From NCBI RefSeq assembly GCF_000397065.2, contig NZ_KE007325.1, positions 398,495-462,494 on the forward strand: a DNA stretch of 64,000 nt. The letters run 5' to 3'. Source of the DNA: Marinobacter lipolyticus SM19. GTDB lineage: Bacteria > Pseudomonadota > Gammaproteobacteria > Pseudomonadales > Oleiphilaceae. The notes beneath the pieces are model-generated. The model worked only from the letters and a program-made list of their open reading frames with translations. It made no database searches and was not told the DNA's origin. Numbering within the stretch: the first letter of the stretch is position 1; each line of letters opens with the position of its first letter. The translations under genes were made by a program, and so were the position numbers. This document shows positions 1 through 64,000 of the stretch, piece after piece.

Positions 1-496
1 TGACGGCAATGCAGCCGTTGGTCCAGTCCAGGCCGGTGTAGGCAAACGCCATATCCCCCGCCTCGTTTGGCAAGCCGTGAATCATGATGCTGCCACCCGG
101 ATCGAGTCCCCAGGCTTGCGCCAGTTCCTTGTCCCGTTCGTTCGGGTAGGAGATATGAATCGATTTGTAGAAGTCACTGCCGGCATTGCGCCAATCCAGC
201 TGATAGTCTCCCTCGGGAGTGCGCTCGTCCCCTTCGTACAGCTTGTGTCCTTCCGGGTTTTCTCCCAGTGAGATACGGTAGCTGCGCACGACTTCCTGGT
301 CATCCATCAGGTACAAACGGCGTTCGCTCTTACGCACGAGTACTTTATTGATGGCCAGGGCCTGATCCAGTGAGGGCTTATCTTCAGGCATCCGTGTTTC
401 CGCACGTGCCAGCATTTCAGTCGCCGATGCACCGGAAAACGGTGCCACAAGGCAAACGGCAAACATGAACAAAAAAAGCGGCATCCGAACAGTCAT
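1..496 (-). CDS. L,D-transpeptidase family protein (YkuD/YafK type), 3' end beyond the window
   Basis: Exported murein L,D-transpeptidase-like protein that would form peptidoglycan cross-links or attachments in the periplasm. Reading leftward from ATG at 496, the first 165 residues are present and the rest lies outside the window. A signal peptide (Met-Thr-Val-Arg then a hydrophobic run, ending near Ala-Ser-Ala) is followed by a YkuD domain with Val-Leu-Val-Arg-Lys-Ser-Glu-Arg-Arg-Leu-Tyr-Leu. The catalytic signature is clear: IHGLPN, and about 16 residues on TNGCIAV with the nucleophilic Cys. The next gene to the right is on the same strand but 99 bases away. Family assignment is firm; the exact subfamily (YafK versus other ErfK/YbiS relatives) is not certain. 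Confidence 0.85.
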   Translation of the reverse strand, partial: MTVRMPLFLFMFAVCLVAPFSGASATEMLARAETRMPEDKPSLDQALAINKVLVRKSERRLYLMDDQEVVRSYRISLGENPEGHKLYEGDERTPEGDYQLDWRNAGSDFYKSIHISYPNERDKELAQAWGLDPGGSIMIHGLPNEAGDMAFAYTGLDWTNGCIAV

Positions 497-595
497 GGGC
501 ATACGTTACTAATGATTAATATTGGTTTGGCACAGTTTATAGCATAGCCGACCGCAAGATTGTTAAGGGGTTTTGTTAACTTTTTTGGTCAGGCA

Positions 596-2329
596 TTAAC
601 CGAGCCGCCGGTTTTCCGAGCTGTCCATTTTCAGGCCAACCTTGGTGACTCGGTCGGCGTCGGTCGCGCGGGCAACCAGGGTGACGGGGCCGAGAATCAC
701 TTTGTCACCGACAACCGGATGGCCCTTGGTGCGTCGTGCGAAACATTCAGCCAGTGACAGTTCGGGAGGAAGCTCATCGAACTCAATACCGTACACCTGC
801 TCTACGTCTCCCAACAACGCGTCGCCATTGAGGACAAAGTCGCCAAAGAAGGCACGTTCGGCCAGGTGCTTGGGTGCCTGGCGGCCACTGAGCGCCTTGC
901 CAAGTTCCGAGAGGTCCGATGGTGTCGCAAACATAGCGATGACATCGCCGCTGAAAATCTCCATTTCAGGGCTTGGCTGGTAACACTCGCGCTTGCGGAA
1001 CACACCGGCAATCGCCGTATTGGAGGGAAGGCGGAGCTGCCCCAGGGGACGGGGTGTTTTCCAGCTATCACCCCGTAACGGAAACAACATAAGTTCATGG
1101 TCACCGGTTGCAGGCACGTCCAGGGGAAGGCGACGGTATGGATCCTCGCCGGCGGGGACTTCCAACCCCAGTTTGCGAGCCAGAGGCGCCATGGTGGTGC
1201 CCTGCACGACCAGTGACACCAGAACAATGAAGAACGCGGCGTGGAAGATCAGTTGCGCGTCGGGCAGACCAGCAATAACTGGAAACAGCGCCAGCACGAT
1301 TGGAACCGCTCCGCGCAGGCCGACCCAGCTGATAAAACCCAGTTCCCGGCGGTTGAAGCCGAAAGGCCAGAGGGTAACCAACACTGTGAGCGGGCGAATC
1401 AGGAGTATGAGCGTCAGTGCCAGGATCAAGCCGGCCCCGGCAAGCTGCCAGAGATCGGACGGCGTGACCAGCAAACCGAGAATCAGGAACAGACTGATCT
1501 GCGACAACCAGGCCAGACCATCGTGGACCTGGAGTATCATCGGCATCATCCGCACCGGACGGTTACCGATCACCACGCCGGTCAGATAGATGGCCAGGAA
1601 ACCGCTGCCGCCAATGGCGTTGGTGCCGGAAAACACGGCGATGCCAGCTGCGGCCACCAGCAGAGGATACAGGGACGGAGTCAAACGGATGCGGTTGGCC
1701 AGCTGTACCACCACATGACCACCAATCAGCCCGGCGACGGCACCGATGCCGAACTGCTTGATCAGCATGACAAGCGCTGTCCAGCCGCCGTCGTGACTGT
1801 TATTGGCAATCATGGTGACCAGCATCAGGGTCAGGAAAATGGCCATCGGGTCGTTGCTGCCGGACTCAATTTCCAGGGTCGCGCTGACCCGTTCATTGAG
1901 GTGCAGCCCCCGGCCCTGGAGTAACGAAAACACGGCGGCCGCATCGGTGGAAGAAATGATCGCGCCAATCAGCAGGGCCGTGAGCCAGTGCAGGTCGAAG
2001 ACCCACCAGGCCACCAGGCCTGCGCCGCCGGCGGTCAGGAACACACCGAAGGTGGCCAGCATCAACGCCGGCCGCAGACCCACACGGAAGGTTTCCGCCC
2101 GGGTGCGCATGCCGCCATCCAGCAGGATGACTCCGAGTGCCAGGTTGGCAATCACAAAGGCGAGTTCGAAATTGTCGAAGCTGATGCCGCCAGGCCCGTC
2201 TTCTCCCATCATCATCCCGACGATCAGGAAAATCAGCAGTACAGGCATACCGACCCGGCTTGAAAGCGGGCTCAGTACGATGCTGATAACCAGCATCAGG
2301 GCGCCAATCAGGGTAAAGGTGGGGTCCAT
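596..2329 (-). CDS. nhaP2: NhaP2-type potassium/proton antiporter
   Basis: Inner-membrane CPA1 antiporter that exchanges cytoplasmic K+ (or Na+) for H+, protecting against high internal potassium or alkaline load. The 577-residue length matches the NhaP2/CvrA family. Residues 1-390 are about 12 hydrophobic segments with the conserved ISSTDAAAVFSLL and SGSNDPMA stretches that carry the ion-binding Asp residues. After about residue 400 come a soluble TrkA-C-like domain and a CorC/HlyC-associated domain (from about 495). ATG at 2329 is preferred over the TTG one codon upstream because GGAG lies eight bases ahead of it. Transcribed leftward, away from the tRNA gene. Confidence 0.9.
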   Translation of the reverse strand: MDPTFTLIGALMLVISIVLSPLSSRVGMPVLLIFLIVGMMMGEDGPGGISFDNFELAFVIANLALGVILLDGGMRTRAETFRVGLRPALMLATFGVFLTAGGAGLVAWWVFDLHWLTALLIGAIISSTDAAAVFSLLQGRGLHLNERVSATLEIESGSNDPMAIFLTLMLVTMIANNSHDGGWTALVMLIKQFGIGAVAGLIGGHVVVQLANRIRLTPSLYPLLVAAAGIAVFSGTNAIGGSGFLAIYLTGVVIGNRPVRMMPMILQVHDGLAWLSQISLFLILGLLVTPSDLWQLAGAGLILALTLILLIRPLTVLVTLWPFGFNRRELGFISWVGLRGAVPIVLALFPVIAGLPDAQLIFHAAFFIVLVSLVVQGTTMAPLARKLGLEVPAGEDPYRRLPLDVPATGDHELMLFPLRGDSWKTPRPLGQLRLPSNTAIAGVFRKRECYQPSPEMEIFSGDVIAMFATPSDLSELGKALSGRQAPKHLAERAFFGDFVLNGDALLGDVEQVYGIEFDELPPELSLAECFARRTKGHPVVGDKVILGPVTLVARATDADRVTKVGLKMDSSENRRLG

Positions 2330-2376
2330 CAAATCTCCGTCCGTCAGTGTGTAAGCATAGCAGGACCGCCCCGTGG

Positions 2377-2403
2377 CCTGCGACGGAAAAATACCGTCGC
2401 AGG
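2377..2403. repeat. perfect hairpin, first of a tandem pair
   Basis: CCTGCGACGG (2377-2386), a seven-base loop, then CCGTCGCAGG (2394-2403): a 10 bp perfect stem. It abuts a second hairpin at 2404. It lies in the divergent region between the antiporter gene and tRNA-Gly, so it falls in or near the antiporter leader. There is no T-run suited to a terminator on the plus strand; the loop reads TATTTTT on the minus strand. Confidence 0.6.
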
Positions 2404-2426
2404 GACTTGCCGGGCCGAGGCAAGTC
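2404..2426. repeat. perfect hairpin, second of a tandem pair
   Basis: GACTTGCC (2404-2411), seven-base loop, GGCAAGTC (2419-2426): an 8 bp perfect stem touching the preceding hairpin. Its left arm overlaps the putative -35 element of the tRNA-Gly promoter, so an operator role is conceivable but unproven. Confidence 0.55.
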
Positions 2427-2436
2427 CGCTTATATT
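2407..2436 (+). promoter_or_regulatory. putative sigma-70 promoter of tRNA-Gly
   Basis: TTGCCG at 2407-2412 and TATATT at 2431-2436, separated by 18 bases, end 20 bases before the mature 5' end of the tRNA. The spacing is acceptable for sigma-70 and the -10 is one base from consensus. This is read by eye only. Confidence 0.4.
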
Positions 2437-2456
2437 GCCGTAGCGGAAGGTATTCT

Positions 2457-2530
2457 GCGGGTGTAGTTCAATGGTAGAACGGCAGCTTCCCAAGCTGCAT
2501 ACGAGGGTTCGATTCCCTTCACCCGCTCCA
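2457..2530 (+). tRNA. tRNA-Gly (anticodon CCC)
   Basis: A full cloverleaf can be folded by hand. The acceptor stem GCGGGTG pairs with CACCCGC; the D-arm contains TAGTTCAATGGTAGAAC. The anticodon stem GCAGC/GCTGC encloses the loop TTCCCAA with anticodon CCC. The T-arm carries TTCGATT, and CCA is encoded at the 3' end. It reads GGG glycine codons. It sits alone, 117 bases before the nuoA start, and no other tRNA is near it. Confidence 0.95.
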
Positions 2531-2647
2531 CTCCACGCATTCCGCACTCACTTATCCGTCCATGTTTGTGCAATCCCGAGGCTGTTGCTAGGTTTTATAA
2601 GAAGTGATTAAAAAACAGCCGCTGTCTGCCAGTTGAGAGGGGAGCAC

Positions 2648-3058
2648 ATGTTGGAAAACGTGGTGAATGGCATTGCCGAATACTGGGCCACGGGGTTTTT
2701 CATCGTTGCGGTGGCTGGTCTTTGCGCCTTTATGGTGGGGGCGTCGAGTGTTCTTGGCGGGCGCAGCCGCGGCATCAGCAAATCCATTCCGTTTGAGTCC
2801 GGTATTGTCGGTGCCGGCAGCGCGCGCCAGCGTTTTTCCGTCAAGTTCTATCTGGTTGCCATGTTGTTTGTGATCTTCGATATCGAAGCGGTATTCCTGT
2901 TTGCCTGGGCCATTGTCATCCGCGATGTTGGCTGGACCGGGTTCTGGGGTGCTGCCGTGTTCATCTTTATCTTGCTGGCCGGTCTCGTCTATGACAGCCG
3001 CACCGGCGCCCTGGACTGGGCCCCGCAATCCGGGCCGGCAGACAAACCCGGCAATTAG
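2648..3058 (+). CDS. nuoA: NADH-quinone oxidoreductase subunit A
   Basis: Small membrane subunit of complex I at the junction between the peripheral and membrane arms. The 136-residue product has three transmembrane segments and the conserved stretch around Ile-Pro-Phe-Glu-Ser-Gly, with [20 protein letters not shown] in the second segment. A TTG start five codons upstream is possible, but ATG at 2648 directly follows GAGGGGAG and gives the normal family length. First gene of the nuo operon; its leader begins just downstream of tRNA-Gly. Confidence 0.95.
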
Positions 3059-3133
3059 CCACGTATCCGCTGAAGCTCCTGGCCTTTTGGGTGCCAGGTC
3101 GTGATGGCGGTGTGAATATTAATGGAGGCATCC

Positions 3134-3811
3134 ATGGCCTATACCCTGACCCGGGCTGAGGATCCGACGGAAGGCAACGCCCGTTACCCGGTTGATCGTC
3201 GGGAAAAAACCGAGGATCCAGTGAAACAGCAACTCGAGCGCAATGTGTTTACCGGCAAGCTCAGTGAGGTACTCAACTCAGCGGTGAACTGGGGCAGGAA
3301 AAACTCTTTATGGCCCTACAACTTTGGGCTGTCCTGTTGCTATGTGGAGATGACCACCGCGTTTACTTCGCCCCACGATATTGCCCGGTTCGGCTCGGAG
3401 GTGATCCGGGCGTCGCCCAGGCAGGCAGACTTCATGGTGATCGCCGGCACCTGCTTCATCAAGATGGCTCCGGTTATCCAGCAGCTCTACGACCAGATGC
3501 TTGAGCCGAAATGGGTGATTTCCATGGGCTCCTGCGCCAACTCCGGCGGTATGTATGACATCTACTCGGTGGTGCAGGGGGTGGATAAATTCCTGCCGGT
3601 TGATGTGTATGTGCCCGGCTGTCCACCCCGTCCTGAGGCCTTTTTGCAGGGTTTGCAGTTGTTGCAGGACTCCATCCAGGAGGAACGCCGGCCATTGTCC
3701 TGGGTGGTGGGTGACCAGGGCGTTTACCGGGCTGAGATGCCATCGCAGCGGGAAAAATGGCGGGACCAGCGAATCCAGGCCACGGAATTGAGGAGCCCCG
3801 ACAAGCTATAA
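3134..3811 (+). CDS. nuoB: NADH-quinone oxidoreductase subunit B
   Basis: Peripheral-arm subunit that carries iron-sulfur cluster N2, the last electron donor before quinone. The four cluster ligands are visible: the Cys-Cys pair in GLSCCYVEM, the Cys of MGSCANSGG and the Cys of VPGCPPRPE. 225 residues, as in enterobacterial NuoB, starting MAYTLTR much like the Escherichia coli protein. ATG at 3134 is chosen over ATG at 3122 because GGAGG (3124-3128) is placed correctly for it and lies inside the longer frame. Confidence 0.96.
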
Positions 3812-3836
3812 AGCCACTTGCCGTCGTTTACAGCTG

Positions 3837-5621
3837 ATGATCAGGAGTCAAACCACGAGCATGAGCAATAGCGCAGACAATGCCGATGTTGAGTTGGTCG
3901 AAGTCCTGCAACGGGACTTTGGCGAGGGTGTGCTGCACTGCCAGCAGACCCGCACCGGCATGCCTGTGCTCTGGGTGTTGCGGGCGGCACTGACCGATAT
4001 CCTGGGCTATCTGAAGAGCCTGGATGCACCCTACGATCTGCTGTACGACCTGTCAGCGACCGACGAGCGGCTGCGCGACCACCGCCAGGGCCTGCCGGAT
4101 TCGGATTTCACGGTGTTCTATCAATTGATGTCGATAACCCGGAACCGCGACATCATGCTCAAGGTGGCCCTGAACGATGAGGATCTGAGTCTGCCCACCG
4201 CCACCGGGGTGTTTCCGGCCGCCAATTGGTACGAACGGGAAGTGTGGGACATGTTCGGCATCAGCTTTTCCGGCCATCCGCATCTTGAACGCATCCTGAT
4301 GCCGCCCACCTGGTCGGGACACCCCCTGCGCAAGGATTACCCCGCCCGGGCGACGGAATTCGATCCCTACACTCTGACGGTGGAGGGCCAGCAGACCGAG
4401 CAGGAAGCGCTCCAGTTCGTGCCCGAAGCCTGGGGCATGGCCAGAGAGCGGGACGGCGCGGAGTTCATGTTCCTGAACCTGGGGCCCAATCACCCCTCGG
4501 CCCACGGTGCCTTCCGTATTGTCCTGCAACTGGACGGTGAGGAGATCATCGATTGCGTGCCGGACATTGGCTACCACCACCGGGGCGCGGAGAAAATGGC
4601 CGAGCGTCAGTCCTGGCACAGCTTCATTCCCTACACCGATCGCATCGATTACACCGGCGGGGGGATGAATAACCTGCCCTATGTGCTGGCGGTGGAGAAG
4701 CTGGCCGGCATCGAGGTGCCGGACCGGGTGAAAACCATCCGGGTGATGATGGCGGAAATGTTCCGAATTACCAGCCACCTGCTGTTTCTCGGCACCTACC
4801 TGCAGGACCTCGGCGCCATGACACCGGTGTTTTTCACCTTCAGCGACCGTCAGCGTGGCTATAAGGTCATTGAGGGGATTACGGGCTTTCGCATGCACCC
4901 GGCCTGGTATCGCATTGGCGGGGTGATGCAGGATCTGCCCCAAGGGTGGGAAAAGCTGGTTCAGGAGTTTCTCGACTGGATGCCGGCCCGGCTGAGGGAA
5001 TACGAGCGGGCCATGATGGAGAACGCTCTGGTCCGGGACAGGACGCGGAACATAGCGGCGTTTGACACGGCCGAAGCCCTGGCCTGGGGAGTCACCGGCC
5101 CCAACCTTCGGGCCACGGGATGCAATTTTGATCTGCGCAAACAGCGCCCCTACTCCGGCTATGACAATTTCGAGTTCGAGGTGCCGTTGGGGCACCGGGG
5201 CGACGTTTTTGACCGGGGGCAGCTGCGTATTGAAGAAATGCGACAGAGTTTGCGGATTATCCAGCAATGCGTCGACCACATGCCGTCAGGGGACTTCAAG
5301 GCGGACCACCCGCTCACCACACCACCACCCCGGGAGCGGATGCTGGAACATATTGAAACCCTGATTACCCATTTCCTGCAGGTGTCCTGGGGGCCGGTGC
5401 TCAAACCCCAGGAATCGATGCAGATGGTGGAGGCCACCAAGGGCATCAACAGCTATTACCTGACCAGTGATGGCAACACCATGAGTTACCGGACCCGGAT
5501 CCGCACGCCCAGTTTCCCGCACCTTCAGCAGATTCCCAGTGTGATGCGCGGCGGCTTTGTGCCGGACCTGATTGCTCACCTGGGCAGTATCGATTTTGTT
5601 ATGGCCGATGTGGACCGTTGA
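3837..5621 (+). CDS. nuoC: fused NADH-quinone oxidoreductase subunit C/D
   Basis: Peripheral-arm subunits C and D joined in one 594-residue chain, as in Escherichia coli. The NuoC part (about residues 15-190) contains NWYERE.WDMFGI and [10 protein letters not shown]. The NuoD part (from about 205) contains [12 protein letters not shown], the quinone-site stretch [12 protein letters not shown], and ends [10 protein letters not shown]. The start could also be ATG at 3861 (giving MSNSADNAD), which has AGGAG about 14 bases upstream; neither start is decisive. The stop TGA overlaps the next ATG (TGATG at 5619-5623), so nuoE is probably translationally coupled. Often annotated nuoC or nuoCD. Confidence 0.96.
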
Positions 5622-6133
5622 TGATGGAAACGACTCCGACACCACAGACCATCACCACCGACGGCTTCCGGCTGCACCCGGAAGACGAGGCCGCCATGCG
5701 CGCCGAGGCCGGCCACTACGAGCAGCCTCAGGCGGCCTGCATTGAGGCCCTGAAGATAGTCCAGCGCCGCCATGGCTGGGTGCCGGATGACGCGATTCCG
5801 GCCATTGCCCGGGTATTGGGTGTGGGGCCGGCCAGTGTTGAAGGCGTCGCCACCTTTTACAGCCTGATTTTCCGGCAGCCGGTGGGTCGCCATGTCATCC
5901 TGGTGTGCGACAGCAGTTCCTGTTTCCTGACCGGATTTGAGCAGCTCCGTGAGGCCCTGAGCGAGCGTCTCGGCATCGGCTTCGGCGAGACCACGGCCGA
6001 TGGCCGTTTCACCCTGTTGCCGGTGTGCTGTCTGGGCGCCTGTGACGGCGGGCCAGCCCTGATGATTGATGATGATGTCTACGGCCCGGTTGGGGCCGAG
6101 GACCTTGCAGATTTGTTGGAGGGCTATTCGTGA
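5621..6133 (+). CDS. nuoE: NADH-quinone oxidoreductase subunit E
   Basis: Thioredoxin-fold subunit of the NADH-oxidising module that holds the [2Fe-2S] cluster N1a. Ligand cysteines are seen in [11 protein letters not shown] and [12 protein letters not shown]. 170 residues. The start ATG overlaps the nuoCD stop, and another ATG follows at 5624. The stop overlaps the GTG start of nuoF. The shadow frames on the opposite strand here are long only because of high GC. Confidence 0.95.
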
Positions 6134-7500
6134 ACAGCCAGCGCCAGTCCCCGATCTACAGAAGCCGTCTGCTGCAGCCGGGTGCCGATCGGTCGCCGGA
6201 CACCCATCCGCTAACCTGGCGGCTTCGGGATGATGGTCAGGTGGTGGGCCTGAAAGAGTACGAATCGAAAGAAGGCTATCAGGCGGTCTCGCAGGTTCTG
6301 AATGGGCGGGATCCCGGCGCAGTCATCGCCACCATGAAGGAGGCCAATGTGCGGGGCCGTGGCGGCGCGGGCTTCTCCGCCGGCGTGAAATGGAGCCTCA
6401 CCCTGCAGGGGGGTGACATGCCCCGCGGGTACATCGTCTGCAATGCCGATGAGATGGAGCCGGGCACCTTCAAGGATCGCCTGCTGATGGAACAGCAGCC
6501 CCATCTGTTGATTGAAGGCATGATTCTGGCGGCTTTCGCCAACAATGCCCGATACGGCTACATCTTTCTGCGCGGGGAGTACGTGGAGTCGGCCCGGGTG
6601 CTCAGCGCGGCCCTTGCCGAAGCCCGGGAAGCCGGCTGGCTCGGTCCGGACATCGCCGGCAGCGGTTTTGATTTTGACATTGCCCTGCACACCGGGGCCG
6701 GGCGCTACATCTGCGGAGAGGAAACCGCCCTGCTTAACTCCCTGGAAGGCCACCGGGCCAATCCGCGGGCCAAGCCTCCGTTCCCCGGCCAGTCCGGGGC
6801 CTGGGGTAAGCCAACGGTGGTGAACAACGTGGAAACCCTGTGCAACGTGCCGGCGGTCATGTTGCGGGGTGCCGACTGGTACCAGGAACTGTCCGGGGAT
6901 CGCAGCGAGGATGGGGGCACCAAACTGTACGGCGCCTCGGGGTTGGTGAACCGGCCCGGTCTCTGGGAGTTGCCCATTGGCACCACCGGTCGGGAGATCC
7001 TGGAACTGGCCAGTGGCCTGCGGGACGATCGACAACTCAAGGCCTGGTTGCCCGGGGGTGCCAGTACCGGATTCCTGTTGCCGGAGCACCTGGACCTGCC
7101 GCTGGATTTCGACACCGTAGGCAAGGAAGGCAGTCGCCTCGGCACCGGCCTGATCACCGTGGTGACCGAGGACCAGAGCATGGTTTCGTTGATGCGCAAC
7201 CTGGAGGAGTTCTTTGCCCGGGAGTCCTGCGGCTGGTGCACGCCCTGCCGCGAGGGCCTGCCCTGGACCGTGAAGTTGTTGCTGGCCCTGGAACGTGGTG
7301 AAGGCGAGGTTGGTGACATCGAGTTGCTGGACAAGCTGGCGGCAGACTGCGGGCCAGGCCTGACTTTTTGTGCTCACGCCCCGGGTGCGGCCATGCCCCT
7401 GGAAACCGCGCTCCGGCATTTCCGGCACGAATTCGAGCAGGGCGTTCACTACCCGAAGGGCAAGGCCCATGCGGATCCAATACCGGTGGGGGAAGTATGA
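6130..7500 (+). CDS. nuoF: NADH-quinone oxidoreductase subunit F
   Basis: NADH- and FMN-binding subunit of complex I and the entry point for electrons. Visible signatures: the nucleotide-binding loop [13 protein letters not shown], the FMN region [14 protein letters not shown], and the N3 [4Fe-4S] ligands in [12 protein letters not shown] (first Cys at about residue 367) with a fourth Cys in LTFCAHAPG. 456 residues, close to the 445 of Escherichia coli. Starts at GTG 6130 within the last codons of nuoE (GTGA overlap). Confidence 0.95.
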
Positions 7501-7538
7501 ATCGATTACCGACGGGCAACAGGGAGTAAACCGGCGCC

Positions 7539-10307
7539 ATGGCAACCATTCACGTGGACGGCCAGAACTACGAGGTGAGCGGGGCCGACAACCTGCTCCA
7601 GGCCTGCCTGTCCCTGGGTCTGGATATTCCCTATTTCTGCTGGCACCCGGCCATGGGCAGTGTCGGCGCCTGCCGCCAGTGCGCCGTGCGCCAGTACAAG
7701 GACAGCGAGGACGACAGGGGCATGCTGGTGATGTCCTGCATGACCCCGGCGGCAAACGGCACCCGCATTGATATTGAGGATGAAGAAGCCCGCGCTTTCC
7801 GGGCCAGCGTGGTGGAGTGGCTGATGATCAACCACCCCCACGACTGCCCGGTCTGCGAGGAAGGTGGCCACTGCCACCTGCAGGACATGACGGTGATGAC
7901 CGGCCACGATCGCCGCCGATACCGGTTCCGCAAACGCACCCGGCGCAACCAGTATCTGGGCCCCTTCATCGCCCACGAGATGAACCGGTGTATCACCTGT
8001 TACCGCTGTGTGCGCTTCTACAACGACTACGCTGGCGGGACTGACCTGGGTGCCTTCGGGTCCAAGGACAATGTCTACTTCGGACGACACCAGGAAGGCA
8101 CCCTGGAAAGTCGCTTCGCCGGCAACTTGACCGAAGTCTGCCCGACCGGTGTCTTCACCGATCAGAGCCACTCCGAGCACTACACCCGCAAGTGGGACCT
8201 GCAGTTCGCGCCGGGGATCTGCCACCAGTGCGCGGTGGGGTGCAACATAAGCCCGGGCGAACGCTATGGCGAAATCCGGCGGATCGAGAATCGCTACCAC
8301 GGTGAGGTGAACGGCTATTTCCTGTGTGATCTCGGCCGTTTCGGCTATGGCTATGTGAACCGGCAGGATCGGCCCAGAGTGCCTGAGTTCCGGTCGGGCC
8401 TGGAGCGTGAACCGGAGCAGGAGCCGGAGGAACTCGGGGTGGATACGGCCCTGGCCCGGATAACGGAGACCCTGCGCCACGCAGGTCGGGTTATCGGTAT
8501 TGGCTCGCCCCGTGCCAGCCTTGAAAGCAATCATCAGCTGCGGGAACTGGTGGGTGAAGCCAACTTTTCCATAGGAATCAATGAGAACGAACAGGTCTGC
8601 CTCGACCTGATGAATGACCTGGGCCGCAGTTGCGGACTGCCAGCACCCACGTTGCGGGAGGTGGAAGGACACGATGCCGTGCTCCTGCTCGGGGAAGACC
8701 CCATGGAGAGCGCGGCGCGGCTTGGCCTTGCTATCCGACAGGCGATCACCGCGCCAACGGCGGAACACGCGGCAAAGCTGGGAATCCCCCAATGGAATGC
8801 CGAAGCCATGAAAACCCTGGCCCAGGACCATCGCCAGCCGCTATTTATTGCCTATCCGGCCGAAACCGAGCTGGATGCCCTGGCCCGGAACCGGCTGGCG
8901 CTGGCCTCTGACGACATCGCCCGGCTCGGATTTGCGGTAGCGCACGTCATTGATCCGGCAGCCCCTGACGTGCCTGATCTGGACGAAACGCTGCGATCCC
9001 GTGCTTCGGAGATTGCCGGCGCGCTGATGGCCGCTGAACGGCCACTGGTGGTCAGCGGCGGTGCCCTGGATTCTCCGGCCATCATTCGGGCCGCCGGCAA
9101 CATTGCCCGGGCGCTCGCCCGGCGGGCCAGCCAGGGCGGGCTGTTATTCGTTCGCCGGGAGGTGAACAGCACGGGCCTGTCCCTGCTGGGCGGCCAGCCC
9201 CTGGAGTGGGCAATGGATCAGTTGGCAGACGGAAGCGCCGATGCGGCGGTTATCCTTGAGAATGACCTTTATCAGCGCCTGCCGGAAACCCGGGTCGATG
9301 CAGCCCTGGCCAACGTCCAGACGCTGGTGGTGCTGGACCATCAGCGTACCCGCACGCTGAATCGCGCAAGCTTCTCGCTGCCGGCGGCCAGCTTTGCTGA
9401 GGGCGATGGCACCCTGGTGAGCCTGGAAGGACGGGCTCAGCGCTTCTTCCAGGTGTTCGAGCCGGGCTATCTCCGCCCGGAAGCCCGGATCCATGAGAGC
9501 TGGCGTTGGCTGCACGGGCTCTCGGCCAAACTGAACGGCGATACGCCGGGGGACATTACCCTCGACCAGGTAACGGCGGCCTGCAGCCAGGCCTGCCCGG
9601 ACCTCGTGAAGATTCCCGCTGCCGCCCCCGGTGCCGGGTTCCGGATCGAGGGGCTACGGCTGGCCCGTGAGCCCCACCGATACAGTGGCCGGACATCCAT
9701 GCGGGCAAACCAGAGCGTCAGTGAGCCCCGGGTGCCCCAGGACCCGGACACCGCATTCGCCTTTTCCATGGAGGGCTACAGCAGTTTCCGCCATCCCCAC
9801 CAGCAGGTGCCGTTTGCCTGGGCGCCAGGCTGGAATTCGCCCCAGGCCTGGAACAAATTCACTGATGAGGTTGGCGGCCATTTGCGCGGGGGTGACCCGG
9901 GCATCCGGATACTCGAGCCGTGGCCTGGCCAGTATCGCTATGAGTGTGACATTCCGGCGGCCTTTCAGCCGTCCGACACGGATTACCGGGCCATCGTTCT
10001 GCCCCGCCTGTTCGGCGGCGAGGAGACTTCTGACCGGGCGGAGCCCATTCGTCAGCGGATGGAGTCACCGGTGCTGCTGCTTTCGGAAGCCGATGCCACG
10101 GCACTGGGTGCCGAGCCGGGTGGGCTGGTTACGGTTACCGGCGAGCATTCCTGCGTCACGCTGCCGGCCCGGGTACAGGTGGACTGGCCCCGGGGGCTGG
10201 TGGGTCTGCCGGCCGGCAGCGTTCCGGCGGGTATCGCTAATGGTCCGGTCACGCTCACTGCCGGCCCGGGTTCCACGCCGACACCCGGCGAGGAGGTGCG
10301 CCCATGA
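7539..10307 (+). CDS. nuoG: NADH-quinone oxidoreductase subunit G
   Basis: Large iron-sulfur subunit of complex I. The N-terminal [2Fe-2S] ferredoxin domain has Cys34, Cys45, Cys48 and Cys67. It is followed by a His-Cys motif ([17 protein letters not shown]), a [10 protein letters not shown] site, and the extra cluster region CHQCAVGCN (N7-type, found only in some bacteria). The C-terminal two thirds form a molybdopterin-oxidoreductase-like domain without cofactor. 922 residues against about 908 in Escherichia coli. The start is preceded by AGGGAG and a 38-base gap after nuoF. The final ATGA overlaps nuoH. Confidence 0.95.
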
Positions 10308-11287
10308 GCTGGCTGACGCCGGAATGGCAGGCGAATCTCTGGGCCATGTTCCAGGCCCTGGTGATTCTGTTGGGTGCGGTGCTGCTGGGCGCCGCCCTGA
10401 CCATTGTCGAGCGTCGGCTGCTGGGGCTCTGGCAGGATCGCTACGGCCCCAACCGTGTTGGGCCATTTGGAACTCTCCAGTTGGTGGCCGACATGATCAA
10501 GATTTTCTTCAAGGAAGACTGGATTCCGCCGTTTGCGGACCGGCCGCTTTTCCTGCTGGCACCAATAATCGCCTTTGCCTCCCTGCTGCTGTCGTTCATC
10601 GTCGTTCCGATAACGCCCGGATGGGGCATTGCGGACCTGCACATCGGGTTGCTGTTTTTCCTGGCAATGGCGGGCATCAACGTCTATGCCGTACTGCTCG
10701 GAGGATGGGCCAGTGGCAACAAATACGCGTTGCTGGGCGCCTTGCGCTCGTCGGCCCAGACCATTTCCTACGAGGTGTTCATGGGCCTGTCGCTGATGGG
10801 GGTGGTGGCTCTGGCCGGTTCCTTCAACATGCGCGAGATTGTCGCTGCCCAGGAAGGGCTCTGGTTCATCATTCCCCAGTTCTTTGGCTTCGCCACCTTC
10901 CTGATTGCCGGCATTGCCGTGACTCACCGCCATCCCTTTGACCAGCCTGAAGCCGAGCAGGAGCTGGCGGATGGGTACCACATTGAATACTCCGGCATGA
11001 AGTTTGGCCTGTTCTTTATCGGTGAGTATGTCGGCATGGTGCTGGTGTCCGCCCTCATCGTGACCCTGTTCTTTGGCGGCTGGCATGGCCCCTGGTTACC
11101 ACCGGCGCTCTGGTTTGCGATCAAAACCGGCTTCTTCCTGGTGCTGTTCATCCTGTTGCGGGCCTCATTGCCGCGACCCCGCTATGACCGGGTGATGAGC
11201 TTTGGCTGGAAGATTTGTCTGCCCCTGACCCTGATCAATCTGCTGGTAACCGGCGCGGTGATGCTGCTGGTTGCACCCGAAGGCTGA
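10304..11287 (+). CDS. nuoH: NADH-quinone oxidoreductase subunit H
   Basis: Membrane subunit next to the quinone channel, with eight predicted membrane helices. Conserved stretches include [21 protein letters not shown] near the N-terminus and the loop [20 protein letters not shown]-like run (residues about 206-228), rich in the acidic residues that link quinone reduction to proton movement. 327 residues, typical of the family. Start overlaps the nuoG stop by four bases (ATGA). Confidence 0.95.
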
Positions 11288-11300
11288 GGAGGATTCCGTC

Positions 11301-11870
11301 ATGGAGAAAGAAAAGGTCCCGTTCATCAAATCCGTGTTGTGGCTGGTACCGGCGACCTGGACCCAGCTGCGGACCCTCGGAATGGTGTTCATGCACAGCT
11401 TCCGCAAGCGGGAGACGGTGAACTACCCGGAAGAGCCGGTCTATATGCCGCCCCGCTACCGGGGCCGGATCGTGTTGACCCGCGATCCCGACGGCGAGGA
11501 ACGCTGCGTGGCCTGCAACCTTTGCGCGGTGGCCTGCCCGGTAGACTGCATTTCCCTGCAAAAGGGGGAGCAGGAGGACGGCCGCTGGTACCCGGAATTC
11601 TTCCGGATCAATTTCTCCCGCTGCATTTTCTGCGGCATGTGTGAGGAAGCTTGTCCCACCTCGGCGATCCAGCTGACCCCGGACTTCGAGATGGGCGAGT
11701 ACGACCGGCAGGAACTGGTTTACGAGAAAGAGGACCTGCTGATCAACGGGCCGGGCAAGGATCACGACTACCACTTCTACAAGGTGGCGGGCATGGCCAT
11801 CGGAGGCAAGGATAAGGGCCAGGCCCTGAATGAGGAGGAACCGGTGGACGTGCGGTCTCTGTTGCCATAA
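11301..11870 (+). CDS. nuoI: NADH-quinone oxidoreductase subunit I
   Basis: Peripheral-arm ferredoxin-like subunit with two [4Fe-4S] clusters (N6a and N6b). The motifs [15 protein letters not shown] and [15 protein letters not shown] are both intact. 189 residues. A longer frame from a TTG at 11271 exists, but ATG at 11301 lies behind AGGAGG and does not overlap nuoH, so it is preferred. Confidence 0.95.
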
Positions 11871-11888
11871 CCCGGGAGGCGAGAATCC

Positions 11889-12401
11889 ATGGAACTGGCA
11901 TTTTATCTGAGTGGACTGGTGGCGGTACTGGCCACCGTGGGTGTGATCACCGGCAAGAACCCGGTGCATGCGGTGGTGTACCTGATTGTGTCGCTGATTG
12001 CCGTGGCGATGGTGTTTTTTGCGCTGGGTGCGCCGTTTGCCGGCGCGCTGGAAATCATCGTCTATGCCGGTGCCATCATGGTCCTGTTCGTGTTTGTGGT
12101 GATGATGCTCAACCTGGGCCCGGACGAAGACAGCGCGGGCTGGCGCCACCCACGCCACTGGGCTGGCCCCACATTACTGGCCACCGTCATGCTGGCGGTA
12201 TTGGTGACCCTGCTGATACGAGGCGATTTGGTGCAGGCCATTGAGGGCGACCTGCTGACCGCACGGTCGGTTGCCCTCACCCTGTTCGGGCCCTGGCTTA
12301 TGGTGGTTGAGCTGTCGGGGCTGCTGCTACTGGGGGCGCTGATTGCAGCCTCTCACGTTGGACGTCGTTCAAATCCGTTACGGAACAGGAGTGGTCACTG
12401 A
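11889..12401 (+). CDS. nuoJ: NADH-quinone oxidoreductase subunit J
   Basis: Membrane subunit with five predicted helices. The conserved [16 protein letters not shown] segment (helix 3, which contains the pi-bulge in solved structures) is clear. 170 residues. Preceded by GGGAGG. The last base of its stop is the first base of the nuoK start (TGATG), implying coupled translation. Confidence 0.94.
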
Positions 12402-12709
12402 TGTCGGGCATCCCGGTGGAACACGGTCTGATCCTGGCCGCCATTCTCTTTGTGCTGGGCCTGGCGGGTCTGATGCTGAGGCGGAACATGCTGTTCGTAC
12501 TGATGAGCCTTGAGGTCATGCTGAATGCGGCGGCCCTTGCCTTTGTGGTGGGTGCCACGGCCTGGCAACAGCCCGAAGGCCAGGCCATGTTTCTGCTGGT
12601 GATTACCCTGGCCGCTGCTGAAGCCGCGGTGGGGCTGGCACTGATGATTCAGCTCTTCCAGCGTGCGCGGTCCCTGAACCTGGACCTGACCAGCAGGATG
12701 CGCGGATGA
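12401..12709 (+). CDS. nuoK: NADH-quinone oxidoreductase subunit K
   Basis: Small antiporter-like membrane subunit (102 residues, three helices) with the two buried acidic residues expected for proton transfer, in SLEVMLNAA and [10 protein letters not shown]. Start overlaps nuoJ and its stop overlaps nuoL (ATGA), so J, K and L are tightly coupled. Confidence 0.95.
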
Positions 12710-14580
12710 TGGAGTTGGCCGTTACCCTGTCGTTTACGTTGCCCCTGATCGGTACCCTACTGCTGGCGTTTTCCGGTGGTCGTCTGGGTCCTAGTCTGGC
12801 CTCCATGATCGGTGTTGCCAGCATCGGACTGGCGGCGTTGGCGACGGCCTGGGCGATTGCTCTTCATGCCGGCGGCAACGAAACCCTGCGCTTTACCCTC
12901 TGGACCTGGATCGAGGCGGGTGCGTTCAGGCCAACCATCGGTCTGGCGGTGGATGGCTTGGCCCTGGTGATGATGGCGGTTATTACCGGCGTCGGTTTTC
13001 TCATCCACCTGTTCGCCGCCTGGTACATGGCGGGGGATGCCGGGGTCACCCGCTTCTTTGCCTGGATGAATCTGTTCGTCTTCAGCATGCTGATCCTGGT
13101 GCTGGGGGATAACCTTTTGCTGCTGTTCCTGGGCTGGGAAGGTGTAGGCCTGTGCAGTTACCTGCTGATCGGCTACTACTACCAGGACAGCGCCAACGGC
13201 CGGGCTGCGTTCAAGGCGTTTGTGGTGACCCGGATCGGGGATGTCTTCCTGGCCTTGGGCCTGTTCCTGATCTTCCGGGATCTAGGAACCCTGGATATTC
13301 AGCAGGTGATGGTCCGGGCTTCCGAGGTCTGGTCGGTCGGCGACCCCACCGCCAGCCTGGTTGCGCTGCTGGTGCTTGGCGGGGCCCTGGGTAAATCGGC
13401 CCAGCTACCGCTGCATACCTGGTTGCCGGACGCCATGGCGGGCCCGACCCCGGTGTCGGCGCTGATCCACGCGGCCACCATGGTAACCGCCGGGGTCTAC
13501 CTGATCGCGCGGCTGAACGGCATTTTCCTGCTGGCCCCGGATGTGCTTTGGCTGGTCGGTGTGATTGGTGCGGTCTCGCTGCTGCTGGCGGCGTTTGCTG
13601 CTCTTGCCCAGACCGACATCAAGCGGATCCTGGCCTATTCCACCATGAGCCAGATCGGCTACATGTTTCTGGCGCTTGGGGTCGGCGCCTTTGATGCGGC
13701 GATTTTCCACCTGGTCACCCACGCCTTCTTCAAGGCGCTGTTGTTCCTGTCGGCCGGCGCCGTGATCATCAGTTGTCACCACGAGCAGGATATGGGGAGA
13801 CTGGGGGGATTGCGAAAGCGGCTGCCGGTCGCCTATGGCGGTTTCCTGGTGGGCGGCGCGGCCCTGGTGGCGTTGCCGCTGGTGACGGCTGGCTTCTACA
13901 GCAAGGATGAAATCCTCTGGCAAGCCGTGGCTGCCGGCCAGCAGGGGCTTTTGCTGGCCGGCCTTCTGGGCGCGTTTCTGACCTGCATTTACACGGTGCG
14001 TTTGATTCTCGGGACCTTCCACGGAGACTGTGGCAGCGACAACACCTGTAACGCCGAGCCGGGTACCAACCCGTTGACCCATCACCTGCCTCTGGTGGTG
14101 CTGGCGGTTTTATCCACTGCCCTGGGCGCCTGGCTGTATCCGCATCTCGGTAGCCTGTTCCCGGCACCGCCCGGCGCCAGCACCGACGCTGGGCATACCC
14201 TGCTCCAGATACTGGCCATCGGCACTGTAATCGCGGGCCTGGCAACGGCAGGCTGGCTGTTTCTGGCCCGGCCCCAGTGGCTGCGGCACCAGGCCGGGCA
14301 TGGCCTGGGCGCCCTGTTGTGGTCGCTGTGGCACCGGGCCTGGGGCTTTGATGCCCTGTATGACCGGCTTCTGGTCAGGCCCTGGCAGTATCTGGTCCGG
14401 ATGCTGAGGTTCGATCTGGTGAACATGACGATGAATCTGCCAGCCCTGTTGGCCAAACTCCTCAATGGTGGACTGGTTCGGGCCCAGAACGGCCGGGTCC
14501 GCAGCTACGCGACGGCGATGATTCTGGGTGCCTCGGTGATTTTGCTGGCGCTGGTTCTGTTCCCGGAGGGTGTCGCATGA
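12706..14580 (+). CDS. nuoL: NADH-quinone oxidoreductase subunit L
   Basis: Distal proton-pumping subunit, related to Mrp-type antiporters. 624 residues. Key stretches are [16 protein letters not shown], the pump-helix motif [21 protein letters not shown]-type region (around residue 240) and [14 protein letters not shown]. The C-terminal extension after about residue 500 would form the lateral helix that runs along the membrane arm. Start ATG at 12706 overlaps the nuoK stop; a second ATG follows directly. Confidence 0.95.
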
Positions 14581-16106
14581 TCCTGGTCTGGCTGATTCTG
14601 ATTCCTTTTCTGGGCGGCCTCTTGTGTTGGCAGGCGGATCGCTGGGGCGAGCAGGCGCCACGGTGGATTGCCCTGGCGACCATGCTGTTTGTGCTGGTGA
14701 TCAGCCTCTGGCTGTGGGCTACCGGAGACTTTGCTCTGCCCCAGGGGGCTCAGAACCAGTGGCTGCTGGAGTGGCGGACGCCCTGGATCCCCCGCTTCGG
14801 CGTTGAGGTGCACCTCGCCATCGATGGCCTGTCGCTGATCCTGGTGGCCCTCACCGGTTTCCTCGGTGCGCTGGCCGTGCTGTGTTCCTGGCGCGAGATC
14901 ACCCATCGCATTGGTTTTTTTCATCTGAACCTGTTGTGGATTCTGGGTGGTGTCGTGGGGGTCTTCCTCGCGCTTGACCTGTTTCTGTTTTTCCTGTTCT
15001 GGGAAATGATGCTGGTGCCCATGTATTTCCTGATTGCGCTCTGGGGCCACAGTGGCTCGCCGGGGCATACCCGCATTCGTGCCGCTACCCGTTTCTTCAT
15101 CTACACCCAGGCCAGCGGATTATTGATGCTGGTGGCGATCCTGTCGCTGGTGTTTATCCATTTCGGTAACAGCGGCGAATGGACGTTCAGCTATGACGCC
15201 CTGCGCCAGGCAGACGTGCCCGAGGCGATGGCGCCCTGGCTGATGCTGGGCTTCTTTGTCGCATTTGCCGTCAAACTGCCGGTGGTGCCCTTCCATGGCT
15301 GGCTGCCAGACGCCCATGCCCAGGCCCCGACCGCCGGCAGTGTCGATCTGGCCGGCATCCTGCTGAAAACCGCCGCCTACGGCATGCTGCGCTTCGGGCT
15401 GCCGCTGTTCCCTGAGGAGTCACGGGCCTTTGCGCCGGTGGCCATGATGCTGGGCCTGATCGGTATCATCTATGGCGCGGTGCTGGCGTGCGGCCAGCAG
15501 GACATCAAGCGGCTGATCGCCTACACCAGTATCTCCCACATGGGCTTTGTGCTGATTGCCATCTACTCCGGCTCGGAACTGGCCATTCAGGGTGCGGTGG
15601 TGCTGATGGTGGCCCACGCCTTTTCCTCGGCCGGTCTGTTTATCCTGAGCGGGCAGCTGTATGAACGCATCCATACGCGTGATATGAGCACCATGGGCGG
15701 CCTCTGGGGGCGGATACCGGTCTTGCCGGGCTTTACCCTGTGCTTTGTCGCGGCCTCCCTGGGCATGCCCGCCACCGCCAACTTCGTGGGCGAATTCATG
15801 ATTCTGTTCGGCACTTTCCCGACCGCGCCGGTGGTTGTGGTGATTGCCAGTGCCGGTCTGGTGCTTGCGGCTATCTATTCCCTGATCCTGATGCAGCGGG
15901 TGCATTTCGGGCCCGTGTACCGACAGGGCGCGCTGGCGGGACCGGACTGGCGGGAGTACATCATGATGCTGAGCCTGTTGGCACTGGTCATTCTGGTCGG
16001 ACTGTATCCCCAGCCTCTGCTGGATATCACTGCTGGCCTGTCTGCTTCCATTGCCGAGCTGTTCGCGGAAGGCAGTCTGGGCGTCGTTGCCGGGGAGGTG
16101 CGCTGA
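14577..16106 (+). CDS. nuoM: NADH-quinone oxidoreductase subunit M
   Basis: Middle antiporter-like proton-pumping subunit, 509 residues and about 14 helices. Recognised from LFFLFWEMMLVPMYFLI (with the essential buried Glu), VPFHGWLPDAHAQAPTAGSV and LIAYTSISHMGFVL. Overlaps nuoL by four bases and shares TGATG with nuoN. Confidence 0.95.
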   Translation: MILVWLILIPFLGGLLCWQADRWGEQAPRWIALATMLFVLVISLWLWATGDFALPQGAQNQWLLEWRTPWIPRFGVEVHLAIDGLSLILVALTGFLGALAVLCSWREITHRIGFFHLNLLWILGGVVGVFLALDLFLFFLFWEMMLVPMYFLIALWGHSGSPGHTRIRAATRFFIYTQASGLLMLVAILSLVFIHFGNSGEWTFSYDALRQADVPEAMAPWLMLGFFVAFAVKLPVVPFHGWLPDAHAQAPTAGSVDLAGILLKTAAYGMLRFGLPLFPEESRAFAPVAMMLGLIGIIYGAVLACGQQDIKRLIAYTSISHMGFVLIAIYSGSELAIQGAVVLMVAHAFSSAGLFILSGQLYERIHTRDMSTMGGLWGRIPVLPGFTLCFVAASLGMPATANFVGEFMILFGTFPTAPVVVVIASAGLVLAAIYSLILMQRVHFGPVYRQGALAGPDWREYIMMLSLLALVILVGLYPQPLLDITAGLSASIAELFAEGSLGVVAGEVR

Positions 16107-17545
16107 TGCTGACGACCGCGCACCTTGTCACGGTACTGCCCCTGATTATTGTCGCTTCGACGGCGGTGATCGTCATGCTTGGGGTTGCCTGGCAGAGGAA
16201 TCATGCGGTTACCGCGCTGGTCGCGGCGGCGGGCCTGGTTATTGGTTTGTTGACGCTGCCCCTGACCTTGCCGGCGGCCAGCTCCCCGCCTCTGATGCAG
16301 GTGGATGGCTTGGCGGTTATGGCTGGCACGCTGGTCCTGGTCTCGGCGCTGGTGACGGTGATCCTGAGCCATCATTACCTGACCGGCTATATCGGACCGA
16401 AGGAAGAGTTTTATCTGCTGCTGTTGTGCGCCACTGCCGGCGCCCTGGCGCTGGTGGCCAGCGACCACCTGGCAATGCTGTTTATCAGCCTGGAGCTTCT
16501 GTCCATGCCCCTGTACGGCATGCTGGCTTACAGCTTTCGCGCGGAGCGCTCGTTGGAAGCGGGTATCAAGTATCTGCTGTTGTCAGCGGCGGCAACGGCG
16601 TTCCTGCTGTTTGGTATGGCGCTGATCTACACCCGAACCGGTTACCTGGATCTGGCCGCTGTGACCGGAGCACTGGTACAGGCACCGGATGCCTGGATGC
16701 TCGCCGGCGCTGCCCTGATCGTGGTGGGGCTGGGTTTCAAGCTGTCCGTGGTGCCCTTCCACCTGTGGACACCCGACGTTTATCAGGGTGGCCCGGCGCC
16801 CGCCACCATCTTCCTGGCCACCGTCAGCAAGCTGGCGGTGTTCGTTGTGCTGTTAAGGCTGGTGCTGGCGGCACCGTTCTTCAGCAGTGAGTGGCTGCAG
16901 ACCCTGATTACGGTGCTGGCCCTGCTGACCATGTTGGGGGGCAATCTTCTGGCCCTGTTCCAGGCCAATCTCAAACGCCTGCTGGGTTATTCCTCCATCG
17001 CTCATTTCGGTTATCTGCTGGTGGCGATTGTTGCGGGCAACGCCCTGGCCACGGAAACCACGGGGGTGTACCTGATCACCTACCTGGTTACCACCCTGGC
17101 GGCCTTCGGTGTGGTCACCCTGGTCTCAAGTCCGTTTGGCGGCGAAGATGCTGACGGGTTACCGGTTTATCGGGGGCTGTTCTGGCGCAGGCCATACCTG
17201 GCAGCGGTGATGACGGTCAGCTTCCTGTCGCTGGCGGGCATTCCGTTAACTGCTGGCTTTATCGGGAAGTTCTACGTGATTGCCCTGGGCGTTGCCGACG
17301 GTCGCTGGTGGCTGGTGGGCGGGGTTGTCGCAGGCAGTGCCATTGGCCTGTACTACTACCTGCGAGTGATGGTCACCCTGTACCTGCCGGAACCCGGTAT
17401 GCGCCGCCGGGATGTCACTAATGACTGGGGCAGTCGCATTGGCGGCCTGACCATGATGGCCCTGGCAGCGGCGATTCTCGTGCTTGGGGTCTACCCCGCC
17501 CCGATGATTGACTGGGTCCAAGGACTCAGTGGATTAACGAATTAG
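16106..17545 (+). CDS. nuoN: NADH-quinone oxidoreductase subunit N
   Basis: Proximal antiporter-like subunit and last gene of the nuo operon. The frame is open far upstream, but the true start is ATG at 16106, which overlaps the nuoM stop and gives 479 residues (485 in Escherichia coli). Conserved stretches include SLELLSMPLYGMLAY and VPFHLWTPDVYQGGPAPAT. It ends one base before the convergent ndh gene. I see no obvious intrinsic terminator between them. Confidence 0.95.
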   Translation: MLTTAHLVTVLPLIIVASTAVIVMLGVAWQRNHAVTALVAAAGLVIGLLTLPLTLPAASSPPLMQVDGLAVMAGTLVLVSALVTVILSHHYLTGYIGPKEEFYLLLLCATAGALALVASDHLAMLFISLELLSMPLYGMLAYSFRAERSLEAGIKYLLLSAAATAFLLFGMALIYTRTGYLDLAAVTGALVQAPDAWMLAGAALIVVGLGFKLSVVPFHLWTPDVYQGGPAPATIFLATVSKLAVFVVLLRLVLAAPFFSSEWLQTLITVLALLTMLGGNLLALFQANLKRLLGYSSIAHFGYLLVAIVAGNALATETTGVYLITYLVTTLAAFGVVTLVSSPFGGEDADGLPVYRGLFWRRPYLAAVMTVSFLSLAGIPLTAGFIGKFYVIALGVADGRWWLVGGVVAGSAIGLYYYLRVMVTLYLPEPGMRRRDVTNDWGSRIGGLTMMALAAAILVLGVYPAPMIDWVQGLSGLTN

Positions 17546-17546
17546 A

Positions 17547-18857
17547 CTAGTGCAGTTTAAGCCGCGGATGCATGGCGCGGTTGATCCTGTCCATCAGCCA
17601 GATCACGCCGGTCCTCAGGAATCCGTGCAGGGCGACCTGGTGCATGCGGTACAGGGAAACATAGAACAGGCGAGCCACCTTGCCTTCAATGTACATGCTG
17701 CGCCCGGACAGATTGCCCATCAGGTTGCCGACGGTGGTGTAGTGACTGAAGTTGATCAATGAACCGTAATCATTGTAGACAAAGGGCACGGCTGCTTTGC
17801 CTTCAAGTCGATTACAGAGTGTCTTGAACAGTGCATCCGCCTGCTGGTGTGCGGCCTGGGCCCTTGGCGGCACCGGTCTTTCAGAATCCGGCTGGGGGCA
17901 GGCCGCACAATCACCCAGGGCAAAAATGTTGTTGTCACGGGTGGTTTGCAGAGTCTGCTCCACCACCAGCTGATTGCCCCGGTTCACTTCGAGGCCGTCG
18001 AGCTCCGCCAGGAAGCCGGGTGCCTTGATACCGGCGGCCCAGATGGTCATCTCAGAAGGCAGTTCGGTGCCGTCCTTCATTACAATGCTTTGCGCGCGCA
18101 CTTCGCTTACCGGTTGTCCGGTCATCATCTTGACGCTTTGCCGCTCCAGTTCCCGGGTCGCGGCGGCGGAGAGGCGTTCGGGCAATGCCGGCAGAATACG
18201 GTCGGCCGCTTCGATGACAGAGATGGATACATCCGATGCCTGCAGATGACTCATACCAAACACCGGTAACTCCCGTGAGGCCAGGCGCAGCTCTGCTGCC
18301 AGTTCTACGCCTGTGGCCCCGGCACCGATGATGGTGATCGGCAGTTCGTGGGTCTGACCCTGGTTGGCATCGTGGTTCTTGCGCAGGAACGCATTCAGCA
18401 ACAGGTTATGGAAACGGCGAGCCTGCATCAGGCTGTCCAGGAACAGGCAGTGCTCCTGGGCTCCGGGGGTGCCGAAATCGTTGGCGGTACTGCCGACAGC
18501 CACCACCAGGGTGTCATAACTGATGTGACGCTCCGGAACCACTTCCACGCCTTCCTCATCGTGGAAAGGGGCAATCACCAGCTGTTTGGCGTCACGGTCC
18601 AGTCCGCTCATGCAACCGAGCTGGAACTCGTAATGGTGCTTTTGGGCATGGGCGCGGTAGTTGATCTCGTTGGCACTGGCATCGAGAGACCCGGAGGCCA
18701 CTTCGTGGAGCAGGGGTTTCCAGACATGGGTCAGGCCGGCATCCACCAGGGTAATGCGCGCCCTGCGTTTCCTGCCAAGTTTGTTGCCCAGGCTGGTGAC
18801 GAGCTCAAGACCGCCGGCACCACCGCCGACGACGACAATGTGATGAAGGTTATCCAT
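17547..18857 (-). CDS. ndh: type II NADH dehydrogenase (NDH-2)
   Basis: Single-subunit, non-pumping NADH:quinone oxidoreductase on the inner face of the membrane. 436 residues from ATG at 18857. The N-terminal FAD dinucleotide fold is VVVGGGAGGLELVTSLG. A second NAD-binding fold is ITIIGAGATGVELAAELR (about residue 165), and ALGDCAACPQPDSERPVPPRAQAAHQQA matches the FAD-ribityl region when read in parts. The C-terminal 80 residues include the amphipathic membrane-association region. It faces the nuo operon tail-to-tail, so pumping and non-pumping NADH dehydrogenases are neighbours. A longer in-frame start exists but runs through a hairpin. Confidence 0.9.
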   Translation of the reverse strand: MDNLHHIVVVGGGAGGLELVTSLGNKLGRKRRARITLVDAGLTHVWKPLLHEVASGSLDASANEINYRAHAQKHHYEFQLGCMSGLDRDAKQLVIAPFHDEEGVEVVPERHISYDTLVVAVGSTANDFGTPGAQEHCLFLDSLMQARRFHNLLLNAFLRKNHDANQGQTHELPITIIGAGATGVELAAELRLASRELPVFGMSHLQASDVSISVIEAADRILPALPERLSAAATRELERQSVKMMTGQPVSEVRAQSIVMKDGTELPSEMTIWAAGIKAPGFLAELDGLEVNRGNQLVVEQTLQTTRDNNIFALGDCAACPQPDSERPVPPRAQAAHQQADALFKTLCNRLEGKAAVPFVYNDYGSLINFSHYTTVGNLMGNLSGRSMYIEGKVARLFYVSLYRMHQVALHGFLRTGVIWLMDRINRAMHPRLKLH

Positions 18858-18875
18858 GACAATCAGACCTTTAAG

Positions 18876-18915
18876 TGAAGAAAGCCAAGCGCTCTTTGGA
18901 CAAAAGCGCTTGGCT
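18876..18915 (-). terminator. intrinsic terminator-like hairpin after the NosR-like gene
   Basis: On the minus strand AGCCAAGCGCT (18915-18905), an 11-base loop and AGCGCTTGGCT (18893-18883) form a perfect 11 bp stem followed by TTTCTTC. It lies 26 bases before the ndh start, so it most likely ends transcription from the NosR-like gene and separates it from ndh. It could equally act as an attenuator of ndh. Confidence 0.65.
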
Positions 18916-19036
18916 GTCCTCACTGGAAACGAATGAAAGATAGGGTGCTAACTCTGACTCGACAATACTAACGCGGAGGGGGTGGCAGGCACAATTGGAC
19001 CAATGTCCCGCTGTCTCTCAACTCTTGGTAGCCGGC

Positions 19037-21145
19037 TCAGCCCGCATCCGTGGCCAGTATACTTGCCTGTCTTTCCCGCTTCTTGTTCTGGATCCGCTTG
19101 TCCACGCATTGGTCCTCGTCTCGCAGAATCACCACACACTCCAGACACTGGATGCATTCATCGTAATCCACCCGCCCATCCTTGCGGATGGCATTGATAC
19201 CGCATTCGTTCTTGCAATGCTGGCAAGGGTTGCCGCACAGCTCGACCCGATCCAGCCAGCTGAACAATCGGAACCGGCCCAGCACCGCCAGCCCGGCGGC
19301 CAAAGGGCAGAGATACCGACAGTAGAATTTGTGGATAAACATACCGATCACCAGCAGTCCCACCGCATAGACCACAAACGGCCAGTAGCGCACAAACAGC
19401 AGGGTAATGCTGGTCTTGAAAGGCTCCACCTCCGCCAGTTGTTCCGCCAGGGTCAGTGAATAGAACGCGGTGCCAACCAGCCCCAGGAGAATGGGATACT
19501 TGAGGAGGATGAGCCGGCGGTGCCAGCGTTCCGGCACCCGGACCTGCCTGAACTTCAGCTTTTCGCCCAGCCAGGCGGCCATTTCCTGCAATACACCGAA
19601 CGGACACAGCCAGCCGCAGAACAGCCCCCGCCCCCAGATGAACAGGGTAATGAAGGTGTAAATCCAGAGAATGAAGATCACCGGGTCCAACAGGAAGACA
19701 TCCAGTGAGAAGCCGTCCCAGATGGCCAGGAATATGGTGTAAATATTCACCACCGAGAGCTGGCCCTGGGCATAGAATCCGATGAAGAACAGGGTAAAAA
19801 ACAGGAAACCCCAGCGGAAACGACGCACCAGCCTGGGGTGGCGGCTGAGGGACTTCTGTTTGGCGAAAAAAACCGTAAGAACCGCCAGGCCGATCAACAG
19901 AACAGAGATTTGCCACCAGCGTTCCTTCCACAAACCGACCCACACGGGCTCCCGTGTGTCTTCCGGGGACGCGGCGATTTCAACGGTCTCAAACAGGTCG
20001 TCGTTGAAGCGGACGGGGATGTCGAAAGTCGTGTGATCCACCATCAGGTGATTGCGCGCGAGGGTGATGTTCAGCTTAAGGTTCGCCTCTGCCCCCGGAT
20101 TGAACCCGAGGCTGCCGCCGACACGGAACAGGTGGCTGGCGTCGAAGGCTGGTATACCCCCCAGCTGCAGCTGGAGGGTGGGGCCCAGCAGGTTGAGATC
20201 CCGCATTTCCACGGCAAGGTTGTTCTGGGTCAGGCCAATGCGATCGGGTGCGCTGCCGGGCACAAAATCTTCTGCGACATGAAGGAAGCTGCCATGGGAA
20301 AACACCGCCAACACCTGGGCGCCGCCTTCGTATCTCTTCATGAGTTGCTGATAGCCCTCGTCACCCAGCAGGTTGCGACCAACCATGGGCGCATTGATAT
20401 AACCAAAGAACAGCTCGCTGAAGGGTTCCCCCTCGGGCGGCTCGATGGCCGTGGGATAATCGGACAACGGGCGACCGATGGCGACTTCAACCGTCTTTGC
20501 ATCCACCTGCCAATGGCCGATGTAGCCCCGGTCGATCAACTGATGCCAGGACAAGGGCTCATAGAAATCTGGTTTTGCCCGCGTGGGTGCGGCCTGGGCG
20601 AAGCCCTCCAGTTTTTGCCGCGCTACCTGCAAAGCGGATGACAGGACGGTGTCGTTCAGAATCAGGACCGATACTGTTGCTTTACTGACACCGTCAAAGT
20701 AAACCACGTTGCCGCCCGCATCCCGACCGGAACGGCTGGAGTTCGAGGTGCCAACAATGATCTGTTCCCGCAGTGAGCGGTTCTCGTACTGGTCGGTAAA
20801 CTGAAACAGGGGCTCTTCACCCAGGCCATGCAGAAAGACCGGTTCATGGTGGTTAAGGACTTTCACGCCGGTAAACCGGCCACGGGTATCGAGTCCGATC
20901 AGCAGCTTGATCGGTTTACCGGCAAAACCCTGGAGGCGGGTGAAGTCGGTAGACACATAGGCGTAGCCCAGCAGTTCCTGTAACTGGTACACCGGATACA
21001 CAGGGAAGTCCGGCAACCTGTCCTTGATGACGGTTGCTGAGGGGAACAGCTCCTGGATCAATGCCCGTCTCTCCCCGGAAAGCTCCGCGTGGGCTGTGGT
21101 CAACCAGAACAGACAGGCAATAAGGAGCAAGATGCGCCCGGCCAT
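19037..21145 (-). CDS. nosR: NosR/NirI family membrane flavo-iron-sulfur protein
   Basis: 702-residue polytopic protein. The order is: signal peptide (ends Ala-His-Ala); periplasmic FMN-binding domain (residues about 80-190, with SKATVSVLILND resembling the FMN-threonylation site); a periplasmic region; five or so membrane helices from about 400; and a cytoplasmic polyferredoxin tail. The tail has FCGWLCPFG and then CGNPCQHCKNEC and CIQCLEC. NosR supplies electrons for, and is needed for expression of, nitrous oxide reductase NosZ. No nosZ, nosD or nosF gene lies nearby, so the assignment to N2O reduction rests on family resemblance only; an orphan NosR-like electron-transfer protein is the cautious reading. 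Confidence 0.8.
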   Translation of the reverse strand: MAGRILLLIACLFWLTTAHAELSGERRALIQELFPSATVIKDRLPDFPVYPVYQLQELLGYAYVSTDFTRLQGFAGKPIKLLIGLDTRGRFTGVKVLNHHEPVFLHGLGEEPLFQFTDQYENRSLREQIIVGTSNSSRSGRDAGGNVVYFDGVSKATVSVLILNDTVLSSALQVARQKLEGFAQAAPTRAKPDFYEPLSWHQLIDRGYIGHWQVDAKTVEVAIGRPLSDYPTAIEPPEGEPFSELFFGYINAPMVGRNLLGDEGYQQLMKRYEGGAQVLAVFSHGSFLHVAEDFVPGSAPDRIGLTQNNLAVEMRDLNLLGPTLQLQLGGIPAFDASHLFRVGGSLGFNPGAEANLKLNITLARNHLMVDHTTFDIPVRFNDDLFETVEIAASPEDTREPVWVGLWKERWWQISVLLIGLAVLTVFFAKQKSLSRHPRLVRRFRWGFLFFTLFFIGFYAQGQLSVVNIYTIFLAIWDGFSLDVFLLDPVIFILWIYTFITLFIWGRGLFCGWLCPFGVLQEMAAWLGEKLKFRQVRVPERWHRRLILLKYPILLGLVGTAFYSLTLAEQLAEVEPFKTSITLLFVRYWPFVVYAVGLLVIGMFIHKFYCRYLCPLAAGLAVLGRFRLFSWLDRVELCGNPCQHCKNECGINAIRKDGRVDYDECIQCLECVVILRDEDQCVDKRIQNKKRERQASILATDAG

Positions 21146-21252
21146 AGGGGACTCCTGCAGTTCTTGTTATTGAAACTTCCATGCTAGAGTTTTCGGCGGT
21201 TGGCTCAATGCGACCTCGGAGCCACCTGCTTGCTACTTTGTGAGGAGATTTG

Positions 21253-21813
21253 ATGAAAATCGCTGTTTATTGCGGTTCCCGGAGCGGAAAGGATCCAGTT
21301 TATGCCGATAAGGTCCGCGAGCTGGGCACGTTTTTCGGACACAACGGTGCCGATATCGTATTTGGTGGCGGTCATGTCGGATTGATGGGCGTTGTGGCGG
21401 ATTCTGTTCTGGCGGCAGGGGGAAAAGTCTACGGTGTGATCCCGGAACACCTGCGCGATCGGGAGCTTGCTCACGGCGAATTGACGGAACTGCATGTGGT
21501 GAAGGATATGCACGAGCGTAAGGCGAAAATGGCGGAGTTGGCGGATGGCTTTGTTGCCCTGCCGGGTGGTATTGGCACCCTGGAAGAAATTTTCGAAGCC
21601 TGGACCTGGGGCCAACTGGGTTTCCATCAAAAGCCCTGCGCGCTATTCAACGTCAATGGCTTTTATGATCCATTGCTGACGATGGTGTCTGAGATGGAGC
21701 GCGCAGGCTTCCTGAAGCAGGAATACATCGACATGCTCATCAAATCGGAGGATCCCGAAACCCTGCTGGACCAGATGCGGCAGTACCAACCTCCCCGGGA
21801 AAAGTGGACCTGA
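21253..21813 (+). CDS. LOG family protein (cytokinin riboside 5'-monophosphate phosphoribohydrolase-like)
   Basis: Cytoplasmic nucleotide hydrolase of the LOG/TIGR00730 family, which cleaves nucleoside 5'-monophosphates to base and ribose 5-phosphate. 186 residues. The hallmark PGGIGTLEEIFE motif is intact (about residue 105), along with VFGGGHVGLMG. ATG at 21253 follows GAGGAG; a TTG just before it is less likely. Stands alone, convergent with the next gene. The natural substrate in bacteria is usually unclear. Confidence 0.9.
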   Translation: MKIAVYCGSRSGKDPVYADKVRELGTFFGHNGADIVFGGGHVGLMGVVADSVLAAGGKVYGVIPEHLRDRELAHGELTELHVVKDMHERKAKMAELADGFVALPGGIGTLEEIFEAWTWGQLGFHQKPCALFNVNGFYDPLLTMVSEMERAGFLKQEYIDMLIKSEDPETLLDQMRQYQPPREKWT

Positions 21814-21822
21814 ACAGCCTGG

Positions 21823-22563
21823 CTACAGCCGGTTAACCTTGGTCATCAGCTTGCGCCAATCGATGGGCAGGCGTTCTTCCAGTTCCGCCAGTAGCGGATC
21901 TTTTGAATGCAGGGCATCGAAAGGGTGTTTGCTGGCGTATATCACGGTGTTGTTGCTCTTGCTTCTGAACATCATCAGCACAGCAAAGTTTTTCTTGAGC
22001 TGTCGAAAATAAGGGCCTTCCGGATCCGGTGTGCGGTGATAGTTGAGCACCAGCCAGCCACGGTCGCTCAGCGCCCGGCTGCATTCATCCACAAACTGAC
22101 GCTGGGCCTGGGCAGGACTCATGCGGTCGGCGTTATAAAGGTCCGCCAGTATCATGTCGGTACTGGCATCTGGCACGGCTGCCAGGGCATTGCGCGCGTC
22201 GGCGATAGTGACCGCCAGGCGATCACTGTCCGGCAGGCCGAAAAACTCCAGGGCCACATCCAGCACGGCCTGCCTCAGTTCCACCGCGTGAATACGGCAG
22301 TCCGGGTACAGGTGGTGGAATGCGTTCACCATGACCCCGCCGCCGAGGCCCAGAACGGTGACATGTCCGGGGCGGGCAAAGGCCGCAGGCAACATCATCG
22401 CACGGTTATATTCGTGTACCGGAAGATGAGGAAAGCGGCGGTCGATCTTGCTTTGTTCAAACACCGAGTTGAAGGTCAGGACCCGGTGTTTGCGGTAGTC
22501 GATCACCAGGATACTCCCCAGGGCATCACGGGTGTGGTGGATGATATCGCCTTTGTTGAACAT
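21823..22563 (-). CDS. spermidine synthase-like methyltransferase-fold protein
   Basis: 246-residue Rossmann-fold protein of the spermine/spermidine synthase superfamily. The nucleotide-binding glycine loop is TVLGLGGGVMVNAFH (about residue 68), followed by IHAVELRQAVLDVA and the acidic motif DMILADLYNADRM. The short form lacks the N-terminal beta domain of authentic SpeE, and no speD is near it, so polyamine synthesis cannot be assumed. Similar stand-alone proteins are common in marine gammaproteobacteria and are functionally uncharacterised. Divergent from the PEBP gene. Confidence 0.8.
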   Translation of the reverse strand: MFNKGDIIHHTRDALGSILVIDYRKHRVLTFNSVFEQSKIDRRFPHLPVHEYNRAMMLPAAFARPGHVTVLGLGGGVMVNAFHHLYPDCRIHAVELRQAVLDVALEFFGLPDSDRLAVTIADARNALAAVPDASTDMILADLYNADRMSPAQAQRQFVDECSRALSDRGWLVLNYHRTPDPEGPYFRQLKKNFAVLMMFRSKSNNTVIYASKHPFDALHSKDPLLAELEERLPIDWRKLMTKVNRL

Positions 22564-22713
22564 GCGGGATGACTGGCTCTCGGGTGGTTGCGGCGGTGTC
22601 TGCTAATCTGGACATAAGGACACCACCATTGTTAAAACCTTTTTATCACAGAACGGACAGTATCCGGATACAGTTACCGAGATAAAGGCTAACCAACAAC
22701 AGGAGGCAGCACC

Positions 22714-23337
22714 GTGAAACTAGAGGTTCGAGGCATCGACGAAGGGAAACCCATCCCGGAAAAGTTCGCGTTTGGGGTCTACAGCCAGGAAGATCACATG
22801 AGTTTCGGTCCCAACCGCAACCCGGAAATCAGCTGGGAGAACGCCCCGGACGGCACCCGCAGCTTTGTGGTCATGATGTTTGATCCGGATGTACCCAGTG
22901 TGGCCGATGATGTGAATCAGGAGGGCAAAACGGTTTCAAAGGACATCCCGAGGGTGGATTTCTTCCACTGGCTACTGGCGGATGTACCCGCCCACATCAA
23001 CCGGATTCCTGAAGGTGAGGACAGTGATGGCGTCATCCCCAAGGGGAAGGAACCTGGCCCGGGACCGATCGGCATCCGCGGCGTCAACAACTACACCCAG
23101 TTCCTGGCCGGCAACCCTGACATGGCGGGTACTTACGCAGGTTATGATGGTCCATGCCCGCCCTGGAACGATGAAATTATTCACCATTACCACTATGAGG
23201 TGCATGCCCTGGACGTCGAGAGTCTGGGCCTGGATGGTGAATTCGATGGCAACGATGTGCGTGAAGCCATGGCCGGCCATGTCCTGGCCAGTGCCAGGGT
23301 CACCGGGACGTACACACTTAATCCGGATCTGCGTTGA
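22714..23337 (+). CDS. YbhB/YbcL family Raf kinase inhibitor-like protein (PEBP)
   Basis: Phosphatidylethanolamine-binding-protein fold, 207 residues, no signal peptide. PEBP signatures are MMFDPDVPS, the His of FFHWLLADVP and GYDGPCPPWNDEIIHHYHYE, which line the anion-binding pocket. Starts at GTG 22714 behind ACAGGAGG. The function of bacterial members is unknown; the name reflects eukaryotic relatives only. Confidence 0.9.
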   Translation: MKLEVRGIDEGKPIPEKFAFGVYSQEDHMSFGPNRNPEISWENAPDGTRSFVVMMFDPDVPSVADDVNQEGKTVSKDIPRVDFFHWLLADVPAHINRIPEGEDSDGVIPKGKEPGPGPIGIRGVNNYTQFLAGNPDMAGTYAGYDGPCPPWNDEIIHHYHYEVHALDVESLGLDGEFDGNDVREAMAGHVLASARVTGTYTLNPDLR

Positions 23338-23469
23338 TCTGATTCGGGCTGACGGCGTGCTCCGGTTCGCGGGGCACGCGTCTCGAAAACGTCGTCTCAT
23401 TGTCATGTTCCTGTCACCCACCTTTGTGACAGTGGCCATATCCAGCATGGCTGAAGGGTGGGAGACGAA

Positions 23470-24321
23470 ATGCGGAACTACCGGAGTGTGTTCATTTCAG
23501 ATGTGCACCTGGGAACGGCGGATTGTCAGGCAGACTATCTGCTGGATTTCCTCAACAATGTCCGTTGCGAGACGCTCTATCTGGTGGGGGATATCGTTGA
23601 CCTGATTGCGATGCAGCGGCGGGTGCATTTCCCCGATTCCCATCAGGCGGTTATTCACAAATTCATGGAGTTGGCCGCAACCGGTACCCGGGTGGTGTAT
23701 GTGCCGGGCAATCATGATGAATTTGTCCGTCGCTTCTGTGGCCAGACGATCTCCGGTATCGACATCCGCTACAAGGCCATCCACACCACTGCCGATGGCA
23801 GGCGATTTCTGGTCTGCCACGGCGATCAGTTTGATCAGGTGGTGCGCTGCAGTCCGCTGATGTTGCTGGTGGGGGACCGTGCCCACGGACTCCTGCTGCG
23901 GTTCAATCGCTGGTTTAACGCCTGGCGGCGGCTCAATGGCAAGCCCTACTGGTCGCTGGCGGCCTGGGTCAAAAGCCGGATCGGCAAGGCACGCACCTTC
24001 ATTCGTCGTTTCGAACTGGCCGCCCTGACCGCTGCCGAACGAGGTCACTATGACGGCTTCATCTGTGGTCACATCCACTCCGCCGGTTTCCTCAGAAGTG
24101 CTGAAGGCCTGTATTGCAATGACGGGGACTGGGTGGAGCACTGTACCGCATTGGTGGAACAGGCCGATGGCGAACTGCAGCTGCTGCACTGGTCGGAGAA
24201 TCCGTCCATCATTGCCTCGGAACCGAAAACGCCGGCACCGGAAATGAGCGGCGACCAGCGTCCGGTGATCGATGTGTTGCCCGCGGCGTTCGTGGAGCAG
24301 GTGAACCGGGTGATGAATTGA
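23470..24321 (+). CDS. LpxH-like metallophosphoesterase (UDP-2,3-diacylglucosamine diphosphatase family)
   Basis: Calcineurin-like phosphoesterase, 283 residues. All metal-site motifs are visible: SDVHLGT, VGDIVDL, GNHDEF, VCHGDQFD and the terminal GHIHSAGF. Residues 120-190 form a helical cap like that of LpxH, but longer. It may be a second, non-LpxH member, because many marine gammaproteobacteria carry such paralogues besides true lpxH. ATG at 23470 (GGGAG upstream) is preferred to GTG at 23458. Confidence 0.8.
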   Translation: MRNYRSVFISDVHLGTADCQADYLLDFLNNVRCETLYLVGDIVDLIAMQRRVHFPDSHQAVIHKFMELAATGTRVVYVPGNHDEFVRRFCGQTISGIDIRYKAIHTTADGRRFLVCHGDQFDQVVRCSPLMLLVGDRAHGLLLRFNRWFNAWRRLNGKPYWSLAAWVKSRIGKARTFIRRFELAALTAAERGHYDGFICGHIHSAGFLRSAEGLYCNDGDWVEHCTALVEQADGELQLLHWSENPSIIASEPKTPAPEMSGDQRPVIDVLPAAFVEQVNRVMN

Positions 24322-24396
24322 TCGCTTGTGGTGTATGGGTTTGATCGTGAGAATGAGAGGTAATACTATCAGACCATCTCCCAAAGCGACGCCAAT

Positions 24397-25329
24397 ATGC
24401 CTTCCAATCGACATGCCGCCAGCCAACGATTTTGTTCTGTTGAAGGCCTGCGGGCTGGTGACCCGCTGGCCGGTACCGGAACCCACGCTGTCAGCAATCT
24501 GTTAATCAGCTGGCCTCGTCCAAAATGGTCCCGCAGCCTGCGCCTCGCTCATGATATGGGGGAGGATCTGACCCAGCGGATAGAGCGTCTCGCAGCCAGT
24601 GGCCGGCGGGTGAACATGATCGATCAGCGTGGCCGATCGGCCTGTAGCCACAGAATCTATCTGCTGCCGGAAGGTCGATATTTCGATGTGGAGCGAAGCG
24701 AGCTTGCTGATTTCCTGGCGGCGGTGGAATCCGGCCGTGATCTGGCCAGCTGGGGTGGTGCGCCAATCAGGGAAACACTGCTGCTTTGCTGTACCCATGG
24801 CAAAAAAGACAAGTGCTGCGCCAAGTTTGGCTATGCCGCCTATCGTGAGCTTGCGGCAACGGTCAAGGACCGTCGTTTACCCTTTGACGTCTGGGAGAGC
24901 TCCCATCTGGGTGGTTGCCGGTTTTCAGCCAGCGTCATGATCTTCCCCACCATGCGTAAGTACGGTCGCGTCGCGCCGGAACACGTATTGCCCCTCCTTG
25001 AGCATGAGGTTGAGGGAGTACCCTATTTGCCCTGCTATCGCGGCAATTCACGACTAAGCCAACCTCAGCAGTGCGCAGAAATTGCGGCACTGGTATGGTT
25101 GTCAGAGCGCAAGCTGACAGCAAGTCTTGTGGTCGGTGGCGAATCCATGTCCGGCGATGATGAGGCGTCAGTGCGGGTGGACTGGACGGCGGCTCACACA
25201 TCCGGAACGCTGATCGTTGAGTGCGGGGTCATCGAGGTGATGCGGGTGGATACCTGTGCCGACTTTGATGAAGGCCCCACGCCGTCCCGTTGCTGGGTGG
25301 CGAACAACATAAGGTCGCTTATCGGGTGA
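24397..25329 (+). CDS. sucrase/ferredoxin-like family protein
   Basis: 310 residues with the thioredoxin-like [2Fe-2S] signature of the sucrase-ferredoxin-like family (PF06999): CTHGKKDKCCAKFG at about residue 133, the mid-domain WESSHLGGCRFSA, and YLPCYRG near residue 212. These Cys and His positions suggest an iron-sulfur protein. No enzymatic role is established, and the 'sucrase' name is historical. The 3' end overlaps the next gene by 11 bases, tail to tail. Confidence 0.8.
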   Translation: MPSNRHAASQRFCSVEGLRAGDPLAGTGTHAVSNLLISWPRPKWSRSLRLAHDMGEDLTQRIERLAASGRRVNMIDQRGRSACSHRIYLLPEGRYFDVERSELADFLAAVESGRDLASWGGAPIRETLLLCCTHGKKDKCCAKFGYAAYRELAATVKDRRLPFDVWESSHLGGCRFSASVMIFPTMRKYGRVAPEHVLPLLEHEVEGVPYLPCYRGNSRLSQPQQCAEIAALVWLSERKLTASLVVGGESMSGDDEASVRVDWTAAHTSGTLIVECGVIEVMRVDTCADFDEGPTPSRCWVANNIRSLIG

Positions 25330-26527
25330 CAACGTCGTGCACCTTTCGTGCCCATGTGCGGTTCACCAGTGACTCGATATCCCTGAGGATAGCAGGGGCA
25401 TCGGTTACCCGCGCCAGCCAGCTCAGGGGAATGCCACGTTCACCCCCCACGCCGTGAATGGCCGCCATGGCCGGCCCGATGATCCAGGCCCGGCCACAGG
25501 AGTCTCCCCCACACTGGATATTGGCGCGTACCGCTTCGGTAAAGCTGCTGGCCTGACTCAGGATATGAAAGATCACCGGCATGGCTTCATGCAGATAACA
25601 GGTGCGGCCATAGGTGTCGCCGGCGCCCATTGCATCCAGAACGGCGCCGGAGCGGGCTTTGTTGAGGCTGTCCGCGTCTGGTGCTTCAGTGGTTGCGACG
25701 TCCAGCGCTGATGATATGGGATCTCCCCTGTAAAGATGATCCAGAAGTCGTGCTGCGCATTTTGCCCAGGCTACGGCGTCGTCATTGTGATTGGTCACCC
25801 GTACAGCGGCTTCTATGATCGCCATCAGCTTGCCGCTGCCGCAATAACTGGCGACCAGTGGCGGCAGTTTGGAGACAGCTGGTAACTGCATATCATCGGC
25901 GCCGCTTTCGGGCAGCAGGAGTTGATCGATGGTCTCAGCCAGATGAACACCGGCATCCTGAATCTCCGGCTCCTGGTAGGTCAGGCTGATGGCCTTGCGG
26001 ACCGGAGCAGCCAGCTGATCGCCGCTCAGCCGCCGGGTGTAGGGCAAAACCTTCTGTACCAGAATGCGCTTCTGTTTATCGGTCAGGTCGGCCGTGGTGG
26101 TTGATAGCGCCTGTTCAATGGCGTTCTGCTCGATGCTGTTCAGGTTGTTCAGGGTCACCCGGGTGGGGTTGTCGATGTAGCCGCGCCAATGACCGCCGGG
26201 GCCAAAGAAGGCGCGAAAACGCCGCTGGTAATCGCGGACATCCAGGATGCCCTCGCTGGCCAGCAGGCTGTCGGTCAGCACCTCGGTCGCAGCGCCATAA
26301 TGACTGACATCACCGATCTGCTTACCCTCGTGGGCGAAATAGCCAAACCCGCCTTTGAAGTAATCGGCTGTCACGGGCAGAAATTCCGGGGACTGGCCGC
26401 CAACCTCGATGATGCGTTGGCTATCGTACAGCCAGTGCAGTCCGAGACTTGCGGCATCCGCGACCCATCCCCCGGCAATTGCATTGATCATGCGAGGGAC
26501 TTGGCCGGCGGGGACATGGTTGGTCAT
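25319..26527 (-). CDS. ADP-ribosylglycohydrolase family protein
   Basis: 402-residue all-helical hydrolase of the DraG/ARH family, which removes ADP-ribose from proteins or small molecules using a two-metal site. Visible: the N-terminal GGWVADAASLGLHWLYD and the later MGAGDTYGRTCY and GGDSCGRAWIIGPAMAA, equivalent to the GGDTDT-type metal loop but with Ser-Cys in place of Thr-Asp. That change could weaken metal binding. It lies just downstream of the amino-acid ABC transporter genes on the same strand (31-base gap), so it may be co-transcribed with them. Confidence 0.8.
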   Translation of the reverse strand: MTNHVPAGQVPRMINAIAGGWVADAASLGLHWLYDSQRIIEVGGQSPEFLPVTADYFKGGFGYFAHEGKQIGDVSHYGAATEVLTDSLLASEGILDVRDYQRRFRAFFGPGGHWRGYIDNPTRVTLNNLNSIEQNAIEQALSTTTADLTDKQKRILVQKVLPYTRRLSGDQLAAPVRKAISLTYQEPEIQDAGVHLAETIDQLLLPESGADDMQLPAVSKLPPLVASYCGSGKLMAIIEAAVRVTNHNDDAVAWAKCAARLLDHLYRGDPISSALDVATTEAPDADSLNKARSGAVLDAMGAGDTYGRTCYLHEAMPVIFHILSQASSFTEAVRANIQCGGDSCGRAWIIGPAMAAIHGVGGERGIPLSWLARVTDAPAILRDIESLVNRTWARKVHDVVTR

Positions 26528-26557
26528 GGAAGAGCCTCCCGATTCGGTGGCTGGCCG

Positions 26558-27304
26558 TCATACCGGATTCGTGGCCAGAATTTTTTTCAGAAAATCCTTC
26601 GTACGGGGATCCTGCGGGTGGTAGAAGATCTCGCTGGGTGGCCCTTGTTCCACAATACGACCGCCGTCGATAAAGATCACCCGGTCGGCCACGTCCCGGG
26701 CGAAAGACATTTCATGAGTGACCACCATCATGGTCTGGCGCGCTGAGGCCAGTTGTTTCATCAGCCCCAACACTTCCTCCACCCACTCGGGGTCCAGGGA
26801 GGACGTCGGTTCATCAAACAGGATGACTTCCGCGCCGGCGGCCATCGCGCGGCCTATACCGACCCGTTGTTGCTGGCCCCCGGACATGGAGGCGGGATAG
26901 GCGTCCGCCTTGTCGGCCAGACCGATCTGTTCCAGTATTTCCCGGGCTCGTTGATACGCTTTTTCCTTTGGCCAGCGGTCCACCACCAGCAGACGTTCGG
27001 CGATGTTCTGCAGTGCCGTCTTGTTGGCAAACAATGCGTAGTTCTGGAACACAAACGCTGTCTGCCGGCGCATGGCGAGGATTTCCGACCGGCTGGCCCT
27101 GTCCGCCTCTACGCTAAGATCGCCAACGGTAATCGTGCCGGCGGTTGGTTGTTCCAGGAAATTGATACAACGCAACAGGGTGGACTTACCGGTGCCCGAA
27201 GGACCGATGATTACCACGATTTCACCCTTCTCAATGGTGAGGTCGATGCCGTCGAGGACCACGGCCTTGCCAAAATGCTTGCTCAGTGACTGCAGTTTGA
27301 TCAT
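26558..27304 (-). CDS. amino acid ABC transporter ATP-binding protein
   Basis: 248-residue ATPase of a polar-amino-acid importer. Walker A is GPSGTGKST, the signature motif is MSGGQQQR, Walker B is [14 protein letters not shown], and the switch His is in VVTHEM. Resembles the TcyN/GlnQ group. The start overlaps the permease stop by four bases (ATGA). Confidence 0.93.
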
Positions 27305-27975
27305 CGGCTATAGGCCTTGTTGAGGCGGATTTCCAGGTAGTGCTGAAGCTTGGACAGCAGCTCCACCACGATCCAGTACATGATGGCGGCGACAATGAAT
27401 GCCTCGAAGTACAGGAAGCTGCCGGAGGCTTCTTTCTGAGTGGCGCCCATCAGTTCTGTGACCCCCAGGGTGAAGGCCAGGGAGGTGGCCTTGATCATGT
27501 CGATGAAGTAGTTCATCAGCGTGGGCAACGCAACCCGGGTGGCCTGGGGCAGCACGATTCGTCGCATCAGCTGGCCATTAGTCATGCCGATCGACAGCGC
27601 GGCTTCGGTCTGGCTGCGATCAACACCGACAATGGCAGCGCGGATCGATTCGGCCATGTAGGCGGAAAAATGCATGGTCAGGCCCATGATGGTCGCGGTG
27701 ATACCGTCGATGACTGTCAGTGCGCTGACCAGTTGGGGCAGCCCGTAATAGAACAGGAACAGTTGAACCAGTAGCGGCGTGCCCCTGAAGAAGGAAATGA
27801 ATACGATGGTCAGTTGGTTGAGTACCGGGATAGCGAGTACCCGGACGACGGCAAACAGGCAGGCGAGGATCAGGGCCAGTACCATCCCGATCGTCGCCAG
27901 TTGCAGGGTAAGGGGCAGATACCTGAGCAGGACAGGTACCAGCCCGAGCATGTAGTCGACGTTCAACACGTCCAT
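27301..27975 (-). CDS. amino acid ABC transporter permease
   Basis: 224 residues with about five membrane helices and the HisM-type signature. The cytoplasmic coupling loop is [20 protein letters not shown] and the N-terminal region contains [17 protein letters not shown]. It presumably works as a homodimer because only one permease gene is present. Between the binding protein (25-base gap) and the ATPase (4-base overlap). Confidence 0.92.
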
Positions 27976-28000
27976 AGAAAATCCGCCCCCGATGTGCCCC

Positions 28001-28756
28001 TCAGGGCTGAGTGATGTCCGTGCCGAACCACTTCTCTGAAATGGAGGTCAGGGTTCCGTTTTCCCGCAGGGTCGCCAGGGCCTGGTTGACCTCGTCCCGC
28101 AGGGCCCTTCCGGACTCGGTATCGCGGAACGGATAGGCGTTGGTGATCTGGGAGAACGTAGGGCCCGCGAGTGCCAGTGGCAGCGGTTTCTCCTTGATGA
28201 TCTGGCTGGCACTGACCCGGTCCATTACGAAGGCGTCAACACGACCGAGGGCCGTATCCCGCTCCAGGTTACTGTCATAGGTCTTGATGTTGATCTCGTC
28301 CGCGTAGGGCAGCTCCCGCAGCAGCTCTTCGAAATTCGAGCCCAGGTTCACCGCAACGGTTTTACCCTTCAGGTCTTCCACACCCTGAATTTCGGTGTTG
28401 CCTTTCTTGACGACCACCTGGGCGCCATCATAGACGTAGGGATCACTGAAAATATACGCTTTTTGCCGTTCCTCGGTGATGGTGATCTGGTTGGCGACGG
28501 TATCGATGCGCCCCGATTCCAGCATGCCAAACAGGCCCGAGAAGTTGGCGGTTTCGTACTTGATGTCACGCCCCATTTCCTTGCCCAGGGCATTCATGAT
28601 GTCGACATCAAAGCCTTTGAGCTCATCCTGCTCGACAAAGGTAAACGGGAAATACTGGCCGGACATCCCGACTCTTAACGGGTTATCCTGCGCGAGCAAA
28701 GCTGTGCTTGCGGACAGGGAGATGATCATTAGCATTGTGGTCAATAGCGTTTTCAT
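28001..28756 (-). CDS. amino acid ABC transporter periplasmic binding protein
   Basis: 251-residue family-3 solute-binding protein with a signal peptide ending around Leu-Leu-Ala-Gln. The family signature GFDVDIMNALGKEMG and the hinge-region VANQITITEERQKAY are present. The FTFVE and TVAVNLGSNFEELL segments resemble cystine binders such as TcyJ/FliY, so cystine or a related polar amino acid is a reasonable but unproven substrate. First gene of the ABC operon, divergent from arsM. Confidence 0.88.
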   Translation of the reverse strand: MKTLLTTMLMIISLSASTALLAQDNPLRVGMSGQYFPFTFVEQDELKGFDVDIMNALGKEMGRDIKYETANFSGLFGMLESGRIDTVANQITITEERQKAYIFSDPYVYDGAQVVVKKGNTEIQGVEDLKGKTVAVNLGSNFEELLRELPYADEINIKTYDSNLERDTALGRVDAFVMDRVSASQIIKEKPLPLALAGPTFSQITNAYPFRDTESGRALRDEVNQALATLRENGTLTSISEKWFGTDITQP

Positions 28757-28890
28757 AATGCCTCCTTCCGACGTGTATCGTATCTAAAGCATAGACTGGG
28801 GTTAAAATTGGGCAATGACACTAAGGAGTTGTGCAGAGGCAAGGCCCCTTGAACACGTTTTCATAACTTGACGACAAAGCGAGGAATACC

Positions 28891-29955
28891 ATGGTCCATG
28901 ATCAGGTGAAGGACTATTACGGGAAAGTACTGCAGAAATCGGATGACCTGCAAACCAATGCCTGCTGCACTGACGATGCCATGCCCAGTCATCTGAAGCC
29001 CATTATTGGCAAGATCCACGATGAAGTGCTTACGAAGTATTACGGCTGTGGTCTGGTGGCACCGGAACAGTTGGAAGGTATGCGAATTCTTGACCTTGGC
29101 AGCGGCTCGGGCCGGGACGTATACGCACTGGCGGCCCTGGTCGGGGGATCCGGGGAAGTGGTCGGCGTTGACATGACCGATGAACAGCTGGCGGTGGCCC
29201 GTCGTCATGTGGATTACCATGCCGATGTGTTCGGTTTTGCCAAGCCCAATGTCCGTTTCCTCAAGGGCTATATCGAGAAACTGGACGAGCTGGATCTCGA
29301 GCCGGGCAGCTTCGACATCATCGTCTCCAACTGTGTGATCAACCTCTCTCCGGACAAGCCGGCGGTAATGCGAGAAGCCTATCGTCTGCTGAAGCCCGGT
29401 GGCGAAATGTATTTCTCGGACGTCTACTCGGATCGCCGAATCCCCGAATCACTGGTCAACGACCCGGTACTTTATGGCGAGTGTCTCAGTGGCGCGCTCT
29501 ACTGGAACGATTTCGAGAATATGGCGAAAGCCGCCGGTTTTGCGGACCCGCGTCTGGTGACAGACAGCCCGATTACCATCAATAACAGCGCCCAAAAGGA
29601 GAAAACCGGCCCCATCCGCTTCTTCTCGGCCACCTACCGGCTGTTCAAGCTGGAGGGGCTGGAGCCAGCCTGTGAGGATTACGGCCAGGCGGTGATCTAT
29701 CGCGGCACCATCGCGCACCACCCGCATCAGTTCGATCTCGACAAGCACCACGCCATTCCGGCGGGGAAGGTGTTCCCGGTGTGTGGCAACACTCTCCGTA
29801 TGTTGAAGGACACCCGTTTTGCGGAGCATTTTGAGTTTATGGGTGATGGTGCCACTCACTTTGGCATCTTCAAGGATTGCGGTACCGATGTGCCTTTTGG
29901 GAATGGTGATGATCAAGGCGATGATGAAGGTGCCAGCCAGGGAGGGTGTTGTTAA
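28891..29955 (+). CDS. arsM: arsenite S-adenosylmethionine methyltransferase-like protein
   Basis: 354-residue cytoplasmic methyltransferase expected to methylate As(III). The SAM-binding loop is [13 protein letters not shown] (residues 66-78). Cysteines at the positions expected for arsenite binding are present: Cys25-Cys26, Cys53, Cys148 in [11 protein letters not shown] and Cys198 in [10 protein letters not shown]. After about residue 250 comes a C-terminal extension with further Cys, an acidic linker and a terminal Gly-Cys-Cys. No arsR, arsB or arsC gene is adjacent. Its own start is preceded by a weak Shine-Dalgarno. Confidence 0.85.
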
Positions 29956-30104
29956 CGCCCTGACCAGGACTTCGGTCCTTTGCCGGTCATGAAAAAGCCG
30001 CCGTTTTCGTGGCCTTCGAACTGCTGTTCCAGTACGTGATTGATTTCCTCATCTTCGAAGGATTCCTCCTCCATGACATAACACCAGTGACAGTTGGAAT
30101 AGCC
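29952..30104 (-). pseudogene. remnant of a DUF255/YyaL-type thioredoxin-fold gene
   Basis: On the minus strand [20 protein letters not shown] matches the hallmark N-terminal motif of YyaL/SSP411 proteins (about 680 residues, CHWC thioredoxin-like active site). The match lasts only about 30 residues and the frame ends at 29952. The frame stays open to 30296, but the upstream part does not resemble the family. That part also overlaps the TTLL-operon promoter, so it is unlikely to be coding. I read this as a decayed fragment. Its stop overlaps the arsM stop tail to tail. Confidence 0.6.
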
Positions 30105-30131
30105 CGCACCGAGCAAAAATTGCCAGAGATG

Positions 30132-30157
30132 TGTAACGCCTTCCGGTCTGATGTGTC
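30132..30157 (+). promoter_or_regulatory. putative ECF promoter, TTLL-peptide operon
   Basis: TGTAAC at 30132-30137, exactly 16 bases, TGTC at 30154-30157, 72 bases before the start of the TTLL gene. The same bipartite sequence with the same 16-base spacer occurs upstream of five other units between 35.7 and 41.3 kb, next to an ECF sigma gene. The GTAAC/GTC pattern fits ECF-type -35 and -10 elements. Confidence 0.7.
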
Positions 30158-30229
30158 GACATAGGAGAGCAACACAAATCAAGGCAAATTCAGGGCGCAC
30201 AGGTTCACGGTGCAGGAGCGTAATCCGAT

Positions 30230-32653
30230 ATGACTCGACACTACTGGATGGGTGGCAAGCGCACCTACGAGCAGGACCGTTTTTTCGAATCATCACTTGA
30301 TAAAGCCCGCTGGCAGGCCGGGGATGATCCGCAGGAGTGGGATGCCTGTTGGTACACCGGCATGCCGGACCCGGAATACTTCGCGAAAGTCGGGCCTGAC
30401 CGCAAGATCAACCACATTCCGGGAAACAACGCCCTGACGGTTAAGAGCCGGCTCTATCAGAGCCTGGTTACGCTTCGGGAGCGGGTCGAGGCGCAACAGC
30501 GCGGGGCGTCTCATCTGACAGACCGGCTGCAGTTCGTACCCCGGGTTTTCTCCATGCCTGAGGATTACCATGAGTTTCAGCAGGAAGCTTTTGACAACCC
30601 GTCCAGCCGCTGGCTGCTCAAGCCCAAGAATGGGGCCCGGGGCAAGGGCATTCAGCTGGTTCAGGATCCGGCGAACATTCCGCTGGATTCTTCATGGATG
30701 GTCCAGGAGTACATCGGTAACCCACACACCATGCACGGGCGCAAATACGTACTGCGCCTGTACGTCGCCATCACTTCTGTCACGCCCTTGCGGGTTTATC
30801 TCTATCGTCAGGGCTTTGCCAAACTTGCCTCTGAACCCTATGACGAAGAAAACGCAGACAACCCCTACAGCTATCTCACCAACCCGGATATTAATGCGCT
30901 GAACCTCGATGCCGAGGTACCGGTGGAGTTTGTTGATCTGGAGCGATATCGGGCCTGGTTGCGGGAGGAAGGTCATGACGATGACGACCTGTTTGCCAAA
31001 ATTGAAGACCTGGTTTCGCTGACCTGCCTATCCGCTCTGGAGTCCATGCGGGAGAGATCGAGGGCGATCGGCGCAGATACCCGGGGTTGCTACGAATTGC
31101 TTGGTATTGATTGCCTGATCGATGACCAGCTCAAACCCTGGATTTGTGAATGCAACCTGAGCCCGTCGCTGGAAGTCTGTGCCGGTCCGGAAAGTGGTGG
31201 CGAGATCGAAGAGGATATCAAGGGCTCGCTGGTGGCGGATCTGGTCAGCTTGGTGGGAGTGAATGGCAAGACTGAACCCGATCATGCCGACACCCCCGAG
31301 CAACAACTGATTATGGAAACCGGGGAAGAGTTGTCGCGGGCGGGGAATTTCAAGCGCCTGCTGCCTTCGGATACCCCGGCTCGGTACCTGCCTTTTTATG
31401 CCCTGCCGCGCCTGGAAGACTGGGTTCTGGCAAAGGCAATCTCCAATGAGCCGCTCACGCAACCGACGCTTAGGCGGCGTTACGCCGAGGACATGATCAG
31501 CGATGATTGTGTGTACGTTTATGACACTCGTCTTGGCCATCTCAGCGCCCTGAACGAGACCGGTTCCCTGATCTGGCTGATGGCGACAGACGGCGCCGCG
31601 CCGGATGACATAGCGGATGCCCTGAATGACTCGATTGATCCCGGGGCGGCGGGCCAACCCGATATCTGGGCCATTCGCCGGGACGTCTGGAATTCGTTGG
31701 CGGACTGGGCCGCCAATCAACTATTGGTGCAAAAAGACCCCTCTGGTGCTTCGATCAGTGCTGTTCCGCGCGCTGTCGAAGCGCGAGTCCCTGGCAAGAC
31801 TGTGCAATTTTCACGGGTCCTTGAGTGTGGGGCCTTCCGGGTCGAACTCTGCACAGACAGCGAGCCCCTGGTTGACCGGATAGAGCCCCTGCTTACGCCG
31901 ATGGCGGGCGAATCGCTACAGGGGGCTGAATCCCGATTGGAAATCGTCCGAGATACACCGGGATACACGCTGATTCTTGACGGTAAGGTCGTTCAGTCAC
32001 GGTTGGCACTTTCCCGGGTGGTACCTGCGGTGATGGTGTGTCTGACCCGACGTGCGGCAGATAACGGCGAGATTGTTCTTGATGCTGGCCTGATTGCCTC
32101 CCCGGATGACCCCGACAATGCCGTCCTGGTGGCCAACAGCGACCGGGAGCTGGGTGATCTGCCTGCGCTTGAGATGGCGAGCCGTCTCGACGCCGGGTTC
32201 AGTCGTGCCATCAAAATCCCGGAGGATGTGGGCGGACTTTGTTCCGTGCTGGGGCTACCGGCTCAGATGCCCGAGTCGAAAACGAATGCTGCCGGCAAGC
32301 CACACGCATCGCCGATTCATCACCTGGCAGACGGCAGCGGCGTGATGCTGCAGGCCGCCTCTTCCGGACTGGCCGGAGAGACGCGCCGGCTTCAGACAGT
32401 GCTTATCCCCAGCCACGTCTCCCTGCGGGAGAAGACAGGGATCCGAAGGCTCTCTGTGAGTGAGGTCATGCGCTATCTCATCCCCGGCTGCTGTGGGGCT
32501 GACGGGCAGCCTTTGGAATCTGCGGGATTCTCACGGCTGGCGGACTGGCTGGCGGGCATTGATCGATATCTGGTGGATGCCAATCACCCGGAAACCGCAA
32601 TGGCGAATTTGCCACTGGAACAGGAAACGCAGGGCGTGAGTCACTCTGCCTGA
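30230..32653 (+). CDS. TTLL-like ATP-grasp ligase fused to PqqD-like and HprK-like domains
   Basis: 807-residue cytoplasmic protein, start ATG 30230 (AGGAG upstream). Residues about 60-345 match tubulin-tyrosine-ligase-like enzymes in order: [13 protein letters not shown] (62-74), [15 protein letters not shown] with the ATP-binding Lys131, [20 protein letters not shown] (157-176), [10 protein letters not shown], and the metal-ligand segment LGIDCLIDD...[11 protein letters not shown] (Asp294, Glu307, Asn309). Eukaryotic TTLLs ligate Glu, Gly or Tyr to protein tails. Residues about 420-500 resemble PqqD, a leader-peptide-binding fold ([20 protein letters not shown]). Residues about 525-800 resemble HprK-related kinases, but the P-loop position has no GxxxxGK[ST]. 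Followed by a peptide gene with a Glu-rich tail, its likely substrate. The substrate and the amino acid added are inferred, not shown. Confidence 0.85.
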
Positions 32654-32660
32654 AAAGAAT

Positions 32661-32677
32661 CCGGGCAAATTGCCCGG
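32661..32677 (+). repeat. short palindromic hairpin between the TTLL gene and the peptide gene
   Basis: CCGGGCAAATTGCCCGG forms a 7-8 bp stem in the 58-base gap between the two genes. It lacks a T-run, so it is not a good terminator. A hairpin here could partly terminate, or protect the 5' end of a processed peptide-cytochrome transcript, and so set the enzyme-to-substrate ratio. Confidence 0.5.
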
Positions 32678-32711
32678 TGTTAACCACCGAAACGGATAGA
32701 GAGGAAAGCAT

Positions 32712-32909
32712 ATGTCCAGAGATATCCAGAAAAGACAGTTGTTGAGAAAGCTCGCCAAGGGGATCAGCTACACCGGCCCGATCCTTGCGGTAGTTGTTGG
32801 TGCGTCGGCCTTCAGTGCCTCGGCCGCTGACGTCAATGCGGAAACTGAATACCTGATGCTGGCCGCCGGAGAAGCCGAGGCTGAAGGTGAAGGCGAGGCC
32901 GAGAGCTAA
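32712..32909 (+). CDS. small exported peptide with alternating (Gly/Ala)-Glu tail
   Basis: 65 residues, ATG 32712 behind GAGAGGAAA. Residues 1-16 are basic and contain LLRKL at 10-14. Residues 17-38 are hydrophobic and end in Ser-Ala-Ser-Ala-Ala, consistent with a signal peptide. The short mature part carries ETEYLML, then a tail of six (Gly/Ala)-Glu dipeptides and a final Ser (residues 53-65). The tail resembles the Glu/Gly-rich C-termini of tubulins, which TTLL enzymes extend. The gene lies 58 bases after the TTLL-PqqD-HprK gene, and the N-terminal LLRKL recurs at the same residue numbers in the cytochrome two genes on. The best guess is a precursor or substrate peptide of the upstream enzyme. 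I know of no named family. Confidence 0.75.
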   Translation: MSRDIQKRQLLRKLAKGISYTGPILAVVVGASAFSASAADVNAETEYLMLAAGEAEAEGEGEAES

Positions 32910-33045
32910 CCCCGGCTGGTTTCACCGGATCAACTGGCAGTGGCCCGGGCAGGGAATAGCTTCCTTGCACCGGGGCCCACCCGCCTGCCCCTGGAAATGA
33001 CGTTGTCGCGATACGAATCAACCCAGCTGATACGGGTGAATAAAA

Positions 33046-33603
33046 ATGCTGAATTCAAGTTCCGAATCCATCAATTGCGCCGACCTTGTGGCTGAAAATA
33101 CACACGCGATCAATCAGCTAACGGACTTTCTCGTGGCGTTACCGGCACAGGTGTACCGACAAACCTTCGGGGCGAGGAAGCAGCATGTGATCGGCAAGCA
33201 CGTACGTCACATCATTGACCATTACATGGCTCTTCTGAGAACTGTGGATGAGCCATCTCCCGAGTCACTTGATTACGAAAACCGACAACGGGAAGAGTCG
33301 CTCGAACTGGACCAACATGCGGCCTGTAACAGGCTCCTGGCGATTGTTAGCTCGCTCTGCCAGTTGATGACCGCCAGGCACCGAACGTCGGTCCTGATGC
33401 GGCATGTCAGCGATGACCATGATCGTCTGGTATCCACCAGTATTGATCGGGAGCTGGTATTCCTTGCCAGCCACACGGTTCACCACATGGCCATTATTGC
33501 CATGCTGGCGGAACAGGAGGGTGTTGAAGTCAGCGAAGAATTCGGGGTTCACCCGTCAACATTGCGGCATTTGCAGCAACTGAATATGGCGAAGAGTGCG
33601 TGA
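33046..33603 (+). CDS. DinB-like four-helix-bundle protein
   Basis: 185 residues, predicted cytoplasmic. His residues in GKHVRHIIDHYMALL and near the end in ELVFLASHTVHHMAII match the three-His metal site of the DinB/YfiT superfamily, whose members include thiol-S-transferases and metal-dependent hydrolases. The bundle lengths fit. It is third in the TTLL operon, after a 136-base gap and 42 bases before the cytochrome gene. Its Shine-Dalgarno is weak. Function within the operon is unknown. Confidence 0.7.
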   Translation: MLNSSSESINCADLVAENTHAINQLTDFLVALPAQVYRQTFGARKQHVIGKHVRHIIDHYMALLRTVDEPSPESLDYENRQREESLELDQHAACNRLLAIVSSLCQLMTARHRTSVLMRHVSDDHDRLVSTSIDRELVFLASHTVHHMAIIAMLAEQEGVEVSEEFGVHPSTLRHLQQLNMAKSA

Positions 33604-33645
33604 CCTGATAGGGCCAATAAAGGATAACAACCGGAGGGTGATCAA

Positions 33646-34284
33646 ATGTCGACTGATACAAATCGTAAGGAACTCCTGCGAAAGCTTTCCCGAAATCTGA
33701 TGGTGTCGGTACCGGTAATGACGGTCGTAGCGATGGCCGGTGCGACGGCGGTATCAGATAACGGATTCAGCTTGATTCCGTCAGCTGAAGCGGCACAGGG
33801 AGAAGCCGAAGGTGAAGCCCGGGGCGAGGCTGAGGGAGAAGCAAAAGGCGAAGCTGAGGGCGAAGGAGAAGCCAAGGGAGAAGCGGAAGGCGAGGGAGAA
33901 GGTGAAGCAGAAGGCGTCTCCGAAGCCAAGAAGGAAGCCGTACGGCGGCCTGAGGGTTACACGCCTTATCAGGGTGATGCCGGTTCTTTGGCTGAAAAGG
34001 GTAAGGTCCTGTTTAACGACACGTCCCTGTCCTCTAACGGGCTGGCGTGCGCTACCTGCCACACCAACGGTGCGGGCTACGCCGATACTTTCTCCAACGA
34101 CTACCCCCATTTTGTGGCAATGGGAAAATCCGACTTCGGCATGGACATGGTCCATCTCGATGAAATGGTCCAGATCTGCATGGTAGCGCCGATGGCTTCG
34201 CAGCCGCTGGATTGGGCGTCAGATCAACTGGCTGCGCTCACCGAGTACATGCGGATTGAGCAGGAAAAGTTCAGAAATAAGTAG
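33646..34284 (+). CDS. c-type cytochrome with (Gly/Ala)-(Glu/Lys/Arg) repeat tract
   Basis: 212 residues. The N-terminus parallels the small peptide: Met-Ser, Asp4, LLRKL at 10-14, then a hydrophobic segment ending near SAEAA (46-50). Residues 52-90 are 19 consecutive dipeptides of Gly/Ala plus a charged residue (16 Glu, 3 Lys/Arg). A monohaem domain follows, with CATCH at 135-139 and a late QICMVAPM that may give the distal Met ligand. Expected to be periplasmic, possibly membrane-tethered if the signal is uncleaved. Codons within the tract vary freely, so the tract looks maintained at protein level. Last gene of the operon, behind GGAGGG and ahead of a clear terminator. Confidence 0.8.
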   Translation: MSTDTNRKELLRKLSRNLMVSVPVMTVVAMAGATAVSDNGFSLIPSAEAAQGEAEGEARGEAEGEAKGEAEGEGEAKGEAEGEGEGEAEGVSEAKKEAVRRPEGYTPYQGDAGSLAEKGKVLFNDTSLSSNGLACATCHTNGAGYADTFSNDYPHFVAMGKSDFGMDMVHLDEMVQICMVAPMASQPLDWASDQLAALTEYMRIEQEKFRNK

Positions 34285-34319
34285 GGCGAAACTGCGTTGT
34301 TGGTTGGGAACCAACCTTT

Positions 34320-34349
34320 CGGGTGGAGCTAGTCTCCACCCCTTTTTTT
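34320..34349 (+). terminator. Rho-independent terminator of the TTLL operon
   Basis: GGGTGGAG, five-base loop, CTCCACCC (34321-34341), then C and seven Ts. It lies 36 bases after the cytochrome stop and overlaps the end of the convergent DsbA-family gene. One of the clearest intrinsic terminators in the window. Confidence 0.88.
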
Positions 34350-35648
34350 GATCTCGTCTTCGATCAGCCACAAACGGTCCTGGCCCCAACAGCTGACGCT
34401 GCCATAATGGAAGCTCGGAACACCCCATAGCCCATGGCTGTACATCGCCTTGCGGTTATTTTCCGCCCATTCGCGCCAACCCTGATCGTTCAGCATGGGG
34501 CGGGCCTTGTGCCAGTCCAGCCCCGAGCGTTCGACAATGATTTGAAGGCCGCGATCGGTTTCAGAGCGGATACCCTCTGCGTTGACTGCCCGGGCATAAG
34601 TGCGCATGTACTCGACTTCCCGTCCCTCAGCACGGGCGTACTCAAAAAGCGCATAGCATCGTTCAACTCCGGCGCCTAATGGATCGGCAACGAATCCGTA
34701 GGGTATGCCCAGTTTGGTTGCTTCGCGTTTGGTGTCCTGAAATATGTACCACTTCTTGTCGTCAGGTACTGCCTGTCCGCGCATAAGCATGGGCAGAACC
34801 GGACGTAATTCAAGCGGAAGATTCCAGGCGTTTGCCAGCATAATGGCCCTTTCCAGGCCAAGGTATGAGTATGGGCTGCGGATAGAAAAGAATATTTCCA
34901 GCGCGTCGTTCCGGGCGGGGTGCGACTGTTCCAGAGGCTTTGCGTGCTTTCCGAGATCCGTCCAGGTTCGGGTCCAGGTGGCGTCTGTTGGCGGAGAGAA
35001 GGTGAGGCCCTCACGAATAAGCAGGTTTTCCAGGTGGTCGAGCCGGTCAATACCCCAGAACCATTCACCCCGGAAATGCAGCATGCTGCCCTGGTAGTGA
35101 CCAAGAGTGCTCAGTCGCTGCTCATTGATACGCAGTCTCTCCGCCAGATCCGGCTGTGATAATGAAGATTCTCTGGCTGTCTCAATCGCTTCTCCTCTCC
35201 AGAGAGCACGCAAGGCATCGCAGGCAGGCGTCAGGTAATCCCCATTGTCTTCCAGGTTCAGTAACTGATCCCGGCAGACGATGAAAGCTTCCTCTGAAGG
35301 GTGCTTCGACGGGTTCGGGCCCCCCAGACCATAAAGGGAAGCAACTCTGCTTGCGTCGGTGATTGCCCAGTCCGCCCACATGGCCGGCTCCGGGAACATC
35401 TCCTGTGGTTGCTGCCAGACGGTGTGGCATCGAAACCGAATATCGTACCGCTGTTTCAGGTCGGGCAGGGCCTGCAATAAAACGAAACTGAAAGGATCCC
35501 GGGGATTGATGAAAACATCGACGACCTTCCCTTCCCTTTTTCGAAGGGCGTTCAGGCGGTACGCCTGCTGACGGAGTCGGCGCGTTGTCGGACTGGAGAG
35601 AGTGCGCGCTATCCAGGGCACGATGTCGGCTTTTTCGGGAGCTCTCAT
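34329..35648 (-). CDS. tandem DsbA/HCCA-isomerase-like (GST kappa) family protein
   Basis: 439 residues from ATG 35648 (a longer frame upstream lacks support). Two thioredoxin-fold copies are seen. The first starts VDVFINPRDPFSFVLL (about residue 42) and the second EIFFSIRSPYSYLGLERA (about 232). The second carries the features of 2-hydroxychromene-2-carboxylate isomerases and GST kappa, with GLWGVPSFHYG near the end. There is no CxxC, so a disulfide-exchange role is unlikely; glutathione-dependent chemistry is more plausible. It lies between two units of the proposed ECF regulon, but I see no ECF site ahead of it. Confidence 0.75.
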   Translation of the reverse strand: MRAPEKADIVPWIARTLSSPTTRRLRQQAYRLNALRKREGKVVDVFINPRDPFSFVLLQALPDLKQRYDIRFRCHTVWQQPQEMFPEPAMWADWAITDASRVASLYGLGGPNPSKHPSEEAFIVCRDQLLNLEDNGDYLTPACDALRALWRGEAIETARESSLSQPDLAERLRINEQRLSTLGHYQGSMLHFRGEWFWGIDRLDHLENLLIREGLTFSPPTDATWTRTWTDLGKHAKPLEQSHPARNDALEIFFSIRSPYSYLGLERAIMLANAWNLPLELRPVLPMLMRGQAVPDDKKWYIFQDTKREATKLGIPYGFVADPLGAGVERCYALFEYARAEGREVEYMRTYARAVNAEGIRSETDRGLQIIVERSGLDWHKARPMLNDQGWREWAENNRKAMYSHGLWGVPSFHYGSVSCWGQDRLWLIEDEIKKRGGD

Positions 35649-35703
35649 GTCAGTTTCTTTTATCGTTATTGTCGGGTGATAACAGGAATGCGGGCTTCTG
35701 GCC

Positions 35704-35729
35704 TGTAACAACCCCAAGGCCGGAGTGTC
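35704..35729 (+). promoter_or_regulatory. putative ECF promoter, EAL-domain gene
   Basis: TGTAAC 35704-35709, 16 bases, TGTC 35726-35729; 45 bases before the ATG of the EAL protein. Same motif and spacing as the other five sites. Confidence 0.7.
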
Positions 35730-35774
35730 GATAGTACGTGGGTCGGGTTTAATCTCCAAACGGGGGGGCGTGCG

Positions 35775-37925
35775 ATGAAATCCCAGGGAGGGACTGAATC
35801 AGGTGTTGAATTCCGGGACGGTGGCATCTCCCGCCGGCACGATGATGATTGGCATTCCATCCGGGAGTGGGGACCTCAGCTGATTGCCTGTCGCCTTTGC
35901 CGGAATGTCACCATGGCGGCGTTTGTTGCCATCCTGGTCATCGAATCTGTCATTCTGATCCCCTCCTATCGTAACTATGAAGAAAACCTCCTGCGTCAGC
36001 ATGCCACGCTGGCAAGCCAGGCCCTCACCACGTTTCTCGCAACCAAGCCCGGGCCGGTGACCACTGATTCGCTGAATCGGTTGCTTGAAAGTTCCCGAAT
36101 CACGGGCATTGAACTGATGGTTGGAGAGCGCTGGTTGACCGCTGGTGAGCCAGTGGTTGATCCGGGGGATGCCGCGGGGCGGTTACGGGACATGACTCGT
36201 ACTGAGAGCAATCGGCTGGATCTGGCCTGGGGTTCAGGGCAGTGGCTGGGGGATTATCCGGTCAGGGCCCGCGTGGATGTGACCGGAGTTTCCGAAGAGC
36301 TGACATCATTTGTCTTGCGAATACTGGGACTTTCACTGCTTATCGCCGTCTTCGTGACAGTGGTGACCATGGCCGTTGTGGACCGCATGATGTTGTCCCC
36401 GTTATTACGGTTGCGCAGCCGTATCGTCAGAGCCGGTGCGGATGCTGAACATCCGCTTATGTATGTCCGAAAGCCGGAGCGCTGCGACGAATTTGGTGAA
36501 GTTGAGGCGACCTTCAATCGCATGCTGAAGCAGAATGCTTCATACCTGAACCGTTTAAAGGCCCTGAATCAGCGTCTGGATCAGCTGTTGGCGGAGCGCA
36601 CGCGTTCGCTGAGACGGACGGAGCAGGAACTGCACATCCGCAGTCTGTATGACCAGCTGACGGGGCTGGCCAACCGCTCCCTGTTCGAAGAATGTCTGAC
36701 CCGATATCTGGCAGCGCGGAATGACGCGGACAACGTGCGGTCAGCCCTGATTGTCCTTGGCCTCGATGATTTCCAGGCATTAAACGGCCTGGCCGGGCAT
36801 GAAACCGGGGATCGGGTGCTGCAGGAGATTGCCCGCAGGCTTTCTAGGTTCAACAGAGAGCCAGGCCACGTGGCTCGCCTGGGCGGTGACGTTTTCGGGC
36901 TGTTACTGACGCCTGAACAAGATCCAGAATATGATCAGATGGAAGCGGAGATTGCTGCCGTTATTCGTAGCTGTATGGCTCCGGTGTGCGTCGCAGGTGT
37001 GAATTACGAATGCGATGTCAGTGCCGGTGTTGCGGTTACGCCCGTAGATGGTGAGGATGCCGGAACCTTGCTGGGCCATGCCGAGATTGCCATGCACCGG
37101 GCAAAGAAATCCACAGATCTCAAGATTCAGTTTTTCGCGTCAGATCTGGGGGAGCAGATTCAGCATCGCCAGGACATGCTCAAGGATCTGCGTGGTGCCC
37201 AGGAGAGAAACCAGTTGGCACTCCACTACCAGCCACAGTTTGATCGTGCGGGGCATTGTGTTGGCTATGAAGCGCTTCTACGTTGGTATCACCCGTTCCG
37301 CGGTATCGTGTCTCCTGATGAGTTTGTGCCGCTTGCGGAAGAAATCGGATTGATTATTCCTGTCGGGCGGTGGGTCATAGAGCAAGCCATCGTTACCATG
37401 AAGCGTTGGGTAGACGACGGCTTCCAGGGCCGGATGGCGGTGAATGTTTCAGCTCGTCAGCTTACGGATCGATCTCTCGTTGAGCATATCGCCAGTGTTC
37501 TTGAATTCCACAATCTGGTTCCTGATTATCTGGAATTGGAAATCACTGAAACCGCACTGATGAAGGACGTTTCCCTGGCCCTGGAGATTCTGGAAGGATT
37601 TCGCTCGCTGGGAATTCAACTGGCGGTGGATGACTTTGGTACCGGCTATTCGTCCCTTGCCTACCTGAAGGCCTTACCCGTCAAACGCATCAAGATTGAT
37701 CGCGCATTTGTGACGGGATTACCGGATAACGAGCAGGACGAGGTGTTGTGCCGGACTATGATTTCCATGGCGCACAGCCTGGGATGTCGAGTCATTGCGG
37801 AAGGTGTGGAAACCCAGGCGCAGGCGGATTGGCTGATCGCCTCGGGGTGTGATGAGCTTCAAGGCTTTTTGTTGGGCAAGCCGGAGCCGGAATTCTATTG
37901 GTCCTCCCAGTCGATGGTCCTGTAG
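35775..37925 (+). CDS. membrane-bound GGDEF/EAL protein, probable c-di-GMP phosphodiesterase
   Basis: 716 residues. A first membrane helix at about 45-66, a periplasmic sensor of about 110 residues, a second helix at about 178-202, a HAMP-like linker, GGDEF (about 285-450) and EAL (about 465-705). The GGDEF signature is altered to GGDVF (in RLGGDVFGLLL), so cyclase activity is doubtful. The EAL domain looks complete: YEALLRW, NVSARQL, EITETALM, DDFGTGYSSL, IKIDRAFV and AEGVET. Expected to hydrolyse c-di-GMP in response to a periplasmic signal. The last 31 bases overlap the YiiX-like gene tail to tail. Confidence 0.9.
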   Translation: MKSQGGTESGVEFRDGGISRRHDDDWHSIREWGPQLIACRLCRNVTMAAFVAILVIESVILIPSYRNYEENLLRQHATLASQALTTFLATKPGPVTTDSLNRLLESSRITGIELMVGERWLTAGEPVVDPGDAAGRLRDMTRTESNRLDLAWGSGQWLGDYPVRARVDVTGVSEELTSFVLRILGLSLLIAVFVTVVTMAVVDRMMLSPLLRLRSRIVRAGADAEHPLMYVRKPERCDEFGEVEATFNRMLKQNASYLNRLKALNQRLDQLLAERTRSLRRTEQELHIRSLYDQLTGLANRSLFEECLTRYLAARNDADNVRSALIVLGLDDFQALNGLAGHETGDRVLQEIARRLSRFNREPGHVARLGGDVFGLLLTPEQDPEYDQMEAEIAAVIRSCMAPVCVAGVNYECDVSAGVAVTPVDGEDAGTLLGHAEIAMHRAKKSTDLKIQFFASDLGEQIQHRQDMLKDLRGAQERNQLALHYQPQFDRAGHCVGYEALLRWYHPFRGIVSPDEFVPLAEEIGLIIPVGRWVIEQAIVTMKRWVDDGFQGRMAVNVSARQLTDRSLVEHIASVLEFHNLVPDYLELEITETALMKDVSLALEILEGFRSLGIQLAVDDFGTGYSSLAYLKALPVKRIKIDRAFVTGLPDNEQDEVLCRTMISMAHSLGCRVIAEGVETQAQADWLIASGCDELQGFLLGKPEPEFYWSSQSMVL

Positions 37926-38650
37926 TCAAAGTCGGTTTCAAGGGTGGGTTTGATGATTCGGAAGTAGGGAGAGGCGTCGAAATCCCTGGGTGTGAACAGC
38001 GAATGGTGGCGGATGCGGAAGCGCTCCATAACGCAATCCTCACAATCCGGGTCGTCCGCCGGGAGCGTTCTTACAATCGGCAGGATGGGATAGCGCAGTA
38101 ACTGGAACCCTTCTGCAATAAAGGTTGAGCAGATGGCCCGTGTCGGGTCCCCACTCCCGAACGCCAACAGTTTGTGCCTGTAACGAGTGGGTACCGGAGG
38201 CGTCGGGAAAAGATAGCGCGCCAGGTCAAACACGTTCTTCATGTCGTACTGGTGCCCCATGCGACTGATGGCATAATCCGTCAGTTGGCGAATATCATTC
38301 CCGCTGAGTCCGAGCGGTCGACAGACCCGAATGTGGGAGTGGCGGTAGAACGACAGTGGAATTGCCCGAATGCCTTCCTGAAGATCCGCTTCAACAAGTA
38401 CCCGCGATTCGCCGTCGTCCACTTCGCCAAGGCCCGCATCCGGACCGAGGTACAAAGCTGCGTGAGACCAGGTGGACTGGGTAAGATACTTGATCGCGAC
38501 ACTGATGCGCGTATCCCCCTCGACCAGAAGTACGTCTCCCGGTTGCAATGCCCCCTGCAGCGCTTCCCAGGTCGACGTCCTGATGGAGTGACGGGTGATC
38601 TGCTTGGACAAGTAGGCAGCAAGGCGCCGCGATAGCCAGTTCAGGAACAT
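37895..38650 (-). CDS. YiiX/YebB-like NlpC/P60-superfamily cysteine hydrolase
   Basis: 251 residues, a permuted papain-like fold. A His of STWSHAALYLG (about 84) and a Cys of AICSTFIAEGFQ (about 172) match the catalytic pair. The basic N-terminal 25 residues may associate with membrane; no clear signal peptide is visible. Relatives cleave peptide, isopeptide or acyl bonds. It carries its own copy of the ECF-type promoter, so it belongs to the same proposed regulon as the TTLL system. The substrate is unknown. Confidence 0.78.
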   Translation of the reverse strand: MFLNWLSRRLAAYLSKQITRHSIRTSTWEALQGALQPGDVLLVEGDTRISVAIKYLTQSTWSHAALYLGPDAGLGEVDDGESRVLVEADLQEGIRAIPLSFYRHSHIRVCRPLGLSGNDIRQLTDYAISRMGHQYDMKNVFDLARYLFPTPPVPTRYRHKLLAFGSGDPTRAICSTFIAEGFQLLRYPILPIVRTLPADDPDCEDCVMERFRIRHHSLFTPRDFDASPYFRIIKPTLETDFDYRTIDWEDQ

Positions 38651-38687
38651 CTTTAATCCCGGTTGTTGTTACTGGGTTTCTAGCACA

Positions 38688-38713
38688 GACAAACAACCGG
38701 GGGCACTGTTACA
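38688..38713 (-). promoter_or_regulatory. putative ECF promoter, YiiX-like gene
   Basis: On the minus strand TGTAAC (38713-38708), 16 bases, TGTC (38691-38688), 37 bases before the start codon of the YiiX-like gene. It is the only member of the six on the minus strand, and the gene it faces is on the minus strand too. Confidence 0.7.
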
Positions 38714-38812
38714 GCTATTCTAAGCTGTCGCTGGAGCCGGCTGCCTGGAGAGCGTCAATGTATCGTAGTCATGGTGAGAGTTTGCAAGAGTTCCCTCAAA
38801 GTTTTCAGAATT

Positions 38813-38838
38813 TGTAACGTTCTGGCATGGGAGGTGTC
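38813..38838 (+). promoter_or_regulatory. putative ECF promoter, nrtS-like gene
   Basis: TGTAAC 38813-38818, 16 bases, TGTC 38835-38838; 45 bases before the preferred ATG at 38884. The motif supports the 38884 start over the upstream in-frame ATG at 38827, which would lie between the -35 and -10 elements. Confidence 0.7.
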
Positions 38839-38883
38839 ATTGAGCATGACATTTCGAGCATCCATTGCTACGTGAGGGCGCGC

Positions 38884-39207
38884 ATGTCGTTTTCCCGATT
38901 CGCACATTCTGTTCGCCGCTGCAGCGAGGCATGCGAGCTGGCTGTCAGTCATGGCACGCCAAAGCGAGCGGCGAAACTGGCTCTGGTGGTGGGTACCCTG
39001 CTTGTTTTGATCAATCAGTGGGAAGCGGTTGTTGGCGAAGCGACCCTGCATTGGCTGAAAGTGTTGCTGACGTATTGTGTCCCCTATCTGGTATCCACCT
39101 ATACCAGTGTCAGCAAAGACCTTTATCTGTCGAGGCAGTCCCGTATGGCAGAGCAGGAGGTTCACTGGGAAGCGGAGAGGTCACGAATCCAGAAGTCCAC
39201 GCTGTAA
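38884..39207 (+). CDS. nrtS: NrtS-like small membrane protein (nitrate/nitrite transporter family)
   Basis: 107 residues. Two hydrophobic segments (about 34-50 and 62-80) contain the pattern KLALVVGTLLVLINQWEA and LLTYCVPYLVSTYTSVS, characteristic of the NrtS family, first described from cyanobacterial nitrate uptake. The N- and C-terminal parts are charged. Start ATG 38884. The stop codon overlaps the -35 element of the next promoter. Transport function here is by family only. Confidence 0.72.
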   Translation: MSFSRFAHSVRRCSEACELAVSHGTPKRAAKLALVVGTLLVLINQWEAVVGEATLHWLKVLLTYCVPYLVSTYTSVSKDLYLSRQSRMAEQEVHWEAERSRIQKSTL

Positions 39208-39228
39208 CACTCATCATGCCAGGGTGTC
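39203..39228 (+). promoter_or_regulatory. putative ECF promoter, DUF3179 gene
   Basis: TGTAAC 39203-39208, 16 bases, TGTC 39225-39228; 58 bases before ATG 39287. The -35 includes the stop codon of the nrtS-like gene, so the two adjacent genes have separate copies of the same promoter. Confidence 0.7.
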
Positions 39229-39286
39229 TGTATTTTAGTGTCTCCATTGTGTGGCCGTTGTCGACCGGCGTTCTGGAGGAAATCCG

Positions 39287-40228
39287 ATGAAGTTACATAG
39301 TCGCGCCGCATGGGTGCTGTGTGCGTTGGTTCTGGTAGCTGCGCGGCCGGCGCTTGCCCAGGAAAAGAACGGGTTTGATCTGAGCAACGCTTTGATACCG
39401 GTCGATGAGATTCTCAGTGGCGGGCCGCCTCGTGACGGTATTCCCTCAATCGACAACCCGAAATTTGAGAGCGCAGGTGACTCGTTGCCCTGGCGGGAGG
39501 ACGATCTGGTCATGACCTATGATCATGGGCAGGCACGGTACGCGTTCCCTGTTGGTATTCTGAACTGGCACGAGATCGTTAATCACGAGTCAGATGGAGA
39601 GCCAGTACTCATTACGTTTTGCCCACTATGCGGCACTGGAATGGCCTTTGACCCGGTGGTGAACGGCCGTCACTTGACCTTCGGGGTGTCTGGCCTGCTC
39701 TACAACAGTGACCTGCTGATGTACGACCACCAGACCGAGTCGCTCTGGTCACAGATTGAAGGTCGGGCAATAGCCGGCCCGCTGGCGGGTAAGGAGCTGG
39801 AGTCGGTCGCCATTCGCCATGAACTTTGGCAGAGCTGGCGGGAGCGGGTAGGATCCAAGGGGCTCGTGCTGTCCACCGACACCGGGCACCGCCGTAATTA
39901 CCGGAAGTCTCCCTACGGTGACTACGACCATTCCGAGCGCATGTACTTCCCGGTTTCTCACACCAGCCGCAAGTATCACCCCAAGACCTGGGTGCTGGGC
40001 TGGACCCACAATGGTGAGAGCAAGGCCTGGCCCTTCCCTGAGCTGGCAAATCATGACGGCGTGCTGGAAGACCGGATCGGGGGGAAGAGCGTTCGTGTTC
40101 ACTACGACCCGAGCGTACCCTCCGCCGAACTGCGTGACGAGACGGGTGAACTCCTGCCCGCAACCCGGGCTTTCTGGTTTGCCTGGTATACCTTCCATCC
40201 GGAAACCGGCGTGTTTGAAGCTGAGTAG
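39287..40228 (+). CDS. DUF3179 domain-containing exported protein
   Basis: 313 residues from ATG 39287 (GGAGG upstream), with a signal peptide ending Ala-Leu-Ala-Gln. The DUF3179 core is recognisable from the pair FCPLCGTGMAFDP and YNSDLLMYDHQTESLWSQI, then LGWTHNGESKAWPF. The CPLC motif suggests metal or redox chemistry, but no activity is established for the family. Convergent with the anti-sigma gene, which ends 3 bases later. Confidence 0.85.
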   Translation: MKLHSRAAWVLCALVLVAARPALAQEKNGFDLSNALIPVDEILSGGPPRDGIPSIDNPKFESAGDSLPWREDDLVMTYDHGQARYAFPVGILNWHEIVNHESDGEPVLITFCPLCGTGMAFDPVVNGRHLTFGVSGLLYNSDLLMYDHQTESLWSQIEGRAIAGPLAGKELESVAIRHELWQSWRERVGSKGLVLSTDTGHRRNYRKSPYGDYDHSERMYFPVSHTSRKYHPKTWVLGWTHNGESKAWPFPELANHDGVLEDRIGGKSVRVHYDPSVPSAELRDETGELLPATRAFWFAWYTFHPETGVFEAE

Positions 40229-40230
40229 TG

Positions 40231-40488
40231 CTACGTCTGGTCGTCGCCCCGCTCTTTCGCGTCAAGAGCTGCGGCGACACGCTCATCAACATGACGAACG
40301 AATTCCTCGTCCACAGTCCCCGAGGTATGTGCCTTCAGAAGTTCCGTACTGGCACGCAGGTTGCCGATGAAAGATCGGCAATTTCCACACATCATCAAAT
40401 GCATCTTCACGGATAGTTTTCCGGCGGTGCCAAGTTCGCCATCAATGTAATCGCTGGCGATCATGGCTAGATCCCTGCACATCAACAT
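40231..40488 (-). CDS. zinc-finger anti-sigma factor
   Basis: 85 residues. An HC2-type zinc motif, Cys4 and His30-x3-Cys34-x2-Cys37, is followed by a helical tail and no membrane helix, so it is a soluble ZAS-type anti-sigma domain. It should bind the ECF sigma encoded just upstream and release it on oxidation or metal loss. It starts inside the sigma gene; the second ATG (40482) would form a TGATG coupling with the sigma stop, so either ATG may be used. Confidence 0.85.
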   Translation of the reverse strand: MLMCRDLAMIASDYIDGELGTAGKLSVKMHLMMCGNCRSFIGNLRASTELLKAHTSGTVDEEFVRHVDERVAAALDAKERGDDQT

Positions 40489-41099
40489 TCGCCCGTCTCC
40501 TGGAACGTCTCCACCATGAGAAATATCTTCTGTCGCGCTCGGTGTATAAGCACACGAAGATTAGAGGCACTGACGTCCAGAATGTTACACACATCGTCGG
40601 ATTTGTGCTGATGGGCTTCGTACAGCATCAGGGCGGATCGCTGGGTTTCAGGCAACGCCGAGAGGTGTTTGTCCAGGCAGTCGCTGAGCGCGCAGTTTTC
40701 CATCAGGGTGTCTGCGGACTCATCAAACCGCAGTTTGGGGGGGATTTCCCAGCGGCCGGAGGCATTGAACCGGTTATCCAGATCCGGATCCATGCTATCG
40801 GAGAAGTCCAGCGGGACTTCGCGTTTGGCCGATCTGAGCCTGTTTTTGCAGCGATTGGCAACGATGCGGTGAAGCCAGGTTTTGAGTCCCGAGCGGCCCT
40901 CGAACGTTTGAATCGCGTCAATGACGGTTACCCAGCAATCCTGAACAATGTCTTCAGCACTTGAGCGATCAAGGTAGAATCGCGCGACGGCGAGCATGCC
41001 GGGGGTGTATGCGCGCACCGCCTCGTGGTATGACTGCTGCTCCCCCGACTTCATTCTTGAAATCAGTGTTTTCTCGTCGGGATTGTCCGTGCCAGCCAC
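40482..41099 (-). CDS. ECF-family RNA polymerase sigma factor
   Basis: 205 residues. Region 2 contains SAEDIVQDCWVTVIDAIQTF and GLKTWLHRIVANRCKNRLR; region 4 contains LPETQRSALMLYEAH and VSASNLRVLIHRARQKI. The linker between them is long (about 50 residues). Starts at GTG 41099 behind AAAGGAAA. Paired with a zinc anti-sigma. It is the obvious candidate to read the six TGTAAC-N16-TGTC sites nearby. No exact copy of that motif lies ahead of this gene itself. Confidence 0.92.
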   Translation of the reverse strand: MAGTDNPDEKTLISRMKSGEQQSYHEAVRAYTPGMLAVARFYLDRSSAEDIVQDCWVTVIDAIQTFEGRSGLKTWLHRIVANRCKNRLRSAKREVPLDFSDSMDPDLDNRFNASGRWEIPPKLRFDESADTLMENCALSDCLDKHLSALPETQRSALMLYEAHQHKSDDVCNILDVSASNLRVLIHRARQKIFLMVETFQETGEC

Positions 41100-41295
41100 G
41101 CTGTTTCCTTTTGTGAATAAGTATTCAAGAATAGCAGTGAGTTCGTTGATTTTCCGAAAAGTTCCCTGCGACTAGCGACCAATGTCGTGATCAATTTGTT
41201 AAACAATTATGAGCACTGGTTGACACATTTCAGGCACTGATCACGTAAAACAGAGTAAAGCCCAAGGGTTGCCATGCAGCCAATGTCAATTTTTC

Positions 41296-41321
41296 TGTAA
41301 CACTTTTTCCACTCGCGTGTC
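41296..41321 (+). promoter_or_regulatory. putative ECF promoter, TVP38-flavoprotein gene
   Basis: TGTAAC 41296-41301, 16 bases, TGTC 41318-41321 (TGTCTTAG), 37 bases before ATG 41359. It lies in the divergent gap (41100-41358) opposite the ECF sigma gene, where I otherwise see only A/T-rich sequence. Confidence 0.72.
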
Positions 41322-41358
41322 TTAGCGGCGCCAGTTTACAGGTAACAAGGATTACTTC

Positions 41359-43569
41359 ATGACATCGAAAAAATGGATGCTGGTCGCATTGATCGCGGCG
41401 GTGGTCATCGGGTTTATCGTCAGCGGCGGTGATGAGCTGCTGACGTTGCAGAACCTCAAGGATAACCAGCAGCTCCTGGAAAACTGGATTGAGCGGAACC
41501 TGGTGGGTGCGGTGCTTGGTTTTGTTGCAATCTATGTGGTGGTTACGGCGTTGTCGCTACCCGGAGCTGCCATCATGACACTGGCTGGAGGGGCTTTTTT
41601 TGGCAATATCTACGGTCTGGCTGCAGTGTCTGTTGCTTCTACCATCGGTGCTTCCCTCGCCTTTCTTGTCGCCCGTTTTCTGATCCGGGACACGTTGCGT
41701 AAACGTTACAGGGAGACCGTCGCCAGGATGGATCGCGGTATTAAAAAGGACGGCGCCTTTTACCTGGCGACACTGCGGCTGGTGCCGGTGTTTCCGTTCT
41801 TCCTGATCAACCTCGCCATGGGGCTGACCGCGATGAAACTGCGCACCTATGCGCTGGTGAGCTGGGCGGCGATGCTACCGGGCACGTTTGTGTTCGTGAA
41901 CGCCGGCACCCAGTTGAGTCAGATCCAGTCCACCGGGGATATCCTGTCGGCTGAGCTCCTGTTGTCCTTTGCCTTGTTGGGGCTGTTCCCGCTGATCGCA
42001 AAATTTGTTGTGGGCTTCATCCGCCGTCGTCGGGTGTACGCCGGCTGGAAAAGGCCCGAATCGTTTGATTATAACCTGCTGGTGATTGGTGGCGGTTCCG
42101 CTGGTCTGGTATCCGCCTACATTGCCGCCGCCGTGAAAGCCAAGGTAGCCCTGATCGAAACACACAAAATGGGCGGCGACTGCCTGAACACCGGGTGCGT
42201 GCCCTCCAAGGCATTGATTCGCAGCGCCAAGGCGGCAGATACCCTTCGACATGCCAATCGTTACGGGCTGGAATCGGTGCCGGTGAAGGGCTCATTCAGG
42301 AACATCATGAATCGAGTGCAGGAGGTGGTTGCCAAGGTGGAACCCCACGACTCCCCCGAGCGCTATCGAAAACTGGGGGTGGATTGCATCTTTGGCGAGG
42401 CCAGCTTCGTATCTCCCTGGGAGCTGGAAGTAAAGCACAACGACGGTCGGACCGAACGGCTGACAGCACGGAGTATCGTGGTCGCCACGGGTGGCAAGCC
42501 GGCCATGCCACCGATACCGGGGCTTGAGGATATGAACCCGCTGAATTCGGACAACCTGTGGCAATTGCAGGAACAGCCGGAGCGTTTGCTGGTGCTGGGC
42601 GGCGGCCCCATTGGCTCTGAGTTGGCCCATGCCTTTGCCCGGCTGGGAAGCAAGGTGATTCAGGTGGAGATGGCGGATCGGCTGCTGATGAAGGAAGACG
42701 TCGAGGTCTCCGAGCTGATCCGTAAACAGTTCGAGCGGGATGGGATCGACCTGAGGCTGAGCCACGCCGCAAAAGAGTTTGCGGTCGAGGACGGGGAGAA
42801 AGTGGCGTACTGCGAGCATCAGGGCGAACGCATCCGGATTGCCTTTGATGAGGTGCTGGTGGCTGTCGGTCGCACGGCCAATACCAAAGGCCTGGGCCTC
42901 AGTAACATCGGCGTCGAGACCCTGCCCAATGGCACCGTGCCGGTAGAGGAAGACATGAGCCTGCGCTTCCCCAATGTATTTGCTTGTGGTGATGTGGCTG
43001 GCCCTTATCAGTTTACCCATGCGGCAGCCCATCAGGCCTGGTACGCGGCGGTGAACGGCCTGTTCGGCCAGTTCAGGCGTTTCAGGGTGGATTACCGGGT
43101 CATGCCCTGGGTCACCTTCACCTCACCGGAAGTGGCCCGGGTCGGGCTCAGCGAGGCCGAGGCGAAGGAGCAAGGGATAGCCTACGAGGTTACCCGCTAT
43201 GAGTTGGACGATCTGGACCGTGCCATTACCGAAAGCGAGGATTATGGCTTCATCAAGGTACTGACACCGCCGGGCAAGGACAAGATCCTGGGGGCGGTGG
43301 TGGTTGGTTCCCACGCTGGGGAAATCCTCGCCGAATTCACCCTGGCGATGAAGCACGGCCTGGGCCTGAACAAGATTCTGGGAACGATTCACCCGTACCC
43401 GACCTGGAACGAATCGGCCAAATACGCTGCCGGCGAGTGGAAACGCGCCCACGCACCCCAGGGCATTCTGAACCTGCTGGAAAAGCTGCACGGCTGGCGC
43501 CGTGGCAAAAACACGAAAACACCAAGGAGCACCTATGCCCCTGACCGAAACCCGACCGGCCCGAAGTAA
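41359..43569 (+). CDS. TVP38/TMEM64 membrane domain fused to a mercuric-reductase-like FAD oxidoreductase
   Basis: 736 residues. Residues 1-225 form a TVP38/DedA-like membrane domain with the hallmark LPGAAIMTLAGGAFFGNIYG and LRLVPVFPFFLINLAMG. Residues about 235-715 are a pyridine-nucleotide-disulfide oxidoreductase: FAD fold VIGGGSAGLVSAYIA, redox pair Cys275/Cys280 in GGDCLNTGCVPSK, NAD fold VLGGGPIGSELAHAF, and a C-terminal dimer domain ending GTIHPYPTWNESAKYAAGEWK. Mercuric-reductase features such as the C-terminal Cys pair are absent. It should place a thiol-disulfide flavoenzyme at the membrane. Overlaps the radical SAM gene by 35 bases and has its own ECF-type promoter. Confidence 0.88.
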   Translation: MTSKKWMLVALIAAVVIGFIVSGGDELLTLQNLKDNQQLLENWIERNLVGAVLGFVAIYVVVTALSLPGAAIMTLAGGAFFGNIYGLAAVSVASTIGASLAFLVARFLIRDTLRKRYRETVARMDRGIKKDGAFYLATLRLVPVFPFFLINLAMGLTAMKLRTYALVSWAAMLPGTFVFVNAGTQLSQIQSTGDILSAELLLSFALLGLFPLIAKFVVGFIRRRRVYAGWKRPESFDYNLLVIGGGSAGLVSAYIAAAVKAKVALIETHKMGGDCLNTGCVPSKALIRSAKAADTLRHANRYGLESVPVKGSFRNIMNRVQEVVAKVEPHDSPERYRKLGVDCIFGEASFVSPWELEVKHNDGRTERLTARSIVVATGGKPAMPPIPGLEDMNPLNSDNLWQLQEQPERLLVLGGGPIGSELAHAFARLGSKVIQVEMADRLLMKEDVEVSELIRKQFERDGIDLRLSHAAKEFAVEDGEKVAYCEHQGERIRIAFDEVLVAVGRTANTKGLGLSNIGVETLPNGTVPVEEDMSLRFPNVFACGDVAGPYQFTHAAAHQAWYAAVNGLFGQFRRFRVDYRVMPWVTFTSPEVARVGLSEAEAKEQGIAYEVTRYELDDLDRAITESEDYGFIKVLTPPGKDKILGAVVVGSHAGEILAEFTLAMKHGLGLNKILGTIHPYPTWNESAKYAAGEWKRAHAPQGILNLLEKLHGWRRGKNTKTPRSTYAPDRNPTGPK

Positions 43570-44506
43570 GCGAATACCGGCCGTGGAAGTCCTGGAGCCC
43601 AGGGCGTTCGACAGTTGGACCCATACCCGCAACGGCGAACCGCGTGGTTATATTGATGCGGACAAGCTGAAGGAGCTGTGGATTCACACCGGCACCGCCT
43701 GCAACCTGGCCTGCCCGTTCTGCCTTGAAGGCTCTCACCCCGGTGACGGTCGGATTCCGGGCATGAAACTGAGCGATGTGAAACCGTTTATCCACGAAGC
43801 CATCGACATGGGCGTGGAGCAGTTTTCCTTCACCGGCGGCGAGCCGTTCGTGATCCGGGATTTTGTCAATATCCTCGATTACGCGAGCCAGCACCGGCCC
43901 TGTTTCGTTCTGACCAATGCCACCGAGCCGTTGTTAAAGCGTCGCCACCAGGTGTTGCCGTTGCTGGATAACCCCTACGAGATCCACTTTCGGGTCAGCC
44001 TGGATTTCCCGGACCAGGCGCGTCACGACAAGGATCGCGGCGAAGGCAGTTTCGATCAGGCGTTGGAGGGCATCCATTGGTTGATCGAACAGGGCTTCAA
44101 GGTGTCCATCGCCCGCCAGACCGATCCCGAGGAAGTTCCCGCCGACGTCGAAGCGGCGTTCCGCAAGATCTTCCGCGAATGGCGTATTCCCGAGAACCTG
44201 GCGTTCACCGCCTTCCCGGATTTGGGTACACCGGGTTCCGAAGACGGCAGCCCGGAGATCACCGAAACCTGCATGGAGAAGTACCCGACCAAGGAAAGCC
44301 GGGCTCATTTCATGTGCACGTACACTCGGATGCTGGTGAAAAAAGGCGATCAGGTTCGGGTGTATGCCTGCACGCTGGTGGACGATGATCCCCAGTACGA
44401 TCTGGGCGGCACCCTGGCCGAGAGCATGGACGAGCGCATCATGTTGCGGCATCACCGGTGTTTTGCCTGTTATCGGTTTGGTGCCAGTTGTTCTGAGCCT
44501 GGCTGA
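43535..44506 (+). CDS. radical SAM protein
   Basis: 323 residues from ATG 43535 (AGGAG upstream, within the end of the previous gene). The radical SAM CxxxCxxC motif is CNLACPFC (Cys56, Cys60, Cys63), with FTGGEPF and NATEP in the SAM-binding barrel. Further cysteines (MCTYTRM, YACTLVDD, and RCFACYRFGASC at the end) suggest an auxiliary cluster, as in SPASM or MoaA-like enzymes. Translational overlap with the TVP38-flavoprotein implies shared function. It does not look like ArsS. The substrate is unknown. Confidence 0.85.
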   Translation: MPLTETRPARSKRIPAVEVLEPRAFDSWTHTRNGEPRGYIDADKLKELWIHTGTACNLACPFCLEGSHPGDGRIPGMKLSDVKPFIHEAIDMGVEQFSFTGGEPFVIRDFVNILDYASQHRPCFVLTNATEPLLKRRHQVLPLLDNPYEIHFRVSLDFPDQARHDKDRGEGSFDQALEGIHWLIEQGFKVSIARQTDPEEVPADVEAAFRKIFREWRIPENLAFTAFPDLGTPGSEDGSPEITETCMEKYPTKESRAHFMCTYTRMLVKKGDQVRVYACTLVDDDPQYDLGGTLAESMDERIMLRHHRCFACYRFGASCSEPG

Positions 44507-44546
44507 TTTTCTGGGCTCCCTCTGTAGCCTGCGAGCTCGGAGTTAC

Positions 44547-44630
44547 GGCCTTTGGGGTTGGGGAGACCTTCCAAAACGAGAACCGTGGCTTCTCTGACTG
44601 TTTTGGAAGGTCTCCCCAACCCCAAAGGCC
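44547..44630. repeat. 31 bp perfect inverted repeat (hairpin element 1)
   Basis: Left arm 44547-44577 and right arm 44600-44630 are perfect reverse complements over 31 bases around a 22-base loop. The inner stem ends in TTCCAAAAC and GTTTTGGAA, and the loop contains CCGTGGCTTCTCT. A second, related element follows 46 bases later. Together they fill the 290-base gap between the radical SAM gene and the symporter gene. Confidence 0.9.
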
Positions 44631-44676
44631 TTGTCTGACTGAAGTGGTATTTCAGACGGCAATTGCCAAAGACGGT

Positions 44677-44764
44677 GGCCGGTAAGGGGGGGTATGGTTT
44701 TCCAAAACATTCAAAGAAGCCACGCTTCTCCGTTTTGGAAAACCATACCCACCCCTTGCCGGCC
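44677..44764. repeat. near-perfect 32 bp inverted repeat (hairpin element 2)
   Basis: Left arm 44677-44708 and right arm 44732-44764 pair throughout except for one G-T wobble and one bulge. It has the same inner TTCCAAAAC/GTTTTGGAA stem as element 1, and its 23-base loop is a near copy of element 1's loop in the opposite orientation (AAGCCACGCTTCTC). The outer stem halves differ between the two elements, though each is self-complementary. It ends 32 bases before the symporter start. Confidence 0.88.
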
Positions 44765-44796
44765 TGCCCCCAAAGACAAAGAACCGGAAATAAACA

Positions 44797-46209
44797 ATGA
44801 ACTTCACTGAAGCCTCCCTGTTCTGGGGATTTTTGTTGGTATACGGCGTGGTTATGTATGCCCTATCGCCGAAGAGCAAGAACGCGAATTCTTTTTACAA
44901 AGGCGCTGATGATCATGGTAACCCGGTGGGTCAGTGGTCACTCACGGCGAGTATTTTTTTCAGTTGGATTTTTGCCAAGTCGGTGACCAACGCCGCCAAT
45001 CTGGGTGCGGCCTATGGTGTGGTCGGTGGTCTGGCCTATGCCAGTTACTGGTTGTCGATTCCGGTGGCCGGTTATGTGATTTATCTGATTCGTACTCAGA
45101 CCGGAGCCCGTAGCCTGCAGGACTTTCTGACCTCCCGCTTTGGGCGGCTGGCCAGTCTGGCGTTTGCGGCGGCGATTCTGATTCGTCTGTACAACGAGGT
45201 GTGGAGTAACACCGCCGTGGTGGGCGGTTACTTCGGGTTGCCGGGTGAATGGGAATATTATGCGGCGGCGATGTTGTTCACCGTGTTTACCCTGGCCTAC
45301 AGCCTTAAGGGCGGGTTGCGGTCATCGATTTTCACCGATGTGATTCAGGCGTTTGTGTTCGTCTTCTTTGTCGGTGCGGTGTTGTTCCTGATCATTCCGG
45401 CCAACGATACCAGTGCCCTGTTGAGTAATGGCGAGTTCAAGCTTAACGCCGGCTTTGATCTGCTTCTGGTGGCCTTGCTGCAGCTGTTCAGCTACCCGTT
45501 CCACGATCCGGTGCTGACCGATCGGGGCTTTGTGAACAAGGAAAAGACCATGCTCAAGAGCTTTGTGGTAGCGGGGCTGCTGGGCTTTGTGGCGGTGTTT
45601 ATCTTCAGCCTGGTGGGTGTCCACGCACGATTGAACGGTATCGACGCCATGGGCAATGCCCCGGCCGCCGTGGGGCAGTCATTGGGGCTGGCGGCGTTGT
45701 TCTTCATGAGTGTGGTGATGATGACGTCGGCAGGCTCAACGCTCGACTCTACCTTTACCTCACTGGCGAAATCGCTGGCGGTGGATTTGCCACGGTTGGC
45801 TCAGCGCGCGAAGGACAGGCTGCCAAGCATGCGGGTCGGCGCGGTGGTGATGATCGTGTTTGCGTTCCTGGGTAACCTGCCGATGTTTGCCGGCACCGAT
45901 ATCCTCAAGGCCACCACTATCTCTGGCACCATGGTCATGGGGCTGGCGCCGGTGTTCCTGTTCTATGGTTTCACCCGCTGGTCGCCCTGGAGCTTCCACC
46001 TGAGTTTCTGGACCGGTCTGGGGCTGGGCGTGCTGCTGGCCACCGGGTTGATTCCCTCTGGATGGGCGATTGGTGAAGGCAAATACGCCATGCTCCTGGG
46101 CGTGAATGCCTACGGCTTCCTGATCTGTTCCGCCGGGTTCTTCTTGCCGCTGGTGTTAAAACGCCTCGCTGGCAAGTCTCTGGCAGCCAGTGGTGTCGGA
46201 CATGGCTGA
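44797..46209 (+). CDS. sodium:solute symporter family protein
   Basis: 470 residues with about 13 hydrophobic segments and the LeuT-fold SSS signature region (SLTASIFFSWIFAKSVTNAANLG near residue 48, read in parts) plus SAGSTLDSTFTSLAKSL, which carries Na2-site Ser/Thr residues. The substrate cannot be told from sequence alone. The stop overlaps the start of the next gene. Confidence 0.88.
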   Translation: MNFTEASLFWGFLLVYGVVMYALSPKSKNANSFYKGADDHGNPVGQWSLTASIFFSWIFAKSVTNAANLGAAYGVVGGLAYASYWLSIPVAGYVIYLIRTQTGARSLQDFLTSRFGRLASLAFAAAILIRLYNEVWSNTAVVGGYFGLPGEWEYYAAAMLFTVFTLAYSLKGGLRSSIFTDVIQAFVFVFFVGAVLFLIIPANDTSALLSNGEFKLNAGFDLLLVALLQLFSYPFHDPVLTDRGFVNKEKTMLKSFVVAGLLGFVAVFIFSLVGVHARLNGIDAMGNAPAAVGQSLGLAALFFMSVVMMTSAGSTLDSTFTSLAKSLAVDLPRLAQRAKDRLPSMRVGAVVMIVFAFLGNLPMFAGTDILKATTISGTMVMGLAPVFLFYGFTRWSPWSFHLSFWTGLGLGVLLATGLIPSGWAIGEGKYAMLLGVNAYGFLICSAGFFLPLVLKRLAGKSLAASGVGHG

Positions 46210-47158
46210 CCTTGAAGGTCGTAGTTGCCCATTGGCGTATCGCTACCACCCTGCTGCTCTTTGTCAGAACGTCAGTCAGGTTTCCGAGGATGTGCTGTTT
46301 ATCATTGGCGGGCTTTACGGCAACCCCTTTGCCCTGGATGAAATCGAGCAGATGGCGCTGGCGGAGGAGCGCCAGGGCCATCGGGTAAAACTGGTCTTCA
46401 ATGGCGACTTCAACTGGTTCAATGCCAGTGACACGCTGTTCCGGCAGATCAATAACCGGGTGCTGGATCATACGGTTATCCTGGGCAATGTTGATTTTGA
46501 GTTGGCGACGCCCAGCGTCGGGGCTGGTTGTGGTTGCGCGTATCCGGACTATGTCGACCAGAGCGTGGTTGAGCGTTCAAACCGAATAATAGAGCGGCTT
46601 CAGGCGCTGGCTGATAAGCACCCGGACATACAAAACCGGTTGTCCGGATTGCCGAGGTATCGATGCCTGATGTTTGGAGGCCTAAAGATTTTGGTGCTGC
46701 ACGGTGACCCGGAGTCGCTGGCGGGTTGGGGGCTGGCTCACGAATCTTTCGCTGCGGGTAATGAGCCGGTACTGGAAGCCTGGTTCCGGGCGTCGGGGGC
46801 GGACGTGATGGTGTCTACCCACACCTGCCTTCCCGCAATGTGGTCGGGGATGGTTGATGAGCGGTTTCGTATGGTCGCCAATAATGGCTCTGCGGGCATG
46901 GGCAATTTGCTGTCGGATTCCCGTGGACTGATCACCCGGCTTGGCTTTACAAGCCCCCTGGCCGAGCCTGTGGCAGGCATTGAGCATCGTGGCCTCAATG
47001 TGTCGCTTATGCCTGTTTCCTATGATCTTGATGCCTGGCTGCAACAGTTTGATCAGCTCTGGCCTGCTGGTTCACCGGCGGCGGTGTCCTACCGAAACCG
47101 TATTATCACGGGCACGCCCCTGTGCCCGGAACACATCGTTTTTCCTTCCATTTCGTAA
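46202..47158 (+). CDS. metallophosphoesterase-like protein
   Basis: 318 residues. A calcineurin-like metal site is suggested by LVFNGDFNWFN, VILGNVDFEL, ILVLHGDPES and VSTHTCLPA, with Asn/Asp/His in the usual order, but the first DxH motif is replaced by GGLYGNP. ATG 46202 overlaps the symporter stop (ATGGCTGA); GTG 46190 is an alternative. Overlap suggests co-expression with the symporter. Function unknown. Confidence 0.62.
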   Translation: MADLEGRSCPLAYRYHPAALCQNVSQVSEDVLFIIGGLYGNPFALDEIEQMALAEERQGHRVKLVFNGDFNWFNASDTLFRQINNRVLDHTVILGNVDFELATPSVGAGCGCAYPDYVDQSVVERSNRIIERLQALADKHPDIQNRLSGLPRYRCLMFGGLKILVLHGDPESLAGWGLAHESFAAGNEPVLEAWFRASGADVMVSTHTCLPAMWSGMVDERFRMVANNGSAGMGNLLSDSRGLITRLGFTSPLAEPVAGIEHRGLNVSLMPVSYDLDAWLQQFDQLWPAGSPAAVSYRNRIITGTPLCPEHIVFPSIS

Positions 47159-47244
47159 TCAATTTGTCACTGGCGGTTGCTTCAATTCGGTCTATTCTAA
47201 TAGGACACACGTAGCCTGTTCGGCGTGGGTCAATCAGGCTCAAC

Positions 47245-47272
47245 TTGAAATATATTTTGTGGTCTATATAAT
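47245..47272 (+). promoter_or_regulatory. near-consensus sigma-70 promoter of the ect genes
   Basis: TTGAAA 47245-47250, 16 bases, TATAAT 47267-47272, about 36 bases before the ectA start, in an A/T-rich stretch unlike the surrounding DNA. The -10 is perfect. Ectoine operons elsewhere are driven by osmotically induced sigma-70/sigma-38 promoters; here the evidence is the motif only. Confidence 0.72.
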
Positions 47273-47307
47273 TTAACCCTAATTTTTTGACGCGAAACGA
47301 TCACGTT

Positions 47308-47823
47308 ATGACATCAGAAGGCTCGAATACCACCGCCATCACCCTTCGCACACCTGTGAAAGATGATGGCTACAGGCTCCACCAGCTGGTGGCTGAATGC
47401 CCTCCGCTGGACCCCAACTCGATTTACTGCAACCTGTTGCAGTGCAGCCACTTTGCCGAGACCGGCGTGGCCGCGGAGAAGGACGGCGATCTGGTCGGCT
47501 TTATCTCCGGATACATCCCTCCCCAACAGCCCGAAACCGTGTTTGTCTGGCAAGTGGCCGTTCACGAGAAAGGTCGTGGACAGGGTCTGGCCAAGCGGAT
47601 GCTGAAAGAGATTGTGGCCCGGGACGCGTGCAAGAACGTGACGCACATGGAAACCACCATCACCGAGGACAATGAAGCATCCTGGGCGCTGTTCCGTTCA
47701 TTTGCCCGTGATCTGGGAGCCGAGCTCACCTACCACGAGCACTTCGAGAAAGAGACCCATTTCGGCGGCAAGCACGAATCCGAATTTCTGCTGCGCATCG
47801 GGCCTTTCACAAAGCCAGTCTGA
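47308..47823 (+). CDS. ectA: L-2,4-diaminobutyrate N-acetyltransferase
   Basis: Second enzyme of ectoine synthesis: acetylates the gamma-amino group of diaminobutyrate with acetyl-CoA. 171 residues of GNAT fold, with VWQVAVHEKGRGQGLAKRML (motif A) and HMETTITEDNEASWALF, both characteristic of EctA. ATG 47308 is preferred to the TTG at 47287, which would begin too close to the promoter. The gap to ectB is unusually long (167 bases) and includes a 7 bp hairpin (47870-47894). Confidence 0.93.
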   Translation: MTSEGSNTTAITLRTPVKDDGYRLHQLVAECPPLDPNSIYCNLLQCSHFAETGVAAEKDGDLVGFISGYIPPQQPETVFVWQVAVHEKGRGQGLAKRMLKEIVARDACKNVTHMETTITEDNEASWALFRSFARDLGAELTYHEHFEKETHFGGKHESEFLLRIGPFTKPV

Positions 47824-47906
47824 GAGTCTGTTACTGACCAGGCGTCAATGACCGCTATCCGGAGTAGCCGGCAGACTACTGAGGTAGGTCTGCCACAAGG
47901 CTTTAA

Positions 47907-49259
<1,353 letters not shown>

Positions 49260-49310
49260 GACGCCTTCCACATCCGGACATTCATTCTGCAGGATAATGA
49301 AGACGACACT

Positions 49311-50753
49311 ATGACTACCCAACAACATACCGTAGAAAAGATCGGCGGCACCTCGATGAGCAACTACGAGGCCGTCCGTGACAACATCATCATCGGTGGA
49401 CGCAGCAAGGAAGATCTGTATCAGCGCATTTTCGTGGTGTCCGCCTACGGTGGCGTCACTAACGAGCTGCTGGAGCACAAAAAGACCGGCGAGCCCGGGG
49501 TATATGCCTTGTTTGCCGATGCTGAGTCTGACTGGGCCTGGGGTGACGACCTCACCAAACTGGTCAAGTTCCTGACCGATATCAACGGTGAGCTGTTTGA
49601 GGATCCCATGCTCAAGCAGCAGGCGGACCAGTTCATCACCGACCGTATTGAGGGTGTTCGCGGTTGCCTGATTGACCTGCAGCGTCTGTGTTCCTATGGC
49701 CAGTTCCAACTGGAAGAGCATCTGCTGACGGTGCGTGAAATGCTTGCCGGTATCGGTGAGGCGCACAGTGCCTTCAACACCGCACTGAAGCTTCAGCAGG
49801 AAGGCATCAACGCCCGCTTTGTGGATCTTACCGGTTGGCGCGACAATGAATTGCTGCCTCTGGATGAGAAGCTGAAGCAGGCGTTCGATGCAGTCGACCT
49901 GACCCGCGAACTGCCCATCGTGACCGGATATGCCCAGTGCAAGGAAGGCCTGATGCGGACCTTCGATCGTGGCTACAGCGAGATGACCTTCAGCCGGGTG
50001 GCGGTGATCACCGAGGCCCGTGAAGCGATTATTCACAAGGAATACCACCTGAGCTCCGCCGACCCCAATATCGTTGGTGCCGACAAGGTCGTTCCCCTGG
50101 GGCGGACCAATTATGACGTCGCCGACCAACTGGCTAACCTGGGGATGGAAGCGATCCACCCCCGTGCCGGCAAGGGCATGCGTCAGAATGAAATCCCGCT
50201 GCGGGTGATGAACACCTTCGAGCCCGAGCACACCGGTACCCTGATCACTGGCGATTACGTCAGTGAGAAGCCCCAGGTGGAAATCATTGCCGGCGCCAAA
50301 GGCGTGTTTGCCATTGAGGTGTTCGATCAGGACATGCAGGGTGAGCCGGGCTCCGATCGACGCATCCTCGATGTGTTGAGCCGCTTCAAGGTGCGTTTCA
50401 TGTCCAAGGACACCAACGCCAACACCATCACCCACTATGTCGGCAGCACCCTGAAGCACGTTAAGCGAGTGGTCAAGGCGCTGAAGGAAGAGTTCCCGAA
50501 CGCGGAGATCAATACCCGCAAGGTGGCGGTGGTTTCGGCCATTGGCAGTGACATGAAAGTGCCTGGTATCCTGGCCCGCTCCGTAAAGGCCCTGGCAGAC
50601 GAGGAAATCAGTGTCCTTGCCCTGCACCAGTGCATGCGTCAGGTGGACATCCAGTTTGTGGTGGATGAAGATCACTATGAGAAGGCCATCGTTGCCCTTC
50701 ACGGTGCTCTTATTGAGCCACACAATCACGAGTACGCCATCGTCGCGGCCTGA
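49311..50753 (+). CDS. ask_ect: ectoine-type aspartate kinase
   Basis: 480-residue aspartokinase that supplies the aspartyl-phosphate leading to aspartate-semialdehyde. It begins VEKIGGTSMSNYEAV (kinase KIGGTS motif); the C-terminal 150 residues include two ACT-type regulatory segments (GVFAIEVFDQDM and VAVVSAIGSDM). Ask_Ect paralogues linked to ect genes are thought to escape feedback by lysine and threonine. It follows ectB after only 51 bases, leaving no room for ectC. Confidence 0.92.
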   Translation: MTTQQHTVEKIGGTSMSNYEAVRDNIIIGGRSKEDLYQRIFVVSAYGGVTNELLEHKKTGEPGVYALFADAESDWAWGDDLTKLVKFLTDINGELFEDPMLKQQADQFITDRIEGVRGCLIDLQRLCSYGQFQLEEHLLTVREMLAGIGEAHSAFNTALKLQQEGINARFVDLTGWRDNELLPLDEKLKQAFDAVDLTRELPIVTGYAQCKEGLMRTFDRGYSEMTFSRVAVITEAREAIIHKEYHLSSADPNIVGADKVVPLGRTNYDVADQLANLGMEAIHPRAGKGMRQNEIPLRVMNTFEPEHTGTLITGDYVSEKPQVEIIAGAKGVFAIEVFDQDMQGEPGSDRRILDVLSRFKVRFMSKDTNANTITHYVGSTLKHVKRVVKALKEEFPNAEINTRKVAVVSAIGSDMKVPGILARSVKALADEEISVLALHQCMRQVDIQFVVDEDHYEKAIVALHGALIEPHNHEYAIVAA

Positions 50754-50770
50754 TGACCGGTCTGAATCAA

Positions 50771-50800
50771 CCCCGGCCGGAATGATCATTCCGGCCGGGG
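50771..50800. terminator. 30 bp perfect palindrome after ask
   Basis: CCCCGGCCGGAAT, GATC centre, ATTCCGGCCGGGG: perfect two-fold symmetry over 30 bases, 17 bases after the ask stop. The strong GC stem suits termination or mRNA 3'-end protection, but the following CAATATCG is not a T-run. It could instead be a protein-binding site upstream of the sigma-factor gene. Confidence 0.6.
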
Positions 50801-50887
50801 CAATATCGTTTGTCCTGCCTCTCCGAGGAAATCCACCCCCCACCCTCCGTCGTATCCTTCAGTACATTCTTGAACGGTACCAACGCC

Positions 50888-51883
50888 ATGACCAAATCCG
50901 TCAGGCTGGGACCGTCCCCGACCATAACCCCAAATAGTGAAGCGGATTCTCTGGTGGGGCTGTACTTCAGGGATGCGTCCCGGTATGAACTTTTAGGAGA
51001 CAAGGGCGAACAACGTCTGGTTCGTCAACTCACGCGCTGTTATCAGGTGATTGGCCGGGAGTTGGCTTTGCCTGAGGAAACCCCGCAGACCTACCGCGAT
51101 ATCGTGGGCAGTTTCGGCGATGCCTGTGCTTTTTCAACCCGAAGCCGCCGTGCCTATCATCTTGCCCGCGCATGCCGCAGCAGGCTGGTTGAGAGCAACC
51201 TGCGCCTGGCGGTTCACATTGCCCGCCGATACGGTCAATACGGTATTCCGATGGCTGACCTGATCCAGGATGCGAACATTGGTCTGATCAAGGCGGTGGA
51301 GCGTTTTGACCCGACCAAGGGATTTCGTTTTTCTACATACGCCTACTGGTGGATCAGCGAAGAGGTGAAGCGTTGTCTCCAGCGTGGCACCCGACTGGTG
51401 CATACGCCGGAAAATGTAGTCGATGAGATCCGGCAGCTGCGCAAGGTGTCCATGCGGTTGCATCAGGTCCTGGGGCGGGCGCCGCTTCAGAGTGAGCTGG
51501 CGCGGGAAATGGAGGCTTCGCCTTCCCGTATTGGTGAACTCCGCGCACTGGCGAGCCGGGAGCTGTCCGTCGATGCACCGGTCTCTGGTTCTGAAGCCAT
51601 CACTCTGGGTGACAGTTTGAGTGCCAATGATCAGTTGGCGCCTGAGCATTCCATGGAGCAGCGTGACCGGAAGAAGACGCTGGCGGAGATCCTGGGGGAG
51701 TTAACGGAGCGGGAGCGTTCAGTGCTATCTCGTCGGTTCGGGCTGGGAATGCCGCAGCCGGACACCCTCCAGATCATTTCTGACGACCTGGGCATCAGTC
51801 GCGAGCGGGTGCGACAGATTGAGAAGGGTGCTATCCGGAAAATCCAGTCAAAGCTGGGGGTGGAGCCCCTCAGTGAGTCGTGA
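50888..51883 (+). CDS. RpoS-like group 2 sigma-70 family sigma factor
   Basis: 331 residues from ATG 50888. Region 1.2 is DSLVGLYFRDASRYELL; region 2 is RLVESNLRLAVHIARRYGQYGIPMADLIQDANIGL, read in parts; region 3 follows RGTRLVHTPENVVDEI; and region 4 ends LGISRERVRQIEKGAIRKI. It resembles RpoS, but an extra insert of about 35 residues precedes region 2.1 and the promoter-melting stretch is changed (AYWWISEEVKRCLQRG). It may be a second stationary-phase or stress sigma. Placement next to the ectoine genes may be coincidental. The tail overlaps the DUF3429 gene by 14 bases. Confidence 0.85.
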   Translation: MTKSVRLGPSPTITPNSEADSLVGLYFRDASRYELLGDKGEQRLVRQLTRCYQVIGRELALPEETPQTYRDIVGSFGDACAFSTRSRRAYHLARACRSRLVESNLRLAVHIARRYGQYGIPMADLIQDANIGLIKAVERFDPTKGFRFSTYAYWWISEEVKRCLQRGTRLVHTPENVVDEIRQLRKVSMRLHQVLGRAPLQSELAREMEASPSRIGELRALASRELSVDAPVSGSEAITLGDSLSANDQLAPEHSMEQRDRKKTLAEILGELTERERSVLSRRFGLGMPQPDTLQIISDDLGISRERVRQIEKGAIRKIQSKLGVEPLSES

Positions 51884-52319
51884 AAAACCAGGTGCCGGCA
51901 GCGACCTGACAGGCGACAACAACAGCAGTGAGCACCAGCCGAAGTTTCAGGTACCACGCCGGCCAGAAGGCCTTCATCCATCGAACGTCGACATAGTAAA
52001 GAGCGAGATAGGCTGTGGTATACAGCGCAATCTGCCACGCTGTTGTGAGCAACAGGCCAAGACCGGCGGACAGAAAGAAAACCTGGCTGAGCAGCATGGT
52101 TACCAGGGGCGAGAGCGGGTAGCACCGGTTCTCCAACTGCATGGCAATGGGCCAGTAAACGCCGCCCATAAAGGCCAGAACTCCCGCGCTGTACAGATAG
52201 AACCAGCCGATGATAGCCACGCTGTGCGCCGGGATGAGAAACAGCGAAACAATGGCTGCAACGAAGGGCAGCAGGCCGAGAAGGCCTACGAGAATCGCAA
52301 GTCGGGCTACGGCAATCAC
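51870..52319 (-). CDS. DUF3429 family membrane protein
   Basis: 149 residues with five hydrophobic segments and the family pattern FLYSAGVLAFMGGVYWPIAMQ. Starts at GTG 52319 behind GGGGAA. Function unknown. It lies downstream of tag, with a 147-base gap that may hold a tiny coupled frame (see rejected items). Confidence 0.78.
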   Translation of the reverse strand: MIAVARLAILVGLLGLLPFVAAIVSLFLIPAHSVAIIGWFYLYSAGVLAFMGGVYWPIAMQLENRCYPLSPLVTMLLSQVFFLSAGLGLLLTTAWQIALYTTAYLALYYVDVRWMKAFWPAWYLKLRLVLTAVVVACQVAAGTWFFTTH

Positions 52320-52466
52320 AATGCTTTCCCCAGCCAGTATGGACCAAAGGGCCGTTTCACGAGGGTGATGTGGTGGCTATTACTGAATTCGTCGAATGCT
52401 ATTTTCACCGTGGTGCTCCGGGGTGACGTTTTACGCCAGTATTTACGATACCCGGTAGCAATAGGA

Positions 52467-53048
52467 TCAATTCCCCAGAGCCTGACATTCCGTGTGTTGC
52501 GGACAGCTGACAAGGTGATCATTGACCATGCCGGTGGCCTGCATAAAGGCGTACACGATGGTCGGCCCGACGAAGTTGAAGCCGGCTTTTTTGAGCGCGC
52601 GGGACATGGCTTCAGCCTCAGCGGTGGTCACCGGCACTTCTGACAGGCTCTGCCAGTGATTCTGAATCGGCGCGCCACCTACAAAAGACCAGAGGAAGTC
52701 ACTGAAATCAAAGCCCTGTTCCTTCAGGTCCAGATAGCTTCGGGCGTTGCGGATAATTGATTTTACTTTCAGTCGATTGCGGATGATTCCGGGGTTGCCC
52801 AACAATTCCTCCACTTTTTTGTCGTTGTAGTGGGCAATCTTTTCCGGATTGAAGTTGTCGTAGGCGGACCGGTAACTGTGCTGCTTGCGAAGAATCGTGA
52901 TCCAGCTCAGACCGGCCTGCTGGCCGTCCAGGCAAAGCTTCTCGAAGAGCGCGAGTTCATCGTACTCGGGTCGCCCCCATACCGTGTCATGGTATTCGGT
53001 ATAGAGGGGGTCGGTGCCACACCAGGGGCAACGGTTGTTCTCATCCAT
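52467..53048 (-). CDS. tag: DNA-3-methyladenine glycosylase I
   Basis: Base-excision repair enzyme that removes 3-methyladenine. 193 residues, ATG 53048 behind AAGGAG. The zinc-binding N-terminus is CPWCGTDPLYTEYHD, and the catalytic region holds FEKLCLDGQQAGLSWITIL and GNPGIIRNRLKV; the last zinc ligands are in HLVSCPQHTEC. All are typical of Tag. Confidence 0.95.
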   Translation of the reverse strand: MDENNRCPWCGTDPLYTEYHDTVWGRPEYDELALFEKLCLDGQQAGLSWITILRKQHSYRSAYDNFNPEKIAHYNDKKVEELLGNPGIIRNRLKVKSIIRNARSYLDLKEQGFDFSDFLWSFVGGAPIQNHWQSLSEVPVTTAEAEAMSRALKKAGFNFVGPTIVYAFMQATGMVNDHLVSCPQHTECQALGN

Positions 53049-53065
53049 AAGATCTCCTTTTCGGG

Positions 53066-53788
53066 TCAGTTGCCGGGCTCGATGGGGCGGTGCCAACTGA
53101 AGGGCAAAGGGCTCTCCGTCGGAACCACTCTGTCTAGGTCCAGATCGGCTGTTGGTCCGGCCAACAGCCCTCCGGAAGGCAGTAATATATGGTCACGCTG
53201 GTAAACCAGGGTTACCAGGAAGCCTTCCAGCTCGCCGCTGGCGGCTTGCCATCCGGAGTCATGGCGGTCGCCGTAAAGGCTGAAATCCGGTCGAACTTCC
53301 AGTGTTTGAAGATTGCCGGCTATGCCCCGCCCTGTGGCTTTCAGCCAGGCTTCCTTGAGTGTCCACACCCGCAGGAAGTCTTCATGGCTGTCATTGGCCA
53401 GCAGCCAGTCCTGCTCTGTCCGGGTGAACCAGCGCCGCACCACTTTTTGCCAGTGCGGGTGTCGGTTAAGAGGTTCCAGGTCCAGGCCAATACCTGGCTG
53501 GTCACTGACAGCGCAGCCTGATATTCCACCACTGTGGCTCAGGGACAGGTGCCAGCCCTTCGGCCGCACCGAGGCTACAGGGCGGCCGCTGACCGGTTCG
53601 CACTCCCGTGCCGGGCATTTAGAACCATGCCCGATAGCCTGTCGGATCAGCCAGCGGCTGCTCAGGTACTCACGCTGTCTGGGACCCGAAAATTTGGCCA
53701 CTGTGGTCCGCTCGTATTCGGTCAGCCAACGCGGACAGGGCAAGGCACTGGCCTCTGGTTCGGGGCATAGCCAGACCGAGGGTGCCAT
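53066..53788 (-). CDS. 4'-phosphopantetheinyl transferase (Sfp-type)
   Basis: Transfers the phosphopantetheine arm from CoA to carrier proteins. 240 residues from ATG 53788, directly after the pdxH stop. Both signature motifs are present: GIGLDLEPLN (Mg2+ ligands) and VWTLKEAWLKATGRGI. Length fits Sfp/EntD types rather than AcpS. No polyketide or peptide synthetase gene is nearby, so its partner is elsewhere in the genome. Confidence 0.9.
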   Translation of the reverse strand: MAPSVWLCPEPEASALPCPRWLTEYERTTVAKFSGPRQREYLSSRWLIRQAIGHGSKCPARECEPVSGRPVASVRPKGWHLSLSHSGGISGCAVSDQPGIGLDLEPLNRHPHWQKVVRRWFTRTEQDWLLANDSHEDFLRVWTLKEAWLKATGRGIAGNLQTLEVRPDFSLYGDRHDSGWQAASGELEGFLVTLVYQRDHILLPSGGLLAGPTADLDLDRVVPTESPLPFSWHRPIEPGN

Positions 53789-53789
53789 G

Positions 53790-54425
53790 TCAGGGTTGCA
53801 GCCGCTGGATGTGCCAGCCATCACCTTGCCTCACGTATTCAAAACGATCGTGCAGGCGGCTGGGCCGACCCTGCCAGAATTCAATTCGTTCCGGTATCAC
53901 CCGGTATCCGCCCCAGAAGCTGGGCAGCGGGATTTCGCCCTCGCTGAACTTGCGCTTGATTTCAGCCACTTTCTGCTCAAGTAACCCGCGGGACGTAATG
54001 GCCTTGCTTTGCTCCGACACCCAGGCGCCAATCTGGCTGCCCCTTGGACGGGAGGAGAAATAACGCAGAGATTCGGCCTTACTCACCTTTTCCACCGTGC
54101 CCTGGATCTTCACCTGGCGGTTTAGCGCAATCCAGGGGAATAACAGGGCCGCTTTGGGGTTTTGTTCCATCTCCAGGGCCTTACGGCTGCCGTAGTTGGT
54201 ATAGAATACAAATCCATGGTCATCATAATACTTCAGCAGCACAGTCCGTAGGTCCGGCATCGAATCGCTGCCGGCTGTGGCCAGGGACATGGCGTTGGGC
54301 TCCAGGATGCCCGCGGCTCGCGCGTCATCAAACCAGGTATGGAACTGTCTTATCGGGCTTTCATCCAGCGCGTCCCGGTCCAGGCCTTCACTCTCGAAGT
54401 CGCGTCGCATGTCACTGATATCCAT
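53790..54425 (-). CDS. pdxH: pyridoxamine 5'-phosphate oxidase
   Basis: FMN enzyme that oxidises pyridoxamine/pyridoxine 5'-phosphate to PLP. 211 residues. Conserved: LRTVLLKYYDDHGFVFYTNY, SRKALEMEQNP and the C-terminal IEFWQGRPSRLHDRFEY. First gene of a pdxH-PPTase-tag run on the minus strand. Confidence 0.95.
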   Translation of the reverse strand: MDISDMRRDFESEGLDRDALDESPIRQFHTWFDDARAAGILEPNAMSLATAGSDSMPDLRTVLLKYYDDHGFVFYTNYGSRKALEMEQNPKAALLFPWIALNRQVKIQGTVEKVSKAESLRYFSSRPRGSQIGAWVSEQSKAITSRGLLEQKVAEIKRKFSEGEIPLPSFWGGYRVIPERIEFWQGRPSRLHDRFEYVRQGDGWHIQRLQP

Positions 54426-54512
54426 CGGATGGATCCTGTCGTAAAGGGTGAGTCTTCAGTACTATTGATACCATTAGAATACGGTGGTCTATTCTTTCAG
54501 GATTGACGGGTT

Positions 54513-57362
54513 ATGGAAACTGACGGGCAACAATCGGGGAGTTCTGGCGTGTCCAAGGCGCAAACGCGAAAGCCGATGTACAGGAAGGTGTGGTTCTGGT
54601 TGGTGGTGCTGCTGGTCGCGTATACGCTGGCCGGTTTTTTTCTGCTGCCCTGGTGGCTGCAGCGGTTTGTGCCGGAACAGCTGGAACAGCGAATGGGCTG
54701 GCAAGCACAGGTCGATGAGGTCCGCACCAATCCTTTCAGCATGAGCGTAGATATCCGCACACTGACGGCGGATGACGCGGATGGTGAGAAAGTGGTCGGG
54801 TTCGACCGGCTGTTTGTCGATCTGGGATTCTGGAAGTTGTTTACCGGTGTGGTGGGAATGCAGGCCATTGCGCTCGAGGAACCCTTTATCCGTCTGGATC
54901 TTCTGGACGATTACAGTGTGAACTTCGCCAGGGACTGGAGCGACGCCAACCCTGCCGTGACTGAGCCTGAGCCAGAGCAAGCAGAGGACGACACGTCCAC
55001 GCCGCCGAAACTGTACTTCCAGCAAATCACCGTTAATGGCGGTGAGCTGCTGTTCCGGGATTTCAGCAAGGAAGAGCCCGCCGAATTCCGGATCTCTCCT
55101 CTGGATCTGACACTGAACGATCTTGCCACCTGGCAGCGGGATGATGCCCAGAGTAATTATTATCTACTGGCAGCGCTGGGTAGCCAAACCATCGAGTGGG
55201 AAGGCGACCTGAGCATCAATCCTATGTATTCAAAGGGCTTTCTGCGAATTGCGGATGTCGACCACGCAACGCTGAAGCATTTTTTGAAGCCGTATCTACC
55301 CTATGAGCTGAGGGGCGGGAATGTCTCCGTCAGTACGAACTATGAATTGAGTGTGGCGGAACAGTTATACCTGACGACCTCGGATGGCTTGCTGGAACTT
55401 GAAGAACTGGCACTGGCCCTGGACAAAGATCAGGAGGAGGCTGCACTCACCAACGGGCGTCTGTCCGTCGATCAGATTCGTTTCAGCCTGACGGGCCGCA
55501 GCGCGGACATCGGCATGATCACTGTGGATGCCCTGGACCTGGCTTTGGCCCGCAGTGCCGAAGGTGAGATAGACCTGCTGGTTCCGCTTCAGCAGGACGC
55601 GGAAGACGAGACCGACACCGATGCCTCGGAAACCGGCGATGGCGGATTCCTGTGGTCGATTGCCGGGATAGAACTGAATAACAGCCGGGTGCAATGGCGG
55701 GATCTCCAACCAGATACTCCGGCGGATATCACGGTTGAGGACCTGTCCCTGACCCTCGGTGGTGTTAGTCACGAGTTGGAGGAGCCCGTTCGTTACCGAC
55801 TGCAGGGGACGCTTGCCAAAGGTGGTTCGCTCGGGCTGGAGGGGCAGGCCACGATACAGCCATTTACCCTGGAGGCCGGCGTAACCGGTTCCGGTGTGCA
55901 GCTGGCGACCTTTGAACCCTATATCCTTGAGGCGGCGAACCTGAACGTGCGAAGTGGACAGCTGGCCGTGGATGGCAACCTGGATCTGGATGGCCAGAAG
56001 GAGCCGCTGACCGGTACGTTCAGCGGCACTGCGGAAGTGTCCGGACTCAACCTGACTTTGCCTGACTCCAATGACCCCTTGCTGGCCTGGAAAACACTTC
56101 GTCTGGCACCGCTGGAATACAACGTGCATCCGGCCCGCCTGGAAATCGGCACCATTACTCTGAGTCAGCCTGCGGTGAACGTCGTGCGCGGTGGTGACGG
56201 TCTGCATAATATCGAGCGAATCATCCAGATGTCTGGTGCGCCAGCGGAGTCGAAAGCTGAGGCGCCGGAGGAGGAAGAGGGTGGCGATCCAGATTTTATC
56301 TTCCGCATAGAGCAGTTGTTGCTGGAAGAAGGGGATGTGTCCTACACCGACCGAACCCTTGATCCGGCGTTCACCACCAGGTTCGATGAACTTAACGGTA
56401 CCGTCACCGGGATCAGTAATATTGTGCCGCAACAGGGCAAAGTCTCGTTGCGAGGTCGGGTTGATGGGATTTCCGACCTGAGCTTTGAAGGGACCCTGGG
56501 CACCCTTGGCACTGATGACGTCAGTCAACTGAATCTGGACATGAAAAACGCATCCCTGCCGAATCTGTCGCCCTATTTCGGGCGCTATCTCGGGTATGGG
56601 GTGGACAGCGGTAAACTCAATGTCGATATGAACTATGAAATTGCGGGCAGTCGTATCGACGCCACCAATATGATCGTGATGGACCGACTGGAGTTGGGAC
56701 AGCCGGTGGCGAGCGAAGAGGCTGTGAGTGCACCCGTGAAGCTGGGACTGGCGCTGTTACGGGATCGCAAGGGTGTGATTGAAATCGATGTCCCGATCAG
56801 CGGCAACCTGGATGATCCCGATTTCAGTGTCGGAAAAGTGGTGATGCGAGCGTTTGTGAACATCCTCGCCAAGGCGGCGGCCTCTCCCTTCAGCGTGCTG
56901 GGATCGGTTGCGGAGTTGGCGGGTTTGTCTGGAGAGGAGCTGAGTCAGGTCAATTTCCTGGCCGGCCAGGTCTCGTTGGCAGAGGGTGAACAGGCGAAAC
57001 TGGATGCCCTTGCGGATGCACTGACGGAGCGGCCGGCACTGTTGCTCAATATCCGGGGTGTGGTTGCACCGGAAGCGGATGGATTGGCCCTGCTGAAACA
57101 GCGTCTGGAGGAACAGGGTGGTGGAAGCCTGAGTGAAGAGGCCTGGGGGCAGGCGCGTCAGGAGTACCTGGCCGGAGATCGCTCATTACCCCCGGAAGCC
57201 CTGGGCAACCTGGCCTCTGCGCGAGGCGTCTGGCTGCGGCAACAAATGCTGGAAGAGTATGGCGTTGCGCCCAAACAGCTGTTTTTACTGGACCCTGTGC
57301 GGAATGCTACAGCTGACGACCAGGGACGGGTCGCTGTCGAGTTTGCACTGGATGCGCGTTAG
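54513..57362 (+). CDS. DUF748/AsmA-like membrane-anchored protein
   Basis: 949 residues. One N-terminal membrane helix (about 24-46) is followed by a long periplasmic region rich in beta-strands, as in AsmA/TamB-like lipid-transfer proteins. The DUF748 blocks are visible around MYRKVWFWLVVLLVAYTLAG, DVDHATLKHFLKPYLPYEL and the near-C-terminal YELSV and MNYEIAGSRIDATNM segments. The tail (about 830-949) resembles an OmpA-like or stress-type end. Probably involved in outer-membrane maintenance. The 3' end overlaps the next gene by 4 bases, tail to tail. Confidence 0.82.
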   Translation: METDGQQSGSSGVSKAQTRKPMYRKVWFWLVVLLVAYTLAGFFLLPWWLQRFVPEQLEQRMGWQAQVDEVRTNPFSMSVDIRTLTADDADGEKVVGFDRLFVDLGFWKLFTGVVGMQAIALEEPFIRLDLLDDYSVNFARDWSDANPAVTEPEPEQAEDDTSTPPKLYFQQITVNGGELLFRDFSKEEPAEFRISPLDLTLNDLATWQRDDAQSNYYLLAALGSQTIEWEGDLSINPMYSKGFLRIADVDHATLKHFLKPYLPYELRGGNVSVSTNYELSVAEQLYLTTSDGLLELEELALALDKDQEEAALTNGRLSVDQIRFSLTGRSADIGMITVDALDLALARSAEGEIDLLVPLQQDAEDETDTDASETGDGGFLWSIAGIELNNSRVQWRDLQPDTPADITVEDLSLTLGGVSHELEEPVRYRLQGTLAKGGSLGLEGQATIQPFTLEAGVTGSGVQLATFEPYILEAANLNVRSGQLAVDGNLDLDGQKEPLTGTFSGTAEVSGLNLTLPDSNDPLLAWKTLRLAPLEYNVHPARLEIGTITLSQPAVNVVRGGDGLHNIERIIQMSGAPAESKAEAPEEEEGGDPDFIFRIEQLLLEEGDVSYTDRTLDPAFTTRFDELNGTVTGISNIVPQQGKVSLRGRVDGISDLSFEGTLGTLGTDDVSQLNLDMKNASLPNLSPYFGRYLGYGVDSGKLNVDMNYEIAGSRIDATNMIVMDRLELGQPVASEEAVSAPVKLGLALLRDRKGVIEIDVPISGNLDDPDFSVGKVVMRAFVNILAKAAASPFSVLGSVAELAGLSGEELSQVNFLAGQVSLAEGEQAKLDALADALTERPALLLNIRGVVAPEADGLALLKQRLEEQGGGSLSEEAWGQARQEYLAGDRSLPPEALGNLASARGVWLRQQMLEEYGVAPKQLFLLDPVRNATADDQGRVAVEFALDAR

Positions 57363-58198
57363 TCGGCTTGAGTGCTTCGGTAGGGAAAACTGGTCAGGAA
57401 ATTCGGTGGTAACTGAAGGCCCCACTGTTCAACGAGCAGCCGGTACTGCCCGCTTTCCATGAGCGGTTCAAACAGGCGAATCATGTCTTTGGCATCGACG
57501 GGGGCGTCAGGATGGGTAATGATTGACAGGCGGTAGGACTGGTCAGGAACCTCGGATACCAGAAAGGTATCCCAGTCTTCCGGGTGGCGCTCCAGATATT
57601 TCTGAAGATAGGCGCGGCTGACAATCGCGACTTCTGCAACGGAAGGCCTGTCGGCCTTGATCAGGTTGATGTTGCGGCGATGGCTGTCGGAAAACTCGAT
57701 ATTGAATCGTTTCTCCAGTTCCGCATTGTTGGTTTCCAGATCGGCGAAGCCGTAGTGGTATCCGGAAATGGCGACAATGTGCCGCTTGCTCACGTCATCA
57801 AAGAAACTCAGGTCACGGTCGGGTTTCTTGAGGGCCAGGTAGACATCTTCATCGGTCAGGATCGGCATAGTGGCGTTGAATTCGTATTTTCTCCAGCCCC
57901 ATTCCGGACTCTCGAAGAAAATGACATCGTACAGACCGGCCTCGAAATCCAGGTGACGTCGCTGGGGCGAAGTGTGAATGATCCTGAACCGGATGTCCTG
58001 ATGGGCCTCGCCGACGCGCTCCAGCGTGTCAGCCAGCAAGCCCGTGACGTGATTGCCCTCTTTGATACTGGCAATGGGAGGGAAGTTATACACACCTACC
58101 CGGATCTCTGTCTCGGCACTGGCTACAGACAGGTTCGGTCCACCCGCGAGAATGGCCGCGACAAGAATCGTATTTCTGAATAGTTGGACAGGTGACAC
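57359..58198 (-). CDS. family-3 periplasmic solute-binding-like protein
   Basis: 279 residues with a signal peptide ending near Val-Ala-Ser-Ala. The bacterial SBP family-3 fold is suggested by IRVGVYNFPPIASIKEGNHVTGLLADTLER, read in parts, and the later lobe ending LLVEQWGLQLPP. No permease or ATPase gene is adjacent, so it may be an orphan binding protein or a sensor component rather than a transporter part. Confidence 0.78.
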   Translation of the reverse strand: MSPVQLFRNTILVAAILAGGPNLSVASAETEIRVGVYNFPPIASIKEGNHVTGLLADTLERVGEAHQDIRFRIIHTSPQRRHLDFEAGLYDVIFFESPEWGWRKYEFNATMPILTDEDVYLALKKPDRDLSFFDDVSKRHIVAISGYHYGFADLETNNAELEKRFNIEFSDSHRRNINLIKADRPSVAEVAIVSRAYLQKYLERHPEDWDTFLVSEVPDQSYRLSIITHPDAPVDAKDMIRLFEPLMESGQYRLLVEQWGLQLPPNFLTSFPYRSTQAD

Positions 58199-58304
58199 AA
58201 TAGCGATCCCGGGGTATTGGTGTAAGCGTCTTCCAGAGTACTGTTACAGTATTCTAGTCATAAAGGGTCAAGTATAGACACATGAGCAAAAGGAAGCAGT
58301 TATT

Positions 58305-58898
58305 GTGAGTCTCCCCCTGAGTCATTTTTTTGCCTATGTCTCCCGTTTACGCTGGATCAAGCGTTGGGGATTGATGCGTAATGCGATCGAAGAGAACGTC
58401 GCCACCCATTCCTGGGAGGTCGCGACCCTGGCCCACGCTCTGGCATTGATTCGTAACCGGCATTTTAATGGTTCGGTGAATGCCGACCGGATTGCGGCGG
58501 CGGCGCTGTATCACGATGCCACCGAGGTGATTACCGGTGATATGCCGACGCCGGTCAAATACCATTCGCGGGTTATGCGTGTGGCGTTCGGAGATATCGA
58601 GCACAAGGCAGAGGCGGAATTGCTGGCGCTATTGCCGGACGACCTCAGGGAAGACTTCGCTCCCTATCTCAGGGAGTCTCAGCTGTCGGCAGAAGAGCAG
58701 GAATTGATCAAGGCCGCGGATCGGCTGTCAGCCTGGCTGAAATGTCAGGCCGAGATTCGCACCGGTAACAAGGAATTTGAACCCGCCGCCGAGCAGATCG
58801 CACGACGGCTGGACCAGGATGGGTTACCCGAGGTTGCCTACTTTATGGAGGTGTTCGCTCCCGGTTATCAGCAACCTCTGGATAACCTGCTGGGGTAA
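58305..58898 (+). CDS. yfbR: 5'-deoxynucleotidase YfbR-like
   Basis: HD-domain phosphohydrolase that dephosphorylates deoxynucleoside 5'-monophosphates. 197 residues, starting at GTG 58305. HD motif ALYHDATEVITGDMPTPVKY, first His in ENVATHSWEVA, and the later Asp in IKAADRLSAWLKC. Length and motifs match YfbR. Confidence 0.93.
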   Translation: MSLPLSHFFAYVSRLRWIKRWGLMRNAIEENVATHSWEVATLAHALALIRNRHFNGSVNADRIAAAALYHDATEVITGDMPTPVKYHSRVMRVAFGDIEHKAEAELLALLPDDLREDFAPYLRESQLSAEEQELIKAADRLSAWLKCQAEIRTGNKEFEPAAEQIARRLDQDGLPEVAYFMEVFAPGYQQPLDNLLG

Positions 58899-58905
58899 TG
58901 CCCGT

Positions 58906-59943
58906 TCAGGAAGCAGCGCCCGAGGAAGCTACCATGCCGCCGCGCAGACCATCACGCTGCACTGACTGGCGCACCAGGTCTTCCGGGCTGCCCGCCAGCT
59001 CACGGAACATACCCATAGAACCCAGCAGCGCGGACGATTCGTAGGGAACGAATACCCGCTCGCCATCCTTGGCCATGTTTGGCAGTACCTTGATGTAGCT
59101 CTGACCCAGAAGGTAGCCGATAACCGTCTGTTTGTTCTCTTCCGATTCACCCATGGCGCTCAGTACCAGGCGAATGGATTCCTGTTCGCCCTGGGCACGC
59201 AGGATGGCTGATTCCTTGTCGCCCTGGGCGTTGAGGATGGCGGACTCCCGTTGACCCTGAGCCATGGCAATGGCGGCCGCCTTCTCACCTTCCGCTTCCG
59301 TGACGGTGGCACGACGCTTTCGCTCAGCCGCCATCTGCAGGCGCATGGCTTCTTCCACTTCCTCAGGCATGCTGATGTCCTGAACTTCCACCCGGGTCAA
59401 CTTGACTCCCCATTTGGAGGCCGGTTCTTCCATTTCCGCCTGGATGGCGTTATTGACCTCGCTGCGGGACTCGAACAACTTGTCCAGTTCCATCTTACCG
59501 ACCACCGAGCGGAGGGTCGTCTTCGCCAGCACTTCCACCGCCTGGCTCATATTTGCCACTTCATACACGGCGCGACGGGGATCAATGATCTGGTAATACA
59601 GGGCACCATTGATCTTGACCGTCACGTTGTCGGTAGTGACCACCGGCTGGCCGGGAAAGTCCATCACGGTTTCACGGCGGTCGATACGAACTTCATCGCT
59701 GGTGACCGGGTGGTAGTCGTCCCCCATGCGCATGTAGCGAATCATGGTGATGGGGCGAGGGCGTTCAATAAACGGGATGATGATGTTAACACCACTCTCC
59801 AGTATCCGGTTGAAGGAACCCAGGCGCTCAATAACCATGACCTCGGACTGGCGCACGATCACCAGACCTTTGGCAATAATAGCGATACCGATGACGACCA
59901 GAACCAGACTGATAATCAGTCCGGGTGTAATGAATGCTTCCAT
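58906..59943 (-). CDS. SPFH/band 7 membrane protein (QmcA-like)
   Basis: 345 residues. One N-terminal membrane helix (about 8-28), then the SPFH domain: VVRQSEVMVIERLGSFN, NVTVKINGALYYQI, and a helical coiled-coil rich in Ala/Glu (residues 210-265, AEGEKAAAIAMAQGQRESA). Forms oligomeric membrane microdomain scaffolds. Partnered with the adjacent NfeD-like gene, a well-known pairing. Confidence 0.92.
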   Translation of the reverse strand: MEAFITPGLIISLVLVVIGIAIIAKGLVIVRQSEVMVIERLGSFNRILESGVNIIIPFIERPRPITMIRYMRMGDDYHPVTSDEVRIDRRETVMDFPGQPVVTTDNVTVKINGALYYQIIDPRRAVYEVANMSQAVEVLAKTTLRSVVGKMELDKLFESRSEVNNAIQAEMEEPASKWGVKLTRVEVQDISMPEEVEEAMRLQMAAERKRRATVTEAEGEKAAAIAMAQGQRESAILNAQGDKESAILRAQGEQESIRLVLSAMGESEENKQTVIGYLLGQSYIKVLPNMAKDGERVFVPYESSALLGSMGMFRELAGSPEDLVRQSVQRDGLRGGMVASSGAAS

Positions 59944-59948
59944 ACTGT

Positions 59949-60404
59949 TTACTCCGTGAGATTGACGCAGTGGACAACGGCGGTGGTGCCGTCGAATCGT
60001 TCAAAAATGACTTCCGTGCCTTCTGGCAATTCCGCCACGCCGGTATCGCTGGTACGAATCCGGTAGAAATCGCCGTTGACCTTGATGCCGATGGCGCCGT
60101 CGAAATCCCGTCGCTCGCAATGGTAGCGACGACCATGTTCAACGCCGGTGCCCGTGGTGCCATAGGCAACGCCTTTCGGAGAAAACCGGGGGCGAAGCCA
60201 GAGGATGGCGACAGGGACGAGAATGCCGGAAAACACGCCCATACCTACCAGTTGCCATTCGAAAGACACGCCGAGGAATGCCAGTGCTGCCGTCAGCGCC
60301 GCTGCGACTCCCAGGGCCAGCAGCACAAGGACGCCGGAGGCAAGTTCCGCCAGGCTCAGGACCAGGGCCAGAATCAGCCAGAAATGAGAAAGACTCCATT
60401 CCAT
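59949..60404 (-). CDS. NfeD family protein
   Basis: 151 residues. Three or four N-terminal hydrophobic segments and a C-terminal OB-fold domain (about 95-151: GAIGIKVNGDFYRIRTSD, VHCVNLTE). NfeD short forms work with SPFH proteins in membrane quality control. It is upstream of the SPFH gene by 5 bases, so the two are translationally linked. Confidence 0.92.
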   Translation of the reverse strand: MEWSLSHFWLILALVLSLAELASGVLVLLALGVAAALTAALAFLGVSFEWQLVGMGVFSGILVPVAILWLRPRFSPKGVAYGTTGTGVEHGRRYHCERRDFDGAIGIKVNGDFYRIRTSDTGVAELPEGTEVIFERFDGTTAVVHCVNLTE

Positions 60405-60566
60405 ACAGGTAATATCCGTCAGTGGTTGGTTTGCAAAGTCGCGATGGATTGTAGCATGGCTCTCTCGGTTGGCCTGAGTGCCCGGTACCGGCGACCTCTT
60501 ATGCCATGTTCAGGAACCGGACACCTGTTAGAGTAAATACTTTAAAACAAAGAAGAGGCCCCGGCC

Positions 60567-61382
60567 ATGAAAGATCTGAAGAACAAAGTTGCAGTGGTTA
60601 CTGGTGCAGGCTCGGGCATCGGTCGTGCGCTCGCCAAGTCATTGGCTGCCCGTGGTTGTCGCCTCGCCCTGTCGGACGTGAATGAAACCGGCCTGGCGGA
60701 AACCGTGAAGGCGCTGGATGGCGCTGACGCCAAAACCTACAAGCTGGATGTGTCCAGCCGTGACGCCATTTACGCCCATGCGGAAGAAGTCGCCAAGGAT
60801 TTTGGTCAGGTGAACCTGGTGATCAACAACGCCGGTGTTGCGCTGTCTGCCACCGTCCGTGAAATGACCGATGACGATTTCAAATGGGTGATGGACATCG
60901 ATTTCTGGGGTGTTGCCCACGGTACCCGTGCCTTCCTGCCCCATTTGATTGCGTCCGGTGACGGCCATGTGGTCAACGTATCCAGCGTGTTCGGCCTGAT
61001 TGGTGTGCCCAAGCAAAGTGCCTACAACGCCGCCAAGTTTGCCGTGCGTGGCTTTACCGAGGCCCTGCGTCAGGAAATGCAGCTGGAAAATCAGCCGGTA
61101 GCAGTCAGCTGTGTCCATCCCGGTGGTATTCGCACCAACATCGCCAACGCTGCCCGCATGGGCAAATCGGAAAATGCCGATGCCCAGCGCAAGGGTTTTG
61201 ACAAGCTGGCGATGACTACGCCCGAGAAGGCCGCGGAGATTATTGTAAAAGGTATTCTCAAGAATGAATCCCGCATTCTGGTAGGCCCGGATGCCTGGGG
61301 AATTGATGCCATCAACCGTCTGCTGGGGTCCGCTTACCAGCCGCTGGTAGCGAGATTTTCGCGCAAGAACCTGTATGTCTGA
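60567..61382 (+). CDS. short-chain dehydrogenase/reductase
   Basis: 271-residue NAD(P)-dependent SDR. Cofactor loop TGAGSGIGRALAKS, NNAGVA, and catalytic Ser of VSSVFG with Tyr/Lys of SAYNAAKFAV. The closest general type is the SDR group often linked to hydrocarbon or lipid metabolism in marine bacteria, but the substrate is unknown. Confidence 0.9.
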   Translation: MKDLKNKVAVVTGAGSGIGRALAKSLAARGCRLALSDVNETGLAETVKALDGADAKTYKLDVSSRDAIYAHAEEVAKDFGQVNLVINNAGVALSATVREMTDDDFKWVMDIDFWGVAHGTRAFLPHLIASGDGHVVNVSSVFGLIGVPKQSAYNAAKFAVRGFTEALRQEMQLENQPVAVSCVHPGGIRTNIANAARMGKSENADAQRKGFDKLAMTTPEKAAEIIVKGILKNESRILVGPDAWGIDAINRLLGSAYQPLVARFSRKNLYV

Positions 61383-61399
61383 GGCATAATGTAATCTGT

Positions 61400-61428
61400 A
61401 GCAGGTTGCGATTGGATCGCAATCTGCT
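61400..61428. terminator. hairpin after the SDR gene
   Basis: AGCAGGTTGCGAT (61400-61412), loop TGG, ATCGCAATCTGCT (61416-61428): 13 bp stem with one G-T wobble, followed by GTACATTTTAC. It lies 17 bases after the SDR stop, so a terminator is likely, though the T-run is short. Confidence 0.55.
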
Positions 61429-61489
61429 GTACATTTTACATACAGAGTATTACTTCTATACTTGCTGTTCATCTAGGGAAAGAGTCAGC

Positions 61490-62581
61490 ATGAATACGCC
61501 TCATCATTCCGATCTGGGGGCTACACTGGAACTTAGCCGCTCGGGTCTACGCGACAATCATCGCCGCTCGTTAATGCGGTTGTTGTTTCTGGTCACCGGT
61601 TTGTCACTGGTGGTTTTCGCCTGCCTGCAATTACTGAATGGATTCTGGTGGGTCGCAACCATTGAGTTTTCCGCCAGCGCCCTGCTGCTTTTTGGCGTGG
61701 CCCGCCTGCGCACATCCCCTCACCTCCAGCAATGGATTTATGGGTATCTGGTGACCCTGTTTTCCTTTTTTCTGGTGATCATGCTTTTACCGGAGGCCTC
61801 GGTGTCGGCGTTTGTCTGGGTGCTGATGATGCCGGTGCTGGCATACCTGCTGCTGGGCAAGCATGAGGGGTTAATTCTGAGTGTGCCCTTCATGATTGTG
61901 GGTTGTGTCATCTATTTTATTCACCTTGGGGCTGTTGGCAGTGCCCAGGTGATGATCGACCTGCTCAATATGGTCTTTTGCGGCGCCCTTATGCTCACCT
62001 TCGTGCATATGTACGAGATTCGCCGGGAAGAGGCGGAGCAGCGGCTGGTCACCATGGCGCAGACCGACGCCCTGACCGGTCTGTCAAATCGCAACAGTTT
62101 CCAGCATAAATTGAACCGTACAATCGCCGAGTGCGAGCGAAGTGGCACTGGATTCGCTCTGGTGATCATGGATATTGACCATTTCAAGATGGTGAACGAC
62201 AGCATGGGGCATGACGCCGGGGATCATGTGTTGCGAAATATTGGTCAGTGCCTGCTGGAACGCTTGCGGATGACGGATTCCGTTGGCCGTCTCGGTGGTG
62301 AGGAGTTCGGCCTGATACTCAGAGATGTCAGGCCTGCCGACGCATTTGAGTTGATGGATGCGCTGCGCCAGCGTATTGCTGACAGCGAGCTTGCCTATGG
62401 TGAGTCCCGTATCCGCGTCACCGCCTCTTTTGGTATTGCCCAATGGCCGGATCATGGCCGGCAGGCGGGAGAATTGTTTCGCGTGGCCGACCGTTGCCTG
62501 TACAGTGGTAAGCGCGCTGGCCGTAACCGGGTGGCGCCCGTGGGACCGATAACACCGAGAGGTGAAATGCTTACTGGCTGA
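61490..62581 (+). CDS. membrane-associated diguanylate cyclase
   Basis: 363 residues from ATG 61490 (AAAGAG upstream). Residues 25-180 hold six or so hydrophobic segments (a 5-7TM-like sensor). The GGDEF domain at about 190-350 has the active signature VGRLGGEEFGLIL, preceded by the c-di-GMP inhibitory I-site RMTD. Makes c-di-GMP from two GTP. A plausible counterpart, though distant, to the EAL protein at 35.8 kb. Confidence 0.93.
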   Translation: MNTPHHSDLGATLELSRSGLRDNHRRSLMRLLFLVTGLSLVVFACLQLLNGFWWVATIEFSASALLLFGVARLRTSPHLQQWIYGYLVTLFSFFLVIMLLPEASVSAFVWVLMMPVLAYLLLGKHEGLILSVPFMIVGCVIYFIHLGAVGSAQVMIDLLNMVFCGALMLTFVHMYEIRREEAEQRLVTMAQTDALTGLSNRNSFQHKLNRTIAECERSGTGFALVIMDIDHFKMVNDSMGHDAGDHVLRNIGQCLLERLRMTDSVGRLGGEEFGLILRDVRPADAFELMDALRQRIADSELAYGESRIRVTASFGIAQWPDHGRQAGELFRVADRCLYSGKRAGRNRVAPVGPITPRGEMLTG

Positions 62582-62593
62582 GGTGGTTGAACC

Positions 62594-63373
62594 GTGTGTG
62601 AATTACTGGCCATGAGCGCCAATACCCCGACCGACCTGTGTTTCAGCTTTACCGGCCTGACCCGTCGCGGCGGCGAAACGGGTCCCCACAAGGACGGCTG
62701 GGGTGTCGCGTTCTATGAGGGTAAGGGCGTGAGAGCCTTCCACGAGTCCGGTGCCAGTGCCAGCTCCCGTATCGCCGAAGTGGTCCAGACCCATCCGATC
62801 AAAAGCGAAGTGGCCATCTGTCACATCCGCCAGGCCAATGTAGGTGAGATCTGTCTGGCCAACACCCACCCGTTTATCCGGGAGCTGTGGGGGCGTTACT
62901 GGGTGTTCGCCCATAACGGCCAGCTATCCTCGTTCCATGCGCCCCAGGGGTTTTACGAGCCGGTTGGCACGACAGACAGCGAAGCCATGTTCTGCGATAT
63001 CCTCAACGATCTTCGTCAGCACTGTGACCGTGAGACCCCGGTTGACGAGGTGCTGGATCGTCTTGTTGCATTAGCCCGGAACTACGCCAGCGAAGGTGTG
63101 TTCAACCTGTTGTTGAGCAACGGCGACTGGCTGTTTACCTACTGCACCACCAAAATGGCCAGCATTACCCGCCGTGCTCCGTTTGGCCCCGCCCGACTCA
63201 AGGATGCCGATGTGACCGTGGATTTCGAGTCAGAGACCACGCCCGACGATATTGTCAGCGTCATCGTGACTGAGCCGTTGACGACGGACGAACAGTGGGA
63301 CATCTACTCGCCTGGCGAGTGGCGGCTTTGGCGGGGAGGAGAAGTGATCAGGTCAGGTTACGCGCTGGCATAA
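62594..63373 (+). CDS. class II glutamine amidotransferase (YafJ-like)
   Basis: 259 residues. The catalytic Cys is residue 2 (Met-Cys-Glu-Leu-Leu-Ala) after removal of Met, and the family motifs GPHKDGWGVAFYEG, HIRQANVGE and NTHPF are clear. Stand-alone members resemble the glutaminase domain of larger amidotransferases; their partner is unknown. Starts at GTG 62594, 12 bases after the cyclase gene, so the two may be co-transcribed. Confidence 0.9.
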   Translation: MCELLAMSANTPTDLCFSFTGLTRRGGETGPHKDGWGVAFYEGKGVRAFHESGASASSRIAEVVQTHPIKSEVAICHIRQANVGEICLANTHPFIRELWGRYWVFAHNGQLSSFHAPQGFYEPVGTTDSEAMFCDILNDLRQHCDRETPVDEVLDRLVALARNYASEGVFNLLLSNGDWLFTYCTTKMASITRRAPFGPARLKDADVTVDFESETTPDDIVSVIVTEPLTTDEQWDIYSPGEWRLWRGGEVIRSGYALA

Positions 63374-63396
63374 CCTGACCGTAAAGCCGTGTTATC

Positions 63397-63445
63397 GACT
63401 GCAGTGATTGCTGACTGCAGTGATTACTGACTTGCAGTGATTACT
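63397..63445. repeat. three short direct repeats
   Basis: GACTGCAGTGATTGCT, GACTGCAGTGATTACT and GACTTGCAGTGATTACT lie head to tail at 63397, 63413 and 63429 (16, 16 and 17 bases). The third overlaps the stop codon of the next gene. This is probably local slippage; no function is suggested. Confidence 0.75.
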
Positions 63446-64000
63446 GAAGAGTACGGCGGTTCCCATTCTGGTACTGGGGCGCGATGTGCTCGCTGATCTG
63501 CTCCTTGAAGCTGGCAATCAGTTCACTGTTATCGTGATCCCAGGGATGGAAGCCCGGCTTGAAATATTCCAGCCAGGTGGGAATCAGGCTGGAGAAGGTG
63601 CCGTTCTTGCCCCACATGCGCCAAAGACCCTTGGCGGTGTCCTTCAGCGAGAAGTGCTTGGGATCGTTCAGCATCATTCGTGTCGTGAAGTAGCTTGCCA
63701 TCACACCCAGCATGGCCGTACTGAACGCCAGGTAGAATGAACGTTCTGCGTAGGTGCCGCCGACCTGCTGGAACACGTCGTAGGTCACGGCCTTGTGCTC
63801 GGTCTCTTCAATGGCGTGCCACATCCACAGGGGGCGCATGGTTTCGTGCATATCTTCACGGACATCGCTGCGTTCCAGCAGCATGTCTGCCATCATGGCG
63901 GTCAGATGCTCAAGTCCGCAGGTGATGGCCAGCTGGTGCCGCTTGGGCAGCTTCTTGGCAATGCCGAGAACCACTTCCAGATGCTTTTCCAGCTCTTCCA
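63441..64000 (-). CDS. PF10118 metal-dependent hydrolase family protein, 5' end beyond the window
   Basis: The 186 or so C-terminal residues are visible; the frame continues past the right edge (ELEKHLEVVLGIAKKLPKR precedes the first internal Met). Conserved: TCGLEHLTAMMADMLLE and MWHAIEETEHKAVTYDV, the di-metal Glu/His pattern of this family of predicted membrane-associated, ferritin-like hydrolases. The true start lies outside the window. Function unknown in general. Confidence 0.82.
   Translation of the reverse strand, partial: EELEKHLEVVLGIAKKLPKRHQLAITCGLEHLTAMMADMLLERSDVREDMHETMRPLWMWHAIEETEHKAVTYDVFQQVGGTYAERSFYLAFSTAMLGVMASYFTTRMMLNDPKHFSLKDTAKGLWRMWGKNGTFSSLIPTWLEYFKPGFHPWDHDNSELIASFKEQISEHIAPQYQNGNRRTLQ

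Follow-up and report, generated by a model that had tools for sequence, protein, structure and literature searches.

Introduction

TTLL chemistry is known from eukaryotes, where it mostly concerns microtubules. RimK resembles the putative glutamate ligase presented here in being an ATP-grasp enzyme that acts on a bacterial protein; however, it belongs to another ATP-grasp family, is not known to be leader-guided and acts on the C-terminus of S6. In HPr-rel-A / GAK systems, an HprK-related protein, PqqD and an ATP-grasp protein are encoded on separate genes. The domain set of our locus is related, yet the domains are fused, there is no P-loop, and the matches to the models of these systems are limited to weak ones with TIGR04353.

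Among the eukaryotic enzymes, TTLL5 bears an initiase signature, and its glutamylation targets include the Glu-Gly repeats of RPGR (PMC13052805, in excerpt). Our system shares with TTLL glutamylases, and with TTLL5 acting on RPGR-ORF15, the TTL fold, Glu-Gly repeats (here the presumed acceptor), a separate docking site (here putative) for the substrate, and an initiase-like residue at the position of TTLL6 Q180. Unlike the eukaryotic TTLLs, it is bacterial, its docking would proceed through a fused RRE that reads a leader, its presumed substrates are apparently exported, and no tubulin is involved.

YxxP is one of the characterised RRE motifs of lasso leaders, and it tolerates hydrophobic changes (PMC12710340, in excerpt). 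The lasso peptide B1 proteins TbiB1 and TfuB1 match our system in RRE fold and leader motif, whereas here the modifying enzyme would be a TTLL ligase, the precursors are long, one of them being a cytochrome, and the motif sits inside an apparent Sec signal sequence. MNIO-modified bufferins also have long precursors bearing signal peptides, some of them encoded at a distance from the enzyme (PMC12452194, in excerpt), and share both traits, as well as DoxX-like genes identified by eye, with our system. In contrast, the core is here rich in Glu rather than Cys, the enzyme is an ATP-dependent ligase by family, and no MNIO or DUF2063 gene was recognised by eye.

The locus in Marinobacter lipolyticus SM19

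The window is the whole stretch of DNA analysed: 64,000 nt of contig NZ_KE007325.1 from Marinobacter lipolyticus SM19, positions 398,495-462,494 of the forward strand. Four genes follow one another on the + strand, in the order fused ligase, 65-aa peptide, DinB-like gene and cytochrome c. Their features are as follows, in window coordinates.

30230..32653, +, fused TTLL-RRE-PEPCK-fold ligase, 807 aa (Pfam match; PDB searched by sequence, by profile and by fold)
30230..31399, +, TTLL catalytic domain, residues 1-390 (predicted model against TTLL6 6vzt_B: Z 40.3, rmsd 2.5 Å over 363 residues)
30635..30640, +, Ala136-Arg137, opposite Cys-Gln of wild-type TTLL6 (the Gln being Q180) and Ala-Arg of engineered TTLL6 (alignments; role of Q180 from PMC12366701, in excerpt)
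31460..31735, +, predicted RRE / PqqD-like leader-binding domain, residues 411-502 (leader-bound TbiB1, Z 11.6; profile E 1.4e-5)
31784..32632, +, PEPCK/HprK-fold domain without P-loop, residues 519-801 (PEPCK, Z 13.9; Walker A 0/32)
32712..32909, +, 65-aa candidate precursor peptide comprising a leader and a GE tail, its N-terminus suggesting export (leader profile E 9.1e-29, own sequence inside the profile)
32769..32780, +, YTGP (YxxP) motif of the peptide leader
32868..32906, +, 13-residue GE tail at the peptide C-terminus
33046..33603, +, DinB-like protein, a frequent neighbour (PF05163, E 9.8e-7)
33646..34284, +, SoxA/TsdA-type cytochrome c, apparently exported, with a leader and an internal GE tract (PF21342; leader profile E 2.2e-26, own sequence inside the profile)
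33703..33714, +, VSVP motif of the cytochrome leader, a hydrophobic variant of YxxP
33799..33915, +, cytochrome GE tract, spanning residues 52-90 of 212, in mixed synonymous codons
34048..34062, +, CXXCH haem-binding motif, CATCH (sequence)
34321..34341, +, terminator-like hairpin followed by a T run (hairpin scan; six such hairpins in the whole stretch against 4.4 expected)

An ORF check of the window returned the coordinates and gene order given in the first-pass annotation, and the peptide and cytochrome with (G/A)E runs that it had placed in the gene run of the ligase are indeed there, their export being read from the N-terminal sequences. The cytochrome scores 29.5 bits with PF21342 (cut-off 27), and its match to CCP_MauG is barely above the cut-off (26.1 versus 25.6). 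The DinB-like motif is present in 25 of the 30 ligase loci parsed; DoxX-like genes were seen by eye close to the ligase in some loci.

Domain composition of the ligase

The Pfam TTL model PF03133 matches the 807-residue protein with E 8.3e-57 (193.1 bits, cut-off 20.1), and is matched by all 32 homologues. The best PDB relative is TTLL6, with E 3.6e-35 for the single sequence. The family profile yielded 6.9e-55 for TTLL6, 1.9e-47 for TTLL7, 1.8e-14 for 5vlq, which we take to be TTLL3, and 4.7e-13 for TTL. Residues K131, R176, R188, K198, D294, E307 and N309, to which we presume nucleotide-site, metal-site and catalytic roles, are invariant in 32/32 homologues. By Pfam and predicted fold the protein is a member of the TTLL family, and ligation is its presumable activity.

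At the site of Cys-Gln in the elongase TTLL6, the fused ligase carries Ala-Arg, and so does engineered TTLL6 (role of Q180: PMC12366701, in excerpt). Arg or Lys occupies the Q180 position in 32/32 homologues, which speaks for the glutamylation reading; against it, the pair reads Ser-Lys rather than Ala-Arg in the second family of the order.

A glycylase-type TTLL, attaching Gly or some other residue to tail Glu within the same leader-guided system, is an unlikely alternative to glutamylation: TTLL glycylases likewise act on internal glutamates (PMC12340829, in excerpt), yet the family scores far nearer the polyglutamylases TTLL6 and TTLL7 than 5vlq. The sequence by itself is compatible with Glu, Gly or another amino acid as the added residue.

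Two structure predictions were considered. The first, from 11 sequences, is poor in the TTL part (mean pLDDT 53.1), while the second, from 32 sequences, reached a pLDDT of 83.4. Since TTLL chains filled the match lists of the second, the RRE and PEPCK folds were taken from the better-scored C-terminal half of the first.

The Pfam PqqD model scores 18.5 bits in the window protein, under its cut-off of 23.4; with the threshold set at E 1, it matches 31/32 homologues, the best with 1.3e-9, and the lasso PqqD model NF033530 matches 24/32 members at the same threshold (best 2.3e-6). The family profile finds TbiB1 (E 1.4e-5). Strands at 414-440 followed by three helices at 443-495 are predicted for this region, and its predicted fold matches 5v1u_A, TbiB1 with leader peptide, at rmsd 1.8 over 83 residues (Z 11.6). 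Given this fold and cognate precursors with a conserved motif, region 411-502 is assigned as an RRE, with putative leader binding.

For the C-terminal part, the predicted fold is that of PEPCK (6asm: rmsd 5.0 over 262 residues, Z 13.9). HprK has this fold too, and the lack of an HprK chain among the 50 fold matches listed does not speak against an HprK fold. A Walker A P-loop motif was found in 0/32 homologues. In an NCBIfam search of the 32 members (E up to 1), the HprK-related and GAK ATP-grasp models gave no match, and TIGR04353 was the sole HPr-rel-A/GAK-system model to appear, weakly, in 9/32 members (best 6.2e-4).

The first-pass annotation had described an ordered set of TTLL motifs, a PqqD-like domain and an HprK-like region, and had proposed profile searches for TTL, PqqD and HprK. 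With these run, the first two are borne out, by PF03133 and the TTLL6 fold, and by the homologue matches, family profile and fold, respectively. The third holds as regards the PEPCK/HprK fold, but neither a P-loop nor an HprK-related model match accompanies it.

Leaders of the candidate precursors

The peptide and the cytochrome have a common leader. From a subset of 50 loci, 60 leaders and tails were taken, and the removal of one spurious opposite-strand ORF left 59 leaders, one of which (L127) comes from a genome without the ligase (G793). Pro stands at one fixed offset in 59/59 leaders, a feature that was not used in picking them, and Tyr lies three residues before it in 44/59, giving YxxP. 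Closer de-duplication left 53 leaders, 41 with Tyr, Pro being required in that count. The motif strengthens the reading of the shared N-terminus as a leader, as had been suggested from the sequence. Shared ancestry by itself could keep leaders alike.

Conservation and co-distribution with the ligase

A gene with leader and GE tail lies beside the enzyme in 34/34 ligase loci examined, from Marinobacter, a second family of the order and Robiginitomaculum. The GE peptide adjoins the ligase in 32 of them, and the GE cytochrome in the other two; no peptide was found in the two Robiginitomaculum genomes, which counts against the system as proposed. Automated parsing covered 30 of the 34 loci, its motif having missed the ligase in four; in two loci an ORF overlaps or breaks the ligase. 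Locus L010 was not counted among the 34, since its contig breaks off inside the peptide; a leader fitting the contig end was found. Candidate precursor genes thus stand beside the presumed modifying enzyme in 34/34 loci, as in RiPP pathways, with a putative core modification. Absence of tail genes next to the fused gene elsewhere had been named beforehand as grounds for refutation, and these loci give none; together with YxxP, the conserved neighbourhood supports the annotation's overall interpretation that the enzyme may act on the tails under leader guidance.

Intact leader genes occur in 7/7 genomes with the ligase versus 0/51 without it in the genus set (58 genomes), and in 24/24 versus 1/127 in the second family (151 genomes). 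As for cytochrome tails, 21 are GE and one is NPCA where the ligase is present, versus one GE and 17 NPCA where it is absent. Fisher values for such counts overstate independence, because genomes within a family are related. In the genus set, a cytochrome was matched in 19/58 genomes, seven with ligase and 12 without, and 8 of these 12 have NPCA repeats; G004 and G025 (broken), G017 (27-residue match) and G044 (remote peroxidase-like match) were left out of the test. In the second family, where G141 and G792 were left out (tail missing or gene broken), 9/24 ligase-bearing genomes have no cytochrome at E up to 1e-15.

Several genomes suggest joint loss. G004 retains a fragment of the ligase and, of its cytochrome core, just the 3' part, continuing from the DinB-like gene; in G025 the GE cytochrome is broken and no ligase was matched; and in G141 the leader start is joined to a cytochrome core without tail. 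Apart from these, G699 has a ligase fragment only and no leader gene, and the ligase of G715 has an in-frame TAG. Exceptions are G793, with GE cytochrome and leader but no ligase match; G689, with enzyme and GE peptide, yet an NPCA cytochrome; and G025 as regards its leader match, which is broken but still there.

These distributions bear on whether the GE tracts are unmodified low-complexity acidic runs, produced by salt adaptation or repeat slippage, with an incidental ligase association. The host groups do include salt-loving bacteria, and tail lengths vary. However, intact leader genes track the enzyme over the 58 and 151 genomes, ligase-free cytochromes of the same genus have NPCA repeats, and the mixed synonymous codons of the window's cytochrome tract argue against recent slippage there, which makes this explanation very improbable.

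Tails and proposed modification

The peptide tail has 13 residues in the window and 21-65 in relatives. In 60 tails, EE occurs 10 times against 384.6 expected by shuffling (sd 12.4), and 947 of 1001 neighbouring Glu pairs are 2 or 4 residues apart; a looser earlier tail count gave 10 against 357. This depletion and spacing indicate that the (G/A)E tracts are not due to chance. The runs reported as tubulin-tail-like are real, and they alternate in the manner of the Glu-Gly repeats of RPGR.

The TTLL enzyme might instead act on another site or target, such as a C-terminus, leaving the GE tails as acidic docking regions or linkers. RimK places Glu on the C-terminus of a ribosomal protein (PMC4431377, in excerpt), and the peptide tails are C-terminal. 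Yet the cytochrome tract is internal, and the tails themselves are implicated both by the Glu alternation over 60 of them and by their disappearance where the enzyme is lost, so we regard this reading as quite unlikely. Given the internal tract, branch addition is also likelier than extension, the two activities having been proposed side by side.

Another very improbable alternative is a graspetide-like enzyme cross-linking tail glutamates to nearby Ser, Thr or Lys. ATP-grasp ligases do make lactam and lactone links in graspetides (PMC8939145, in excerpt), but acceptors, though present, are few in the tails (K 106, S 57 and T 11, i.e., 174 of 2820 residues), and the domain is a TTLL by Pfam and fold.

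We therefore consider it probable that the locus encodes a leader-guided RiPP-like system in which Glu, or less likely Gly, branches are added to tail glutamates before export. Its direct basis is the domains, predicted folds, conserved association, co-distribution, leader motif and tail register, from which we infer the tail modification, the residue added, the sequence of events, how the products are exported and what they do. Through its RRE domain, the fused enzyme would bind the conserved YxxP in the N-terminal leader/signal of both precursors. The TTLL domain, with ATP, would then attach an amino acid, likeliest Glu, to the side-chain carboxylates of the evenly spaced tail glutamates, thereby initiating branches. 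The PEPCK-fold domain is probably a scaffold or substrate clamp, not a kinase. The modified precursors would be exported by Sec, the cytochrome acquiring its haem in the periplasm, and may function at the cell envelope, perhaps by binding metals or transferring electrons.

We lean towards regarding this as a new class: leader-directed branched glutamylation of the Glu-Gly/Glu-Ala tails that a secreted peptide and a secreted c-type cytochrome carry, the signal sequence doubling as RRE leader. Given that the same cytochrome without the enzyme mostly has an unrelated Cys-rich (NPCA) tail, the tail would be an exchangeable, probably ion-binding module. If true, the system would bring a new type of enzyme into RRE-guided modification, provide a bacterial counterpart of a tubulin code writer and bear on TTLL origins. 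With a docking domain of its own and short substrates that are genetically encoded, such a bacterial TTLL would offer a simple means of studying and applying branch glutamylation.

Other candidates and wider occurrence

No modification enzyme was recognised by eye beside the NPCA cytochromes of two loci (L051, L052). The C92 amidase at 37898-38650 was rejected as a tail remover, a similar protein (by eye) lying beside an NPCA cytochrome in a ligase-free genome. Spread on mobile elements was rejected: no plasmid match was found, and the phage matches are remote (two records, 22.6% identity over 27% of the query). PF03133 is matched in 45 of 299 sampled Pseudomonadota genomes in all; the TTL model is matched over most of its length in only two (G000, G014), both with this ligase, and the others, with about 27-102 of 292 positions matched, were not treated as TTLLs.

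Gene run and domains of the fused ligase

The ligase belongs to a run of four genes, which ends at a terminator-like hairpin 3' of the cytochrome gene:

30230-34284, + strand: in order, fused ligase, 65-aa peptide, DinB-like protein and c-type cytochrome

From the appearance of their sequences, the peptide and the cytochrome look exported. Among named records, Marinobacter MAGs carry the nearest copies of the ligase gene (94% and 90% identity). A methyltransferase (Pfam Methyltransf_31), arsenite-methyltransferase-like by eye, lies immediately upstream, at 28891-29955.

Residues 1-390 of the ligase form a TTLL domain (PF03133 in Pfam, 8.3e-57), and PDB sequence searches match TTLL6, TTLL7, TTLL11 and TTL. 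The predicted structure (mean pLDDT 83.4, pTM 0.81) aligns with TTLL6 at Z 40.3 and an rmsd of 2.5 Å over 363 residues. A profile of 32 ligase sequences yielded 6.9e-55 for TTLL6, 1.9e-47 for TTLL7 and 1.8e-14 for PDB 5vlq, which we take to be TTLL3. Given the scores of TTLL6 and TTLL7 are far above that of 5vlq, the ligase family is, by sequence, nearest the glutamylases.

TTLL6 Q180 is termed the primary determinant of elongase selectivity in PMC12366701. This position is Arg or Lys in all 32 ligase homologues; at the site, alignments present Ala-Arg in the window ligase, Cys-Gln in wild-type TTLL6 and Ala-Arg in engineered TTLL6 (6vzq/6vzr). The invariant Asn309 is followed directly by Leu in 32 of 32 homologues; the corresponding residue is His in wild-type TTLL6 and Ile in the engineered form. 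The engineered form reportedly initiates branches (Mahalingan, 2020).

Residues 411-502 form a RiPP recognition element (RRE), which matches the lasso-peptide protein TbiB1 at 1.4e-5 with the profile of the ligase family and, in structure comparison, leader-bound TbiB1 with Z 11.6 and 1.8 Å over 83 residues. Residues 519-801 adopt a PEPCK fold (structure comparison, Z 13.9, 5.0 Å over 262 residues). Given a search for the Walker A motif in this domain found it in none of the 32 homologues, a kinase role seems unlikely.

Leaders and tails of the candidate substrates

The peptide and the cytochrome have a common leader. Across 59 distinct leaders, a Pro lies exactly 13 residues past the first Leu of an LLxxL motif, and this Pro played no part in choosing them. 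Three residues ahead of the fixed Pro is a Tyr in 44 of the 59. YxxP is a characterised recognition sequence of lasso-peptide RREs, with hydrophobic variants such as LxxP (PMC12710340).

Downstream of the leaders, tails alternate Glu with Gly or Ala (GE tails). Over 60 tails, 384.6 EE pairs would be expected (sd 12.4) and 10 are seen; Glu-Glu spacing is 2 or 4 in 947 of 1001 cases. Synonymous codons are mixed in the window cytochrome tract. Loci L090, L092, L097, L105, L106 and L128 have leader peptides of another type, marked by YSVP or YAVP and by a tail rich in GE or AE; in places these lie several kb from the ligase.

Co-occurrence of ligase and leader genes

Fragments aside, the ligase is present in 7 of 58 relatives (the genus set), G004 contributing a fragment. 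Another family in the order (the second family) has it in 24 of 151 genomes, one with an in-frame TAG, and G699 contributes a fragment. It is also found in two Robiginitomaculum MAGs at 38-39% identity. The ligase profile matches 5 of 397 genomes in a phylum sample, two of these weakly over short parts, and 3 of 293 in an order sample, with G000, G014 and G393 being the strong matches in both.

A search for leader genes, independent of the ligase, picks out the same 7 genomes among the 58 relatives, with two genes in each, and also a broken copy in G025. In the second family they occur in 25 of 151 genomes, namely the 24 with the ligase and ligase-free G793. Fisher tests of ligase versus leader genes yielded 3.3e-9 for the genus set (2.7e-8 with G025 counted as present) and 5.4e-27 for the second family, values inflated by the relatedness of the genomes.

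A gene with leader and GE tail adjoins the ligase in all 34 loci: a peptide gene in 32, and a GE cytochrome gene in the two Robiginitomaculum genomes, which have one leader gene each. In several second-family genomes the GE cytochrome is separated from the ligase by about 9-19 kb, or sits on the opposite strand a few kb off, and these distant cytochromes retain leader and tail. In G793, whose genome yielded no ligase, the leader of the GE cytochrome (L127) is intact; this would be an orphan substrate, or else the assembly has a gap.

Tail exchange and decay in the cytochrome

Genomes that lack the ligase can also have cytochrome homologues. Within the genus set, GE tracts are present in 7 of 7 ligase genomes; among 12 other genomes matching the cytochrome, 8 have cysteine-rich NPCA repeats and 4 have broken, very short or remote matches. 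In the second family, the cytochrome is present in 27 of 151 genomes (E up to 1e-15): those with the ligase have 14 GE tails and 1 NPCA (G689), and those without have 9 NPCA, 1 GE (G793) and 2 truncated or tail-less forms. Long NPCA-type repeats replace GE tracts in the homologues of 17 ligase-free genomes.

Loci of NPCA-type cytochromes
Without ligase: L021-L023, L026, L028, L054, L055, L057
Without ligase, continued: L155, L157, L159, L161, L162, L164-L167
Despite ligase: L149 (G689)

A DUF6969 gene adjoins one NPCA cytochrome (L052).

Judging from the remnants, decay of ligase and cytochrome looks joint. G004 retains a fragment of the ligase and, of its cytochrome, just the 3' part, which continues the DinB-like frame. 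The GE cytochrome of G025 contains a stop and its haem motif is damaged; a search of this genome for the ligase gave no match.

Proposed mechanism and role

In the simplest reading, the RRE would grip the leader, the TTLL domain would branch the tail glutamates, and export would follow modification. Because the cytochrome carries its GE tract internally, adding branches to the tails is a better fit than extending them at the C-terminus.

The nearest precedent is an enzyme that acts on Glu-Gly repeats, as is presumed for the ligase: TTLL5. It glutamylates the Glu-Gly repeats of RPGR-ORF15, relies on a separate basic domain for targeting to RPGR, and carries an initiase signature (PMC13052805).

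Among the matches listed in a search of open-licence literature (titles and abstract beginnings), no paper describes a TTLL from bacteria whose Glu-Gly substrates bear leaders. RRE-guided modification and TTLL ligases are both known kinds; as a RiPP class, this system would be new.

The alternative cysteine-rich tail and an RND efflux gene at L043, metal-related by eye, suggest that the role of the tails may be ion binding.

Two further features lie close to the cluster:

37898-38650: permuted papain-like amidase (Peptidase_C92)
39251-41099: DUF3179 protein, and ECF-type sigma factor with zf-HC2 partner

Proteins similar by eye to the amidase are found near the cytochrome in ligase-free genomes, and pairs similar by eye to the 39251-41099 genes lie near the cytochrome at L049-L052.
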